Assembly: GCA_015484595.1 (NCBI GenBank)
Contig: WFMM01000053.1
Span: 1 to 55,733 of the forward strand
Direction of reading: 5' to 3'
DNA length: 55,733 nucleotides
From: Nitrospirota bacterium
GTDB taxonomy: Bacteria > Nitrospirota > Thermodesulfovibrionia > Thermodesulfovibrionales > JdFR-85
The position numbers were made by a program, and so were the translations under genes. Below the pieces are notes generated by a model that made no database searches, had not been told where the DNA came from, and was given only the letters and a program-made list of their open reading frames with translations. Below are positions 1 to 55,733 of this stretch, one piece after another (position 1 is the stretch's first letter; every line of letters begins with the position of its first letter).

Positions 1-2487
1 AGAGAGATAGACCAAAAAACTATCCGTCGTCTCATACTGGTTGACACGAAACAGGCTGACAGACTTGGCCCAATGGCTGAACTGGCAAGGTCAAGGGAGA
101 TAAAAATACACATCTACGACCATCATCCCTTCACAGCAGACGACCTGAGGGGTGAACTGGAGGTGGTTGAAGAGGTAGGTGCCACGACTACCATCTTTGT
201 TGAGTTAATCAGGGAAAAGAGGATACCCCTTAGCCCTGAAGAGGCAACAGTGATGTGTCTTGGTATTTACGAGGAGACAGGCTCTCTCCGTTTCCCCTCC
301 ACCACCGAAAGAGACCTGATGGCAGTGGCCTATCTGCTTAAGAAGGGGGCAGACCTCAGGGTGGTATCCAGATTCATCAGGCTTGAGATGAGCAGAGAGG
401 AACTTGAGCTTCTAAACGAACTGATCAGATCCTCAAGAGACATTGACCTTTATGGACTGAGAATCCGAATCGTTAAGGCCACCCACGACGAGTATCTTGG
501 TGATGCTGCTTACATAGCTCACAGGATAATGGAGATGGAAGACATTGACGCACTATTTATGCTTTTACTGATGGAAGGGAAAATCCTTATCGTTGGCAGG
601 AGCAGGGTTCCAGAGGTGGATGTTGCTTCGGTGCTTGAAAGGTTTGGCGGTGGAGGGCATCCAGTGGCAGCCTCAGCAAGCGTTAAGGAAGGAAGCCTTG
701 AGTTAGTGGAAGAAGAGCTCACCAGGATAATAAACCAGACCGTAAGGCCTGAAAGACAGGCAAAGGACATAATGACCTCACCGGTTATAACCATTTCACA
801 CAACACCACCATAAAGGAAGCTGAACTGATTATGACCCGCTATGGAGTCAATGTGCTTCCTGTGCTTAGGAATGGAAAGTACTTTGGTCTGCTTTCTCGT
901 GAGGTGGTTGAGAAGGCCCTGCTTCATGGCTTTGGAAAAAGCAGGGTTGAGGAGTTTGCAACCACCGATGCTGAAACAACCACGCCAGAGAGGCCGGTTG
1001 AGGAGGTAGAGCAGATAATGATAGAAAAAAATCAGCGTTTCATGCCTGTGCTGAAAGACCAGGAGGTAGTCGGTGCTATCACGAGAACAGACCTTTTAAG
1101 AAACATATACGAGGAGACCCTGAGAAGAAGGCGGATTTCAGAGGAGCATCGGCAGGAAAAGCCCTCCATGGGAAGGAACATAAGGCGATTAATCGAGGAG
1201 CGGTTCCCAGGGGAGGTGGTTGAGATACTTAAGAAGGCAGGTGAGGTGGCTGAAAGGCTTTCCTTCAGGGCCTATCTGGTGGGTGGCTCGGTAAGGGACC
1301 TGCTCAGAGGTGAAAGGAATCTTGATATCGACATAGTGGTGGAGGGAGATGGCATTGAGTTTGCCAGGGCACTCTCTGAGGAGTTCTCTGACGCAAAGCT
1401 CCTTACCCATCGGAGGTTTAACACTGCAAAGCTAAGGGTTAACAGCCTGACCATTGACATTGCAACTGCACGCACCGAGTACTACGAAAAACCTGCCTCC
1501 CTGCCAAAGGTGGAGGTGTCTTCCATAAAGAAGGACCTCTATCGCAGAGACTTCACGATCAATACCCTTGCGGTAGCCCTGAACCCGGGGAGGTTTGGAC
1601 AGCTTCTGGATTACTTTGGCGGTCAAAGGGACCTTAAGGAGCGGACCATTCGGGTGCTTCACAACCTGAGCTTCGTTGAGGACCCCACAAGGGCATTCAG
1701 GGCTGTAAGGTTTGCCGAACGGTTTGGCTTCAGGATAAGTAAGCACACCGAAAAACTGATAAAGTCTGCCCTTCGACTCAGGCTCTTTGAAAGGCTTTCA
1801 GGAACAAGGATATTTGACGAACTCACCCTCACCTTTAAGGAGACTGACCCTGTGGCAGCAATAAAAAGGATGTCAGAGTACGGGCTGCTTTCTGTTATAC
1901 ATCCCGAGCTTAGGTTTACCGATGAACTCAGGGACAGACTCAACGCAATCCACGAGGCACTTATATGGTTTGACCTTCTGTTTTTAGAGGACAGGGTTGA
2001 CAGGGCAAAGGTCTTTATTATGGGGCTTCTTTCTGTGCTTGACAGAGAACAGAGGGCTCAGGCTTTAAAAAGATTGAGCACCCCTGACAAAGAGGCAGAA
2101 AGGATACTTAAGGCAATGGACGAAACCCTCAGGGCAATCAGGACCATCAGGCCCGACGACCCTGTGAGTGTTTATCGGACGCTTTCAGGACTTGCTACAG
2201 AGACCCTCCTTTTTCTCATGGCTGTATCAGGTAAGAGGCTTATACAGAAGGCCATCTCAGATTATCTCCTGAAACTACGGTATGTAAAACCCCTGACAGG
2301 AGGAGAAGACCTGAAAAGGCTTGGAATTAAACCAGGCCCTGTTTACTCTGAGATTCTCAATGCCCTTTTAGATGAAAGGCTCAGGGGAAATCTAAAGACC
2401 AGAGAAGAGGAGTTAGAGTTTGTAAAACGTTATGTAAACAGTCATGGAAAAGAGCTTTCCGGATTATCTGAAAAGATATCTTCCTGA
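1..2487 (+). CDS. tRNA nucleotidyltransferase (CCA- or A-adding) with DHH and CBS domains, 5' truncated
   Basis: The frame is open from the first base, so the true start lies upstream; 828 codons are present. A DHH phosphoesterase part comes first (IYDHH near residue 40, a GGGGH motif near 215). A tandem CBS pair follows (about 245-365). Then comes a class II polymerase-beta-type nucleotidyltransferase head with LVGGSVRDLL near 424 and the metal-binding DIDIVVEGDG near 442, followed by the RNA-binding helical domain. This DHH-CBS-PAP order is known from long bacterial enzymes such as the Aquifex A-adding enzyme. The family adds CCA, or only the terminal A, to tRNA 3' ends; the sequence alone does not decide which. 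The 3' end overlaps the RNA ligase gene by 44 nt, suggesting co-translation. Confidence 0.93.
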   Translation, partial: REIDQKTIRRLILVDTKQADRLGPMAELARSREIKIHIYDHHPFTADDLRGELEVVEEVGATTTIFVELIREKRIPLSPEEATVMCLGIYEETGSLRFPSTTERDLMAVAYLLKKGADLRVVSRFIRLEMSREELELLNELIRSSRDIDLYGLRIRIVKATHDEYLGDAAYIAHRIMEMEDIDALFMLLLMEGKILIVGRSRVPEVDVASVLERFGGGGHPVAASASVKEGSLELVEEELTRIINQTVRPERQAKDIMTSPVITISHNTTIKEAELIMTRYGVNVLPVLRNGKYFGLLSREVVEKALLHGFGKSRVEEFATTDAETTTPERPVEEVEQIMIEKNQRFMPVLKDQEVVGAITRTDLLRNIYEETLRRRRISEEHRQEKPSMGRNIRRLIEERFPGEVVEILKKAGEVAERLSFRAYLVGGSVRDLLRGERNLDIDIVVEGDGIEFARALSEEFSDAKLLTHRRFNTAKLRVNSLTIDIATARTEYYEKPASLPKVEVSSIKKDLYRRDFTINTLAVALNPGRFGQLLDYFGGQRDLKERTIRVLHNLSFVEDPTRAFRAVRFAERFGFRISKHTEKLIKSALRLRLFERLSGTRIFDELTLTFKETDPVAAIKRMSEYGLLSVIHPELRFTDELRDRLNAIHEALIWFDLLFLEDRVDRAKVFIMGLLSVLDREQRAQALKRLSTPDKEAERILKAMDETLRAIRTIRPDDPVSVYRTLSGLATETLLFLMAVSGKRLIQKAISDYLLKLRYVKPLTGGEDLKRLGIKPGPVYSEILNALLDERLRGNLKTREEELEFVKRYVNSHGKELSGLSEKISS

Positions 2488-3550
2488 AAACAGAATAAAC
2501 AGTGACAACCTTCAGTCACTTCAGTATGAGGGGCTACAGTATTTTCGCCTTAAAAAGGACATCTCGGGTTATCCAAGAGGAACGGTCTTTACCGAGGGTG
2601 CCTTAGTGCAGGGATACCAACGAATAAAGAGGATACTTGCACTTAAGGAAGGGATAAGACGGTACATAAAAGGTGAGTTCTATGTTGAAGAAAAGATGGA
2701 TGGCTACAATGTGAGGATTAAAAGGATAAAAGACAGGGTTTACACCTTCACGAGAGGAGGTTTTATCTGTCCCTTCACAATGGACAGGCTTGAGGATTTT
2801 ATCAGTCTGAGTTTCTTTGAGAGATACCCTGACCTTACCCTCTGTGCAGAGGTGGTGGGCCCTGAAAACCCCTACAACTCTGAGCCTGCACCTTACATTA
2901 AAGAAGACATAGCCTTTTTCGTATTCGATGTAAAAGACCCAGCTGGAAGGAGCCTTCCGCTTCCTGAGAGATACAGTATCTACGAAGACCAGTCCCTCAA
3001 TTCTGTGAAAAGGTGGGGGCCCTTTACCCTTAAGGACACAGAAAAAATAAAGGACATCATCAGAGAGCTCGACAGCCTTCAAAGAGAGGGCATAGTCATA
3101 AAGGATATCCATGCAAGGGAAGAGTTAAAATATGTTACCCCTGGCTCTTGCATTCGCGACATAAGGGCCACTGCACATCTGATACCAGAGATACCAGGTG
3201 GATTCTACATCCAGAGGCTTATCAGGCTTGCCATGACATTAAGGGAGTTTGGAATCCCCTTAAGTGAAAGCCTCTTTGTCGAAACTGGCAGGGCACTTTT
3301 AGAGCCCTTTAACGAAAGCCTTGAGGCAGTGGAGAATGCCGAAAGGATAAAAGAGGTATTCCGTATCAGGGTAAACAGAAAGGAGACCATAGACAGGCTC
3401 TTTCATCATTTAAAGAAGACAGGAATAAGTGCAAAGCTCATATCGGTTGAAAAAGAAAAGGACAAATACAGGGTAACCTTCACAAGGACCTTTCCAAAGG
3501 GCACAAAACTCTTGAGGCGCGCACTGAGGGGCTATGGTTTTTATGACTAA
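2444..3550 (+). CDS. ATP-dependent RNA ligase, Pab1020/Rnl3 family
   Basis: A 368-residue protein with the nucleotidyltransferase-superfamily ligase motifs in order: motif I EEKMDGYNVR with the predicted AMP-accepting Lys84, motif III FFVFDVKD near 158, motif IV REGIVIK near 214-220 and motif V ELKYV near 229. The C-terminal helical extension matches the homodimeric Rnl3 group, known mainly from archaea (the Methanothermobacter enzyme joins and circularises RNA). The ATG lies inside the tRNA nucleotidyltransferase gene (44-nt overlap), so translation is probably coupled. The convergent neighbour is the PIN protein that usually accompanies this ligase family. The natural substrate is unknown; RNA or tRNA repair is an inference from context. 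Confidence 0.9.
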   Translation: MEKSFPDYLKRYLPENRINSDNLQSLQYEGLQYFRLKKDISGYPRGTVFTEGALVQGYQRIKRILALKEGIRRYIKGEFYVEEKMDGYNVRIKRIKDRVYTFTRGGFICPFTMDRLEDFISLSFFERYPDLTLCAEVVGPENPYNSEPAPYIKEDIAFFVFDVKDPAGRSLPLPERYSIYEDQSLNSVKRWGPFTLKDTEKIKDIIRELDSLQREGIVIKDIHAREELKYVTPGSCIRDIRATAHLIPEIPGGFYIQRLIRLAMTLREFGIPLSESLFVETGRALLEPFNESLEAVENAERIKEVFRIRVNRKETIDRLFHHLKKTGISAKLISVEKEKDKYRVTFTRTFPKGTKLLRRALRGYGFYD

Positions 3551-4182
3551 ACCCCTGCCTTTGCCTTTTTGATTGCACTGAGGAGATAATCTCTGAACTT
3601 CTCAGGGAAAAGCCACTTGATTCCCAGTTTCTCAGCCCACTTTATGACGCCCTGGTCTGCCGTTACAAGCAATGCGTCAAGCTCTCTGGCAAGAAGTATC
3701 AGGTCAACATCCTCTTTGGAGTCAATAATTCCCTCCCTCAGTGCCTCACGATACTTCTTTCTTAAATCCTTTATCACCTGAGAGGTGTCCTTTTTGCCGC
3801 TGTCTCTTACCGCTGTTTCAGCAACCCTGAGGCCCTTGTTTATCCTGTTTCGGATGTCCTCAATCAGCTCGTAAAGCAGAAAGGCAGGAAACATTAACTC
3901 ATATCTGCTTGGGGGTTTTTGATGAAGGATTATCAGGAGGTCTCCAGGTATCCTTTCTCTGTCTATAAAGTTCAGAAGTTCCTTGAATATAGAGGGAGGC
4001 ATGTAAAACTCAAGTATGGGTATCTGGGCTGCAAGAAAAAGAAAACCCTCCAGTGCCTCGGTGGGGTTGTCACCAAAGTACTTTCTTACATCAGGATTTA
4101 CAAACAGACTGGTATCAAGAACAACCCTGCCAATCCTTGGTGGTTTTAGCTGACTGTCATACAGATTACTCTTTTTTATCAA
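3547..4182 (-). CDS. RNA ligase partner protein, PIN-domain putative ribonuclease (MJ_0950 type)
   Basis: About 211 residues with PIN nuclease features: VVLDTSLF supplies the first acidic residue, PSIFKELL the Glu, EDVDLILLARELDA the third acid and LLVTADQGVIKWAEKLG the fourth, so the active site looks complete. This is the family known to travel with Pab1020 RNA ligases, and here it converges on the ligase gene with a 4-nt stop-codon overlap (CTAA). The start is uncertain. The TTG at 4182 gives the usual family length and a 17-nt overlap with the upstream TPR gene; a GTG at 4272 would add 30 residues and overlap by over 100 nt. The family role is unproven; cutting RNA that the ligase then seals is a hypothesis. 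Confidence 0.82.
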   Translation of the reverse strand: MIKKSNLYDSQLKPPRIGRVVLDTSLFVNPDVRKYFGDNPTEALEGFLFLAAQIPILEFYMPPSIFKELLNFIDRERIPGDLLIILHQKPPSRYELMFPAFLLYELIEDIRNRINKGLRVAETAVRDSGKKDTSQVIKDLRKKYREALREGIIDSKEDVDLILLARELDALLVTADQGVIKWAEKLGIKWLFPEKFRDYLLSAIKKAKAGV

Positions 4183-5485
4183 CTTTACAGGTTCCGTAAA
4201 GATTGAATGTAAAGGTGTTCCACTCTTTGCAGGATGGACACCTTGCTGAGTATTTATCTCCAATGTATCCACAACTGTTACAGCAATAGGGTATCTTCAG
4301 GATAGAGCCAATGTTAAGGGTATCTATAAACTCCTGTGAAGCCCTGTCGTACTGGCCACGCTTGTGGAAAATCATACCTTTCATCATTGAAATCTCAGAC
4401 GACAGATTGGGGTCATCAATGCTTTCCAGGGTTTCAAGTGCATCATCAAGCATCTCTAACCTGTAGTAAAGCTTGGCAAGAAGGAACTTCATGGTGCTGT
4501 CAGCACCTGAGGCTATTGCATCCTGATAGATGTTTATAATCCTTGAGGGGTCTCCCCTCTTAAGCAGTAACTCCTCAAGCCTTGCAGCAAGCACCAGAGA
4601 GCCCTGTCGTTTAAAGACATCTTCAAGGTAGTTAATTGCCTCATCCTGACGGTTTTCCCTGAGCATTATCTTAGCTATGGCAAGATGAGCAGGCACAAAG
4701 GAGTCGTCCTGTTTGAGTAACGACCTGAGCCCCTTTGAGGCCCTGTCAAACTGGGCTTTATCTGCTATCTCTCTATACAGTTCAAAACTGTATCCCCTAA
4801 GACGCTCTTCAATGGCCCTTTTCTGTCCCTCATCATTAACCTTCTTAAGCAGTGCCCTGTGTAGCTCCACAAGCTCTTCCCATCTGTTAAGGCTGTCAAG
4901 GATTTCACACTTTTTGTAAAGGGCTCTAAGGTTGTCGGGGTCCTCCTTAAGCACATCGTTTATCAGATTGAGTGCCTCCTCGGTATTACCCTGCCTTGTC
5001 TTTATCTCTGCTAACTGAAAAAGCAGATAGGCGGTCTCACCTTCCATACCAAGGGCCTTCCTGAAATAGTTTTCTGCCTTAGGAAGCTCTCCCCTCTCAA
5101 GGTATAGCTCTCCTAACCTTATAAGGGCCTCCCGATTGTTTTCATCCTCAGCTGTTATCTCCTTTAGCAGGGAGATCGCCTGCTCTGTCTTTCCTGCATT
5201 CAGCGCGGAACTCGCCTCTGAAAAGAGTCTCTGAAGCTTTCTGTGTTTCTTCTGGCGTCTTTTTGTCTGAAGGGAGTTAAAGAACCTCTTTGTATCCCTT
5301 ACTGCGTATATGGCAAAAACAAAGACAGCCCCGAGGCCAAAGGATATAAGCATCAGCAGTATCTTTGAAACCTGGTAGAAGGTGTTTTCAGAGAGATAGA
5401 CATCAACCACCTCACGATTGTAGATGGCAAGGTAACCTGCTGCCACAACGAAAAGAAACAGTAAAAAGGCCGTAAACTTACTCAT
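4166..5485 (-). CDS. LapA-LapB-like membrane TPR protein with C-terminal rubredoxin-like zinc ribbon
   Basis: 439 residues. Two N-terminal hydrophobic helices (about 4-22 and 38-62) separated by YNREVVDVYLS resemble the small membrane protein LapA (DUF1049). A basic linker and a run of tetratricopeptide repeats (about 85-390) follow. The protein ends in a four-cysteine ribbon (CNSCG...CPSC near 405-425), as in LapB/YciM. In enterobacteria LapA and LapB are separate neighbouring genes, and LapB guides FtsH-dependent turnover of LpxC to control LPS synthesis. Here both modules lie in one chain. The ATG overlaps the rlmH stop (ATGA). The LPS role is inferred from domain order only. Confidence 0.75.
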   Translation of the reverse strand: MSKFTAFLLFLFVVAAGYLAIYNREVVDVYLSENTFYQVSKILLMLISFGLGAVFVFAIYAVRDTKRFFNSLQTKRRQKKHRKLQRLFSEASSALNAGKTEQAISLLKEITAEDENNREALIRLGELYLERGELPKAENYFRKALGMEGETAYLLFQLAEIKTRQGNTEEALNLINDVLKEDPDNLRALYKKCEILDSLNRWEELVELHRALLKKVNDEGQKRAIEERLRGYSFELYREIADKAQFDRASKGLRSLLKQDDSFVPAHLAIAKIMLRENRQDEAINYLEDVFKRQGSLVLAARLEELLLKRGDPSRIINIYQDAIASGADSTMKFLLAKLYYRLEMLDDALETLESIDDPNLSSEISMMKGMIFHKRGQYDRASQEFIDTLNIGSILKIPYCCNSCGYIGDKYSARCPSCKEWNTFTFNLYGTCKVDKKE

Positions 5486-5925
5486 CAGTGATGATACCTC
5501 ATTCCTTTCTTTATTGTTATTGCCCTGTAAATCTGCTCCAAGAGCACGAGACGGGCAAGCTCATGGGTCATGGTCATGGGTGAAAGAGAGATTATGTCCA
5601 TTGCCCTTTGCTCAACCTCCTTTGATACCCCAAAGGGACCGCCTATAACCATTACTGCTCTATCCACTGAAAAGAGATACTCGGAAAACTCCAGAGAGTT
5701 CATAAGCCTTCCCTTTTCGGAAAGCAAAATGTACTCAGGGGCTTTCCTTAAGATCCTTTCAGCCTCTCTGAGCCTTGCCCTTTCTGAGTCCTTACCCTTT
5801 TCCTCCTTTAACTCTATCACCTCTAAGCTCAGGAATCTCTTTATGAGCCCTGTGTACTTCTTAATACCTTCCCTTACAAAGGGTTCCTTTGTCCTGCCAA
5901 CCCAGAGGATGCTAATCTTTCTCAA
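5485..5925 (-). CDS. rlmH: 23S rRNA (pseudouridine-1915-N3)-methyltransferase RlmH
   Basis: 146 residues, normal length for this SPOUT methyltransferase. The family signature VIGGPFGVS (about 93-101) and the C-terminal SAM-knot segment SPMTMTHELARLVLLEQIYR (about 114-133) are intact, ending in the typical KGMRYHH tail. RlmH methylates the pseudouridine of helix 69 on assembled 70S ribosomes. The start is a TTG inside the end of rsfS, a 14-nt overlap. The rsfS-rlmH order is widely conserved and supports both calls. Confidence 0.95.
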   Translation of the reverse strand: MRKISILWVGRTKEPFVREGIKKYTGLIKRFLSLEVIELKEEKGKDSERARLREAERILRKAPEYILLSEKGRLMNSLEFSEYLFSVDRAVMVIGGPFGVSKEVEQRAMDIISLSPMTMTHELARLVLLEQIYRAITIKKGMRYHH

Positions 5926-6259
5926 AATCTATCCTCGGGGCGTCTATCCAGAGCTTTTCGATCTGGTAATAATCTCTTGTCTCCTCCTCAAAAACATGCA
6001 CGATCACATCTGCAAAATCCAACAAAACCCACTTGCTGAAGTTGTATCCTTCAACTGAGGAGGGTCTGATACCCTTTTTTTTCATCTCTTCTTCTATGTA
6101 ATCGACTATGGCTCTTACCTGTGTGGTGCTTTCACCTGAACACACTACAAAGTAATCGGTGATTATAGAGAGATGCTTGAGCTCAAGGACCTCTATGTCC
6201 TTTGCTTTTTTCTCTTTAGCTAATTTTACTATAAACTCTGCCTTCCTGATACTTTCTAT
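5912..6259 (-). CDS. rsfS: ribosomal silencing factor RsfS (Iojap family), non-canonical start
   Basis: The C-terminal part is typical RsfS: ITDYFVVCSG, VEGYNFSKWVLLDFADVIVHVF and the terminal YYQIEKLW. RsfS binds ribosomal protein L14 and blocks subunit joining in starvation. The reading frame extends upstream with good homology (IRKAEFIVKLAKEKKAKD) but has no ATG, GTG or TTG before residue 39 of this model. The first usual start, a GTG at 6145, would delete the conserved N-terminus. The ATA at 6259, ten nucleotides after a GGGGG run and just past the nadD stop, gives 115 residues, the expected size. An AUA or AUU start coupled to nadD, or a base error, are the alternatives. Confidence 0.85.
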   Translation of the reverse strand: MESIRKAEFIVKLAKEKKAKDIEVLELKHLSIITDYFVVCSGESTTQVRAIVDYIEEEMKKKGIRPSSVEGYNFSKWVLLDFADVIVHVFEEETRDYYQIEKLWIDAPRIDFEKD

Positions 6260-6279
6260 CTTTCTCTTACCCCCTGCTT

Positions 6280-6936
6280 TCAGTCTCTGTACAATCCTTT
6301 AGAAATTATATATGATTCTACTGATTCAGGCAACAGGTATTTTATACTTCCCCCCTTTTTTATAAGATTTCTTATCTCGGAAGCTGATATGTTTAGCCCC
6401 ATAACGGGAAGCACATAGAGGGTCCGTCCACTGGTAAGCTCAAACCTCTTTATCCCCTTTTCTGTCTTTTCAGAGCCCTTTACGATGTATGGTGAGCTGT
6501 AAATCTCCGAGATGTCGTGGGTGGGTCTGTTGACAACTGCTATATCCGTAAGTCTGATAACTTCCTCAGGTCTGTACCAGAGCGTAAGCTCAAGAAACGA
6601 ATCAATTCCCATTATGAAGACAGACCCCTTACCCAAACCAGGGGTCTCCTCTATCTCCCTCAGGGTATAAACCGTATAAGAAGGCCCCTTTCTCCTTAAC
6701 TCGATCTCGGAAAGCTCGAAGCAGGGATTTCCCTTGATGGCCATCTTTACCATCTGGAGTCTGTCATCGGCACCAGCCACATCCTCCTTCTTCAGGGGAG
6801 GAATGGAGGAGGGGATAAAAAGAATCTTTTTTAAGGAAAGTCTCTGTCTAACCTCCTCAGCAAGCCTAAGATGACCAAAGTGGATGGGATTAAAGGTGCC
6901 ACCAAAGATTCCTATCTGCGGTTTATGGTTGCTCAA
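6280..6936 (-). CDS. nadD: nicotinate-nucleotide adenylyltransferase NadD
   Basis: 218 residues with the nucleotidyltransferase alpha/beta signature GIFGGTFNPIHFGH (about 9-22) and the C-terminal ISASEIR motif that stands for the family ISSTxIR. NadD adenylates nicotinate mononucleotide to deamido-NAD in NAD synthesis. The start is a TTG (SNHKPQIGIFGG). The gene lies 14 nt downstream of the ferredoxin and immediately upstream of rsfS, the usual nadD-rsfS-rlmH order, so these genes are likely co-transcribed. Confidence 0.95.
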   Translation of the reverse strand: MSNHKPQIGIFGGTFNPIHFGHLRLAEEVRQRLSLKKILFIPSSIPPLKKEDVAGADDRLQMVKMAIKGNPCFELSEIELRRKGPSYTVYTLREIEETPGLGKGSVFIMGIDSFLELTLWYRPEEVIRLTDIAVVNRPTHDISEIYSSPYIVKGSEKTEKGIKRFELTSGRTLYVLPVMGLNISASEIRNLIKKGGSIKYLLPESVESYIISKGLYRD

Positions 6937-6950
6937 AGAAAAGCCGACCC

Positions 6951-7142
6951 CTATTCAGTAATGGTAATTGCCTCAACAGGACAGTTCTCCTCTGCAGCCT
7001 CACAGCATCCCACATAATCGCAGGCATCGGGGTCTATCACCCTTGATTTACCTATCTCTTCATCCAGCATGAAAACCGCAGGGCATATCTCTGCACAATT
7101 ACCACAGCCAATGCATTTATCTTCGTCAATGGTTATCTTCAT
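6951..7142 (-). CDS. small [4Fe-4S] ferredoxin
   Basis: 63 residues with CIGCGNCAEICP (Cys10, 13, 16, 20) and a C-terminal ENCPVEAI (Cys54). Two further cysteines lie at 46/47 and one at 41. The pattern matches Thermotoga/Desulfovibrio-type ferredoxins, in which Cys10/13/16/54 ligate one cluster and Cys20 may pair with a mid-chain Cys in a disulfide. A second complete CxxCxxC motif is absent. It is a soluble low-potential electron carrier; the partner is not evident from its neighbours (cobS upstream, nadD downstream). Nine nucleotides separate it from the cobS stop. Confidence 0.88.
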   Translation of the reverse strand: MKITIDEDKCIGCGNCAEICPAVFMLDEEIGKSRVIDPDACDYVGCCEAAEENCPVEAITITE

Positions 7143-7151
7143 AACGGATAA

Positions 7152-7892
7152 TTATAACAAATAAAAGAGCAAAAAGATAATCTCGTTTATCTCTGCCACT
7201 GTGCCGAGGGTATCACCTGTAAGTCCACCAAATCGCCTTGAAAAATAAGAAACCATCCCAAGGGTTACCAGAAGACAAAAAAGCAAGGATGCCCATCCCC
7301 TGAATACCGAGGCAAACAGAAGCACCGCCAGCACGGTGCTCAGGGTGGCTTTCAGAAACTGACCTCTTCCTGTGTGTTTTACAAAGATGTACCCAAGCCC
7401 CTCGGTCTTAGCTGCCTTTCCGTAAAACATGGCAACCACCATTGCCCAGGCACCTGCCATCGGGAATACCACCAGTGAATCAGGACGCCCTGACTCTATT
7501 GCCAGTGAAAACAGTGCAAACTTAAGAATCAACACAAGTATCAATGCAGTAACCCCGGCAGGTCCTGAGGTGCTTTCTTTCATGATACGAAGGCAGTCAT
7601 CAGTCTCCTTCCGTGATGCAATGGCATCGAAGGTGTCGGAAAGTCCGTCAAGGTGAAAGGCACCGTTTATAAGCACATGGGCAATAAGTATCAGTGCAGC
7701 CGTTATCTCTACAGAAAAGAGGTTGTGTAGCAGAAGATAAATCCAGTAAAGTATCACACCTCTAATCAGTCCCACTATGGGAAATGACGAGGTCGAGCCC
7801 CCTATCTCCTCTTCACTGCATTTAAGGGGCTCAGGATAGGGCAGGGGCAGTATGGTAAGAAAGGAAAGGGCATACATAAGGCTTTTTAGCAT
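7152..7892 (-). CDS. cobS: adenosylcobinamide-GDP ribazoletransferase CobS
   Basis: 246 residues, strongly hydrophobic with several membrane helices. It carries the family signature around [21 protein letters not shown] (about 85-105) and [15 protein letters not shown] near the C-terminus. CobS joins GDP-activated cobinamide to alpha-ribazole at the membrane, the last steps of cobalamin assembly. The start overlaps the cobT stop by 7 nt. With cobT it forms a lower-ligand attachment module; no corrin-ring genes are in the window. Confidence 0.95.
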
Positions 7893-8944
7893 TGTTTTTC
7901 TCCCGTGACTCCTGCCTCGTCAAAGGTTGCCATCTCGCGGTATATCTTAAGCCCTGCGTCTATAATTGTCATTGCCAGGGCTGCACCAGTGCCCTCGCCG
8001 AGTCTGAGGTCAAGGTCAAGTATTGGCCTTAGGCCCATGTGCTCAAGCATAACCCTGTGTCCAACCTCCTGAGAGTTATGGGCTGCAAACATGTAATCCC
8101 TGACAGAGGGATTCAGTGCATAGGCTATCAATGCCCCAGCAGTTGAGATGAAGCCATCCACCACAACTGGCAGTCCAAGGGAGGCAGCACCGAGGCAGAG
8201 CCCTGCAATGCCACCTATTTCAGCTCCACCTACCTTTGAGAGCACATCAACAGGGTCTGAAGGGTCTGGACTGTTTATCTCTATTGCCCTTTTTATCACA
8301 TCAACCTTTCTCTTAAGTGCCTCATCCCCTATACCCGTCCCCCTTCCTGTTACCTCAGAGACATCCCTGCCTGTAATAACGGCTGCAATTGCAGAAGAGG
8401 GTGTGGTGTTTGCAATGCCCATCTCTCCTGTTGCAAACATCCTGTATCCCCTTTCAGCGTACTGTCTGGCAAGCTCCACTCCCACCTCAATACATCCAAG
8501 TGCCTCTTCACGGCTCATAGCAGGCCCCTTTGCCATGTTTTTCGTTCCATAGAGGACCTTTCTCTTTTCAAGCCCCTGGATGTCCTCAAAGTCGTGGTTT
8601 ACTCCGATGTCTACTACCACCACCTCTGCACCTGCATGACGGGCAAGCACATTTATTCCAGCACCACCATTTATGAAGTTAAAGACCATCTGACGGGTTA
8701 CCTCTGAGGGATAGGCTGAGACACCCTCCTCAGCAACACCGTGGTCACCTGCAAAGGTAAAGACCACCTTGCGGGGGATGTCGGGCATTGTGTCTTTGTA
8801 GATGGCCACGAGCCTTCGGGCAAACTCCTCAAGCCTCCCAAGGCTTCCAGGAGGTTTTGTAAGATTATCAAGCCTCTTTTGAGCAATCTCATAAAGGGAA
8901 CTATCCACTGGTTTAATACTTTTCAGGACATCCTCAAGCACCAT
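7886..8944 (-). CDS. cobT: nicotinate-nucleotide--dimethylbenzimidazole phosphoribosyltransferase CobT
   Basis: 352 residues, standard length. Recognisable blocks are [13 protein letters not shown] (about 28-40), [18 protein letters not shown] (about 63-80), [14 protein letters not shown] and the C-terminal [15 protein letters not shown] with the catalytic Glu. CobT makes alpha-ribazole phosphate from dimethylbenzimidazole and nicotinate mononucleotide. The ATG at 8944 has a strong upstream GGAGGAG. No B12 riboswitch could be recognised in the leader. Confidence 0.96.
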
Positions 8945-9227
8945 GACTCTCTCCTCCTGTGCATATTTGTAATTAAAACCAAACAGGATTAATTATACAA
9001 TATCTAAACCCTTATAAGTCTTGCACAAAGATAGGTATATTTCTTAATATGCACAGCGAGCGCACATATCTGCTCTTTGGGTATCTCGCATTCAGACCGG
9101 CCTTAATGATTGACCCGACCTCCGAAAATCCTTTAAAATGCATAGTGTAGCATTTGCAAAGCGAATCAGATCAATAGGGCATTTCCTTACATTCGCATGC
9201 TGTGAAAGAGGCATGTTAATCAACCAA
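8945..9227. other. intergenic region between divergent cobT and tRNA-Leu
   Basis: No convincing open frame is present. The left end carries the cobT ribosome binding site on the minus strand. The right part holds a probable promoter for the tRNA gene and about 80 nt of leader with short inverted repeats (GCGAAT...ATTCGC). I see no cobalamin-riboswitch B12 box. Confidence 0.5.
9110..9139 (+). promoter_or_regulatory. putative sigma70-type promoter for tRNA-Leu
   Basis: TTGACC at 9110-9115 and TAAAAT at 9134-9139 with an 18-bp spacer. This predicts a start near 9147, about 80 nt before the tRNA. Motif match only. Confidence 0.45.
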
Positions 9228-9312
<85 letters not shown>

Positions 9313-9379
9313 CTGAAAAATAAAAAGCTGTCGTTTTAAAGCCTCCCTGAAACAACCCTCAGCCGCAGGGATGTTTTTC

Positions 9380-9408
9380 TTGACAAATACTATACATTTG
9401 TATAGTAT
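9380..9408 (+). promoter_or_regulatory. lexA promoter with overlapping perfect palindromic operator
   Basis: TTGACA at 9380-9385 and TAGTAT at 9403-9408 with a 17-bp spacer. Between and over the -10 lies a perfect inverted repeat: ATACTATACA (9387-9396) and TGTATAGTAT (9399-9408), separated by TT. A palindrome between -35 and -10 just upstream of lexA is the expected layout for LexA autoregulation. It is not the E. coli CTGT-N8-ACAG box; LexA sites differ between phyla. Confidence 0.75.
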
Positions 9409-9427
9409 ATATAAAAAGGGGTGTTTT

Positions 9428-10030
9428 ATGAAGCTTACGAAGGCACAAAAGAGGGTCCTGGATTTTATACTCCAGCATATCAGAGAAAGGGGATATCCTC
9501 CCACTGTAAGGGAGGTGGCCAGGGCCTTTGGCTACCGAAGTCCCCTTTCGGCAAAACAGCACATAGATGCGCTTGTGCGAAAGGGTTACCTCAGGCGTGC
9601 CTCAGGTGTATCAAGAGGGCTGTCGCTGGCGATGCCACTTTCTAATGCATCAAGCCTTAGCCTTCCTGTGGTAGGCACGATCAGGGCTGGCTCTCCAATA
9701 CTTGCTACGGAAAACATAGAGGAGTACATAACCGTAAGCAGAGAGCTCTTTCCCCTTGAGGAGGGGTTTGGCCTCAGGGTGGTTGGAGACAGCATGAAGG
9801 ACGCTGGCATCCTTGAGGGAGACATTGTAATAGTGCGCCCGGGAGTTGAACCCACACAGGGTGACATTGTGGTTGCCCTCGTGGAAGATGAAGCCACTGT
9901 AAAGAGACTGTTTATAGAGGATGGGACGGTGATATTAAAGCCAGAGCATCCTGATATGAGGCCCATGAGGTTTAAAGCAGCAGATGTCAAGATTCTTGGA
10001 AAAGTAGTTGGGCTTATAAGGAGGTTCTGA
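9428..10030 (+). CDS. lexA: SOS repressor LexA
   Basis: 200 residues from the ATG at 9428, preceded by AAAAAGGGG at good spacing; an upstream in-frame ATG runs through the promoter and is rejected. The N-terminal winged helix (about 1-65) is followed by the autocleavage site Ala87-Gly88 in TIRAGSP and the peptidase dyad Ser122 (GDSM) and Lys159 (ATVKRL). RecA-activated self-cleavage lifts repression of DNA damage genes. The small protein at 10032 follows after 1 nt, so the two form an operon. Confidence 0.96.
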   Translation: MKLTKAQKRVLDFILQHIRERGYPPTVREVARAFGYRSPLSAKQHIDALVRKGYLRRASGVSRGLSLAMPLSNASSLSLPVVGTIRAGSPILATENIEEYITVSRELFPLEEGFGLRVVGDSMKDAGILEGDIVIVRPGVEPTQGDIVVALVEDEATVKRLFIEDGTVILKPEHPDMRPMRFKAADVKILGKVVGLIRRF

Positions 10031-10031
10031 G

Positions 10032-10286
10032 ATGGTTGAGATAGATGAGCCTGTGGCAGTGGTGGCAACCTTTTATCAGGGAAGAATAAGACCAGAGAGA
10101 TTCAGGTGGAATGGAAGGCTTATCCAGGTTAAAAAGGTCACCTACCACTGGATTGAGAGGGATGGCCTGAGAGAGGTGCATTCCTTTTCTGTGACAGACG
10201 GTAAGACCCTATACAACCTCTCCTACGAGACCGACACCCTTTCGTGGAGGCTTCAGGCCGTGGAAACGGAAGGGGATAATTTATGA
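10032..10286 (+). CDS. small SOS-linked protein, resembles DUF6504 family
   Basis: 84 residues starting 1 nt after the lexA stop. It has no membrane segment. The central RPERFRWNGRLIQVKKVTYHW and a following aromatic, beta-rich stretch (SFSVTDGKTLYNLSYE, SWRLQAV) resemble the small DUF6504 proteins found beside imuA/imuB/dinB-type genes in other phyla. The assignment rests on the W-x-GR-x-x-x-V pattern and on context. Molecular function is not known. Co-transcription with lexA makes damage induction likely. Confidence 0.6.
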   Translation: MVEIDEPVAVVATFYQGRIRPERFRWNGRLIQVKKVTYHWIERDGLREVHSFSVTDGKTLYNLSYETDTLSWRLQAVETEGDNL

Positions 10287-10333
10287 TTTAAGATTTAAGA
10301 TTTTAGATCTTAGATTTGGGGTTTGGGATTTGG
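10283..10333 (+). repeat. ATTTAGA-type heptamer microsatellite
   Basis: Imperfect 7-bp repeats of the GATTTAA/GATTTTA/GATTTGG kind directly after the lexA operon. This is a single-module fragment of the dispersed composite repeat family described at 14284 and elsewhere. Confidence 0.6.
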
Positions 10334-10435
10334 GATATTGCCTTTGATGGTATAATAGGGCATGGTACCCACCCTGCTGGACAGAAGCGGGGCTCCTGCT
10401 TCCCTATTTCAGGCAGCAGCCTGAAGACAGTTAAA

Positions 10436-10768
10436 GTGAAGCACAAAAGGTACTGCGTTAAGACCTGCATCTATATTCCCCTTACTGTCTTTGTCTTTTG
10501 CCTGGCAGGATTGCTCGTTACCATCTTCGGGGTAAGAGACAGGATTGCAATTGAAGAGGAAGAACGCTTATGCATTATGATACAGACCCATCAATTGCTC
10601 CATAATCCCATTGAGCGGATGATTATAGTGAAGACCGTGGTGGAGAGAAAGTACGGAAGCACTGTATGGACAGGTGCATATACACTTTTTGGTCTCAGGT
10701 ATGCAGAGGTAAGAGCTGTTTGTGACGGAGAGGCAGAGGTGTTATGGAGGCGGTGGTTTGGCAGATGA
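10436..10768 (+). CDS. hypothetical single-pass membrane protein
   Basis: Not recognised. From the GTG at 10436 it would be 110 residues, with one hydrophobic segment (YIPLTVFVFCLAGLLVTIFG, about 12-31) and a soluble C-terminal part. The open frame extends upstream into repeat sequence. A TATAAT-like box lies near 10350. No clear ribosome binding site precedes the GTG, and codon use is less regular than in neighbours. It may be real, a remnant, or chance. Confidence 0.35.
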   Translation: MKHKRYCVKTCIYIPLTVFVFCLAGLLVTIFGVRDRIAIEEEERLCIMIQTHQLLHNPIERMIIVKTVVERKYGSTVWTGAYTLFGLRYAEVRAVCDGEAEVLWRRWFGR

Positions 10769-10773
10769 AAAAG

Positions 10774-11208
10774 CTAACCAACAAGAGGATTCTTTACAGT
10801 AATGCCTTTAAAGCGGCTGAAGTCACGATCGGCGCTCCAGAGTTCCTTCACGCCATGTTCAGTGCATATTGCGGCAACTCTTGCATCGTGCACCATTGGA
10901 CCCTTTATCTTTCCCTTCTTTATAGAATCCCTGAGTACAGACCAGTGCATCTCTGTCTCAGAAAGGAGCACCAGAGAAGGGGACTCCAGCCATGCCTCTA
11001 CCTGTTTGATAGCTATATCCCGAGGACTTGGTGGATTAAAGATTCCTGGATGGGTAACGATTGCCAGAAACTCATGAATGCAGGGCCAGGGGATTGCCCA
11101 GGATTTGTGTCCTTCGGCCAGGGTCTTTATACACCTGAAGGCCTCTTTATGCCAGGGTGTGTCCTCTCTGTGGGCATAGACAAGAATGTTTGTATCAACT
11201 GCAATCAT
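10774..11208 (-). CDS. vapC: VapC-type PIN-domain toxin
   Basis: 144 residues. PIN acidic residues are in place: Asp5 in MIAVDTNILVYA, Glu46 in CIHEFLAIV, and Asp residues in VHDARVAAI and LWSADRDF. VapC toxins are endoribonucleases that cut tRNA or rRNA. The start overlaps the antitoxin stop by 4 nt, a typical toxin-antitoxin arrangement. It is convergent with the hypothetical gene to its left and sits between lexA and dinB. Confidence 0.88.
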   Translation of the reverse strand: MIAVDTNILVYAHREDTPWHKEAFRCIKTLAEGHKSWAIPWPCIHEFLAIVTHPGIFNPPSPRDIAIKQVEAWLESPSLVLLSETEMHWSVLRDSIKKGKIKGPMVHDARVAAICTEHGVKELWSADRDFSRFKGITVKNPLVG

Positions 11209-11450
11209 CCACCCCTGCCCTGGTATATCTGTCTTCTTATCTCCTCCCAGGAGGCATCTCTGAACTCAGGAGAAAGCCCCCTGCCCTTGAAGGTAGCCTT
11301 TTTAAGGCGGAATGTCCTCTGTCGTTTTTTCTCTTCCACCACCCGCCTGAGACCTTCCTCAATGAGTGCCTTCAAGGTGGTGTTGTCTCGTCTGGCAATC
11401 TTCCTGGCCTCTTCAAAAAGACCATCAGCAATATCTACGGTTGTTTTCAT
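11205..11450 (-). CDS. vapB: VapB-type antitoxin
   Basis: 81 residues. The N-terminal MKTTVDIADGLFEEARKIA and TTLKALIEEGLRRVV form a ribbon-helix-helix-like DNA-binding domain. The C-terminal tail (FKGRGLSPEF, IYQGRGG) would wrap the toxin. Members of this DUF2191-like group pair with VapC toxins. No Shine-Dalgarno is visible before the ATG; the promoter position predicts a leaderless transcript. Confidence 0.85.
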   Translation of the reverse strand: MKTTVDIADGLFEEARKIARRDNTTLKALIEEGLRRVVEEKKRQRTFRLKKATFKGRGLSPEFRDASWEEIRRQIYQGRGG

Positions 11451-11457
11451 ATATCTA

Positions 11458-11487
11458 TATATATCACATAATATTGCTCTATGTCAA
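11458..11487 (-). promoter_or_regulatory. vapBC promoter, probably giving a leaderless mRNA
   Basis: On the minus strand TTGACA (11487-11482) and TATATA (11463-11458) lie 18 bp apart. Transcription would start within a few bases of the vapB ATG at 11450. The surrounding ATATATCTATATATAT stretch is near-palindromic and could be the VapBC operator. Confidence 0.5.
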
Positions 11488-11513
11488 AGGAAGATGACTT
11501 CCTCTGAAAGAGA

Positions 11514-12743
11514 ATGCTGGCTATGGAAAGGGTGATACTTTTAATAGACATGGATGCCTTCTTTGCCTCGGTGGAGCAGCAGTCTAATCCGTCCCTGAGG
11601 GGTAAGCCCATTGCCGTAGTTGGTGCTGGAAAAAGAACCGTGGTTACCACTTCATCATACGAGGCAAGGGCACGGGGGGTAAAGACCGGCATGAACCTCT
11701 ACGAGGCAAAGCAGGTCTGCCCTGAGCTTACAGTGGTGGTGGGCAACAACCACAAGTACACCTATACATGCACAAAGCTCAGGGAGCTTTATCTCCAATA
11801 CACACCCGATGTGGAGATATACTCGGTGGATGAGGCATTTCTTGATGTTACCACCACAGAGCACCTCTTTGGAGGGCCCCTTCAGATAGGAAAGATGATA
11901 AAAAGGGAGATAAAGAGGCGTTTTGGAATAAATGCCACCGTTGGTATTGGCCCAAACAAACTGATTGCCAAACTTGCAGCCGACCTTTCAAAGCCTGATG
12001 GCCTTAGGTGGATAAAAAAACAGGATGTGCCCCATGTGCTTGAGAATCTGCCAGTGGAGGAGCTCTGGGGAGTGGGAAAGCGTATGGCAGAGCACCTTGG
12101 GAGGCTTGGCATAAGGACCTGTGGAGAGCTTGCCCGCACACCGGTTGGGGTGCTAAGGAGCCGATTCGGCATTGTGGGCGAGCACCTTAAACGCATGGCA
12201 CAGGGGCTTGATGACTCGCCTGTGGTGGCAGATGGTGAAGAAACAGAGGATGTAAAGTCCATAGGCCACAGCATGACCCTGCCAGAGGATGTCCACAGGA
12301 TGCCCGAGATCAGGGCCTATTTGCTTTTACTTTGCGACAGGGTCTCATTCAGGGCAAGGCAGTACGGATACAAGGGCAGAACAGTCACGCTGATTATACG
12401 GTACAGGAGTTTTGAGACCTTCTCGGTAAGAAAAAAACTCGACACGCCCACTGACGACAGCCACAGGCTGTTCAGGGCGGTCTGCGAGCTCCTGGATGGT
12501 TTGCGACTGAGGGAGCCGGTGAGGCTTCTTGGGGTCTCAATGGGCTCTCTGCAAAGGCAGTCAGGACAGCTTGCCCTGTTCCCTGAGCAGGACCGCAGAA
12601 GAAGGCTTCTTGAGACCATGGACAGGATAAACCTTCGCCACGGCCTGAGAAGTATCGTATGGGCAGCAACCCTTGAGCCAAAAAGGCAGCCAGGGGTGAT
12701 ATCCCCTGCCTGGCGGCCAGAGGGGGTGCACAGAAGTCTTTAG
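11514..12743 (+). CDS. dinB: DNA polymerase IV (Y family)
   Basis: 409 residues. Catalytic blocks are LLIDMDAFFASVEQ (about 8-21), the steric-gate region, and YSVDEAFLDVT with the paired acids (about 104-114). Helix-hairpin-helix WGVGKRMAEHLGRLGI and the little-finger domain follow. A C-terminal LFPEQDRRRRLLETMD may include a clamp-binding LALFP motif. Error-prone translesion synthesis is the known role. The ATG at 11514 has AAAGAG upstream; 11523 is the alternative. The location next to lexA suggests damage control, though I see no copy of the lexA palindrome in its short leader. Confidence 0.95.
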   Translation: MLAMERVILLIDMDAFFASVEQQSNPSLRGKPIAVVGAGKRTVVTTSSYEARARGVKTGMNLYEAKQVCPELTVVVGNNHKYTYTCTKLRELYLQYTPDVEIYSVDEAFLDVTTTEHLFGGPLQIGKMIKREIKRRFGINATVGIGPNKLIAKLAADLSKPDGLRWIKKQDVPHVLENLPVEELWGVGKRMAEHLGRLGIRTCGELARTPVGVLRSRFGIVGEHLKRMAQGLDDSPVVADGEETEDVKSIGHSMTLPEDVHRMPEIRAYLLLLCDRVSFRARQYGYKGRTVTLIIRYRSFETFSVRKKLDTPTDDSHRLFRAVCELLDGLRLREPVRLLGVSMGSLQRQSGQLALFPEQDRRRRLLETMDRINLRHGLRSIVWAATLEPKRQPGVISPAWRPEGVHRSL

Positions 12744-12775
12744 TGTAACAATACAGAAGTCTTTAGTGTAACAAT
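12730..12775. repeat. 23-bp perfect tandem duplication spanning the dinB stop codon
   Basis: ACAGAAGTCTTTAGTGTAAC plus AAT occurs twice head to tail (12730-12752, 12753-12775). The dinB TAG lies in the first copy, so the duplication does not alter the protein. Confidence 0.9.
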
Positions 12776-12828
12776 ATAGATCTTAGATGCTTTGATTCCG
12801 TAGCCCTGGAAGGTGGTAGTTAACGCCA

Positions 12829-14241
12829 TCAGTGGTGCATTGCCATGTCGGCCGGGCTTCCAAGGCCAATGGAATCGAGATAGCTGTATATCTCTTTCAG
12901 CCCCTTTTTGATTGCCCTTTTTCCGTAAAGTCCAATGCCTGCGTAAAACCACTCAAACCTGGCAAGGTTCTTAAGTATATACTTCCATGAATAAAACCTT
13001 GCCATTGCCTTGAGGGTCTCTATCTGAAGTGTGACAGGGTCAAGTTCCTTTGGCCTGAACACTATGTGATGGGCATCGTATTTACTCCAGTCTGTATGAA
13101 GAAGCCTTCCCTCATCGCGCATTTCGTAAAAGAAGGGCGTGCCTGGAAGTGGGGTAAGTATCACGAACTGAACCGTGTCAATGCCTAACTTTATCGCGAA
13201 GTCTGCAGTCTTTCTTATTGTGTCAACATCGTCTGTGTCTGCACCGAGCACGAACATGCCGTGTATGTAGATGCCGTGATCCTTTACTGCTTTTATGCAT
13301 CGCACAATGTCATCTAAGTCCTGACTTTTGTTGTATGCCTTAAGGGTGCGTGGGTTTATGGACTCAAACCCGATGTATGTGGTGTCACAGCCAGAGTCAG
13401 CCATGAGTTTCAGGAGTTCCTCATCTCTTGCCACATCAGTGCGGACCTGTGCAGACCACTTAAACTTTATGCGCTCTGATAGCACAGCCCGGAGTATCTC
13501 CTTTGTCCTTTTCTTGTTAGCCGTGAAGTTGTCGTCAACGATAAACTTGGTTGCCTTTGAGATACTTGAGACATAGCGGAACTCTTCAACGGTCTTTTCA
13601 ACCGACTTAAAACGATACTTTCTTCCAAACATCTGGATGACCGAGCAGAACTTACAGTTAAAGGGGCAGCCACGGGATGTGGATACAGGATAGATGTTTG
13701 AAGGGTTCCATTTGTGCACGAGGCTGAAGTCTGGCTCGGGCAGACTGTCAAGGTCGGTTATTAAAGGATAGGGAGGGTTGTTTATCACTTTTCCGTCTCT
13801 GTCTTTGTAAGAGATGCCCTTTATGTCCTTAAGCGGAGGCTTTCCAGTGCTTAGGTGTCTTACCAGTGCTGGAAGCGAGTAGTCACCCTCACCTCTTACC
13901 ACGAAGTCAGCATGCTCAAGGGCCTCATCGGTCATGAAAGAGGGGTGCGCACCCCCGATTATTACAGGGATACCCTTTTCTCTCAAACGATCAGCGATAA
14001 TGTAGGCCCTTACTGCAGTGGGTGTGATGGTGGAGATGCAGACGAGATCAGAGTTTTCTATATATGACCAGTCTGGCTCTGCTGTATCTTCGATAAAGGC
14101 CTTTACCTCAAAGCCCATGTCACGGAGTATCGTGGAAAGGAGCACTGCACCAAGCCGTGGGATGGGAAATTTGCTGTAAACATGTGCTCCAGGAGAGCGT
14201 GCCTCAATAAATGAAATCCTTCTAACTTCCATTTCATCCAT
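12829..14241 (-). CDS. B12-binding-domain radical SAM protein
   Basis: About 470 residues. A cobalamin-binding-like Rossmann domain comes first (RLGAVLLSTILRDMGFEV, IIGGAHPSFMTDEALEHADFVVRGEG, about 30-130). The radical SAM core follows, with STSRGCPFNCKFC giving the CxxxCxxC cluster motif near residue 200. Later, TYIGFESINPRTLKAYNK and GMFVLGADTDD are typical of this group (BchE/HpnJ-like). Substrate unknown; methyl transfer or ring rearrangement on a hydrophobic metabolite is common in the family. The ATG at 14241 has AAGG six bases upstream; the upstream TTG is not supported. Cobalamin genes lie 4-5 kb away, consistent with B12 use. Confidence 0.85.
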   Translation of the reverse strand: MDEMEVRRISFIEARSPGAHVYSKFPIPRLGAVLLSTILRDMGFEVKAFIEDTAEPDWSYIENSDLVCISTITPTAVRAYIIADRLREKGIPVIIGGAHPSFMTDEALEHADFVVRGEGDYSLPALVRHLSTGKPPLKDIKGISYKDRDGKVINNPPYPLITDLDSLPEPDFSLVHKWNPSNIYPVSTSRGCPFNCKFCSVIQMFGRKYRFKSVEKTVEEFRYVSSISKATKFIVDDNFTANKKRTKEILRAVLSERIKFKWSAQVRTDVARDEELLKLMADSGCDTTYIGFESINPRTLKAYNKSQDLDDIVRCIKAVKDHGIYIHGMFVLGADTDDVDTIRKTADFAIKLGIDTVQFVILTPLPGTPFFYEMRDEGRLLHTDWSKYDAHHIVFRPKELDPVTLQIETLKAMARFYSWKYILKNLARFEWFYAGIGLYGKRAIKKGLKEIYSYLDSIGLGSPADMAMHH

Positions 14242-14283
14242 TATACGCCTTTTTGTCCTGAAATGCAATAGGTGAGGGTTGAA

Positions 14284-14535
14284 TCAAGAGTTATGAGTGT
14301 TGAGTGTTGAGTTTATGGTTTTTTTACTAAACACTCAAAGCTATGCACTCAAAACTAAGAACTACTCCCTACACGCTACACCCTGTCTTTCAGAGCAGAA
14401 GCGCAGAAGTGCGGAAGTGCAGAAGGTTTGGGGAATTGAAAAATTAGAATTTAGTATTTGTTTAGGATTTAGAGATTAGGATTTAGGATTTTTTGTTTAC
14501 TATATGCTCTGTGTCCTCTGTGGTTGGGTTTTATG
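14284..14535 (+). repeat. composite intergenic repeat element, copy A
   Basis: Order of parts: TGAGTGT heptamers; an AAACACTCAAAGCTATGCAC-type core followed by ACTCAAAACTAA; CTACACC-type heptamers; an octamer run (GCAGAAGT, about 14396-14427); ATTTAGA-type heptamers; and a short CTCTGTGTC nonamer pair. The NGCGTTNAT module is missing in this copy. It fills the space between the radical SAM gene and hypF; no coding frame is convincing here. Confidence 0.85.
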
Positions 14536-14569
14536 CTATGTTCAAAGTCGTGATAAAATAAGACTGGTA

Positions 14570-16858
14570 ATGAAGAGGGTACTGATAAGGATAAGGGGAC
14601 GGGTACAGGGCGTTGGTTTCAGACCTCATGTCTTTAACCTCGCAACAGCACTTTCCCTTAAGGGCACCGTGAAAAACTCCTCAAAGGGCGTTACCATAGA
14701 CATTGAGGGAGAAAGGGTTGATGAGTTTATTAAACGGCTTAGAACATCGCCTCCACCACTTGCCGAGATAGAGGAGATCCATACCGAGGAACTTCCACCT
14801 GTCAATTACAGCGACTTCAGCATACTTCACAGCGAGGAAGAAGGCAGTTTTACCCATGTCTCACCTGATGTCTCAATTTGTGATGACTGCCTTAAAGAGA
14901 TGCTTGAGCCTTCAGACAGACGGTATCTTTATCCCTTTATAAACTGCACAAACTGTGGTCCCCGCTATTCCATAACCCTTAAACTTCCCTACGACAGGCC
15001 AAACACCACGATGAAGGTCTTTCAGATGTGCAGTGATTGCCTCAGGGAGTATCAGGACCCCAGGGACCGAAGATTTCACGCTCAGCCAAATGCCTGTCCT
15101 TCATGCGGTCCTTCTCTGACATTCAGGCTTACAAACAGAGAGCTTGAACACCTTTTGACTGAAGACCCGCTTGAAAGCACCATAAGGCTCATTCAGACTG
15201 GAGGTGTGGTTGCGATAAAGGGGCTTGGTGGGTTTCACATTGCCTGTGATGCCCTTAATACCAGGGCTGTGGAAAGACTGAGGGTGAGAAAGCGGAAAAG
15301 CAACAAGCCCTTTGCCCTGATGGCACCTGAGATTGATGCTGTAAAAAGGTTTGTTCATTTAGAGTCTGAGGATGAGCGTCTACTTTCTTCAAATAAAAGA
15401 CCAATAGTTCTTTTAAGAAAAAAAGAGAGATGCCCGATTCCTGAGGCAGTGGCTCCAAAAAACAGCTACCTTGGTTTTATGCTTCCCTACACACCCCTGC
15501 ACTATCTGCTTTTTTACTACCCTGTCAGTGGAGTTGCTCAGCCGAACTTTCAGTGTCTGATAATGACAAGTGGCAATCTTAGGGAGGAGCCCATAATTCA
15601 CAGAAACCAGGATGCCCTGGAGAGGCTTTCTCCTCTGGTTGATGCCTTTTTGTTTCACGACAGGGAGATTTTTATGAGGGTTGACGACTCGGTGATAAAG
15701 GAGGGGGTATTTATAAGGCGGGCAAGGGGATATGTGCCAGAGCCTGTAATGCTTGATGATGAGGGGCCTGAGGTGCTTGCCGTTGGGGCTGACCTTAAAA
15801 ACACCTTTACCCTTACCAGGGAACACTATGCAGTGGTCAGTCAGCACATCGGGGACATGGAAAACTTTGAGACCCTCTGTTTTTTTGAGGAGGTGCTTGA
15901 AAACCTGAAGTCTCTATACAGGATAAACCCGATGCACATAGCAGCAGACCTTCATCCTTCCTACATGAGCCGTCAGTGGGCAGAAAGGCAGGGTATTCCT
16001 GTTACTTACATCCAGCACCACCATGCACATGCAGCCGCTGTTATGGCAGAGCATGGAATTAAAGAGCAGGTCTTTGCAGTGGTTCTTGACGGCACAGGGT
16101 ATGGAACCGACGGGACAGTCTGGGGTGGAGAGTTTCTTATGGCAGGTATTGATGGTTTTAAGAGGCTTGCCCACTTTGAATACCTGCGCCTTCCAGGTGG
16201 TGAGATGGCAATAAAGGAGCCCTGGAGAATAGCCGTATCGGTTATTAATGACCTTTATGGAGGGCAATCTCAAAGATACCTAAGTGCCCTTGGATATTAC
16301 GATAGATTCCCGCCTGCGCAGATAGAAAGCATAAGAAAGATATCAAGGCTAACCCATTTCAGTCCCAAAAGTTCAGGCGCTGGACGGCTTTTTGATCTGG
16401 TTGCATCAATCACTGGGCTCGTTGACCTTAACACCTATGAGGCAGAGGCCCCGATAGCCCTTGAGTCCATGGTATGTGATGCGGTGGATGAGGGGTACGG
16501 GTTTAGCATCCTGACCGACTCAATACCCTGGAGGGTGAGCTTCAAAAAGGCTCTTAATCAGATGATTGATGGGGTTCTTAGGGGTGAGGCGGTTGAAATT
16601 ATCTCCACAAGGTTTCATAATACAGTGGCTGAGGCTGTCTGTGAGGTTATGGAGAGACTGAGAGATAGGGAAGGTGGCCTGGCCAAGGTGGTGCTTTCAG
16701 GTGGTGTTTTTCAGAATGTTTATCTTTTAAGGAGGATCAAAAAGGGGCTTAAGAGCAGGGGATTTCAGGTCTATTTTCATAAGAGGCTTCCACCAAACGA
16801 TGCCTGTATATCCCTTGGGCAGGCCTATATTTTAAGAGAAAGGCTTAATGGTTTATGA
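14570..16858 (+). CDS. hypF: [NiFe]-hydrogenase maturation carbamoyltransferase HypF
   Basis: 762 residues from the ATG at 14570; the longer upstream frame runs through repeats and is rejected. An acylphosphatase domain (IRGRVQGVGFRPHVF, residues 8-22) comes first. Two zinc-finger pairs follow (CDDCLKEM...CTNCGPRYS; CSDCLREY...CPSCGP). Then come a YrdC-like domain (GGVVAIKGLGGFHIACDA) and a Kae1-like domain (QHHHAHAAAVMAEHG, LDGTGYGTDGTVWGGE). HypF uses carbamoyl phosphate to make the thiocarbamate on HypE that becomes the CN ligands. The hypD start overlaps its stop (ATGA). No hydrogenase structural genes are in the window. Confidence 0.97.
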   Translation: MKRVLIRIRGRVQGVGFRPHVFNLATALSLKGTVKNSSKGVTIDIEGERVDEFIKRLRTSPPPLAEIEEIHTEELPPVNYSDFSILHSEEEGSFTHVSPDVSICDDCLKEMLEPSDRRYLYPFINCTNCGPRYSITLKLPYDRPNTTMKVFQMCSDCLREYQDPRDRRFHAQPNACPSCGPSLTFRLTNRELEHLLTEDPLESTIRLIQTGGVVAIKGLGGFHIACDALNTRAVERLRVRKRKSNKPFALMAPEIDAVKRFVHLESEDERLLSSNKRPIVLLRKKERCPIPEAVAPKNSYLGFMLPYTPLHYLLFYYPVSGVAQPNFQCLIMTSGNLREEPIIHRNQDALERLSPLVDAFLFHDREIFMRVDDSVIKEGVFIRRARGYVPEPVMLDDEGPEVLAVGADLKNTFTLTREHYAVVSQHIGDMENFETLCFFEEVLENLKSLYRINPMHIAADLHPSYMSRQWAERQGIPVTYIQHHHAHAAAVMAEHGIKEQVFAVVLDGTGYGTDGTVWGGEFLMAGIDGFKRLAHFEYLRLPGGEMAIKEPWRIAVSVINDLYGGQSQRYLSALGYYDRFPPAQIESIRKISRLTHFSPKSSGAGRLFDLVASITGLVDLNTYEAEAPIALESMVCDAVDEGYGFSILTDSIPWRVSFKKALNQMIDGVLRGEAVEIISTRFHNTVAEAVCEVMERLRDREGGLAKVVLSGGVFQNVYLLRRIKKGLKSRGFQVYFHKRLPPNDACISLGQAYILRERLNGL

Positions 16859-17922
16859 AAAAAGCCGATGCAATAAGAGGATATCTTGAGAGGATTATGC
16901 AGAAGATCGGGCGGCCTGTTCGCCTGATGGAGGTCTGTGGCACTCACACGGTCAGCATCTTTCGTCACGGGATAAGGTCTCTGCTGCCAGAGGGGCTTGA
17001 GCTTTTAAGCGGCCCTGGCTGCCCTGTTTGTGTTACATCCATTGAAGACATCGACAGGGCGATTAAGATTTCGGAACAAAGCGGAGCAATCCTTACCACC
17101 TTTGGCGACATGATGAGAGTCCCTGGCTCATACAGGAGCTTTTATGAGGCACGGGCAGAGGGGGCTGACATAAGGTTTGTCTATTCACCCTCAGATGCCC
17201 TGCGTCTTGCAAAAAAGACCCCTGAGCGGAAGGTGGTCTTTTTTGGAGCAGGCTTTGAGACCACCTCTCCCCTTGTTGCCTCGGTGATTAAGGTGGCCCT
17301 GGAAGAGGGGATTAAAAACTTCTATGTCTATTCGGTTCACAAGCTTGTGCCACCAGCACTGAGGGCACTTTTGCAGGATAAAGAGGTCAGGGTGGATGGG
17401 TTTATACTGCCAGGGCATGTAAGCACCATAATCGGCATAAGGCCCTATGAGTTTTTGGCATCAGAGTTTAACCGTCCAGGTGTGATAACCGGGTTTTCAC
17501 CTGATGAGATCATCGAGGGAGTGGGTATGTTACTAAGGCAGATTGCCTCAGGCAGGGCAGAGATAGAGATTCAGTACAAAAAGGTGGTAAGACCTGAAGG
17601 AAACCCGCAGGCCTTAAAAATCCTTTACGAGGTCTTTTCCGAGGCAGACTCCTACTGGCGGGGCATCGGAAACATCCCCTTAAGTGGGCTTGAACCATCA
17701 GAAAGATACAGCTTCGTGGATGCAAAAAGGGTGTTTGACATATCTGTGCAATCAAAACCCGAGCCAAAGGCATGCTCCTGTGGTGAGGTGCTAAGGGGGG
17801 TTAAAAAGCCAACGGACTGCCCGCTCTTTGGCAAGGCCTGTACCCCTGAAAGACCAGTGGGAGCCTGTATGGTAAGCACAGAGGGAAGCTGTTCAGCCTA
17901 TTACAGGTACGGAAGGTATTAG
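16855..17922 (+). CDS. hypD: hydrogenase maturation factor HypD
   Basis: 355 residues. Conserved blocks are LMEVCGTHT (about 24-32), LSGPGCPVCVT (about 51-61), TFGDMMRVPGS and the C-terminal cysteine-rich [4Fe-4S] region (CSCGEVLRG, CPLFGKACTPERPVGACMVS). HypD is the scaffold on which Fe(CN)2CO is assembled together with HypC. hypC, its usual immediate partner, is absent here. The gene is translationally coupled to hypF and converges on larB with a 4-nt stop overlap (TTAG). Confidence 0.97.
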   Translation: MKKADAIRGYLERIMQKIGRPVRLMEVCGTHTVSIFRHGIRSLLPEGLELLSGPGCPVCVTSIEDIDRAIKISEQSGAILTTFGDMMRVPGSYRSFYEARAEGADIRFVYSPSDALRLAKKTPERKVVFFGAGFETTSPLVASVIKVALEEGIKNFYVYSVHKLVPPALRALLQDKEVRVDGFILPGHVSTIIGIRPYEFLASEFNRPGVITGFSPDEIIEGVGMLLRQIASGRAEIEIQYKKVVRPEGNPQALKILYEVFSEADSYWRGIGNIPLSGLEPSERYSFVDAKRVFDISVQSKPEPKACSCGEVLRGVKKPTDCPLFGKACTPERPVGACMVSTEGSCSAYYRYGRY

Positions 17923-18665
17923 TCTTCAGTACATAGGGTGTTTATCCTGTGGGCAAGGCAACCTGCGCCAAAGCCGTTGTCTATGTTTACCACTGCAATG
18001 CCAGGCACGCAGGAGTTAAGCATGGAAAAAAGTGCTGTAAGACCGCCAAAGGATGTGCCGTAACCTGTGGATGTTGGCACTGCTACGATTACCTTATCTG
18101 TAAGTCCACCCACCACAGAGGGCAAAGCCCCCTCCATACCGGCAACCACAACCAGCACCCTGGCCTTTTGTATATCCTCTTTGTAGTTAAAAAGCCTGTG
18201 TATCCCTGCCACTCCCACATCCAGTATGGTCTTAACGCTGCTTCCAAGAAAGGATGCAGTAAGTGCTGCCTCCTCAGCCACTGGCAGGTCAGAGGTGCCT
18301 GCAGAAAGCACGAGCACCGAGCCTGTCTTTTTCTTTTCCTCACCTGCCATGATTATGCGGGAGGCAGGATAAAACCTTGCAGCCCTGATGCGTAATGCCC
18401 TTTTTATCTCCTCTGAGGCTCGGGTGATAAGGAGTCTTTTAGACTTCCTGTAAATACTCCTTGCAATACTTACCACATCCTCAGTGGATTTTCCCTCGGC
18501 AAAAACCACCTCAGGAATTCCCTGTCGTAGGTGGCGGTGATGGTCAACATGTGAGTTGGTAAGCCTTTCAAAGGGCAGGTCTTTCAGCCTTTCAAGGGCC
18601 TCTTTCTTGGAGATACTGCCCTTTGCAACCCCTTCAAGCAGGCTTTTTATTTCTTCAATATTCAT
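17919..18665 (-). CDS. larB: nickel-pincer cofactor biosynthesis protein LarB
   Basis: 248 residues. An N-terminal helical part precedes a PurE-like carboxylase domain with VLSAGTSDLPVAEEA (about 117-131), VVVAGMEGALPSVVGGL and the terminal NIDNGFGAGCLAHRI. LarB carboxylates and hydrolyses nicotinate adenine dinucleotide, the first step to the nickel-pincer nucleotide of lactate racemase-type enzymes. larC and larE are not in the window. Its position against hypF-hypD groups two nickel-centre pathways, possibly by chance. Confidence 0.93.
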   Translation of the reverse strand: MNIEEIKSLLEGVAKGSISKKEALERLKDLPFERLTNSHVDHHRHLRQGIPEVVFAEGKSTEDVVSIARSIYRKSKRLLITRASEEIKRALRIRAARFYPASRIIMAGEEKKKTGSVLVLSAGTSDLPVAEEAALTASFLGSSVKTILDVGVAGIHRLFNYKEDIQKARVLVVVAGMEGALPSVVGGLTDKVIVAVPTSTGYGTSFGGLTALFSMLNSCVPGIAVVNIDNGFGAGCLAHRINTLCTED

Positions 18666-18689
18666 ATTTCCGAACTATTTCGATATCTT

Positions 18690-18978
18690 AACCACAGAGA
18701 ACACAGAGCACACAGAGCACACAGAGTATATAGTAAAACAAAAAATCCTAAATCCTAAACATTACAGGGTGTAGGGGGTAGTTTTTAGTGTTGAGTGCAT
18801 AGTTTTTAGTGTTTAGTAAAGAGACTAACTCATCACTCAAAATTCAACACTCAACACTAACTAAACCCCCCAATCCCACCCAACGCAATTAACACTATTA
18901 ACCCGATAAACGCTATTAACGCAATTAACGCAAAAAACGCTATTAACTCGATAAACGCTATCAACGCAACTAACGCAA
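18690..18978 (-). repeat. composite intergenic repeat element, copy B (reverse orientation)
   Basis: Read on the plus strand: four CACAGAG nonamers (about 18691-18727); CCTAAAT heptamers; GGTGTAG heptamers; the reversed core (TTTTAGTGTTGAGTGCATAG); CTCAACA heptamers; CCCCCCAATCCCACCCAACG; and about eleven nonamers of the AACGCNATT kind to 18978. The order is the exact reverse complement of copies C and D. It separates larB from fabH; no gene is seen. Confidence 0.88.
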
Positions 18979-18979
18979 T

Positions 18980-19960
18980 TTACCATCTGATAAGTGCTGA
19001 GCCCCAGGTCAGGCCTCCTCCAAACGCCTCAAGCAGTATGTAGTCGTCCTTTTTTATCCTGCCTGTCCTGACTGCTTCGTCAAGTGCAATGGGGATTGAT
19101 GCTGCAGAGGTGTTACCGTGTCGGTCAAGCGTGAGCATCACCCTGTCAAGACCCAGACCAAGCCTCTTTGCAGTGGCTGCTATTATACGGTGATTAGCCT
19201 GATGTGGTATCAGCAGGGAGAGTTCCTCTGGCTTTACCCTGTTTTTCTTAAGTGTATCTACAACCAGCTTCTCAAGGGTCCTTACTGCAACCCTGAAGGT
19301 TTCGTTTCCACGCATCTTTATAAAGTGAAGACGGTTTTTCACGGTCTCCTTTGTTGCAGGCATCCTTGAGCCTCCTGCAGGGATATGAAGCAGGTCCCAC
19401 ATGGAGCCGTCTGCATAGATGTCAACCGAGAGCACCCCCCTTTTAGCCTTTGTTTTTTCAAGCACCACTGCACCAGCACCATCGCCAAGGAGCACACAGG
19501 TGGTGCGGTCCTGCCAGTCAGTTGCGCGGGAGAGCGTTTCTGCACCAACAAGTAGTATCCTTTCGTAGGTACCTGAGCGTATAAATGCATCTGCCACAGA
19601 AAGGCCGTAGATAAAGCCTGAGCAGGCAGCGTTTAAGTCAAAGGCAGGGGTGTCCTTTGCTCCTAATTTGTGCTGAAGTATGCAGGCCGTTGAGGGAAGA
19701 AGCATATCAGAGGTAACCGTGGCAACCAGTATGAGGTCAATGTCCTTTGGCTTAAGCCCTGCTGCCCTTAGGGCCTCCCGTGATGCCATGAGGGCAAGGT
19801 CTGATGTGGCCTCCTCCTCTGCTGCAATCCTTCTTTCCCTGATGCCGGTTCTTTCCCTTATCCACTCATCCGATGTCTCAACCATCCTTTCAAGGTCAAA
19901 ATTGGTAAGGACCCTTTTGGGCAGATAAGAGCCTGTTCCGATAATCCTTGAGCGTACCAA
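18980..19960 (-). CDS. fabH: beta-ketoacyl-ACP synthase III FabH
   Basis: 326 residues. Catalytic residues of the thiolase fold are visible: Cys in DLNAACSGF (near 112), His in LLIPHQANHRI (near 250) and Asn in RHGNTSAASIP (near 280). FabH starts fatty acid chains by condensing acetyl-CoA (or a branched primer) with malonyl-ACP. The start is a TTG (VRSRIIGTGSYLPKR) with AAGGGAT upstream. It follows plsX by 18 nt in the classic yceD-rpmF-plsX-fabH operon; the 3' end abuts a repeat element. Confidence 0.96.
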   Translation of the reverse strand: MVRSRIIGTGSYLPKRVLTNFDLERMVETSDEWIRERTGIRERRIAAEEEATSDLALMASREALRAAGLKPKDIDLILVATVTSDMLLPSTACILQHKLGAKDTPAFDLNAACSGFIYGLSVADAFIRSGTYERILLVGAETLSRATDWQDRTTCVLLGDGAGAVVLEKTKAKRGVLSVDIYADGSMWDLLHIPAGGSRMPATKETVKNRLHFIKMRGNETFRVAVRTLEKLVVDTLKKNRVKPEELSLLIPHQANHRIIAATAKRLGLGLDRVMLTLDRHGNTSAASIPIALDEAVRTGRIKKDDYILLEAFGGGLTWGSALIRW

Positions 19961-19978
19961 TTATCCCTTTTGACCTCC

Positions 19979-21013
19979 TTATACTGGTTCTGGCTGCTCA
20001 GAGGGCTGACTCAGCACATCCCTGTAACGGGCGAGCTCAGCCACTATCTCCTGATAGAACCTCTGTTTTGCAAATTTGTTAGCCAGTTTCAGGGCATTTC
20101 TGATGGCCTTTGAGCTTGAACGGCCATGGCTTATCAGACAGGTGCCGTTTATGCCAAGAAGTGGTGCTCCACCGTATTCTGAGTAATCGGTTTTGCGTTT
20201 GAAGTTCCTGAGTGCAGGCTTCATAAGCATATAGGCAAGTTTCCCGGTAGCAATATTTGCAATCTCCCTTTTAAGCATCTTTATAATGGTATCAGCAAGA
20301 CCCTCGCTTACCTTAAGGACGATATTCCCCACAAAACCATCACATACAATCACATCTGCCTGACCGGTAAAGATGTCTTTACCCTCTATGTTTCCTATAA
20401 AGTTAATTCCTGTGTTTTTTATTAACTTGAAGGCCTCCTTTGTAAGCTCGTTTCCCTTGGTGTCTTCCTCACCTATGCTCAGTAGGGCGACCCTTGGCTC
20501 TTCAATTCCGAGAATCCTCTTTGAAAAGGCCCTTCCCATGAGGGCAAACTGAAGGAGATTTTCAGGGTCTGAATCCACATTTGCCCCTGCATCTAAGAGG
20601 ACAAAGGGGGTGGTAAGTGTGGGCATGGTGGTGGCGATTGCAGGACGATGAACACCCTCAGACTTTCCAAGCATCAGAAGCGAAAGAGCCATGACCACAC
20701 CAGAGTGACCGGCACTTACAAAGGCGTCTGCCTCGCCGTTTTTAACTAACTCTATGCCCCTTCTGATAGAGGAGTCCCTTTTCCTCCTAATTGCAGTAGA
20801 GATGTCGTCTTCCATCTCTACCTGCTCAGAGGCATGAAGGATGGAAAGCCTCTCCTCTGGGTAGCGTTTGCCCTTTAGTTCTGCCCTGATGCGGTCGGTG
20901 TCACCAACGAGAACGACCTCTATATCCTGAGTTTCCAATACAGTCTCAACTGCACCTTCAACAGTAGTGCGGGGGGCATGGTCTCCCCCCATAGCATCCA
21001 GAGAGATCCTCAT
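19979..21013 (-). CDS. plsX: phosphate acyltransferase PlsX
   Basis: 344 residues, starting MRISLDAMGGDHAP and containing VSAGHSGVVMALSLLMLG (about 101-118), DAGANVDS, and ADVIVCDGFVGNIVLK. PlsX converts acyl-ACP to acyl-phosphate for phospholipid synthesis. The ATG overlaps the rpmF stop by 4 nt. Length and order in the operon are normal. Confidence 0.97.
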   Translation of the reverse strand: MRISLDAMGGDHAPRTTVEGAVETVLETQDIEVVLVGDTDRIRAELKGKRYPEERLSILHASEQVEMEDDISTAIRRKRDSSIRRGIELVKNGEADAFVSAGHSGVVMALSLLMLGKSEGVHRPAIATTMPTLTTPFVLLDAGANVDSDPENLLQFALMGRAFSKRILGIEEPRVALLSIGEEDTKGNELTKEAFKLIKNTGINFIGNIEGKDIFTGQADVIVCDGFVGNIVLKVSEGLADTIIKMLKREIANIATGKLAYMLMKPALRNFKRKTDYSEYGGAPLLGINGTCLISHGRSSSKAIRNALKLANKFAKQRFYQEIVAELARYRDVLSQPSEQPEPV

Positions 21014-21201
21014 AGCTCTTCTTTTTCTACTATCTCAAGAACCTTTCTTTCTTTGTAGGTTCCACAGCTGAGACATACCCTGTGTGGAAGTTTGAACTCA
21101 CCGCATTCAGGGCACTTTACCATTGAGGGGATGCTACCCTTCCAGTTAGCCCTTCTTTTGTCTCTGCGACAACGGGAATGTCTGGAATGTGGATTTGCCA
21201 T
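21010..21201 (-). CDS. rpmF: 50S ribosomal protein L32
   Basis: 63 residues: ANPHSRHSRCRRDKRRANWK at the N-terminus, then a zinc ribbon of CPECGEFKLPHRVCLSCG. The four-cysteine form indicates a zinc-binding L32. It lies 1 nt after the yceD stop. Confidence 0.96.
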   Translation of the reverse strand: MANPHSRHSRCRRDKRRANWKGSIPSMVKCPECGEFKLPHRVCLSCGTYKERKVLEIVEKEEL

Positions 21202-21202
21202 T

Positions 21203-21721
21203 TCAGTTCTCCTTTCTGCTGGATAAGAGTTTTTTTAGTATCGAAAGACGAGGGTCTATCTCGTCTTTTTTACAGTTACAGCTCTGAAGATTAAGGTCTG
21301 TGCCACAGACAGGGCATAGCCCCTTACACTCATCAGAGCAGAGGGGCTTCATTGGAAGATTAAGAAGCAACTGCTCCTTCACCACATCGGTGATGTCGAT
21401 TTCGTCGTCCTTATAATAACCAATCTCTGATTCGTCTCTTCCTATTTCGTGAATCTCTTCGGTGCTCATCTCCTCGATGGGTAGGTATGTCAGGTCAACA
21501 CTCAGCTCCAGGTCTCGCTGAAACTCTATAAGACAGCGGCTGCACTGAAGACAGACCCTGCCAGAGATGCTACCACTTATGTTTAGCTCAGAGGCCTTCC
21601 TGGTCAGGAAAAACTCTGCCTTTACATCTCCCATGGGCCTTGCAAGGGAGTTACCCTCAATGGGCTCGTTGAAGGAGACCCTGAGCCCTTCATCTTCGAT
21701 TTCTGATACCGTGATCTTCAT
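21203..21721 (-). CDS. YceD/DUF177 family protein
   Basis: 172 residues from the ATG at 21721, chosen because GAGG lies six bases upstream and the family begins MKI; a GTG at 21778 has no ribosome binding site. Four cysteines form a family-typical arrangement: CLQCSRC (about 80-86) and CSDECKGLCPVCGTDLN near 138-155. YceD-type proteins are encoded upstream of rpmF across bacteria and affect 23S rRNA accumulation; the biochemical role is unclear. Confidence 0.85.
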   Translation of the reverse strand: MKITVSEIEDEGLRVSFNEPIEGNSLARPMGDVKAEFFLTRKASELNISGSISGRVCLQCSRCLIEFQRDLELSVDLTYLPIEEMSTEEIHEIGRDESEIGYYKDDEIDITDVVKEQLLLNLPMKPLCSDECKGLCPVCGTDLNLQSCNCKKDEIDPRLSILKKLLSSRKEN

Positions 21722-21904
21722 TTTTTCCTCTAAAAGCATGGTTCCCTGTGATTGATTTGCTACCTTTCCCTTTGTCACGGAGAGGTTCTATTATTTTATC
21801 ATTATTCTATAAAATGAAGATACCCTTTCAGGGATTTGTGCTTTTCGGGGAATTAACATTATAATTTTTAAGATACTGGTGTCAAGGGAAAGAAATGAGG
21901 TGTA

Positions 21905-22110
21905 ATGGTTATAGGGTTAATCGCGTTTATTGCGTTACTTGCGTTGGGTGGAATTGGGGTGTGTAGTTAGTGTTGAGTTTTGAGTGTTGAGCGTTGAGTT
22001 AAGGTTTTTTATTAAACACTGAAAACTATGCACTCAAAACTAAAACTACACCCTATACGCTACACCCTGTAATATTTAGAATTTAGATATTAGAATTTAG
22101 AATTTTTAGC
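21905..22110 (+). repeat. composite intergenic repeat element, copy C
   Basis: A short NGCGTTNAT run, GGGTGGAATTGGGG, TTGAGTG-type heptamers, the core (AAACACTGAAAACTATGCAC then TCAAAACTA), CTACACC-type heptamers ending in CCTG, and TTTAGAA-type heptamers (TTTAGAATTTAGATATTAG). It ends about 17 bp before the acyP ATG. The sequence between 21779 and 21905 is A+T-rich leader of the divergent yceD operon. Confidence 0.88.
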
Positions 22111-22126
22111 TGTATAGGGGGATTAT

Positions 22127-22405
22127 ATGGGTAAGACAAGGGTGCACCTGTTTATTGAGGGAAGGGTTCAGGGAGTATGGTACAGGGCCTTTACCCGTGA
22201 TGTGGCAATGAAACACAACATAAGGGGCTGGGTGAGAAATCTCCCTGACGGAAGAGTTGAGGCTGTTTTTGAAGGTGAGGAGGCTGATATAGAAAAGGCA
22301 GTGGCTGAGTGTTACAAGGGGCCGCCTGCTGCCCGTGTGACAAAGATAGACATTGACCGCCAGCCCTACAGTGGTGAATTCAGCGGGTTTGAGATTAGAT
22401 ATTGA
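22127..22405 (+). CDS. acyP: acylphosphatase
   Basis: 92 residues with the catalytic signature FIEGRVQGVWYRAFTRDVA (about 9-27) and GWVRNLPDGRVEAVFEG (about 34-50), which supply the active-site Arg and Asn. It hydrolyses acyl phosphates. AGGGGGATTAT precedes the ATG. The gene stands alone, bracketed within about 20 bp on the left and 1 bp on the right by two same-direction copies of the composite repeat. Confidence 0.96.
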   Translation: MGKTRVHLFIEGRVQGVWYRAFTRDVAMKHNIRGWVRNLPDGRVEAVFEGEEADIEKAVAECYKGPPAARVTKIDIDRQPYSGEFSGFEIRY

Positions 22406-22674
22406 ATGCGTTGATCGCGTTAATTGCGTTCATCGAGTTAATAGCGTTCATTGCGTTACTTGTGTTCTTTGCGTTTATCGGGTTAATAGTGTTAATTGCG
22501 TTGGGTGGGATTGGGGGGTTTAGTTAGTGTTGAGTGTTGAATTTTGAGTGATGAGTTAGTCTCTTTACTAAACACTAAAAACTATGCACTCAAAACTAAT
22601 AACTACACCCTACACGCTACACCCTACACCCTGGAATGTTTAGAATTTAGGATTTAGAAATTAGGATTTTTTAT
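22406..22674 (+). repeat. composite intergenic repeat element, copy D
   Basis: The fullest plus-strand copy. Eleven nonamers of the NGCGTTNAT type (about 22408-22506) lead into GGGTGGGATTGGGGGG. TTGAGTG heptamers, the core (AAACACTAAAAACTATGCAC then TCAAAACTA), four CTACACC-type heptamers and TTTAGAA/TTTAGGA heptamers follow. It ends within 5 nt of the bioB start. Confidence 0.9.
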
Positions 22675-22676
22675 TT

Positions 22677-23624
22677 ATGGACATAATAGAAAATATACTT
22701 TCAGGTGTCTCGATTCCTGAAGAGGAATTAATAGAGTTTGTAAAGACGGCTCCATTACACAGGCTTTTTTTCGTTGCCTCTGAGCTCAGAGCCCGTTACA
22801 GAGGGAGTTATATTGACCTCTGCTCAATAGTAAATGCAAAGTCAGGCAGGTGTGCCGAAGACTGTAAGTACTGTGCCCAGTCTGCACATTACAAGACCGG
22901 GGTAGAAAGTTATGGGCTTCTGGATGTGGAGAGGATTCTTGAACGTGCTAGTGAGGCAAAGGCACAGGGGGCAAGGAGATTCTGCATAGTTACAAGTGGT
23001 AAAAAGCCCTCAGAAAAGGAGCTCAGGCGTATTGCCCTTGCCATTGAGGGAGTAAGAGACCTGGGGCTTTTACCCTGCTCTACCCTTGGTCTTCTTGAAA
23101 GAGATGAACTGGCCCTTCTTAAGGAGGCAGGGCTTTACAGGTATCATCATAACCTTGAGACAGCAAGGAGCTTCTTCAGTGAGGTCTGTTCAACCCACAG
23201 TTATGAAGACAAACTCAGAACCATTCAGTCCGTTAAGGATGTGGGGCTTTCTCTTTGCTCAGGTGGCATATTTGGCCTTGGTGAAAGCTGGAGCCAGCGA
23301 CTTGAGATGGCTCTTGAACTAAAGAGGATCTCTCCTGATTCAGTTCCCGTAAATTTTTTGATACCCATAAAGGGCACTCCCCTTGGTGAACGCCCCAGGC
23401 TTGACCCTGTAGAGGCGTTAAGGATAATCAGCTTGTTAAGGATTGTTCTTCCTGATAAAGAGATAAGGGTCTGTGGTGGCAGGCTTCAGGTGCTTGGTGA
23501 GTTTAACTCAATGGTCTTTCTTGCAGGTGCTGATGGCCTTCTTACGGGTAACTATCTCACGCAAAAGGGAAGAAACGCAGCAGATGACCTCCAGATGATA
23601 AGGTCTCAGGGCCTTTCCTGTTAA
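22677..23624 (+). CDS. bioB: biotin synthase BioB
   Basis: 315 residues. The radical SAM motif is CAEDCKYCAQS (CxxxCxxC, about 58-68). Auxiliary-cluster cysteines are expected in SSEVCSTHSYEDK-like (here SFFSEVCSTHSYEDK) and SLCSGGIFGLGES, and the C-terminal ICGGR-like motif is RVCGGR. BioB inserts sulfur into dethiobiotin. Its 5' leader is the end of repeat copy D and has no convincing Shine-Dalgarno (only AGGA ten bases upstream). No other bio genes are present. Confidence 0.96.
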   Translation: MDIIENILSGVSIPEEELIEFVKTAPLHRLFFVASELRARYRGSYIDLCSIVNAKSGRCAEDCKYCAQSAHYKTGVESYGLLDVERILERASEAKAQGARRFCIVTSGKKPSEKELRRIALAIEGVRDLGLLPCSTLGLLERDELALLKEAGLYRYHHNLETARSFFSEVCSTHSYEDKLRTIQSVKDVGLSLCSGGIFGLGESWSQRLEMALELKRISPDSVPVNFLIPIKGTPLGERPRLDPVEALRIISLLRIVLPDKEIRVCGGRLQVLGEFNSMVFLAGADGLLTGNYLTQKGRNAADDLQMIRSQGLSC

Positions 23625-23625
23625 T

Positions 23626-24603
23626 ATGAAACCCACCTTCCACTTTAAACAGGTAAACCACCTGTTAGATGACCCTGTGGTTTATGTAAGGGTTATCAGA
23701 GAGGGCTATGCCCTGCTTTTTGATGCAGGAGAGCTACACAGCCTCAATTCAAGAGAGATTCACAAGATTAAGCATCTCTTTGTAACCCACATGCACATAG
23801 ACCACTTTATTGGTTTTGACAGGCTTATAAGGGTGCTTTTAAGTAGTGAAAAGACCCTTCATGTTTGCGGCCCAAAGGGTATAATTGATGCAGTAAAGGG
23901 TAAACTTTCAGGCTACACATGGAACCTGATAGTGCAGTATCCCCTGTGTATTGAGGTAAAGGAGTTTTCAGCGGGCACCATGAGGTGTATGCGGTTTTCA
24001 GCAAAAGAGGGCTTCAGACCTGCCCCGAAAGAGCCTGACAGCACCCCACCGTTAATCTTTGAGAACGAGCTCTTTGAGGTAAGCACAATGGAGTTTGACC
24101 ACGGCATCCCTGTGCTTGGCTACAGGGTTCAGGAAAAGGAACATCTAAATGTCGACACGGTCAGGCTTGAGAGACTGGGGCTTACCGTGGGGCCCTGGCT
24201 TGGAAGACTTAAGGAGCTTATCCGAAAGGGAAGGCTTGATGACAGGGTTTCTGTGACTGGAACAGACAGGCAGGTGTTGGTTGGGGAGATGCTTTCAGAG
24301 GGCGTTGTAAGACGAAGCAGGGGACAGAGGTTTTCCTATATTATGGACATTGCCCCTACTGATGAAAACATCCAGAGGGCAATAGATTTCGTAAGAGGCT
24401 CGGATGCACTTCTTATTGAGGCCTACTTCCTTGAAGAGGACAGAGAAAGGGCCATTCAAAGGAGACACCTTACTGCAGCACTTGCAGGCAAACTTGCAAG
24501 GGAGGCATCTGTTAAAGAGGTATTTCCACTTCATGTATCTCCAAAGTACAAGGGCTCTGAGGATAGGGTCTTAAAGGAGCTTTATGAGAACTTCAGACAT
24601 TAA
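23626..24603 (+). CDS. RNase Z-like metallo-beta-lactamase-fold hydrolase
   Basis: 325 residues. Zinc ligands are in FVTHMHIDHFIGFDRLIR (THxHxDH, about 51-68), MEFDHGIPVLGYRV (about 155-168) and a late HLTAALAGKLA with a conserved His; DIAPTDEN provides the Asp. This matches the ribonuclease Z branch, which removes tRNA 3' trailers, but the chain is divergent and other phosphodiesterase roles cannot be excluded. It starts 1 nt after the bioB stop and overlaps the convergent ychF by 11 nt. Confidence 0.8.
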   Translation: MKPTFHFKQVNHLLDDPVVYVRVIREGYALLFDAGELHSLNSREIHKIKHLFVTHMHIDHFIGFDRLIRVLLSSEKTLHVCGPKGIIDAVKGKLSGYTWNLIVQYPLCIEVKEFSAGTMRCMRFSAKEGFRPAPKEPDSTPPLIFENELFEVSTMEFDHGIPVLGYRVQEKEHLNVDTVRLERLGLTVGPWLGRLKELIRKGRLDDRVSVTGTDRQVLVGEMLSEGVVRRSRGQRFSYIMDIAPTDENIQRAIDFVRGSDALLIEAYFLEEDRERAIQRRHLTAALAGKLAREASVKEVFPLHVSPKYKGSEDRVLKELYENFRH

Positions 24604-25669
24604 ATCTAAAGTTTATTATATCTCCATCCTTTACCTCGTATGTTTTACCCTCAAGCCTCAAAAGTCCCCTCTGCCTTGCCTCTGCCATTGAACCTGAGGC
24701 AATGAAGTCGTCATAGCTTATTACCTCAGCCCTGATAAAACCCCGCTCAATGTCAGAGTGGATCTTTCCAGCAGCCTTCTGCGCAGGGGTTCCCTTCTTA
24801 ATCGTCCATGCCCTGCATTCGTCTTCACCGACAGTGAAAAAGGATATAAGCCCAAGGTGTTCGTAACAGACCCTGATGAGTCTGTTCATGGCAGGCTCCT
24901 TTATGCCAAGGTCTTCAAGAAATGCCTCCTGCTCCTCAGGTGAAAGCTGGGCTATCTCCATCTCTATCTTTCCTGAGAGCGTAACAGTGGGGTCGTTGAA
25001 TCTTTTGTTAAACTCTTCTAAAAGCTCCTTTTCCTTTGGTGTGTTAAGGGATGCCTCATCAAGGTTAATCACCATTACCTCTGGCTTAAGCGTAATAAAC
25101 TGTAGATGCCTCAGGGCAAGGAGTTCCTCTTCAGAAAACTCTACATCCCTGAGGGGTCTTTCGGACTCAAGGGAGGCCTTGCACTTTTTAAGCACCTCTT
25201 CCTCCTGAGGGTCTGTTTTTTTGCCCTTCTTTTTTGCCTCCGAAATACGCTCAAGCCTCTTTTCAACCAGCTCAAGGTCTGAAAATATAAGCTCAAGTCT
25301 TATGGTCTCGGCATCCCTTAATGGATTTACATCTCCAAGGGGATGGATTACTGAGTCGTCACTGAACCCCCTTATGACATGGACAATGGCATCCACATCC
25401 TTTATCAGGTCAAGGACCTTTCGGTTCTGGGCAAGGTCTCCCTTTGTGATGCCAAGATAGTCAACATACTCAACCGTAGCATGGGTTGTCTTTCGAGGCC
25501 TGTAGATTTCACTTAGCCTGTCAAGCCGCTCATCAGGCACCTTTACCACTGCTATGTGAGGCTCTGCCTCGGTGGTTGTGTAGATGGTGGTTGGAATGTC
25601 CATACCCGTAAGGGCATTGAATATGGTGGTCTTACCAACATTTGCTGCTCCAATGATACCGATCTTCAT
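24593..25669 (-). CDS. ychF: ribosome-associated ATPase YchF
   Basis: 358 residues. The P-loop GAANVGKTTIFNAL (about 7-20) is at the N-terminus, a coiled-coil insertion lies in the middle (KKKGKKTDPQEEEVL), and MVINLDEA (near 198) replaces the usual NKxD specificity motif. This explains ATP preference in the family. The C-terminal TGS domain (KIHSDIERGFIRAEVISY, KDGDIINFRFNV) is intact. YchF/Ola1 proteins bind ribosomes. The gene is followed by a convergent overlap, and its 5' side is a repeat element. Confidence 0.95.
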   Translation of the reverse strand: MKIGIIGAANVGKTTIFNALTGMDIPTTIYTTTEAEPHIAVVKVPDERLDRLSEIYRPRKTTHATVEYVDYLGITKGDLAQNRKVLDLIKDVDAIVHVIRGFSDDSVIHPLGDVNPLRDAETIRLELIFSDLELVEKRLERISEAKKKGKKTDPQEEEVLKKCKASLESERPLRDVEFSEEELLALRHLQFITLKPEVMVINLDEASLNTPKEKELLEEFNKRFNDPTVTLSGKIEMEIAQLSPEEQEAFLEDLGIKEPAMNRLIRVCYEHLGLISFFTVGEDECRAWTIKKGTPAQKAAGKIHSDIERGFIRAEVISYDDFIASGSMAEARQRGLLRLEGKTYEVKDGDIINFRFNV

Positions 25670-25693
25670 AGATTAAGCTCCCTTCATTAATTA

Positions 25694-25839
25694 TTAAGGG
25701 TGTAGGGTGTAGCGTGTAGGGAGTAGTTATTAGTTTTGAGTGCATAGTTTTTAGTGCTTAGTAAAAAAACACAGCAACTCAAAATTCAACACTCAACACT
25801 CAAAACTCAACACTCAACTACCCCCTACTCCCTACTCCC
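25694..25839 (-). repeat. composite intergenic repeat element, copy E (reverse orientation)
   Basis: Plus-strand reading: GGTGTAG heptamers, the reversed core (TTTTGAGTGCATAGTTTTTA), CTCAACA/CTCAAAA heptamers, then ACTCCCT heptamers up to the tsaB stop. The nonamer and TTTAGAA modules are absent. It fills the tsaB-ychF spacer. Confidence 0.87.
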
Positions 25840-26526
25840 TCAGCCCTGTCTTTTTAATTCGGCTTCTGATGGCCTTATGTAAAGGGGTGTAAGGGTTGCT
25901 GGGTCTGAAAATTCACCCCTCTGTGCCTTTTTCATTGAAGCCCAGGCAAGTGCTGAGGGCAGAGGGTGCATAAGGGCTCCCTCTGCAAACACTGCCATAT
26001 CGGAAAGCTCCCTTTTTATAACATCTCTGTATCGCTCTGTGCCAGTGCCTGCAAAGAGGGTTTTGTCTTTAATCATGGAGATAATCCTCTCAACTGGACT
26101 AACGCTGTCCTCTGTAAGCCTTTCTATCTCACCACCCTGAGCCCTGAAAAGGGCACCATAGACCTCCTTCTTTCTTGCGTCAAACAAAGGACAAATTGTG
26201 TAGCTTGAATGAATAAACTGATGGGCAAAGGCCTCAAGAGAGGACAGGGCCACCACTGGTTTTCCTGTGGAAAAACAAAGTCCCTTTACAGTGCTCAGGC
26301 CAACCCTGAGCCCTGTAAAAGAGCCAGGCCCTATGGAGATGCTGAAGAAATCTACATCCCTTATGTTAAGTGATGTAAGCCTGAGCATATGCTGGATGGA
26401 AGGCACAATAGAGGCAGAGTGCCTCCTCTGGCTACCAAACCGTGCCTCTGCAAGCAGGCCCCTGTGGCTGTCAAAGAGACAGACCCCACCGACCTCAGAA
26501 GATGTCTCAATTGCAAGGGTAAGCAT
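25840..26526 (-). CDS. tsaB: tRNA threonylcarbamoyladenosine biosynthesis protein TsaB
   Basis: 228 residues of the ASKHA fold: MLTLAIETSSEVGGVCLFD at the N-terminus, the RHSASIVPSIQHML segment, and ISIGPGSFTGLRVGLSTVKGL (about 63-83). TsaB is the non-catalytic partner of TsaD in making the t6A modification of ANN-decoding tRNAs. tsaD and tsaE are not in the window. Confidence 0.94.
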   Translation of the reverse strand: MLTLAIETSSEVGGVCLFDSHRGLLAEARFGSQRRHSASIVPSIQHMLRLTSLNIRDVDFFSISIGPGSFTGLRVGLSTVKGLCFSTGKPVVALSSLEAFAHQFIHSSYTICPLFDARKKEVYGALFRAQGGEIERLTEDSVSPVERIISMIKDKTLFAGTGTERYRDVIKRELSDMAVFAEGALMHPLPSALAWASMKKAQRGEFSDPATLTPLYIRPSEAELKRQG

Positions 26527-26535
26527 AGTTAATAC

Positions 26536-26588
26536 CGTTTGAGCTGTTTGAACAGTTTGAACCGTTTGAACCGTTCGAGCCGTTTGAA
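26536..26588. repeat. GTTTGAACC nonamer microsatellite
   Basis: About six imperfect 9-bp units (GTTTGAGCT, GTTTGAACA, GTTTGAACC, GTTCGAGCC and so on) fill the gap between tsaB and the TPR gene. The sequence differs from the other modules but has the same 9-bp period. Confidence 0.8.
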
Positions 26589-26589
26589 C

Positions 26590-27312
26590 TTATTTTTTTA
26601 ACCTTGCCCTCAGGATACCAAGGTATTTGTTAAGAAAGTGGTCTCTCGATAAAAAGGGTATAACCGGAGCACTTCTTACACCCAGGAGGTTTAACTGCTC
26701 TATAATTGCCTTGTCTGACGGATCGTATCCAAGCCCTACCCTGAAGGACTTAATAGCAGCCCTTTTGTCACCTTTAAGTAGCTGAACCTTGCCAAGGTGA
26801 AGGTACAGGGTAGAGAGGATAACCTCTGAGCCAACGGTTCTTGAGGCCTTTTTTATGGCCTTTTTACAGTGCCTCAGGGCCTCATCAATCAGCCCCTTTT
26901 CGGCAATCAGGTATCCGTAATAGGAGTTTAACATTGGGTCATCAGGTAGTTCCTTCAGGGCATTCCGTGCTATCTCTGTGGCATCCTCTAACTGACCCTT
27001 TGAGATAAGGCGGTTTATTTCTCTGAAGATGGTCTCCCTTGCCTCTAAGAAGAAGTTGTTTTTCTTTATCTTTTCAACCACGCTCTGGTGCTGTTTGTTC
27101 ATCAGGTCATTGAGGTCTGCATCCCTTTCAAGCACCTTCTGGGTGATGGTCTTTACATGTTTTCCGCTTTTGTAAACCGAGGTCTTTATGAGGATGTTTT
27201 CCTTTTCATACTTGTCTGTAATAATAAAGTATTCGCTTCCCTGGTGAGAGAGTTTTGTATTAAACTGACGGTCTTTGCTTGAGGTGATCTTTATAATGCC
27301 ACGCTTTTCCAT
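26590..27312 (-). CDS. TPR-containing protein of unknown function
   Basis: 240 residues. The N-terminal 75 residues form a beta-rich, lysine-rich domain (IIKITSSKDRQFNTKLSHQG, YIFIITDKY-like strands, then KTITQKVLERDADLNDLM) that I do not recognise. Three or four tetratricopeptide-type helix pairs follow (GQLEDATEIARNALKELPDD, GLIDEALRHCKKAIKKA, GDKRAAIKSFRVGLGYDPSD). There is no signal peptide or membrane segment. It sits between the histidine kinase and tsaB on the same strand, about 40 nt downstream of the kinase, and may be co-transcribed. Probably a cytoplasmic scaffold. Confidence 0.7.
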   Translation of the reverse strand: MEKRGIIKITSSKDRQFNTKLSHQGSEYFIITDKYEKENILIKTSVYKSGKHVKTITQKVLERDADLNDLMNKQHQSVVEKIKKNNFFLEARETIFREINRLISKGQLEDATEIARNALKELPDDPMLNSYYGYLIAEKGLIDEALRHCKKAIKKASRTVGSEVILSTLYLHLGKVQLLKGDKRAAIKSFRVGLGYDPSDKAIIEQLNLLGVRSAPVIPFLSRDHFLNKYLGILRARLKK

Positions 27313-27354
27313 AGGTTGATAATTCTTTAAGATGAAGCTTAATGAGTTTTATTA

Positions 27355-28749
27355 TTATAACCTTATTGGCAGGACAAATGTTACCTTTGTTCCCTTTCCC
27401 TTTTTGCTTTCTATGCTTACCTGTCCACCGTGTTCGTCTATCACCTTTCTGGTCATGGCAAGACCAAGGCCAAGACCCTGCTGTTTGGTGGTAAAAAAGG
27501 GTTCGAATACCTTTGGAAGCAGTGTCTCTTCTATCCCTTCTCCTGTGTCTGTGATGGATATGGAAACGCTCTTTCTGGCATCGTCTCTGGATACCTCAAC
27601 CGTAAGTGTTCCACCTTCTTTCATGGCATCTATTGCATTTACCAGTGCGTTAAAGAGACAGGTCTTTATGAGCTCTGCATCAAGCTCTAAAAGGGCCGGG
27701 TCACCTGGATAGTTTCGTACAATCTTTATGCCTGCCCTTTCAGCCTTTGCCATTATAAGCGAGAGGGTGTCTTCCACAAGGGCCACCACATCAACCCTGG
27801 ATGGCTTGAGCCTGAGGGGTTTTCCGTACTGGAGGAAGTTTTCAACCAGGCTATCAAGTCTTTTTATCTCCTGCTTTATGTTTTTAAGGAGCTCCTCTGT
27901 ATCACCACTACAGTGTCCCTTAAGGTGGTCAATGCTAAGGCTTATAAAATTAAGGGGGTTTCTTATCTCGTGTGCCACAGAGCGTGACAGCTCTCCAATG
28001 GTGGATAGGTGCTCGGCCTCCCTCAGCTTTTGCTCCATCCTCCTGAACTCCCTGAGCTTCCTTATCATCTGGTTGAAGCTTTCCTTAAGCTGGCCTACCT
28101 CGTCTTTTTCAGTGACCTCAAGCTCTATGTCAAGGTCTCCTGAGGCAACCCTCCTTGAGGCAGTGACGAGCTCTTTTATGGGGCGGGTGTATCTTTTTGA
28201 AAGCCACACAGTGATTATAAACCCTACGAGCAGGATTAACAGGGTAACCACGATGCGGAGTTCGAAGTTCTTTTTCAGAAAGGAAAGGGTATCCCTGTTA
28301 CTGACCGTGACATGTACATATCCCTGGTGCTCTCCTTTTATGACTATTGGAAGGACGATGTGATAAAGGTCGCCCTCCCTGGTGACAAACTCTCCAAGCT
28401 CCGACTTAAAGACAAGCTCTGTGATGTTTTCAGGTGCAGGCTCTCCTACCTTTAAGGGATTTGAGCTTGCCCTTACCTTTATCTGACTGTCTATGATGCT
28501 TATCTCACTTACTCCCCTGGACTTGAGTCTTTTCAGATAACGATACAGTTCCATTATGTCCTGTCCCTCGGTCTTTGATATCTCCTGTATTGCAAGGTGT
28601 ATTGCCTCGGTAATCTCGGTGGTCTTTTTCTGAAGCTTCTGAAGAAGGAGCCTCTCGGAGTATATACCAAAAAGGGTCATCATCAGAAGCAGAGAGGCAC
28701 TGAGTGACAGGATCATTATGATTAGTTTTTTGTTAAGACTCCAGCGCAT
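27355..28749 (-). CDS. membrane sensor histidine kinase
   Basis: 464 residues. A first membrane helix (about 9-31), an extracytoplasmic domain of about 130 residues, a second helix (about 165-187) and HAMP (RPIKELVTASRRVASGDLDI) are followed by HisKA with the phospho-acceptor in SVAHEIRNPLNFIS (near 265) and an ATPase domain with N (NALVNAIDA), G1 (DTGEGI) and G2 (QGLGLGLA) boxes. The ATG lies inside the end of mnmA (17-nt overlap). No response regulator is adjacent; the HEIRNPL/GLGLGLA type often acts with NtrC-like regulators. Signal unknown. Confidence 0.92.
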   Translation of the reverse strand: MRWSLNKKLIIMILSLSASLLLMMTLFGIYSERLLLQKLQKKTTEITEAIHLAIQEISKTEGQDIMELYRYLKRLKSRGVSEISIIDSQIKVRASSNPLKVGEPAPENITELVFKSELGEFVTREGDLYHIVLPIVIKGEHQGYVHVTVSNRDTLSFLKKNFELRIVVTLLILLVGFIITVWLSKRYTRPIKELVTASRRVASGDLDIELEVTEKDEVGQLKESFNQMIRKLREFRRMEQKLREAEHLSTIGELSRSVAHEIRNPLNFISLSIDHLKGHCSGDTEELLKNIKQEIKRLDSLVENFLQYGKPLRLKPSRVDVVALVEDTLSLIMAKAERAGIKIVRNYPGDPALLELDAELIKTCLFNALVNAIDAMKEGGTLTVEVSRDDARKSVSISITDTGEGIEETLLPKVFEPFFTTKQQGLGLGLAMTRKVIDEHGGQVSIESKKGKGTKVTFVLPIRL

Positions 28750-29803
28750 ACTCCTCCTCTGAAATTATACCACCACCTACCACAATGTCTTGGGCGTAAA
28801 AAACCGCTGACTGCCCTGGTGCTGGCGCCCACTGGGGATTTTCAAATCTCAGAAGACAGCTGTCTTTACGGATATCAAGAAGCTCTGCAGGCTCGTCCCT
28901 CATCATTGACCTGACCTTTGCGGTGACCCTCTGCACAGGGCTTGTTAGCCAGTTTACCTCTTTTACATAGACATCTCTTCTGTAGGCAAGCTCCCTTGGC
29001 CCCACATATATGGCGTTTTCCTCAGGTGATATCCTGATTACATAAAGAGGCTCTGTGTGAGGGATGTTAATGCCTCTGCGCTGTCCCATGGTAAAGTGAA
29101 ATATACCACTATGTGTGCCTATCTGTTTTCCCTTTATGTCATACACAGGGCCTGGCCGTTCAGCCTCTGGTGCTATCTCCCTTATAAAGCCAGCATAGCC
29201 TGTCTCTCCGATAAAGCATATCTCAACGCTTTCTATCCTTTCTGAAGCAGGAAGCCTCAGTTTTCTTGCCAGTGCCCTTACCTCTGCCTTTTGCATGTAA
29301 CCAAGGGGAAAGATGCATCGGGAAAGGGTCTCAGTGCTTAAGACATAAAGAAAGTAGGACTGGTCTTTGGCAGGGTCGGATGCCCTGGCAAGGTGACTTA
29401 CACCGTTTATCCTTACGACCTTTGCATAGTGTCCTGTTGCAATAAACTCTGCCCCTTCCTCATTAGCAACCCTCTGGAGTAAAGGAAACTTTATGTGCTT
29501 ATTGCATAGAACGCAGGGGTTAGGGGTTATGCCTTTAAGGTAGCCCTCAACAAAGGGGTCTATCACCAGCTCCATAAACTCTTCTCTTGCGTTGAGCATT
29601 CTGTGGGGGATGTCAAGCATAGAGCAGGTCTCCTCTGCTGCCCTCACAGACTCAAGGCTACAGCAGGTCCTTGGATTTACCCTGCCTCTTGCCTCAAACA
29701 AAAGCAGACTAACCCCTATTACCTCGTAGCCCTCCTTTTTCAGCAGATAGGCAGCCACAGAGGAGTCAACACCACCGCTCATTCCAAGAACCACTCTTTT
29801 CAT
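28733..29803 (-). CDS. mnmA: tRNA-specific 2-thiouridylase MnmA
   Basis: 356 residues. PP-loop MSGGVDSSVAAYLL (about 8-21), nucleophilic Cys in TPNPCVLCNKHIKF (near 97) and the second Cys in SVEICFIGE (near 195), with the LYVIRI...GQSAVFY beta-barrel at the end. It makes 2-thiouridine at U34 of Lys/Glu/Gln tRNAs. The gene is followed without gap by the histidine kinase and preceded by a nonamer repeat. Confidence 0.97.
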   Translation of the reverse strand: MKRVVLGMSGGVDSSVAAYLLKKEGYEVIGVSLLLFEARGRVNPRTCCSLESVRAAEETCSMLDIPHRMLNAREEFMELVIDPFVEGYLKGITPNPCVLCNKHIKFPLLQRVANEEGAEFIATGHYAKVVRINGVSHLARASDPAKDQSYFLYVLSTETLSRCIFPLGYMQKAEVRALARKLRLPASERIESVEICFIGETGYAGFIREIAPEAERPGPVYDIKGKQIGTHSGIFHFTMGQRRGINIPHTEPLYVIRISPEENAIYVGPRELAYRRDVYVKEVNWLTSPVQRVTAKVRSMMRDEPAELLDIRKDSCLLRFENPQWAPAPGQSAVFYAQDIVVGGGIISEEEYALES

Positions 29804-29823
29804 TTAATTAATTATACACTTAT

Positions 29824-29922
29824 TGCGTTTAATGCGTTTATAGCGTTGATTGCGTTAGTTGCGTTAATTGCGTTAATAGCGTTTATCGCGTTTATCGCGT
29901 TGATTGCGTTGATAGCGTTTGA
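29824..29922. repeat. 11-unit NGCGTTNAT nonamer array
   Basis: Eleven head-to-tail 9-bp units, most of the form TGCGTTAAT, AGCGTTTAT, CGCGTTTAT or TGCGTTGAT, with variation only at positions 1 and 7-9. It is the same module as in copies B, C and D, here without the other modules. Read as protein on the minus strand it gives a meaningless repeat of Asn-Ala-Ile, which is why open frames across it are not genes. Confidence 0.92.
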
Positions 29923-30269
29923 TACTTTTACCTTATTTAATTTAAAATTGTTACAGGGATTAAATAACCAAACCCCAGTTCTTGATTTTCCTGAGAGGTC
30001 TCTTTTTGGGTATAGTTCATCTCTGAGTCCCCCAGGAAAAACTTCAGAAATTAGAATAGACAAAAAATTGACAGCTCGACAGAATTTTACTAGCTATTAA
30101 TCCTCTTTCGCTTTATAAAATGACGAAAAAAGCTTTGTATTTAGGGGAGTTAGGTTAATAGAGATATTCTGGCATTTATATTGCTATACATACTTAAACT
30201 GTCAGGTAATCCGGGTGTCTGTAAACGAGGCGCCCCTTTGAGCTAAAAAAAGAAGGGAGGTAAAAAGCC
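29923..30269. other. intergenic region upstream of the two-CW gene
   Basis: A+T-rich with no convincing coding frame. Near the right end GGGTGTC (about 30209-30215) can pair with GGCGCCC (about 30227-30233), counting G-T pairs, giving a leader hairpin. It is followed by GGGAGG, the ribosome binding site of the next gene. The half-site CTATACA of the lexA palindrome occurs near 30184, but only once. Confidence 0.4.
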
Positions 30270-30488
30270 ATGATGAACTGCTGGGAATTCAAGAAGTGTG
30301 GTCGTGACAAGTCAGGTGACTGTCCTGCCTATGTTAAAAGGGCTGGCAAGGTATGCTGGATAGTGGCAGGAACCATGTGTGGTGGTCAGGTGCAGGGCAC
30401 CTTTGCAAAAAAGATTCGCACCTGCATAGATTGTGACTTTTATAAGTACATAAACAAGAGGGCAAGGGAAAGGCTTGCTGTAAAATAA
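30270..30488 (+). CDS. small cysteine-rich two-CW domain protein
   Basis: 72 residues. It begins NCWEFKKCGRDKSGDCPAY and has further cysteines in KVCWIVAGTMCGG and RTCIDCDFYKYI, so two C-W pairs and eight or nine cysteines suggest a metal (zinc or Fe-S) site. Such short proteins are common in anaerobes, alone or fused to sensor domains; their job is unknown. GGGAGG lies nine bases before the ATG. It precedes the rnf operon by 320 bp with a hairpin and promoter between, so it is probably a separate unit. Confidence 0.75.
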   Translation: MMNCWEFKKCGRDKSGDCPAYVKRAGKVCWIVAGTMCGGQVQGTFAKKIRTCIDCDFYKYINKRARERLAVK

Positions 30489-30531
30489 AGGATTATTGTG
30501 ATTATTATTTCTTTTCTATGTATAGAAATAG

Positions 30532-30563
30532 AGGGCCATCTTTATATAAGTGAAGGTGGCCCT
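30532..30563 (+). terminator. stem-loop after the two-CW gene
   Basis: AGGGCCATCTT (30532-30542) pairs with AAGGTGGCCCT (30553-30563), with one G-T pair and a 10-base loop. There is no T-run after it, so it may be a processing or weak terminator hairpin. The rest of 30489-30810 is A+T-rich with no gene. Confidence 0.5.
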
Positions 30564-30738
30564 GCATATTAGTGTCCAGCCTTATTCAGATAGGCATCCT
30601 TTAAAAATACCCCTCACACCACTTTGGTAGACCTCTCACTTGCTAAGACCCTGCAGGACCCTGTTTAATATGCTTTAGTAAGATTCCAAAACGATAAGAT
30701 ATCTAAATCTTTTCATAATGATTATAAATTATCTGATC

Positions 30739-30767
30739 TTGACTAAATACATTTAGTAATGTTATTA
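30739..30767 (+). promoter_or_regulatory. putative rnf promoter with palindromic operator
   Basis: TTGACT at 30739-30744 and TTATTA at 30762-30767 (17-bp spacer). ACTAAAT (30742-30748) and ATTTAGT (30751-30757) form a perfect inverted repeat around AC, overlapping the -35. The geometry suits a dimeric repressor or activator; the regulator is unknown. Confidence 0.45.
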
Positions 30768-30810
30768 CTTATAGGTTTTTTTACCTACTCCAATTAGTAG
30801 AGGAGGTCAA

Positions 30811-32118
30811 ATGGCACTTCTTACATTCAAAGGTGGTGTTCACCCTCCGGATAACAAGGAACTGGCAGCAGGAGCTGCTATAAAAGAGGCCCAGCCACCA
30901 AAGCAGGCAGTCATTCCCCTCAGTCAGCACATAGGTGCACCCTGTAACTGTGTGGTTGAGGTTGGACAGGAGGTAAAGAAGGGACAACTCATTGGTGAGC
31001 CAACGGCCTTTGTTTCAGCACCAGTTCATGCCTCAGTCTCTGGCAAGGTGGTTGCTATTACGCAGGTTCCCAATGCCATGGGCAGGATGGTTCAGGCCGT
31101 GGTCGTGGAAAACGACGGTAAGGAGGAGTGGACACAGCTACAGGACAACCCGGATTACATGAGTCTTTCACCTGATGAGCTCAAGGAAAAGATAAAGAAT
31201 GCAGGCATCGTGGGAATGGGTGGTGCTACATTTCCAACCCATGTGAAGCTTTCTCCACCAAAGGAAAAACCCATTGATGTGGTGATCATAAACGGTGCCG
31301 AGTGTGAGCCCTATTTAACGGCTGACCACCGCCTGATGGTTGAAAGACCTGAGGATGTGGTCGAGGGGCTTAAGATACTCATGAAGGTGCTTGGCGTAAG
31401 CAGGGGATACATTGGTATAGAGAACAACAAACCCGATGCCATAGAGAAGATGACAGAGGCAGCCTCAAGGGAGCCAAACATAGAGGTCAAGGCCCTTCAG
31501 GTAAAGTACCCGCAGGGTGCTGAGAAGATGCTCATCAAGGCGATAGTTGACCGTGAGGTACCTGCTGGTGGGCTTCCCATGGATGTGGGGGTGGTTGTTC
31601 AGAATGTGGGTACAGCAGTGGCAATCTTTGAGGCCTGCCGTTACGGAAAGCCCCTGATTGAAAGGGTAGTCACCGTGACAGGCAGAGGGGTCAAACAGCC
31701 AGGTAATCTTCTTGCAAGGATTGGAACTCCGATTGGCCAGTTGATAGAGGAGTGTGGAGGCTTTTCTGACAGCCCAAAGAAGGTGATACTTGGTGGACCC
31801 ATGATGGGCTTTGCCCAGTTTTCCCTTGATGTGCCTGTAACGAAGGGGACATCAGGGGTGCTCGTGCTTTCTGAGAAGGAGTATGTCTCGGCAGAAAAGT
31901 ATGGCCCCTGTATACGATGTGGCAGGTGTGTGGATGCCTGTCCAATGGGGCTTATGCCTTTGATGTTGAGTCTGCTATCAGAAAAGGGGTTTTACGAAGA
32001 CACAAAGGAGTACAACATTATGGACTGCTTTGAGTGTGGAAGTTGCACCTATGTCTGTCCTGCTAAGAGACCCATCGTCCAACACATAAGACTTGCTAAG
32101 TCTTTAATCAAGAGATAA
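30811..32118 (+). CDS. rnfC: Rnf complex subunit RnfC
   Basis: 435 residues. N-terminal FKGGVHPPDNKE, an NADH/FMN-binding Rossmann part (GMGGATFPTHVKLSP, about 135-149; NGAECEPYLTADHRLM) and two C-terminal ferredoxin motifs CIRCGRCVDACPMGL and CFECGSCTYVCPAKRP. RnfC is the peripheral NADH-oxidising subunit of the ferredoxin:NAD+ oxidoreductase that couples electron flow to Na+ or H+ transport. It is the first gene of rnfCDGEAB; RBS AGGAGG. The order equals that of Acetobacterium woodii. Confidence 0.97.
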   Translation: MALLTFKGGVHPPDNKELAAGAAIKEAQPPKQAVIPLSQHIGAPCNCVVEVGQEVKKGQLIGEPTAFVSAPVHASVSGKVVAITQVPNAMGRMVQAVVVENDGKEEWTQLQDNPDYMSLSPDELKEKIKNAGIVGMGGATFPTHVKLSPPKEKPIDVVIINGAECEPYLTADHRLMVERPEDVVEGLKILMKVLGVSRGYIGIENNKPDAIEKMTEAASREPNIEVKALQVKYPQGAEKMLIKAIVDREVPAGGLPMDVGVVVQNVGTAVAIFEACRYGKPLIERVVTVTGRGVKQPGNLLARIGTPIGQLIEECGGFSDSPKKVILGGPMMGFAQFSLDVPVTKGTSGVLVLSEKEYVSAEKYGPCIRCGRCVDACPMGLMPLMLSLLSEKGFYEDTKEYNIMDCFECGSCTYVCPAKRPIVQHIRLAKSLIKR

Positions 32119-32130
32119 AGGAGTGATAGG

Positions 32131-33141
32131 ATGGCGGTTACAAACAGGCAACAGGAACTGGTTGTTACAGTAAGCCCCCATGTAAGAAGCGAAGAGTCCA
32201 CGGCAAAGATAATGTGGACTGTTACCCTCAGTCTTTTGCCAGCCTTTGTAATGGCTGTATATTACTTTGGCCCAAGGGCAGTATATGTCACAGCACTTAC
32301 TGTGATTGGCTCATTGTTCAGTGAGTGGCTGATAGAGCGGATGGCAGGCAAAGAGATAACCCTTTCTGACGGAAGCGCCTTTTTGACAGGGGTGCTTCTT
32401 GGTATGAACCTTCCATCCTCTGTTCCCTTTTACATCCCTCTGGTTAGTTCTTTCGTGGCTGTGGCAATAACCAAACAGCTATTCGGAGGGCTTGGTTACA
32501 ATATCTTCAACCCTGCCCTTATAGGAAGGGCCTTTGCGCTGATTACATGGCCAAGGGCAATGACCACATGGTTTACCCCAACCGCAGCCTTTGTGGCAAT
32601 GGATGCAAAGACCACGGCAACCCCGCTTGGGATACTGAAGGAAGAGGGGATGCACAAGCTGCTTGAGGTCTTTGGCGACAAGATGCACCTTTATCAGAGT
32701 CTGCTCATGGGGCACAGGGCAGGCTCACTGGGTGAGACATCGGTGATAGCGATACTGATAGGCGCTGCCTTCCTCCTTTACAAAAGATACATATCACTTC
32801 ACATACCCCTTTCATTTATCGGCACTGTAGCAGTTCTTACATGGGCATTTGGTGGCAAACAGGGTCTTTTTACTGGTGACCCCATAGTCCACATCCTCAG
32901 TGGTGGTTTGATGCTTGGTGCCTTCTACATGGCAACCGACTATGTTACATGCCCAACGGTGAAGAAGGGACAGATAATATTCGGCATAGGCTGTGGTGCG
33001 TTGACGGCACTGATCAGGCTAAAGGCAGGTTACCCTGAGGGTGTCATGTTTGCCATACTGCTTATGAACTGTTTTACTCCGTTAATTGATCGCAATCTCA
33101 AGTCAAAGGTCTTTGGTGCCAGAAAGGAGGCATCTAAATGA
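32131..33141 (+). CDS. rnfD: Rnf complex subunit RnfD
   Basis: 336 residues with about nine membrane helices. Thr164 in KTTATPLG is the expected attachment site of covalent FMN (family motif SGATP-like). GGLGYNIFNPALIGRAFALI and FYMATDYVTCPT are family blocks. It starts 12 nt after rnfC and overlaps rnfG by 4 nt. An integral, ion-translocating part of the complex. Confidence 0.96.
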   Translation: MAVTNRQQELVVTVSPHVRSEESTAKIMWTVTLSLLPAFVMAVYYFGPRAVYVTALTVIGSLFSEWLIERMAGKEITLSDGSAFLTGVLLGMNLPSSVPFYIPLVSSFVAVAITKQLFGGLGYNIFNPALIGRAFALITWPRAMTTWFTPTAAFVAMDAKTTATPLGILKEEGMHKLLEVFGDKMHLYQSLLMGHRAGSLGETSVIAILIGAAFLLYKRYISLHIPLSFIGTVAVLTWAFGGKQGLFTGDPIVHILSGGLMLGAFYMATDYVTCPTVKKGQIIFGIGCGALTALIRLKAGYPEGVMFAILLMNCFTPLIDRNLKSKVFGARKEASK

Positions 33142-33797
33142 CATTTAAGGACATCCTGAAGATAACCTTCAACCTGGTGGTGCTTTACCTTGCTGGTGCA
33201 CTTTTGCTTGCTGCTGTGTACTCAAAAACAGCACCTGTTATTTATCAGAAGGTGCAGGAAGAAAAGGCAAGGACGCTCAGGGAGATGATGCCAGAGGCTC
33301 AGAACATCGTGAAACTCGGCGAGTGGCATCCCCACGAAAAGGAGGCCGAGTACTTTGAGGCTCAGAAATGTGGTCAGCTGAAGGTCAAAAAGGTAAAGGA
33401 TGAAAAGACTGGCAAAATGAAAGAGATAAAGCAGTGTATAAATCCCGAGACCATTGGTTACATTGTGCAGAGCTTTGCAAAGGGGTACTCAAGTTATATA
33501 GATATCTTCTTTTCTGTTGACAAGAACTTCGTCATCCAGAACCTCAATATCCTTGAGCAGCATGAAACCCCTGGTCTTGGTGATGCTGTCCAGAAGGACT
33601 GGTTTATGAAGCAGTTCAGGGGTAAGGATTTAGAGCATCTTGTGGTTGACAAGACAGGAACCAGAAAGGACTACATACAGGCCATCACTGGCGCTACCAT
33701 CTCTTCAAGGGCAGTAACCGAGGATGGTGTCAAGAAGGGAATTCTATTCCTTATGAAAGCCTTGAAGAAAGGAGAGGTGAAACATGGAGCATCATGA
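33138..33797 (+). CDS. rnfG: Rnf complex subunit RnfG
   Basis: 219 residues. One N-terminal membrane helix (about 9-31) anchors an extracytoplasmic FMN-binding domain; Thr187 in ITGATISSRAV is the flavinylation site. The HETPGLGD motif (near 152-159) is present. Covalent FMN implies an ApbE flavin transferase elsewhere, as none is in the window. It overlaps rnfE by 14 nt. Confidence 0.95.
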   Translation: MTFKDILKITFNLVVLYLAGALLLAAVYSKTAPVIYQKVQEEKARTLREMMPEAQNIVKLGEWHPHEKEAEYFEAQKCGQLKVKKVKDEKTGKMKEIKQCINPETIGYIVQSFAKGYSSYIDIFFSVDKNFVIQNLNILEQHETPGLGDAVQKDWFMKQFRGKDLEHLVVDKTGTRKDYIQAITGATISSRAVTEDGVKKGILFLMKALKKGEVKHGAS

Positions 33798-34425
33798 GGA
33801 AAAGATAAGCTATCTGCAACTCATAAAAAACGGTGTATTCAAGGAAAACACCATATTCAGACTGGTCATCAGTCTCTGTCCATCAATAGCGGTTACCAAC
33901 AGCGTAAGAAACGGATTTTTGCTTGGAATGGCCGTTCTTTTCGTTCAGAGCATGGTCAACACAACGGTGGCCCTCCTTAGAAGGTTTATTCATCCCCGCA
34001 TCCGTATCCCCATCTTTATGCTCATAATCTCAGGCTGGGTCAGTGTGGTCGATATGATCATGGCTGCCTACGCAAGGGCTGCCTATAAGGAGATAGGTCT
34101 TTATGTGGAGATTATCGTTGCCTTTGCATCCATCCTTGCGAGGGCAGAGATGTTTGCAAGCAAGAACAGACCCCTTGCAGCCTTCTTTGATGGTTTTGGC
34201 TCAGGGCTTGGTTTCATGATAGCACTGGTTGTGATCAGTTTCTTCAGGGAGCTCTTTGGAAGTGGCTCCCTTGCGGGCATTCCTATAATACACGCAAAAC
34301 CCCTGCTCATCATGATAATGCCAGCAGGTGGTTTTATTGCAGTGGGGCTTTTGATGGGATTTTTCAACTGGATTGATATCAGATTTTACGGTGGTAAGGG
34401 TGCTGGTGGTGCAGCAGGGCACTGA
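33784..34425 (+). CDS. rnfE: Rnf complex subunit RnfE
   Basis: 213 residues, six predicted membrane helices. Family segments are NGVFKENTIFRLVISLCPSIAVTNS at the N-terminus (about 12-36) and a glycine-rich FFDGFGSGLGFMIAL. Homologous to RnfA; the two form the inverted membrane pair that carries a [2Fe-2S] cluster between conserved cysteines. A 67-bp gap with its own GGGAGG follows before rnfA. Confidence 0.96.
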   Translation: MEHHEEKISYLQLIKNGVFKENTIFRLVISLCPSIAVTNSVRNGFLLGMAVLFVQSMVNTTVALLRRFIHPRIRIPIFMLIISGWVSVVDMIMAAYARAAYKEIGLYVEIIVAFASILARAEMFASKNRPLAAFFDGFGSGLGFMIALVVISFFRELFGSGSLAGIPIIHAKPLLIMIMPAGGFIAVGLLMGFFNWIDIRFYGGKGAGGAAGH

Positions 34426-34492
34426 GTTTGAATTTATATGCCCTTTTGTGTAATAATTAATAAAGTGATTTGTTTATAAAAGGGAGGCTATT

Positions 34493-35086
34493 ATGAGTCA
34501 CGAGTTTTTGAAGTTGTTCGAGTTATTCATAGCCGCATCAGTAATAAACAACTTTGTCTTTACCCGTTTCCTTGGACTCTGCATATTCTTTGGTGTTTCA
34601 AAGAAGATGGAAACCGCCATTGGAATGAGCATTACCTTCACTGCAGTTATGGTCATTTCAGCCGCATTAAGCTGGCTTATCTTTACATACATAATGGTTC
34701 CTCTTGAGATAACATTCCTTAAGATAATAATCTTCATCGGTGTGGTGGCTGCCTTTGTTCAGGGTGCTGATACCATTATGCGAAAGGTCAGCCCTGGACT
34801 TTATTATAAACTGGGTGTTTATCTTGCACTAATATCCACAAACTGCATTATAGTGGCAGTGCCACTTATAAATGCCGAGTCACATTACAACTTCCTTGAG
34901 AGTCTTTCCTTTGGTCTTGGCTCAGGTATAGGTTTTGCCCTTGCCCTTACCATAATGGCCAGCATTCGTGAAAAGCTTGAGCTTGCTGATGTGCCAAGGC
35001 CGTTTAAGGGAATGCCCATTGCATGGGTTACAACAGCACTTATTGCCCTTGCCTTTACTGGTTTTTCAGGGCTTATCACCCTTTAA
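34493..35086 (+). CDS. rnfA: Rnf complex subunit RnfA
   Basis: 197 residues, six membrane helices. NNFVFTRFLGLCIFFGVSKKM (about 19-39) and YLALISTNCIIVAVPLIN carry the conserved cysteines. AAAGGGAGG precedes the ATG. The spacer from rnfE contains no clear terminator, so operon continuity is likely. Confidence 0.96.
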   Translation: MSHEFLKLFELFIAASVINNFVFTRFLGLCIFFGVSKKMETAIGMSITFTAVMVISAALSWLIFTYIMVPLEITFLKIIIFIGVVAAFVQGADTIMRKVSPGLYYKLGVYLALISTNCIIVAVPLINAESHYNFLESLSFGLGSGIGFALALTIMASIREKLELADVPRPFKGMPIAWVTTALIALAFTGFSGLITL

Positions 35087-35108
35087 TTAAAGATTGGAGG
35101 TCGGATAG

Positions 35109-36287
35109 ATGATAGACCATGGTTTGATTAAAGAGGTCTTAAATCTTATAGGAAACCTGAACCTGCCCGAGTTTATTAACCATATACCACTTCCACATAT
35201 CGGTGTTGGTGCAGGTGTTGAGCCAAGAGAGTCGGTTGACCTTGTAGAGACCCTTAAGTTTACCGCCTTTTTTATACTCGGTGTGGGAGCGGTTTTCGGT
35301 TTTGGTCTTGCCTTTGCAGCAAAGAAGTTCTCCGTAAAGCGTGACCCGAGGATTGACCAGGTAAGGGAGTATCTGGCAGGTGCACACTGCGGTGCCTGTG
35401 GTTATGCAGGCTGTGAGCAGTACGCAGAGGCAGTGGTTCAAAACCCTGATGTGCCTCCAAACCTCTGCACCCCTGGTGGTGAAAGGGCTGCCAAGATGGT
35501 TGCCCTTATCACTGGCAAGGAAGCGGTGGCCACAGAGCCTAAGTTTTCAAGGATTATGTGCCAGGGTGACTGGCAGAAGTCAGTAAAGAGGTTTAAGTAC
35601 GAGGGTGTGGAGGACTGTCGTGCAGCAGTGCTTGCAGGCGGAGGAGACAAGGCATGTATTTATGGCTGTCTTGGATACGGAACCTGTGCAAAGGTTTGTC
35701 CCTTTGATGCAATACACATGAACGAAAACCACTTGCCCGTGGTAGACATGGGTAAGTGCACGGGCTGCAGAAAGTGTGAGGCTGCCTGCCCTAAGAAGGT
35801 CATAGAGGTGCTTCCAGGCAGTAAGGCTGTGGTGGTTGCATGTCACAGCCGTGACAGAGGGGCTGACACAAGGAAGAACTGTCAGATTGGCTGCATAGCA
35901 TGTGGTGCCTGTGAGAAGGTCTGTCCCTTTGATGCCGCAAAGGTTGAAAACAATGTATCAAGGATTGATTACGATAAGTGTCGTGTATGTGGCCTCTGCG
36001 TGAGAAAGTGCCCAACAAAGGCAATCGTTGACCACATGCCCACAAGGCCAAAGGCATTTATTATAGAAGACAAATGCATTGGCTGTAATGCCTGCATGAA
36101 GGTATGCCCCGTTAATGCTGCCTATGGTGAGCTTAAGAAGGTCCACACCATTGACCAGTCAAAGTGCATTGGTTGTGGTATCTGCACTGCAAGGTGTCCA
36201 AAGCAGGCAATAGACGGCACCTTCAATGCTCAGGAGGTCTTTAGAAAGGCTGAGGAAAAGAGGCAGGCTAAAAAGGTAGCAGCCTAA
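35109..36287 (+). CDS. rnfB: Rnf complex subunit RnfB, extended iron-sulfur form
   Basis: 392 residues. An N-terminal amphipathic stretch and one membrane helix (about 48-70) precede the Fis-type cluster domain (GAHCGACGYAGCEQYA...CTPGG, about 93-125). Six further cysteine motifs follow: CIYGCLGYGTCAKVCP, CTGCRKCEAACP, CIACGACEKVCP, CRVCGLCVRKCP, CIGCNACMKVCP, CIGCGICTARCP. RnfB accepts electrons from ferredoxin. Many RnfB proteins have fewer motifs; the C-terminal pair here looks like an added ferredoxin domain. It converges with a 4-nt stop overlap (CTAA) on the next gene. Confidence 0.95.
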   Translation: MIDHGLIKEVLNLIGNLNLPEFINHIPLPHIGVGAGVEPRESVDLVETLKFTAFFILGVGAVFGFGLAFAAKKFSVKRDPRIDQVREYLAGAHCGACGYAGCEQYAEAVVQNPDVPPNLCTPGGERAAKMVALITGKEAVATEPKFSRIMCQGDWQKSVKRFKYEGVEDCRAAVLAGGGDKACIYGCLGYGTCAKVCPFDAIHMNENHLPVVDMGKCTGCRKCEAACPKKVIEVLPGSKAVVVACHSRDRGADTRKNCQIGCIACGACEKVCPFDAAKVENNVSRIDYDKCRVCGLCVRKCPTKAIVDHMPTRPKAFIIEDKCIGCNACMKVCPVNAAYGELKKVHTIDQSKCIGCGICTARCPKQAIDGTFNAQEVFRKAEEKRQAKKVAA

Positions 36288-36757
36288 TACAGGCCAGACC
36301 TTGAAAGTGCCTCCACTCTGCCTCGTGGGAACTGATGCTTAAGCCTGCCGTTTCGGTACAAAAGGCAGCCAATCACGGTTGAGTCATAGAGGGCTATGAT
36401 GTAGCCCTCTTCCCAGTTATGTTCGGTAATCTCAAGGTATCCCCTTCTTAGGAGTTCCGAAAGCTCCTTGCGGCTTAACTCCTTTAAGTGTCTGGATGCA
36501 CTGTCACCAACGAGCTGAAGGCCATAGGTGGTGGGTTTTAGCCACCTTCCCACCTTTCTAAGTATCCTCAGCCCAGGAAATTCTATCCTTTTCATCTCAA
36601 GTGCCTTTGTGACTATCTCATTGTTTGGGGAATCCGAAAGCATCCATACACTTCTTCCTGTCTCAAAGAAGCTAAAGCCATTGAAACGCTCAGGTGGTAT
36701 CCCGAAACGCTCGTAAAAGTAGGAGGTGATTCTTTCTCTGTGCGCCAGTTTAAGCAT
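36284..36757 (-). CDS. conserved hypothetical, possible PUA-like RNA-binding protein
   Basis: 157 residues, no signal or membrane segment. The C-terminal YIIALYDSTVIGCLLYRNGRLKHQFPRGR resembles the PUA-like tail of RsmF/NSUN rRNA methyltransferases (GxG...NGRLKNHxPKGLR), and a PTTYGLQLVG segment precedes it. No methyltransferase domain is attached. The likeness is by eye and could mislead. Its ATG overlaps the stop of the thioredoxin-like gene, forming a pair with it downstream of panC. Confidence 0.5.
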   Translation of the reverse strand: MLKLAHRERITSYFYERFGIPPERFNGFSFFETGRSVWMLSDSPNNEIVTKALEMKRIEFPGLRILRKVGRWLKPTTYGLQLVGDSASRHLKELSRKELSELLRRGYLEITEHNWEEGYIIALYDSTVIGCLLYRNGRLKHQFPRGRVEALSRSGLY

Positions 36758-37095
36758 CAGTGCACAGGGCCTGTCGAAAGTAGTCGTTCTACCTCTTCCA
36801 GGACTGCCCTGTAAGAGATGGCACCGTAGATGAAGGGTGTTCCGTTTATTAACACCACAGGTAGAGACAATAGACCGTGACTGACGAGCTCTCTGACTTC
36901 GGTGAATCTGCTTTCATCCTCTAAAAAGAGGTCTATGTACTCCACCAGCACGAGGTTTGGATACTGGTAGTCCAGTGCTGCCTGAAGCTCTTCAGCAAAG
37001 GCCTGATTGTTTACTCCCTCATCATAGTAGCTTTCGCTGAAGTTTAAATCCTCAAAGGGATTATCCAGTATCTGTATATGAATACGCTGTAACAT
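36757..37095 (-). CDS. thioredoxin-fold-like small protein lacking CxxC
   Basis: 112 residues. The block LPVVLINGTPFIYGAISY (about 78-95) looks like the cis-proline strand of thioredoxin-fold proteins, and VLVEYIDLFLEDES like the preceding strand. No cysteine is present, so it cannot be a dithiol redox enzyme. Weak resemblance to the YuzD-type group. Coupled to the downstream gene (overlapping ATGA) and close to panC, with an ACTACCC-type heptamer repeat between. Confidence 0.5.
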   Translation of the reverse strand: MLQRIHIQILDNPFEDLNFSESYYDEGVNNQAFAEELQAALDYQYPNLVLVEYIDLFLEDESRFTEVRELVSHGLLSLPVVLINGTPFIYGAISYRAVLEEVERLLSTGPVH

Positions 37096-37097
37096 AC

Positions 37098-37122
37098 TAC
37101 CCCCTACTCCCTACCCCCTATC
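37098..37122. repeat. CTACCCC heptamer microsatellite
   Basis: CTACCCCCTACTCCCTACCC-type 7-bp units between the thioredoxin-like gene and panC, overlapping the panC stop. Same module as the CTACACC part of the composite repeats. A shorter trace (CCTACCCCCTAA) lies near 39075. Confidence 0.6.
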
Positions 37123-37979
37123 TTTACTATAAGATTATCAATCAGCCTTGCCTTTCCATAAAGGAGGGCAACGGCAAATACCGCCTCTTTTTTGCCGTAT
37201 ATTTTAACATCAACATCTCTTAAGTCTTCAAGTGTCTCAGGGTCGTATAAAGAGGCGTACTGAATCTCCCTTACATGGGGTGACTTTCTTAGATGCTCAT
37301 TCAGTGTCTCTACAGCTCTGGAAAAACTCATGCTTTCCATGAGGGTCTTTTCAGCCTCCTTCATTGCAAGGTATATAAGGTTTGCACCCCTTCTTTCGTC
37401 TTCACTGAGGTAGCTGTTTCTTGAGCTCATGGCAAGCCCATCGGGCTCCCTTACAGTGGGGCAGGGAACTATCTCTATGTCGAGGTTCAGGTCTCTTACC
37501 ATGGTCTTTATGATAAGGGTCTGCTGAAAGTCCTTAAGACCAAAGTATGCCCGTGTGGGCTTTACGATGTTAAAGAGCTTAAGCACCACCGTGGTCACAC
37601 CCCTGAAGTGACCTGGTCTGAAGGCACCACAGAGCTTTTCAGAAAGCCCCTCAACTGTCACATAGGTCTTAAACCCCTCAGGGTACATCTTTTCAGGGGT
37701 TGGCAGAAAGAGGGCATCCACCCCGAGGGATTCCAGTTTTTTTCTGTCTCCTTCGAGGTCTCTTGGATATCTGTCCAGGTCTTCCTGTGGTCCAAACTGT
37801 ATGGGATTTACAAAGATGCTTACAACGGTGATGTCATTTTCCTCAAGTGACCTTTTTACGAGGCTCAGGTGCCCCTCGTGAAGTGCACCCATGGTGGGCA
37901 CAAATCCAATGGTTTTCCCCTTAAGTCTGAGGCCCTTTGAATAACTCTGCATATCAAGGACATCGTTAAAGACCTTCAA
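37104..37979 (-). CDS. panC: pantothenate synthetase PanC
   Basis: 291 residues. The adenylation motifs are clear: PTMGALHEGHLSL (HxGH, about 28-40), FVNPIQFGPQEDLDRYPRD, and AMSSRNSYLSEDER (KMSKS-like, near 184). It joins pantoate and beta-alanine using ATP. It follows ispG by 6 nt; panB/panD are elsewhere. Confidence 0.97.
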   Translation of the reverse strand: MKVFNDVLDMQSYSKGLRLKGKTIGFVPTMGALHEGHLSLVKRSLEENDITVVSIFVNPIQFGPQEDLDRYPRDLEGDRKKLESLGVDALFLPTPEKMYPEGFKTYVTVEGLSEKLCGAFRPGHFRGVTTVVLKLFNIVKPTRAYFGLKDFQQTLIIKTMVRDLNLDIEIVPCPTVREPDGLAMSSRNSYLSEDERRGANLIYLAMKEAEKTLMESMSFSRAVETLNEHLRKSPHVREIQYASLYDPETLEDLRDVDVKIYGKKEAVFAVALLYGKARLIDNLIVKIGGRE

Positions 37980-37985
37980 TTTGCC

Positions 37986-39038
37986 TTAAGCCTCCTTTAT
38001 CATCCTGATTAGTTCATCAAGCATCTCGGTTTCCCGAACCTTCTTTACAACCTTTCCCTTTTTAAAGAGTAAACCCTCTCCTTTGCTTCCTGCCACACCG
38101 AAGTCAGCCTCCCGTGCCTCACCAGGGCCGTTTACTGCACATCCCATTACTGCCACTGTGAGGGGTTTCTCAATGCCCTCTATCCTTTTTTGTAGCTTCC
38201 TTGCAATGCCCTGTATGTTTACGGTACATCTTCCACAGGTAGGACAGGATACAAGATTTATACCATGCTTTCTTATCCCCAGGGTTGAAAGTATCTCATA
38301 GGCCACCCTGACCTCGTCATAGGGTGGGGCAGTAAGTGAGACCCTGATGGTGTCTCCTATCCCCTCTGAAAGCAGTATTCCAAGCCCAACAGCACTTTTT
38401 ACAATTCCCAGCGGAGGTGGGCCTGCCTCGGTAATGCCTATGTGAAGGGGGTAGTCAAATCTGCTTGAAAAGAGCCTGTAGGCATTAACGGTAAGGGGGA
38501 CATCGGTGCCCTTTAAGGATACCTTTATCTGGTGAAAGCCAAGCTCATGGAGCATCTCAATCTGTCGGGTGGCAGCCTCCACGAGGGCATCTGCTGTGGG
38601 ATGGCCGTATTTTTTCAGCAGGTCCTTTGGCAGAGAGCCTGAGTTAACACCTACACGGATGGGTATTTTTCTGTCCTTAGCTGCCTCTACAAGTTCTCTT
38701 ACCTTCCACTTTGCACCAATGTTTCCAGGGTTTATCCTCAATCCATGAGCTCCCTGCTCTATGGACTTTAGTGCAAGACGCCAGTCAAAGTGGATATCAG
38801 CTATAAGTGGGATGGATATCCTTTTTGTGATCTCACCTATTGCCTCTGCAGCAACCATGTCAGGCACAGCCACCCTTATAACCTCACAGCCGAGGCGTTC
38901 AAGCCTTCTTATCTGGCGGACTGTGGCATTAACATCCCTGGTGTCTGTCTTGGTCATAGACTGAACAACCACAGGGGCATCGCCACCAATCTTAACTCCT
39001 CCAAGGGTTATCTGTCTCGTCTTTTTTCTTTCAAGCAT
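37986..39038 (-). CDS. ispG: 4-hydroxy-3-methylbut-2-enyl diphosphate synthase IspG
   Basis: 350 residues. TIM-barrel part with VQSMTKTDTRDVNATVRQI (about 25-43) and ADIHFDWRLAL. Iron-sulfur ligands are in LVSCPTCGRCTVNIQ (CxxC) and MGCAVNGPGEAREADFG. It acts in the MEP isoprenoid pathway, taking electrons from ferredoxin or flavodoxin, as expected for an organism with several ferredoxins. Confidence 0.97.
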   Translation of the reverse strand: MLERKKTRQITLGGVKIGGDAPVVVQSMTKTDTRDVNATVRQIRRLERLGCEVIRVAVPDMVAAEAIGEITKRISIPLIADIHFDWRLALKSIEQGAHGLRINPGNIGAKWKVRELVEAAKDRKIPIRVGVNSGSLPKDLLKKYGHPTADALVEAATRQIEMLHELGFHQIKVSLKGTDVPLTVNAYRLFSSRFDYPLHIGITEAGPPPLGIVKSAVGLGILLSEGIGDTIRVSLTAPPYDEVRVAYEILSTLGIRKHGINLVSCPTCGRCTVNIQGIARKLQKRIEGIEKPLTVAVMGCAVNGPGEAREADFGVAGSKGEGLLFKKGKVVKKVRETEMLDELIRMIKEA

Positions 39039-39089
39039 GGTGATTTATTATAACCCAATTCTTCATCTTCCTTCCCTACCCCCTAATAA

Positions 39090-40073
39090 TCATTTGCCTC
39101 TAAACCACTTTATAGCCCTCTGGTGTTCGTGATTTGTTACAGAGAAGTGATGTCTTCCGTCCCCAGTTGCAACGAAAAACAGATATGGCACCTTTGCCGG
39201 ATAGAGGGCTGCCTTTATCGACTTAAGCCCTGGTGAGGCAATTGGACCAGGTGGAAGCCCTTTAATCAGGTAGGTGTTGTATGGAGAGGGTCTTTTAAGG
39301 TCCTTACGAGTTATCCTTACAGGCGGTGGATAGATTCCGTATACTGTAGTTGGGTCAGACTCAAGGGGCATGCCCCGTTTAAGCCTGTTGTGAAAGACCG
39401 CTGATATTAAGGGACGCTCTTCGTCAACCTCTGCCTCCTTTTCTATAAGTGAGGCAAGGGTAAGAAGCTGTTTTTCCGTAAGACCAAGGCTCTGTGCCCG
39501 GGACCTCATCTCCTCTGTAATGTGGGCTCTCAGGTTTCTTACCATCTCTTTAATCACCCTTTGGGCTGGGCAGTGTTTTGGAAAAAGATAGGTGTCCGGG
39601 AATAGGTAGCCCTCAGCAGAGGGGGCATCTATCTTAAGCTCATTAAGCAGGGTTATGTCCTTTGCAGCCTTTAAAAACTCCTCACTTTCTGTTATTTCAA
39701 GGTCTTGAAGTCTTTTTGCAATCTGCCACAGGTTAAAGCCCTCTGGTATGGTAACCCTTACGAGCTCAACATCCCCTCTTGTTAGTTTTTTTAAAACACT
39801 GTAGTCAGAGATAGCTCCTTCAAAACGGTATATGCCTGACTTTACGCTGTATTGAAGACCAAGCAGGCGACCCCAGAAGACAAAGAGCCTTCGGCTTTTA
39901 AGGATACCCTGATTGTCAAGGAGCCTTGCCACCTGGCTGAAGCTCATCCCTTCTGGCACTTCAATCTCAACCGTGCTTTTTATCCTGTGCTTTAAGAAAA
40001 AGGGGTTTGTAAAGGCATAGACGAAGGCAAGAAGTAGTGCCAGCGTAACGAAGAGGACCTTGCTTTTTTGCAT
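39090..40073 (-). CDS. mltG: endolytic murein transglycosylase MltG
   Basis: 327 residues. One N-terminal membrane helix (about 5-23), a LysM-like segment (IPEGFNLWQIAKRL), then the YceG catalytic block with ASLIEKEAEVDEERPLISAV (catalytic Glu, near 210), YNTYLIKGLPPGPIASPGLKSI and FFVATGDGRHHFS. MltG cuts nascent glycan strands and sets their length. It lies downstream of the groEL terminator and so likely has its own promoter. Confidence 0.95.
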   Translation of the reverse strand: MQKSKVLFVTLALLLAFVYAFTNPFFLKHRIKSTVEIEVPEGMSFSQVARLLDNQGILKSRRLFVFWGRLLGLQYSVKSGIYRFEGAISDYSVLKKLTRGDVELVRVTIPEGFNLWQIAKRLQDLEITESEEFLKAAKDITLLNELKIDAPSAEGYLFPDTYLFPKHCPAQRVIKEMVRNLRAHITEEMRSRAQSLGLTEKQLLTLASLIEKEAEVDEERPLISAVFHNRLKRGMPLESDPTTVYGIYPPPVRITRKDLKRPSPYNTYLIKGLPPGPIASPGLKSIKAALYPAKVPYLFFVATGDGRHHFSVTNHEHQRAIKWFRGK

Positions 40074-40133
40074 AGATTTATAATACCCAAAAGAAAAGGA
40101 GAAATTCTAACCTCAGTTCCACCTCGTAGGTGG

Positions 40134-40164
40134 AAATAAAAAGGGCAGGCCCTATGGCCTGCCC
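40134..40164 (-). terminator. rho-independent terminator of groEL
   Basis: GGGCAGGCC (40143-40151) and GGCCTGCCC (40156-40164) form a perfect 9-bp stem with a 4-base loop. On the minus strand it is followed by TTTTTATTT (40142-40134). A second 8-bp hairpin (40117-40124 with 40128-40135, loop CGT) lies just beyond. Confidence 0.88.
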
Positions 40165-40190
40165 TCTGAAAAGTGGTTGTTGACTGTTTA

Positions 40191-41920
<1,730 letters not shown>

Positions 41921-42046
41921 CTCCCCAACAACGGAAAATAACAGGTTTAAAATTGGTAAAATCCTTTTAAGTGGCTTTACCCTTCTGACTCCCCAACAAT
42001 TACAACCGGGTTATGCCCCTTTGAGTTTTAGCTCACTGAAAAACCT

Positions 42047-42310
42047 CTATTCTTCAACTATTCCCAGGATGTCTTCTTCTTTGATAATAAGATACTCTGT
42101 GCCGTTCATCTTCACCTTTGAGCCTGAATACCTGTCAAACATCACCTCATCTCCAACCTTTACCTCCTTCACCTCAGCACCCACTGCCTCCACCTTGCCT
42201 CTCTGGGGCTTTTCCTTTGCAGTGTCAGGCACATAGATTCCGCCTGGTGTCTTTTCAACATCTTCAGTGTAGGAAATAAAGACCCTGTCCTTTAATGGTT
42301 TGAACTTCAT
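42047..42310 (-). CDS. groS: co-chaperonin GroES (10 kDa)
   Basis: 87 residues, slightly short but complete: MKFKPLKDRVFISY at the N-terminus, the mobile loop EKTPGGIYVPDTAKEKPQRG (about 19-38), and the terminal EYLIIKEEDILGIVE. GAAAGGAGTGG lies upstream of the ATG. First gene of the chaperonin operon. Confidence 0.97.
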   Translation of the reverse strand: MKFKPLKDRVFISYTEDVEKTPGGIYVPDTAKEKPQRGKVEAVGAEVKEVKVGDEVMFDRYSGSKVKMNGTEYLIIKEEDILGIVEE

Positions 42311-42409
42311 AGGCTACCACTCCTTTCTTTTAGATTTTTAAAGCCCTGACAGGGCTTTGTGACCTGGATTCAGAGTTAAGGGCAATAGCTTCAATTTCTT
42401 CTCTATTTG

Positions 42410-42464
42410 TTAGCACTCGCTCTTATCGAGTGCTAATATAATGTTTTTTTGTCCTTAAAGGCAA
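42410..42464 (-). promoter_or_regulatory. groESL promoter with CIRCE operator
   Basis: CIRCE is perfect: TTAGCACTC (42410-42418), nine bases, GAGTGCTAA (42428-42436). On the minus strand a promoter lies just upstream: TTGCCT (42464-42459) and TTATAT (42441-42436) with a 17-bp spacer, so the operator covers the transcription start. CIRCE is the binding site of the heat-shock repressor HrcA, which is not encoded in the window. Confidence 0.95.
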
Positions 42465-42542
42465 GGGCACAGAAGGGCGAAAAAGATTGTTTATCGGGTA
42501 ATACCTGAATTTAATGGGGATAAACTAAAAAAATCAGAAAAA

Positions 42543-43406
42543 TTATCCTGATATCTCCTGTTTTTTCTCTTCGATGAACCTCTGAAGCTCTTCGTTGAAT
42601 ATATCTCTCTGTTGTCTTACCTCCTGGGGTATGCGCATATTGTAGAGCTTCATTCCCTCGTTAAGCTGTGAGGCAAAGACCTCCTGGAAGTTACCCTGTC
42701 GGATTGCTTCCTTTACCTTTTCGGGGTTGTAAAGATAAATGTCGGCAAGGATGGTCTTTACGAGCCTTCTTGCCCTTTCTACACCTGCATCTTGAGATGT
42801 CACGGTCTGTTGTGTCTGTTCGGGCTGTGTGGCTTTGTCTTCCTGTGGTGAAGGCCCGGTTTCTTTAGGTGCAGAAGGTGCCTGGGGTTTTTCTCCTGTG
42901 GCCAGATATCTGACCTTGTCTGTCAGGAGTTTCTCTATCTCGTGTGCCTCGATGTAGTCGTCTGCTCCGTGGAGGGATTCGGGTTTTCTGCGGTACTTTT
43001 CTTTATCGTATATGCTTCCGATTATTATGACCTTTATGTCTGAGGTCTCCTTTCTCTCCTTAAGCCTTTTACAGACCTCAAAGCCGTATATTTTGGGCAG
43101 TGAGACATCGATTATCACCAAAAAGGGATGCTCCCTCATGGCCTTCACCATTGCATCGATTCCATCCTTTGAAACAAGCACATCGTATCCCTCTGCCCTT
43201 AAAAGGGATGTGCACTTTTTAATAATCTCATCATCTGGATGGGCAACCAGCACCAATGACCTGTTAATCTCCTTGAACTTCTTTTTTGCCTTTCTTACCA
43301 GGAATACACTGCTACATTTAGGACACCTAAAACGGCTGCCCTCTGGAGAGATCTTTTCATCCGGAATCCTTAGCTTTACCTTACACTTTGGACAGACTAC
43401 TATCAC
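42543..43406 (-). CDS. zinc-ribbon plus receiver-domain protein
   Basis: 287 residues from a GTG. An MJ0042-type zinc ribbon (CPKCKVKL...FRCPKCSSVF, about 5-35) is followed by a response-regulator receiver domain (SLVLVAHPDDEII; phospho-acceptor Asp in FLVIIDVSLPKIYGF near 100). A Pro/Gln-rich linker (about 175-205) leads to a helical C-terminal domain (ARRLVKTILADIYLYNPEKV, IFNEELQRFIEEKKQE). The usual receiver Lys after the fourth strand is not evident, so phosphorylation may be altered. No DNA-binding output domain is seen. It lies 3 nt after the rhomboid gene; partner unknown. Confidence 0.75.
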   Translation of the reverse strand: MIVVCPKCKVKLRIPDEKISPEGSRFRCPKCSSVFLVRKAKKKFKEINRSLVLVAHPDDEIIKKCTSLLRAEGYDVLVSKDGIDAMVKAMREHPFLVIIDVSLPKIYGFEVCKRLKERKETSDIKVIIIGSIYDKEKYRRKPESLHGADDYIEAHEIEKLLTDKVRYLATGEKPQAPSAPKETGPSPQEDKATQPEQTQQTVTSQDAGVERARRLVKTILADIYLYNPEKVKEAIRQGNFQEVFASQLNEGMKLYNMRIPQEVRQQRDIFNEELQRFIEEKKQEISG

Positions 43407-43409
43407 TTT

Positions 43410-44093
43410 TTACCTCCACCTGACCCGAGGCCTCCGCCTCCTGGGTAACCACAGTTTTATGGTTAACAACCCAAAGAAAAACCCGCCAATGTGAGCAAAC
43501 CAGGCAACTCCACCCTGAACACCTGCTCCCTTGCTGAGCAGACCATTAAGGACCTGAAGTATCCCCCAGAGCCCTATTACCAGGGCAGCAGGGAGAGCCA
43601 CGATATCTATAAAGAAACCAAAGAATATTAAAGTATGCACTTTTGCATGAGGATAAAGCAAGAGGTAGGCACCAAGGATGCTTGCAACTGCACCGCTTGC
43701 CCCTACCATGGGCACCCTGGACGAGGGGGCACTTAGTGCCTGTGCATAGGCTGCCACAGTGCCTGAAAGTAGATAAAACACAAGGAACCTGATGTGGCCG
43801 AGCCGGTCTTCCACATTGTTTCCAAATATCCAGAGGTAGAGCATGTTTCCAGCTATGTGAACAAACCCTCCGTGCATGAACATGGATGTAAAAACAGTGA
43901 GTGGTTGAGGTATGGGCTGGGGGCCCTTTAGCTGAACAAGGTAGTGTGGGACAGCACCATAACTGAATATTATCCTTTCCATGCCAGCAGGATGTCCAAG
44001 CTCAATCAGAAACACAAGAATGTTTAGCACAATCAAAAGGATTGTTACAAAGGGAAAGGTCTCAGTGGGATTATCGTCCTTAAAGGGTATCAT
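43410..44093 (-). CDS. rhomboid-family intramembrane serine protease
   Basis: 227 residues with six or seven membrane helices. The catalytic Ser lies in GASGAVASILGAYL (near 133) and the His in WFAHIGGFFFGL (near 205); HIAGNMLYLWIFGNNVED (about 77-94) is the conserved loop and helix 2. Rhomboids cleave membrane proteins within the bilayer. Substrate unknown. Confidence 0.93.
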   Translation of the reverse strand: MIPFKDDNPTETFPFVTILLIVLNILVFLIELGHPAGMERIIFSYGAVPHYLVQLKGPQPIPQPLTVFTSMFMHGGFVHIAGNMLYLWIFGNNVEDRLGHIRFLVFYLLSGTVAAYAQALSAPSSRVPMVGASGAVASILGAYLLLYPHAKVHTLIFFGFFIDIVALPAALVIGLWGILQVLNGLLSKGAGVQGGVAWFAHIGGFFFGLLTIKLWLPRRRRPRVRWR

Positions 44094-44246
44094 TTGCCTG
44101 TTCCGTTTTTTTAATTATAAGTTACCACCTTTTATCTGTCAATAAAAGTTGTATTTTTATTTTGATTATTCCAGTAGTTAGTGTTTTATTTTAATGTAAA
44201 AAATTTAAATTCATTATATATCTTCTAAAAATATAATATTTTTTCC

Positions 44247-44275
44247 TTGACAAATTTATTCAAAAATGATTTAAT
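44247..44275 (+). promoter_or_regulatory. promoter of the HD-GYP gene, near-leaderless
   Basis: TTGACA (44247-44252) and TTTAAT (44270-44275) with a 17-bp spacer. The ATG at 44287 begins 11 bases after the -10 box and has no Shine-Dalgarno, so the mRNA probably starts within a few bases of the start codon. The 44094-44246 stretch is very A+T-rich and empty. Confidence 0.6.
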
Positions 44276-44286
44276 TATTTCTGAAT

Positions 44287-45306
44287 ATGTTAAATGGACT
44301 AACATTTCCTGTTACCCCTTCTGTTCTAATAGTAGATGACATACTGTCCAATCTGGAACTGGTTGAGGCAGTACTTACAGGGGAGGGTTACAGAGTTTTA
44401 AAGGCGACTAACGGAAGGGATGCCATCAACATTTACGAGCAGGAGCAGCCTGACATTGCAGTCCTTGACATAATGATGCCTGATATTGATGGATATCAGC
44501 TCTGTCAGATACTCAAGGACATGGCTGGAAAGAGGTACTTCCCAATAGTCCTTCTTACTGCATTAAACGACAAAGAAAGCAGAATAAAGGGAATAGAGTG
44601 TGGTGCAGACGATTTCATATCAAAGCCCTTTGAGCCCCGTGCGTTTCTTGCCAAGTTAAAATCTCTTTTGAGGATAAAGTTCCTTTACGATGAACTGGAC
44701 CACTCTGAAAACATCATCCTGACCCTTGCGGTTGCACTTGAGGCAAGGGACCCCTACACAAGGGGACATTCCACCAGGGTGGGAGACCTTTCAAGGAAGT
44801 TTGCCGAATACATAGGTCTTAGCAGTTATGACCAGGACATGATAAGGAAGGCAGGGCTTTTACACGATATTGGAAAGATAGGGCTCAGCGAGAGCCTTCT
44901 TATGAAGCCTGCCCGTTTGACTGAGGAAGAGCACGATGTGATAAAACGACACCCCATTATAGGGGAGGAGATATGCAGACCACTTAATTCACTTCAGTTC
45001 ATACTCCCTGCCATCAGGCATCATCACGAGCGGTGGGACGGAAAGGGCTTTCCTGATGGACTGAAGGGTGAAGAGATTCCCCTTTATGCAAGGATACTTG
45101 CCATTGTTGATTCCTTTGATGCCATGCTTTCTGAAAGGCCCTACAGGAAGGGGCTCAGTTTCAGCGAGGTGCTTGATATATTCGTTAAAGAGAGGGATTA
45201 CGGGCAGTGGGACCCGGTGCTTGTTGGAAATTTTATTGACATGCTGAGAGTCCTTGGTGAGGACTACATGATAAACAGCAGGTATACCTTTAGCCTGGAG
45301 AGTTAA
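44287..45306 (+). CDS. response regulator with HD-GYP cyclic-di-GMP phosphodiesterase domain
   Basis: 339 residues. A receiver domain ([16 protein letters not shown], Asp acceptor in [14 protein letters not shown] near 59, Lys in SKPFEPRAF) is joined to an HD-GYP domain with [29 protein letters not shown] and [13 protein letters not shown] (about 155-260). All metal-binding motifs look intact, so c-di-GMP hydrolysis is likely. The TTG start of the large hybrid kinase follows after 1 nt, so the two are probably made together. Confidence 0.93.
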
Positions 45307-45307
45307 G

Positions 45308-48300
45308 TTGATAAGGATTGCCGTTGTTGGAGGGAACATAGCAGGTGGGGCTCTTATTTCTCTTTTAAGGACAGAGCCAAACATCAAGATAGTTGGGATA
45401 TACGAGGAAAAGTTAGATGCCCCTGGTGCGATGCTTGCCCAGAAGTGGGCGATACCCGTCTTTAGCAGTATTGAAGAGTTAGTCAAGCACAACCCTTCCA
45501 TAGTGATAAATGTCCTTCCTGAACCAGAGATAACAGAGAAGATAAAAAGGGTCTTTAGCCCGGATGTGGAAGTCATAAATGCTAAGGCTGCCAAGATGCT
45601 CTGGGATTTCATAGAAAGGCAGAAAAAGGCAAGGGTTGAAACCGTAAAGACCCTCCAGAACCTTAACTCCCTTACTGCCCTTACCTCTTCAGTAGCAAAG
45701 CTGAACCTGAAGGGTTTTTTGAAGCATTCCCTGAAGAAGGCACTTGAGATTGCCGAGGCACCTGCGGGAAGTCTTGTGACCTATTCAGAGGGGAGGCTTC
45801 AGTTACAGTGTTCAATGGGCCTTAGCAAGCAGTTTATTGAGGGGACGAGCTGGGACATGATATCAGGCGGGCTTACCGAGAAGGTGGTTAAGGAGAAAAA
45901 GATCGTTGAGATTTACGATACCCTGACGAGTGAGTACAACAACCCAGCCCTTATGATAGAAAACATAAGGGCAGTGCTTGCACTTCCAATACTCTTTGGT
46001 GATGACTGTGTGGGGATAGTTTTTATTGACGACTTCAAACCAAGGAGGTTTTCGACCCGACAGAAGACCACCATAATCCTGCTTACCAGGATTATTGCAA
46101 ACACGATAAACTGGCTTTCAGGCGTTGAAGAGCTGGCTCGTGTTCAGACAGAGATGCAGGCACTGATGGACAGTGCAACTGACCTCATAGTCCTTACCGA
46201 CAGGGAAGGGAGGATAACCGACTCAAACAGCAGATTCCTTGACTACAACCTTAGCAAGGGTGAGCTTGCTGGCATGATGATAGGAGAGCTCTTTGAAAAA
46301 GAACAGGGCTCACTACTTGAGGAGATGCTGAAGAAGGCATCGGTTGTTCATGAGATGCGAGTAAGACTGAAGGAGGAACTAAGGCTGAAGACAGGCATTG
46401 AGGAGCTGATACTTAATGCAACCCCCGTTAAGACAGCCGATACTCAGGCAGAGGGATACATCATTTCCATGGAGGATGTATCAGAGAAACTTAAGCTTAC
46501 AGAGGAGTTAAGGGAGGCAAAGAAGTCACTGGAGTCTCTTAATCAGATGTTAGAGCAGAAGGTGATTGAACGGACAGAGGCGCTTGAGAGGATGAACAGG
46601 GAGCTTGAGAAGGCAAACGAACTGAAGGGCCGATTTATCGCCAACATGTCCCACGAACTGAGGACACCTCTTAACTCAATAATTGGATTTTCTGAAATCC
46701 TCCTTGAGGAGACCTTTGGCAAGCTAAACGACGACCAGATGAGGTATGTCCGTAACATTCAGAACTCTGGTAAACACCTGCTTGAGCTTATAAACAATGT
46801 GCTTGACCTTTCAAAGATTGATTCAGGAAGGTACGAGCTTCAGTACGAGACCTTTTTCGTTGAGGATGTGATTAACGAGGTGGTTGAGACGATGAAGCCC
46901 ATGGCAGAGTCAAAGTCGCTTAACATCGTCATCAACATAGACCCTGAGATAGACACCCTCACGGCAGACAGGGTAAAGGTTAAACAGATACTTTACAATC
47001 TGCTTTCTAATGCCATAAAGTTTACACCCGAAGGCGGCAGCGTCTCGGTTAGTGCTCACAGAGACAGGATAAACGACGAAGAGGCAGTAAGGTTTGCCGT
47101 TAAAGACACGGGTGTCGGGATACCGCCTGATGACCTCGACAGGATATTTGATGAGTTTGAGCAGATAGACACATCTCTTTCAAGACAGTACGGTGGTGTG
47201 GGGCTTGGACTTACCCTTACAAAGAGGCTCGTGGAGCTTCACGGAGGCAGCATATCTGTTGAAAGCACACTCGGTAAGGGAAGCACCTTCTACTTCACCC
47301 TGCCGGTGGCCCGTGAGGTAAAAGAGGAGGTAGTGGAGGAGAAGAAGGAGGAGTTCCTGGAGGCTGTTCAGCTTAATTATCCCTGGACGAAAAAGGATGC
47401 ACCCCTGATACTGGTTGTAGAGGATGACAAGGCCACGGTAGAGCTTCTTACGATACACCTTACACAGGCAGGTTACAAGGTGGCCCATGCTTACAATGGA
47501 GAGGAGGCGATTGAGAAGGCTCGCACCCTCCGTCCCTTTGCCATAACCCTTGATGTGATGCTTCCCAAAAAGGACGGCTGGGAGGTGCTTCAGGAGTTAA
47601 AAAGCGACGAGACCACTGCAAACATACCGGTTATCATTCACTCCATTGTTGACAACAAAGACCTTGCCTTTGCCCTTGGTGCAACGGACTACATACTTAA
47701 GCCCCTTGACAAGGACATCCTGCTTGAAAAACTAAACGAGATTGCAGCCACAAAGGTAAAGACAGGGCTTCCTGCAACGGTGCTACTTATAGAGCCTGAA
47801 GAGTCAGAGGCAGAAAAACTGAAAGAGCTTCTTCAGGACTCAGGCACCATAGTCTATGTTGCAAATGACCTTAAAAAGGGCATGGAGCTTGCCATAGCCA
47901 TAAGGCCAAACCTTATCATGGTCAATGTGGACACAAAAGATGACTCCGATGGTTTTGACATCATCGAAGAGCTTAAGTCCTCGCCTGCCACAAGGGATAT
48001 CCCCATTTTCGTGATGTCTGAAAAGGACCTGTCCGTTGAGCAGCGCCTTGACATGCTTGGTAAGATTGACAGGGTGCTTAAAAAGAGGGCCTTTGACACA
48101 AAGGAACTCATCGAGCACATCAAGGAGCTTGAGATAATCTATCCAAAGAGGGCAGGGCTCGTTGACGGTGTTACAGGGCTTTTCAGCCATAGGTACTTTC
48201 ACATCAGGCTTGCACAGGAGATAGAAAGGGCCGAAAGATACAAGCTTCCTCTGATTCTCGTAATGATTGACATCGACCACTTTGGAAATTACATTGAAAA

Positions 48301-48670
48301 GGCAGGGCAGTACAACGCAAATACTGTACTGAAGAAAGTGGGAGACCTGCTTAAAAGGAACATCAGGGGCTCAGACATAGTGGTTCGTTACGGCGGTGAC
48401 TCCTTTTCGGTGGTTTTACCAAATACGGTGCTTAACGCTGGTATATCCTTAAGCAACAGATTTAATGCCATAATCAAGAACTTTCCTTTCCCACAGGAGG
48501 AGGTGCAACCCAAGAAGAGGATCACCGCAAGCGTGGGCCTTGCCTTTTACTCAGGACAATCACCAGAGGAGCTCATTCTCTGTGCTGAAAAGGCACTTTC
48601 CTATGCCATATCAAAGGGTGGCGACAGGGTTGAGGTATTCTCAAAGGAAATCGAAAGCTTCAAGGTCTGA
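45308..48670 (+). CDS. hybrid histidine kinase: Rossmann-GAF-PAS-HisKA-HATPase-REC-REC-degenerate GGDEF
   Basis: 1120 residues from a TTG. The N-terminus (1-105) is a dinucleotide-binding Rossmann fold ([32 protein letters not shown]), unusual in kinases. A GAF domain (about 125-275), a PAS domain (about 285-395), coiled coil, HisKA with phospho-His449 ([12 protein letters not shown]) and ATPase boxes ([24 protein letters not shown]) follow. REC1 carries Asp749. REC2 (about 820-930) has a degenerate acceptor region (MVNVDTKDD). The end is a GGDEF-like domain whose site reads GGDSF (1029-1033), so cyclase activity is doubtful. No membrane helix. Partnered with the HD-GYP protein. Confidence 0.9.
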
Positions 48671-49151
48671 GAGATTTTACGACTGTATAGACACCAGGGT
48701 AGGGCCACTCTGTATCGTTTACACTGAAAGGGATGACGAGACCCTGATACTGAAGGTTCTTTTTGGCACAAAACGCTTAGATGCAAGGAAGAGGCCCCTC
48801 GGAGATGAGATAAAAAGACAGTTTCAGGAGTTTCTTGACGGAAAAAGGAGGGCCTTTACACTCAGATACCTGGCCGAGGGGACGGAATTCGAAAGGCAGG
48901 TCTGGGAGCTTACATCCAGCATACCCTACGGTGAGACCCGTACCTATAAGTGGATTGCAGAAAAGCTTAAAAAACCCCGTGGGGTAAGGGCAGTTGGACA
49001 GGCTCTTAAAAAGAATCCCCTGCCACTTATTATTCCCTGCCACAGGGTCATCCAGTCTGACGGCAACATCGGCGGATACTCATCAGGCATTGATATAAAA
49101 AGAAGACTGCTTGAGATGGAGTATTATAATAATTTAAGCACTAAGCACTAA
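48603..49151 (+). CDS. ogt: methylated-DNA--protein-cysteine methyltransferase
   Basis: About 182 residues from the ATG at 48603. The start is uncertain: a TTG at 48630 is also possible and earlier ones overlap the kinase gene more deeply. Homology begins near [17 protein letters not shown]. The active-site motif IIPCHRVI and [17 protein letters not shown] are intact, preceded by the helix-turn-helix part ([31 protein letters not shown]). It repairs O6-alkylguanine by one-time alkyl transfer to its Cys. The 5' end overlaps the hybrid kinase gene by about 68 nt. Confidence 0.9.
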
Positions 49152-49206
49152 TTTCTAAATCCTAAAAGAAAATTGTTTAGAAATTAGAGTTTCGAATTTA
49201 GGATTT
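49152..49206. repeat. TTTAGAA-type heptamer microsatellite
   Basis: CTAAATC and TTTAGAA-like 7-bp units between ogt and the convergent GGDEF gene, overlapping the latter's 3' end. Single-module fragment of the composite repeat family. Confidence 0.6.
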
Positions 49207-51139
49207 CTCTATACAATACTGTCCTGTTTCTTCCTGAGTTTTTTGCTTTGTATAGGGCCTGGTCGGCTTTTTCGATGAGGGCCTCCCTTGTGGTGGCATC
49301 GTCAGGGTAGGAGGCAATGCCGAGGCTCAGGGTGACCGTTATCTCGGTGTCTTCGGTTTTTATAACTGTCTTTTGAACCGTCTTTCTAAGACGCTCGGCG
49401 ATCTTTTCTGCATTCCTTGCCCTTGATTTAAGGGTGATTATGGCAAACTCCTCTCCACCGTAACGGGCTGGAAAGTCTATCTCACGAACCGTCCTTTTTA
49501 TAATCTCTGCCAGTTTCTTAAGTACCGCATCACCTGCTGGATGCCCATAGGTGTCGTTTACCCTTTTGAAGTGGTCTATGTCAAGAAGGATAAGGGAAAG
49601 GGGCTCGCCGTATCGCTCAGCCCTTTTAAGCTCCTCGTCAAGCCTTTCCTGAAACCTTCTGTGGTTGTAAAGACCCGTCAATCCATCGGTAAAGGCCAGT
49701 TGCTTTATCTCTTCGTGTAGCAGTGCCTTTGATAGACTCTCAGAGGCCTGATTGAGATAAACCCTGAACAGTGAGATATGGGATTGATTGAAGGCTTCCT
49801 TTTTTTCAGAGACAGCCATGGCAATGCCCTGAAGCCTTTCATTGACAAAAAGAGGCATCGCAATGAGGCTTTCAAAAGGGGGAAAACCCTCGGGAAGGGG
49901 ATTTTTTTTGTCAAATCTGCTCAGTTCATTAATGGAAATGCTTTCTTCCCTGTAAGTATGAATCCTGTCAAGAAGGGTTCCCCTCAGTTTTTTAATGCTT
50001 ACCTTTTCTGTCCTCAGGGGAAGCTTATCTGATGTATAGACCTGATAGCTTGCAGCCCTTCGCCATAAAACAATCCCGCCTGCACCTGAGAGTTTCTGAA
50101 TAGAGCTGGTTATGGTTTTTATCATCTCTTCAACATCCAGTATTCTGGTAAGAATAGAGCTTTCGTTGTGCAGTATCTTAAGGGAACTTCCAGCAAAATT
50201 AAGCACTGAAAGCAACCTGTGACGGTGAAAGGTCTGTGCTACAATGGAGGCAATGCCCCTTAACACCTCGAGGTCCTTTTCGTTAAATGCCCTGTAACGA
50301 AGGCTCTCAGCGCATATCACACCAAGTGCCACCTCCTGGTCAACCACTGAGGAGACCGCAATTGACCTTACAGGTGCATCCGTGACATAACCACTGTCAA
50401 GGATTTCACCATCCTCAGAAAATACCACCCTGGCATCCCTTTCCTTAAGCACGGTCTGTATTAACCCACCATCTTCCACGGATGGAGCCTTTTCAGAGGT
50501 TGAAAGATAACACCTAAACCCTGTGTCCCTTTGTAGAAAGAGGTGGACATCCTCTGCAATCAAGGCCTTCTGGGCAATGTTAAGCAGCTCCATTATCTCG
50601 CTTTTTAGCTTTTCCTCTTTTACAATGTGTGAAGACAGGGCAAGGTCTTCGTTTATCTCCTTTGCCTCGTTGGCTATAATCTGGGCCTCCCTTTTCAGGG
50701 TTTGAAGTTTTTCTGAATAGTTATGGATGGTTCTTTTGTTTTTATAGGCTGTGATAAAGAGGGTCAAAGAGGGCAGGTATATAAAAAGAAGGAGCCAGAG
50801 GGATGACTTCTCAGGGGATGTAAGCAGCTCAGGGATGTGTAAAACAGGCTGAACAAGCATAAGAAGCACAAAGGACCGCCTTTGAACAAAGACCGATGCA
50901 GTAAGGGCTAACGGGATGTGAGCATGGTGAATAAGCCCTGTGTGTCTTAGCTGAAACAGGCTCTCTAAAATAAACTGTACAGTAAAAACAGAAAGTCCCG
51001 AAAGGTATGGTTTCTTTTTTTGGTTAAAAAAAGCTATGTATATCAGGTAGCCACATAGCAGGGTCAGGATGGTCAGGTTGTAAAGCGGTTTCCTTTCAGC
51101 GGTTTTAAGGTATAAAAGGATGCCCACAAGGGCTATCAA
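49184..51139 (-). CDS. membrane diguanylate cyclase with GAF-type domains
   Basis: 651 residues from a TTG. About five N-terminal membrane helices (to about 130), a coiled coil (about 140-180), two GAF-like domains (about 185-310 and 325-460), and a GGDEF domain with DGLTGLYNHRRFQERLDEEL and the intact site GGEEF. An RxxD inhibitory site (REID) sits five residues before GGEEF, as in product-inhibited cyclases. It should make c-di-GMP, opposing the HD-GYP protein nearby. The TTG at 51139 lies 23 nt past the DUF507 stop. Confidence 0.92.
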   Translation of the reverse strand: MIALVGILLYLKTAERKPLYNLTILTLLCGYLIYIAFFNQKKKPYLSGLSVFTVQFILESLFQLRHTGLIHHAHIPLALTASVFVQRRSFVLLMLVQPVLHIPELLTSPEKSSLWLLLFIYLPSLTLFITAYKNKRTIHNYSEKLQTLKREAQIIANEAKEINEDLALSSHIVKEEKLKSEIMELLNIAQKALIAEDVHLFLQRDTGFRCYLSTSEKAPSVEDGGLIQTVLKERDARVVFSEDGEILDSGYVTDAPVRSIAVSSVVDQEVALGVICAESLRYRAFNEKDLEVLRGIASIVAQTFHRHRLLSVLNFAGSSLKILHNESSILTRILDVEEMIKTITSSIQKLSGAGGIVLWRRAASYQVYTSDKLPLRTEKVSIKKLRGTLLDRIHTYREESISINELSRFDKKNPLPEGFPPFESLIAMPLFVNERLQGIAMAVSEKKEAFNQSHISLFRVYLNQASESLSKALLHEEIKQLAFTDGLTGLYNHRRFQERLDEELKRAERYGEPLSLILLDIDHFKRVNDTYGHPAGDAVLKKLAEIIKRTVREIDFPARYGGEEFAIITLKSRARNAEKIAERLRKTVQKTVIKTEDTEITVTLSLGIASYPDDATTREALIEKADQALYKAKNSGRNRTVLYREILNSKL

Positions 51140-51162
51140 GAAATAGGGAAGGGTGGTGTCTA

Positions 51163-51444
51163 TTAGCTCTCTCTTCCTCGCCTCTTTTCCTCCTCTTTAA
51201 AGAACCTTTTGTAAAGGACATCCCACTCTGGCGTGCCTTCTGCAGGTCTTTTTGACATGGAGTTAATCTTTCTTCTTACTGCCTCGTCGATCTCCTCTCC
51301 CAGCTTAAGCTCATCCATGATGCTCCTTCTTATCTGACGCCGAATCTTACCTTCCTCTTCTAACACTGCTATAAGGTCTCTCTTTTTAAGCTCCCTGAGG
51401 AGGATGTGGCTCATGTGGGTTATCTTTTCGTCTGAAAGCATCAT
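51163..51444 (-). CDS. DUF507 family protein (second copy)
   Basis: 93 residues, all helical and charged: SDEKITHMSHILLRELKKRD, then IRRSIMDELKLGEEIDEAVRRKI and WDVLYKRFFKEEEKRR. It resembles its upstream neighbour in length and plan and overlaps it by 4 nt, so the pair arose by duplication or works as a heteromer. DUF507 proteins occur in Nitrospirota, Aquificota and Desulfobacterota; function unknown. Confidence 0.85.
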   Translation of the reverse strand: MMLSDEKITHMSHILLRELKKRDLIAVLEEEGKIRRQIRRSIMDELKLGEEIDEAVRRKINSMSKRPAEGTPEWDVLYKRFFKEEEKRRGRES

Positions 51445-51722
51445 AGTATGAGGTTTCTCTCCCTGACAAGTTTCTGTTTTGTAAGGTCAAAGAGTCTTTT
51501 GTAATCAAGCCGTTTATTTTCAATCTCCTCTTCAAACTGCTTCAGTATCTCTCTGACCTCCTCATTGAGCCTGTCTTCCACCATAAGCTCATCAAGCAGT
51601 ATGTCGTGGGTCTGGTTGATGAGTTCTTCCCTGTCCACCTTCGGCTCAATGTACTTTTTCCTCAGGAGGTCTTCCACTATCCTCCTTGCCATAGGTTGAA
51701 CCCATGAACGGGGAATGCGCAT
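51441..51722 (-). CDS. DUF507 family protein (first copy)
   Basis: 93 residues starting MRIPRSWVQPMARRIVEDL, with REELINQTHDILLDELMVEDRL and YKRLFDLTKQKLVRERN. Charged, helical, without membrane segment. Its ATG is 1 nt beyond the rpsR stop, so it sits in the ribosomal/ssb operon where rplI is often found. Function unknown; the location hints at translation or DNA replication. Confidence 0.87.
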   Translation of the reverse strand: MRIPRSWVQPMARRIVEDLLRKKYIEPKVDREELINQTHDILLDELMVEDRLNEEVREILKQFEEEIENKRLDYKRLFDLTKQKLVRERNLIL

Positions 51723-51723
51723 C

Positions 51724-51945
51724 TTATCTTTCCATAAATGGCAGAAGGGCTATGTTTCTTGCCCTCTTTATGGCGGTTGTCAGCTCTCTCTGGTGTTTTG
51801 CACAGGTGCCTGTCATCCTTCTTGGAAGTATCTTACCCCTTTCGGTCATGTAATTCCGCAGGGTCTTGTAATCCTTATAGTCTATAAAGGGCACCTTGTC
51901 AGCACAAAACCTGCAGAACTTTCTGCTGTGATACCTTCTTACCAT
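51724..51945 (-). CDS. rpsR: 30S ribosomal protein S18
   Basis: 73 residues. [15 protein letters not shown] (two Cys), [20 protein letters not shown] and [20 protein letters not shown] are standard. The cysteines mark a zinc-binding form. AAAGGAG lies before the ATG, just downstream of a GAGCCTG hairpin of the repeat family. Confidence 0.97.
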
Positions 51946-51964
51946 ACCTGCTCCTTTCTATATT

Positions 51965-52210
51965 GAGCCTGTTTAACAGGCTCGAAGTTATTGATTTTTA
52001 ATCAAGATTACTTTCTTCAAAAATATTTAACCTCTACTTTGAGGGGCTCTGCCCCTCAAACTCCCCACTAATGAAAAATTTAATTCCTTATTTTGGGGTT
52101 TCAAAGGGGCCATGCCCCTTTGAGGGGCTCCGCCCCTCAAACTCCCCATTAATGAAAAATTTAATTCCTTATTTTGGGGTTTCAAAGGGGCCATGCCCCT
52201 TTGCCTAAAT
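51965..52210 (-). repeat. hairpin repeat element in the ssb-rpsR spacer, with an 81-bp tandem duplication
   Basis: From left: hairpin GAGCCTG-TTTAA-CAGGCTC (51965-51983), linker GTTATTGATTTTTAAT, then two 81-bp tandem copies (52038-52118 and 52119-52199) differing at two bases. Each copy has a perfect TTTGAGGGGC...GCCCCTCAAA hairpin, CTCCCCA, a TGAAAAATTTAATTCC segment and AAAGGGGCCATGCCCCTTT. Hairpins and linker match the groES-groEL spacer. Open frames across it are repeat artefacts. 52211-52288 holds no gene. Confidence 0.88.
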
Positions 52211-52288
52211 ATCAAGGATCTATTATTTTCGGGGCTCTGGGGGCAAAGCACCCAGCGTAACCCCTTATTTTCTTTATCAGCCTCATAA

Positions 52289-52681
52289 TCAAAATGGTTC
52301 CAGTTCTGTTGATTCCTCTGGTGGGACGATGTCATCGTCAATGCCAGAGGTTGTGGGGCTTTCGCGCCTTGGGAGAAACCTTACGGTGTTTGCTATAACC
52401 TCAAACTTGCTTTTTTGCTGACCTTCGTACTCCCATCTTCGCTCCCTGAGTCTGCCTTCAACCAGTACGGGGCTTCCCTTTGAGAGGTACTGGGTGGAGC
52501 TTTCAGCCTGTTTCCCAAAGACCACCGTATCTATAAAAAGGGTCTCGTCCTTGAATTCATCGCCCTGTTTAACCCTTGAGTTAACGGCTATCCTCATGGT
52601 TGCAACGGCAGTGCCTGATGGTGCATAGCGGAGTTCGGGGTCTCGGGTCAGGTTTCCTATTAGGATGATCCTGTTAAACAT
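52289..52681 (-). CDS. ssb: single-stranded DNA-binding protein
   Basis: 130 residues. OB fold with MFNRIILIGNLTRDPELRYA, VATMRIAVNSRV, FIDTVVFGKQAE and YLSKGSPVLVEGRLRERRWE. The acidic C-terminal tip ends in TELEPF, matching the partner-binding tail. It starts directly after the rpsF stop; rpsF-ssb-rpsR is the classic order. Confidence 0.97.
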   Translation of the reverse strand: MFNRIILIGNLTRDPELRYAPSGTAVATMRIAVNSRVKQGDEFKDETLFIDTVVFGKQAESSTQYLSKGSPVLVEGRLRERRWEYEGQQKSKFEVIANTVRFLPRRESPTTSGIDDDIVPPEESTELEPF

Positions 52682-53044
52682 CTAAGCCTCTTGCGGTGCT
52701 TCTTCGGTTAAGGTTTCCTCAGGCTGCCTGAGCTCGTCAAGCAGTGCCTTTTGCTGTTTTTTCCCTAACTTGACGAACATAAACTTAAAGACAGGCTCGT
52801 AGACCCTGTAGAAACGCTCCAGCTTTGCAATTGCATCAGAGGGTGCCTTGAAGGTGTAAAGGATGTAGTAGCCCTGGGTTCTTTTATTAAGCTCGTAGGC
52901 AAGCTTTCTTCTGCCCCAGTTGTCTTCTTTCAGGATGGTTCCACCGTATTTTTCGATGGTTTCTTTGCACTTGTTCGAGACCTCTGTGACTTCTTCATCA
53001 CCAAGTGAGGGCTCAACGATTACGATGTTTTCGTAGTAATTCAT
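52682..53044 (-). CDS. rpsF: 30S ribosomal protein S6
   Basis: 120 residues from the ATG at 53044, which has GGAGG at usable spacing; the frame extends 33 codons further up but without homology. MNYYENIVIVEPSLGDEEV, WGRRKLAYELNKRTQGYYIL and FYRVYEPVFKFMFVKL are typical. S6 partners S18 in the 30S platform. Head of the rpsF-ssb-rpsR operon. Confidence 0.95.
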   Translation of the reverse strand: MNYYENIVIVEPSLGDEEVTEVSNKCKETIEKYGGTILKEDNWGRRKLAYELNKRTQGYYILYTFKAPSDAIAKLERFYRVYEPVFKFMFVKLGKKQQKALLDELRQPEETLTEEAPQEA

Positions 53045-53370
53045 AACTCTTTCTGACCTCCTTCTGGATATATAGCCCTCCCTCAAAGAAGAAGGGCAAG
53101 GAGACGATGCCTGCTCCTTAAATGAACTATTAAGGATAACCAATCGTGGATTTATAAGTCAATAGGGTTTCAGGGTATTCACAAGGAGATGGTAGATCTG
53201 AGCAGTGTCAAAAGTGTTTCAAGCTGTATTTTAGTAATTGCTGAATTAATGAGAATTTTTTAAAGGCGGATCTTGCATCATCCCTTTTCCCTCTGTTACA
53301 ATGGCACCAAGAGGAAGTAGTTAAAGGGCAAGTATTTTGGTGATACTAATTAAGGTATTGATTTTAGTAA
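53045..53370. other. intergenic region between divergent rpsF and the ECF sigma gene
   Basis: It contains the rpsF leader on the left and the predicted sigma-gene promoter on the right. I see no further gene, riboswitch or repeat. A possible S6:S18 autoregulatory leader could not be recognised. Confidence 0.4.
53273..53302 (+). promoter_or_regulatory. putative housekeeping promoter of the sigma/anti-sigma operon
   Basis: TTGCAT (53273-53278) and TACAAT (53297-53302), 18-bp spacer; start expected near 53309. No ECF-type GGAAC/GTC autoregulatory pair was obvious. Confidence 0.4.
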
Positions 53371-53910
53371 ATGCACGAAGACAGGTTATTAGAAAAGTTT
53401 GAAAAGGAAGTGCTCATCTTTATGGATGATCTATATAGGATGGCGGCCCGGTTTGCCTCTCTGCCTGAGGAGGCTGAAGACCTGACGCAGGAGACCTTCC
53501 TCAGGGCATTTAATGCCTATTGCAAGGGAACTCGTATAAGAAACCCAAAGGCATATCTTTTCAGGACACTTAAAAACATCATCATCGATAGCATGAAAGG
53601 GAATCTAAACAAGGAACATGTTTCAATAGATGATGTATCGCAGGAAATCCCTGATCCAGGGGGATTCAATCCAGAAGATGCCCTTCTGATGAAGTCTGCA
53701 AAGGGTAGGCTACAGAGGGCACTGCAAGAGATGCCGCCTGAATACAGACTTGCCCTGCTACTTCGTGATTATGAAGGGCTCAGTTATGCTGAGATATCAG
53801 CTATTATGGAATGTCCTGTAGGGACTGTGAGGTCAAGGATAAACAGGGCAAGGAGCATGCTTAAGAAGGCGGTTTTTGAAAAAGAGCATAAAAAGGCCAG
53901 CGGTGCCTGA
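53371..53910 (+). CDS. ECF-family RNA polymerase sigma factor
   Basis: 179 residues. Region 2 (about 14-85): DDLYRMAARFASLPEEAEDLTQETFLRAF and NPKAYLFRTLKNIIIDSMK. Region 4 (about 110-165): LQEMPPEYRLALLLRDYEGLSYAEISAIMECPVGTVRSRINRAR, an RpoE-like helix-turn-helix. No strong ribosome binding site precedes the ATG. It is followed after 52 nt by its predicted anti-sigma factor. Confidence 0.94.
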   Translation: MHEDRLLEKFEKEVLIFMDDLYRMAARFASLPEEAEDLTQETFLRAFNAYCKGTRIRNPKAYLFRTLKNIIIDSMKGNLNKEHVSIDDVSQEIPDPGGFNPEDALLMKSAKGRLQRALQEMPPEYRLALLLRDYEGLSYAEISAIMECPVGTVRSRINRARSMLKKAVFEKEHKKASGA

Positions 53911-53962
53911 GAAGGAACTTTATTAAGTTTTAAAGGTCATATATTGAAAGGGAGAGCGAGAA

Positions 53963-54706
53963 ATGAGGTTACCCTGTAGATGGGTCAATCACCTGATCGG
54001 TCAATATATTGATGGAGAACTGAGTCCTGTAAAAACTGCAATAGTTAGAAAGCATCTCAAGACATGTAAGGTGTGCAATACTGAGATGCAAGAGATGCTT
54101 TCATTAAGGACCATTCTTAGGGATGTTCAGTCAGAGATCATCCCTCCTCAATACCTTAAGAAACAGATAATTTCAAGAATTGAGTCAGAAACAATCCCCT
54201 CTCAGAAAAGAAGATGGTTTTTTCAGCCTGAATTTTCATGGGGTATTGTTACACTTTTAGTTGTGATTTTTATGCTTTCAGTGCTTATAGCAACAAAGCC
54301 AGATGCAAGGGCATGCCGGGTGGTTCAGTCTTTGAGTCAAAGACCTGCAAGGGTCTTTAAGAAGCTTAGGCAGGCTGAACTTTCAACGATTCTGAAATTT
54401 ATGCCGGATAGCCCCGAGATAATAGTGCCTAACAGCCTTGCACTTTTTAACCTCTCTGAATATGGCCGTGGTGAGGTTATCATCGCGCAAATGACGGTCA
54501 ACATAGACGGTAAAGTAATGACTTATATGCATGGAAGCGATAGTATTTTAAAGCCAATGTTTCCATCAGGTGTCAGGCTGTATCCTGTTAATGTGGAGGG
54601 AAAGACATTTCTTATAGGAGACTTTAAGGGTTACAGACTTGTGTACTGGTACAGTGATAACAAACCCGTGGCAGTCCTTTTACATCACCGTTCATCCCAG
54701 ATATGA
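53963..54706 (+). CDS. membrane zinc anti-sigma factor
   Basis: 247 residues. The cytoplasmic N-terminus has the ZAS signature His31-x3-Cys35-x2-Cys38 (KHLKTCKVC). One membrane helix (about 90-111) follows. The 135-residue outer part ends in beta-rich sequence (VRLYPVNVEGKTFLIGDF, GYRLVYWYSDNKPVAVLLHH) that resembles sensor domains of other anti-sigma proteins but was not identified. It should hold the upstream sigma factor inactive. GGGAGAG lies before the ATG. The next gene starts on its stop (ATGA). Confidence 0.88.
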   Translation: MRLPCRWVNHLIGQYIDGELSPVKTAIVRKHLKTCKVCNTEMQEMLSLRTILRDVQSEIIPPQYLKKQIISRIESETIPSQKRRWFFQPEFSWGIVTLLVVIFMLSVLIATKPDARACRVVQSLSQRPARVFKKLRQAELSTILKFMPDSPEIIVPNSLALFNLSEYGRGEVIIAQMTVNIDGKVMTYMHGSDSILKPMFPSGVRLYPVNVEGKTFLIGDFKGYRLVYWYSDNKPVAVLLHHRSSQI

Positions 54707-55733
54707 CGGAATACAATCTCAGAAAGAGGCTTTTCCTTGCTTTTTTTCTCATAATTATCATTCCTCTGCCGATATTCTTTATCGTTGGTATAAAAGGATT
54801 GATACCCTATATGGAAAAGATGGAGATGTATAGATTGATGAGGGATACCATTAACATTGCTGGGATGCTTCAGGCAAGAACAAAGGAGTTTAAATCAGAG
54901 GTATTGTTCCTTTCTGAATCACAGTATTTAAAGGAATTGATCAACAACAAGGGTGATAAAAACAGAACGAGATCAGCACTGGAGACCTTCTTTGTATCTT
55001 TCTCAAGACATAAACCTATCTATTATCAGATCAGGTATATTAATGAGAAGGGTATGGAAGTAGTGAGGGTCAATGATGGCAGGCCTGTTCCTGTTGAAAG
55101 ATTGCAGGATAAAAGTAAACGATATTATTTTATTGAAGCCATGAAACTCAAAAAGGGTGAGATATATGCATCCCCTATGGATCTCAACAGGGAATGGGGT
55201 AAGATAGAGATGCCCTTCAGACCTGTTATAAGGTATGCAACCCCTGTTTTTGATGAAAGAGGCAACAAAAGGGGAATTGTTATCACAAATGTAGATGCCA
55301 GGCAGTTTCTGAATGAGTTGCAAAAAAACGCAATAGACGAGTCAATAAGGCCAATGCTTATTGATAGTAAGGGCTATTACCTTTCTCATCCTGACAGGAG
55401 CAAGGAATGGGGTGGACCCCGTGATCTTAACACGGGTGAGAATATAAAAAAGGATTATCCGGATTATGTGGTGAAGAGACTTCAGTCGAAACGTGCGGAT
55501 GTGTTCCTTGACAGCAAGACAAAAAAGGTCTTTGCCTTTGCACCTATATATCCTGGCACCGATGAAAGGAATGCATGGTGTTTTGTCCAGGAGGTCTCTC
55601 TGGATTATGGTGGTTTTAAGACCGTTATGTATCTTAAAAGACTTATTATAATCCTCACGACTATATCCATCATTGCTGGCACCTATCTCAGTTATTTACT
55701 TGCAGGATGGCTTTCAAGGATTACCTGTAGAGA
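54703..55733 (+). CDS. membrane sensor protein with Cache-like domain, 3' truncated
   Basis: An open frame of 343 codons from the ATG at 54703 runs off the window. A membrane helix (about 11-33) is followed by a long extracytoplasmic region (about 40-305) with an RYINEKGMEVVRV motif and paired PAS-like halves (ASPMDLNREWG, RYATPVFDERG; DSKGYYLSHPDRSKEWG), typical of double-Cache sensors. A second helix (about 310-332) then leads into the cytoplasm. A HAMP plus kinase, cyclase or chemoreceptor module is expected beyond the window. It is coupled to the anti-sigma gene by a 4-nt overlap. Confidence 0.85.
   Translation, partial: MTEYNLRKRLFLAFFLIIIIPLPIFFIVGIKGLIPYMEKMEMYRLMRDTINIAGMLQARTKEFKSEVLFLSESQYLKELINNKGDKNRTRSALETFFVSFSRHKPIYYQIRYINEKGMEVVRVNDGRPVPVERLQDKSKRYYFIEAMKLKKGEIYASPMDLNREWGKIEMPFRPVIRYATPVFDERGNKRGIVITNVDARQFLNELQKNAIDESIRPMLIDSKGYYLSHPDRSKEWGGPRDLNTGENIKKDYPDYVVKRLQSKRADVFLDSKTKKVFAFAPIYPGTDERNAWCFVQEVSLDYGGFKTVMYLKRLIIILTTISIIAGTYLSYLLAGWLSRITCR

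Follow-up and report, generated by a model that had tools for sequence, protein, structure and literature searches.

Do the three genes that open this stretch of DNA encode one machine for cutting, trimming and sealing tRNA? The window, i.e. the whole stretch of 55,733 nucleotides analysed here (contig WFMM01000053.1 of a Nitrospirota bacterium), begins with the overlapping genes of a tRNA nucleotidyltransferase, an RNA ligase of the Rnl3 type and a PIN-domain protein. An earlier note on this DNA had joined them into a possible module for cutting, trimming and sealing tRNA or other RNA. We show that the pairing of the ligase with the PIN protein is real and that the enzymes look active, whereas gene order is weak evidence for such a module in the window's family. 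The PIN protein is treated below as a HARP, a protein-only RNase P. Rnl3 co-occurs with HARP; about 80% of the bacterial cases are co-localised, usually on opposite strands, every ligase genome has a HARP and 89% of the overall HARP set carry the ligase (Seshadri & Gopalan, mBio 2025, PMC12153264). The pairing and hypotheses for it are already published there, and the coupling of this ligase family with a PIN partner, which the earlier note had called known, is indeed widely conserved. Among the papers searched, none mentions both 'Rnl3' and 'tRNA nucleotidyltransferase'.

The nucleotidyltransferase gene (1..2487, plus strand) is truncated at its 5' end by the contig edge and by profile matches encodes a DHH-DHHA1-CBS-CBS-PolyA_pol fusion that is probably A-adding. 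Its last 44 nt (2444..2487) overlap the plus-strand ligase gene (2444..3550, 368 aa), which converges on the HARP gene (3547..4182, minus strand) with a stop overlap of 4 nt (3547..3550). Both overlaps are as first described. The mechanical open reading frame of HARP opens at a GTG at 4272; the conserved protein fits a TTG at 4182, in line with the end coordinate of the earlier note, and has 211 aa. On the minus strand follow the genes of a LapB-like TPR protein (4166..5485, profile matches) and of RlmH (5485..5925), RsfS (5912..6145) and NadD (6280..6936), the last three named from their translations. The order nadD-rsfS-rlmH-lapB-HARP is kept in relatives, with the ligase present or absent. 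The three-gene arrangement is real and no chance pattern, and the family scores lie far above the cut-offs.

The PIN protein reaches 201 bits against both PF08745 (cut-off 27, E=1.4e-59) and TIGR03875 (cut-off 95). Its best solved matches are all entitled 'RNA-free ribonuclease P' (7e8k, E=4.5e-65; 7e8j; 8kd9; 7f3e), and it agrees with known HARPs in family, length and all catalytic aspartates, PbHARP (7e8k) being the nearest solved chain. The four acidic residues noticed earlier are confirmed as D23, D154, D158 and D176, which in a chain alignment correspond to what we take to be D7, D138, D142 and D160 of Aq880. D154, D158 and D176 are present in 53/53 HARP loci and D23 in 52/53, with one gap. 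Mutants of PbHARP revealed that three aspartates and six arginines matter, R108, R116, R123, R138, R142 and R146 being needed for binding or cleavage of pre-tRNA (PMC9051087). Our own alignment maps these arginines to R111, R119, R126, R141, R145 and R149, all of them conserved in the 53 loci apart from R126, variable in 10. The family match, the RNA-free RNase P structures and the functional residues together identify the PIN protein, as far as sequence can tell, as HARP, an intact protein-only RNase P. HARPs are oligomeric. Bacterial members cleave the 5' leaders of pre-tRNA (PMC9051087, PMC10652100), so that the earlier statement that no substrate is established has to be corrected for the PIN partner. 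As a side observation, the HARP of one surveyed locus (L065:2085-2654) matches the crystallised PbHARP residue for residue wherever the two align; a ligase gene adjoins it, and the PbHARP structural model thus has a natural ligase partner.

The ligase matches the Rnl3 family over its full length (TIGR01209, 334 bits, cut-off 137), matches PF09414 and PF18330 (Lig_C, E=2.9e-22) as well, and has PAB1020 as its closest structural relative (2vug, E=4.6e-83). The motifs regarded as functional in the earlier note, Lys84 (EEKMDGYN), EGIVIK and LKYVT, are all in place and practically invariant. The nucleotidyl lysine and the residues of motifs III, IIIa, IV and V are there: K84, E136, E215, K220 and K229 occur in 79/79 relatives and D162 in 78/79, although the scan that yielded these loci itself relied in part on patterns for motif I and the RGGF motif. 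Judged by its residues, the protein is a genuine Rnl3 in which no ligase motif is missing, and the predicted Rnl3 activity is likely. By analogy with PAB1020 and MthRnl it would join 5'-phosphate and 3'-hydroxyl ends of RNA in an ATP-dependent manner. The window's enzyme differs from these two in being a bacterial member and in sitting behind a tRNA nucleotidyltransferase gene. The archaeal MthRnl joins a 5'-phosphate to a 3'-hydroxyl and moreover takes off a single 3'-terminal adenosine, for which its authors proposed tRNA CCA as target (PMC5599603). An archaeal Rnl3 is required for circular C/D box sRNAs; the knockout had no growth phenotype under the conditions tested, and tRNA-intron and rRNA-intermediate circles were unaffected (PMC9014305).

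Among 217 Nitrospirota genomes the ligase is found in 15, and all 15 possess HARP (counted over the family's cut-off). In the reverse direction the association is loose: 38 of the 53 Nitrospirota HARP genomes, near-closed genomes among them, have no ligase, in contrast to the 89% with ligase in the published set. HARP thus works without the ligase, and cooperation of the two cannot be essential. A wider survey covered 80 ligase loci; they belong to Nitrospirota, Aquificota, Planctomycetota, Deltaproteobacteria and archaea, outside the Gammaproteobacteria and the haloarchaea. HARP adjoins the ligase in 52 of them, in several phyla, on the opposite strand and convergently; about half of these 52 show stop-end overlaps of 4-39 nt, which recur in other phyla. 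Ligase and HARP trees are correlated (r=0.89; shuffled maximum 0.17), partly as a result of shared lineage history. The window has in common with the published pair the adjacent genes, the opposite strands and a ligase found only with HARP; it differs in the extra overlapping nucleotidyltransferase gene, which is confined to one family.

RNase P RNA and HARP nearly exclude each other in the phylum. The RNA is missing in 51/53 HARP genomes, where HARP is the only RNase P found, and present in 159/164 genomes without HARP. One genome rated 100% complete (G146) yielded neither HARP nor RNase P RNA nor RnpA, which reflects an assembly gap or something else. The two HARP genomes with RNase P RNA are the window's genome (G000) and its family member G190. 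Ligase loci led to six further genomes of the family type that carry the RNA too, plus one outside the family. The window's genome has a complete class A RNase P RNA (G000:C90:1265-1737, L142) and an rnpA cut by a contig edge (G000:C97:4-201, L143). Contamination as the origin of this RNA was rejected, since the gene neighbours on C90 and C97 are common to G190 and the six further genomes carry the RNA as well. The bacterium of the window has both types of RNase P. In this it differs from Aquifex and most other Nitrospirota with HARP, which do without the RNA.

RNase P RNA was not found in three other members of the window's family, G107, G122 and G156. In these, rpmH and yidD are spaced by 2-97 nt with no rnpA between them (L151, L152, L153); the gap of about 330 nt in G190 (L154) holds an RnpA match. 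The near-exclusion and the missing rnpA indicate that HARP can take over the duty of RNase P. In a three-protein tree G122 joins the G190 clade (98%), and G107 and G156 pair up in another part of the tree (100%), the basal node being weak. Since HARP-only members thus fall into separate clades, the RNA-based enzyme was likely lost at least twice in the family, if both forms are ancestral. HARP can therefore stand alone in the window's family, and the ligase is kept with or without RNA-based RNase P. This amounts to a natural experiment: among close relatives that share this HARP-Rnl3 locus, some retain RNase P RNA and rnpA and others have lost them, so that a ligase-linked role of HARP can be told apart from plain tRNA maturation. 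It bears on what bacterial Rnl3 joins and on the task of HARP in cells equipped with the RNA enzyme as well.

The nucleotidyltransferase lies directly upstream of the ligase in 10 genomes (G000, G107, G122, G156, G190, L039, L040, L041, L042, L044), each belonging to the window's family or clustering with it. They represent at least four genera, and the overlaps are 4-53 nt where measured; the two proteins are probably made from one message. The link proposed in the earlier note therefore holds within this family. It fails outside: in 10 other ligase-bearing Nitrospirota genomes the gene is present elsewhere and not beside the ligase, and none of the surveyed ligase loci of other groups shows the adjacency. 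Thus, the neighbourhood survey that the note had suggested finds HARP as a recurrent neighbour and the nucleotidyltransferase in the window's family only, and the latter is not to be taken as a general part of the HARP-Rnl3 system. The gene upstream of the ligase varies by lineage: judged from the sequences, it is for instance purQ-like in Aquificota, and in a different Nitrospirota family it is mobB-like and follows topA. Across the order, the commoner upstream neighbour of the nucleotidyltransferase is a gene for a GGDEF-type regulator (GGEEF motif in the sequence), and this is the older neighbour. Most simply, a single rearrangement in the ancestor of the family would have joined a GGDEF-nucleotidyltransferase block to a ligase-HARP block. 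The block from the nucleotidyltransferase to nadD stays together throughout the window's family; because all of it is syntenic, kept adjacency alone is no evidence of joint function. In this locus the nucleotidyltransferase is probably a housekeeping neighbour rather than a partner.

Which nucleotidyltransferase it is can be narrowed down. The incomplete gene product scores 783 bits against NF041569, below the cut-off of 1440, and matches PF01743 (104 bits), PF00571 (twice) and PF12627; its nearest solved chains are 3h37 and the Aquifex-type 4wby/1vfg. It retains the flexible loop. Four relatives (G107, G122, G156, G190) have a second, short enzyme without this loop (open frames of 388-432 aa), and a missing flexible loop is a hallmark of bacterial CC-adding enzymes (PMC7014341). 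The ligase-linked enzyme is therefore probably the A-adding half of a split CCA system of the Aquifex type. A difference from that system is that the short partner was not found beside the long one in the window's own assembly (96% complete, 170 contigs). In the window's family a T-arm pattern with encoded CCA has 35-47 matches per genome (0-2 with a reversed-pattern control). Because most tRNA genes of the family encode CCA, the linked enzyme mainly does end repair. HARP prefers CCA-less pre-tRNA 10-fold in vitro (PMC10652100); that this preference accounts for the linkage was rejected for the window's family in view of its many encoded-CCA sites. Across the order such sites are fewer in HARP-only genomes (median 27 vs 38, p=0.003, uncorrected for kinship), and one Thermodesulfovibrio-like family has only 3-6 per genome. 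Family f6 genomes (e.g. G047, G052, G079), which are HARP-only and ligase-less, have 3-6 encoded-CCA pattern sites, as compared to about 20-47 in most of the phylum.

The explanation that we favour, and consider somewhat more likely than not, is that HARP and Rnl3 act as a pair that trims and seals, to which the nucleotidyltransferase became attached by rearrangement. The sequence shows an intact HARP gene that closes a housekeeping gene cluster, with an intact Rnl3 gene converging on it. Cleavage by RNase P enzymes gives the tRNA a 5'-phosphate and leaves the leader with a 3'-hydroxyl. A cut by HARP would yield the same, exactly the ends that Rnl3 joins, so that sealing would need no end-healing enzymes. 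The pair may trim and then seal small structured RNAs, circularising or re-joining them; alternatively, Rnl3 may undo mistaken HARP cuts. In genomes without RNA-based RNase P, HARP would also serve routine tRNA 5' maturation, a task that does not call for the ligase. The nucleotidyltransferase would be a housekeeping enzyme that adds the A in a split CCA system, and the ancestral rearrangement would have placed the ligase behind it. Counted against the pair are that convergent HARP and ligase genes share no promoter, that we know of no substrate for bacterial Rnl3, and that C/D box sRNAs are, to our knowledge, absent from bacteria. RNase P activity is moreover missing in some recombinant bacterial HARPs (PMC12153264). 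Trimming and sealing of some structured RNA is nevertheless the best reading and comes near to a model already proposed (PMC12153264).

It is unlikely that the two enzymes do not cooperate at all, with HARP serving tRNA 5' maturation and the ligase general RNA repair, both retained for similar reasons such as harsh habitats and adjacent through co-transfer. This possibility is named in PMC12153264; most Nitrospirota HARP genomes indeed lack the ligase, and congruent trees are expected of a co-inherited cassette. However, the ligase never occurs without HARP here (15/15), and the convergent side-by-side arrangement turns up in several phyla amid unrelated genomic surroundings, which exceeds what a shared habitat predicts. 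We are more doubtful still of a trio for tRNA end quality control, in which HARP would produce or inspect the 5' end, Rnl3 would take off the terminal A or put broken tRNA back together, and the A-adding enzyme would rebuild the 3' end, perhaps with its DHH domain healing a 2',3'-cyclic phosphate. The overlapping genes in several genera, the abundance of encoded CCA, which leaves repair as the enzyme's main task, and the coupling of the loop-bearing rather than the loop-deleted enzyme suit it, and the adenosine removal by MthRnl makes a loop with an A-adding enzyme conceivable. Against this stand the restriction to one family with the enzyme unlinked in other ligase genomes, the synteny of the whole block, and the archaeal knockout without growth defect or effect on tRNA-intron and rRNA-intermediate circles. 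Furthermore, MthRnl leaves a cyclic phosphate, which a nucleotidyltransferase should not extend directly, so that healing would have to come first. In its fullest form, which strikes us as a long shot, a single tRNA end-surveillance machine of the window's family would have Rnl3 strip CCA of its last A, an activity that MthRnl shows on model RNAs, or seal nicked tRNAs, and a co-translated A-adding enzyme with a DHH phosphoesterase domain restore the end; if true, this would let the cell switch tRNA off reversibly, beside a second RNase P. A toxin-antitoxin system, with HARP as VapC-like toxin and the ligase as antidote that re-seals its cuts, is scarcely credible. The PIN fold and the two adjacent genes invite the idea, which was raised in PMC12153264. 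HARP is, however, encoded among housekeeping genes and is the sole RNase P found in 51 genomes, and 38 of 53 HARP genomes contain the supposed toxin without its antitoxin, whereas a toxin gene normally comes with one; unguarded HARP is evidently tolerated.

Two further observations were made at the surveyed loci. Many anammox planctomycetes encode a TrkA_N-DHH-DHHA1 protein of about 490 aa divergently beside the ligase (L072:8091-9584, L073:8194-9666 and other Brocadiales loci). Upstream of one Aquificota ligase-HARP pair, a gyrA-like gene (L117:5506-9087) seems to hold an intein, its product having 1194 aa as compared to 780 aa in two siblings.
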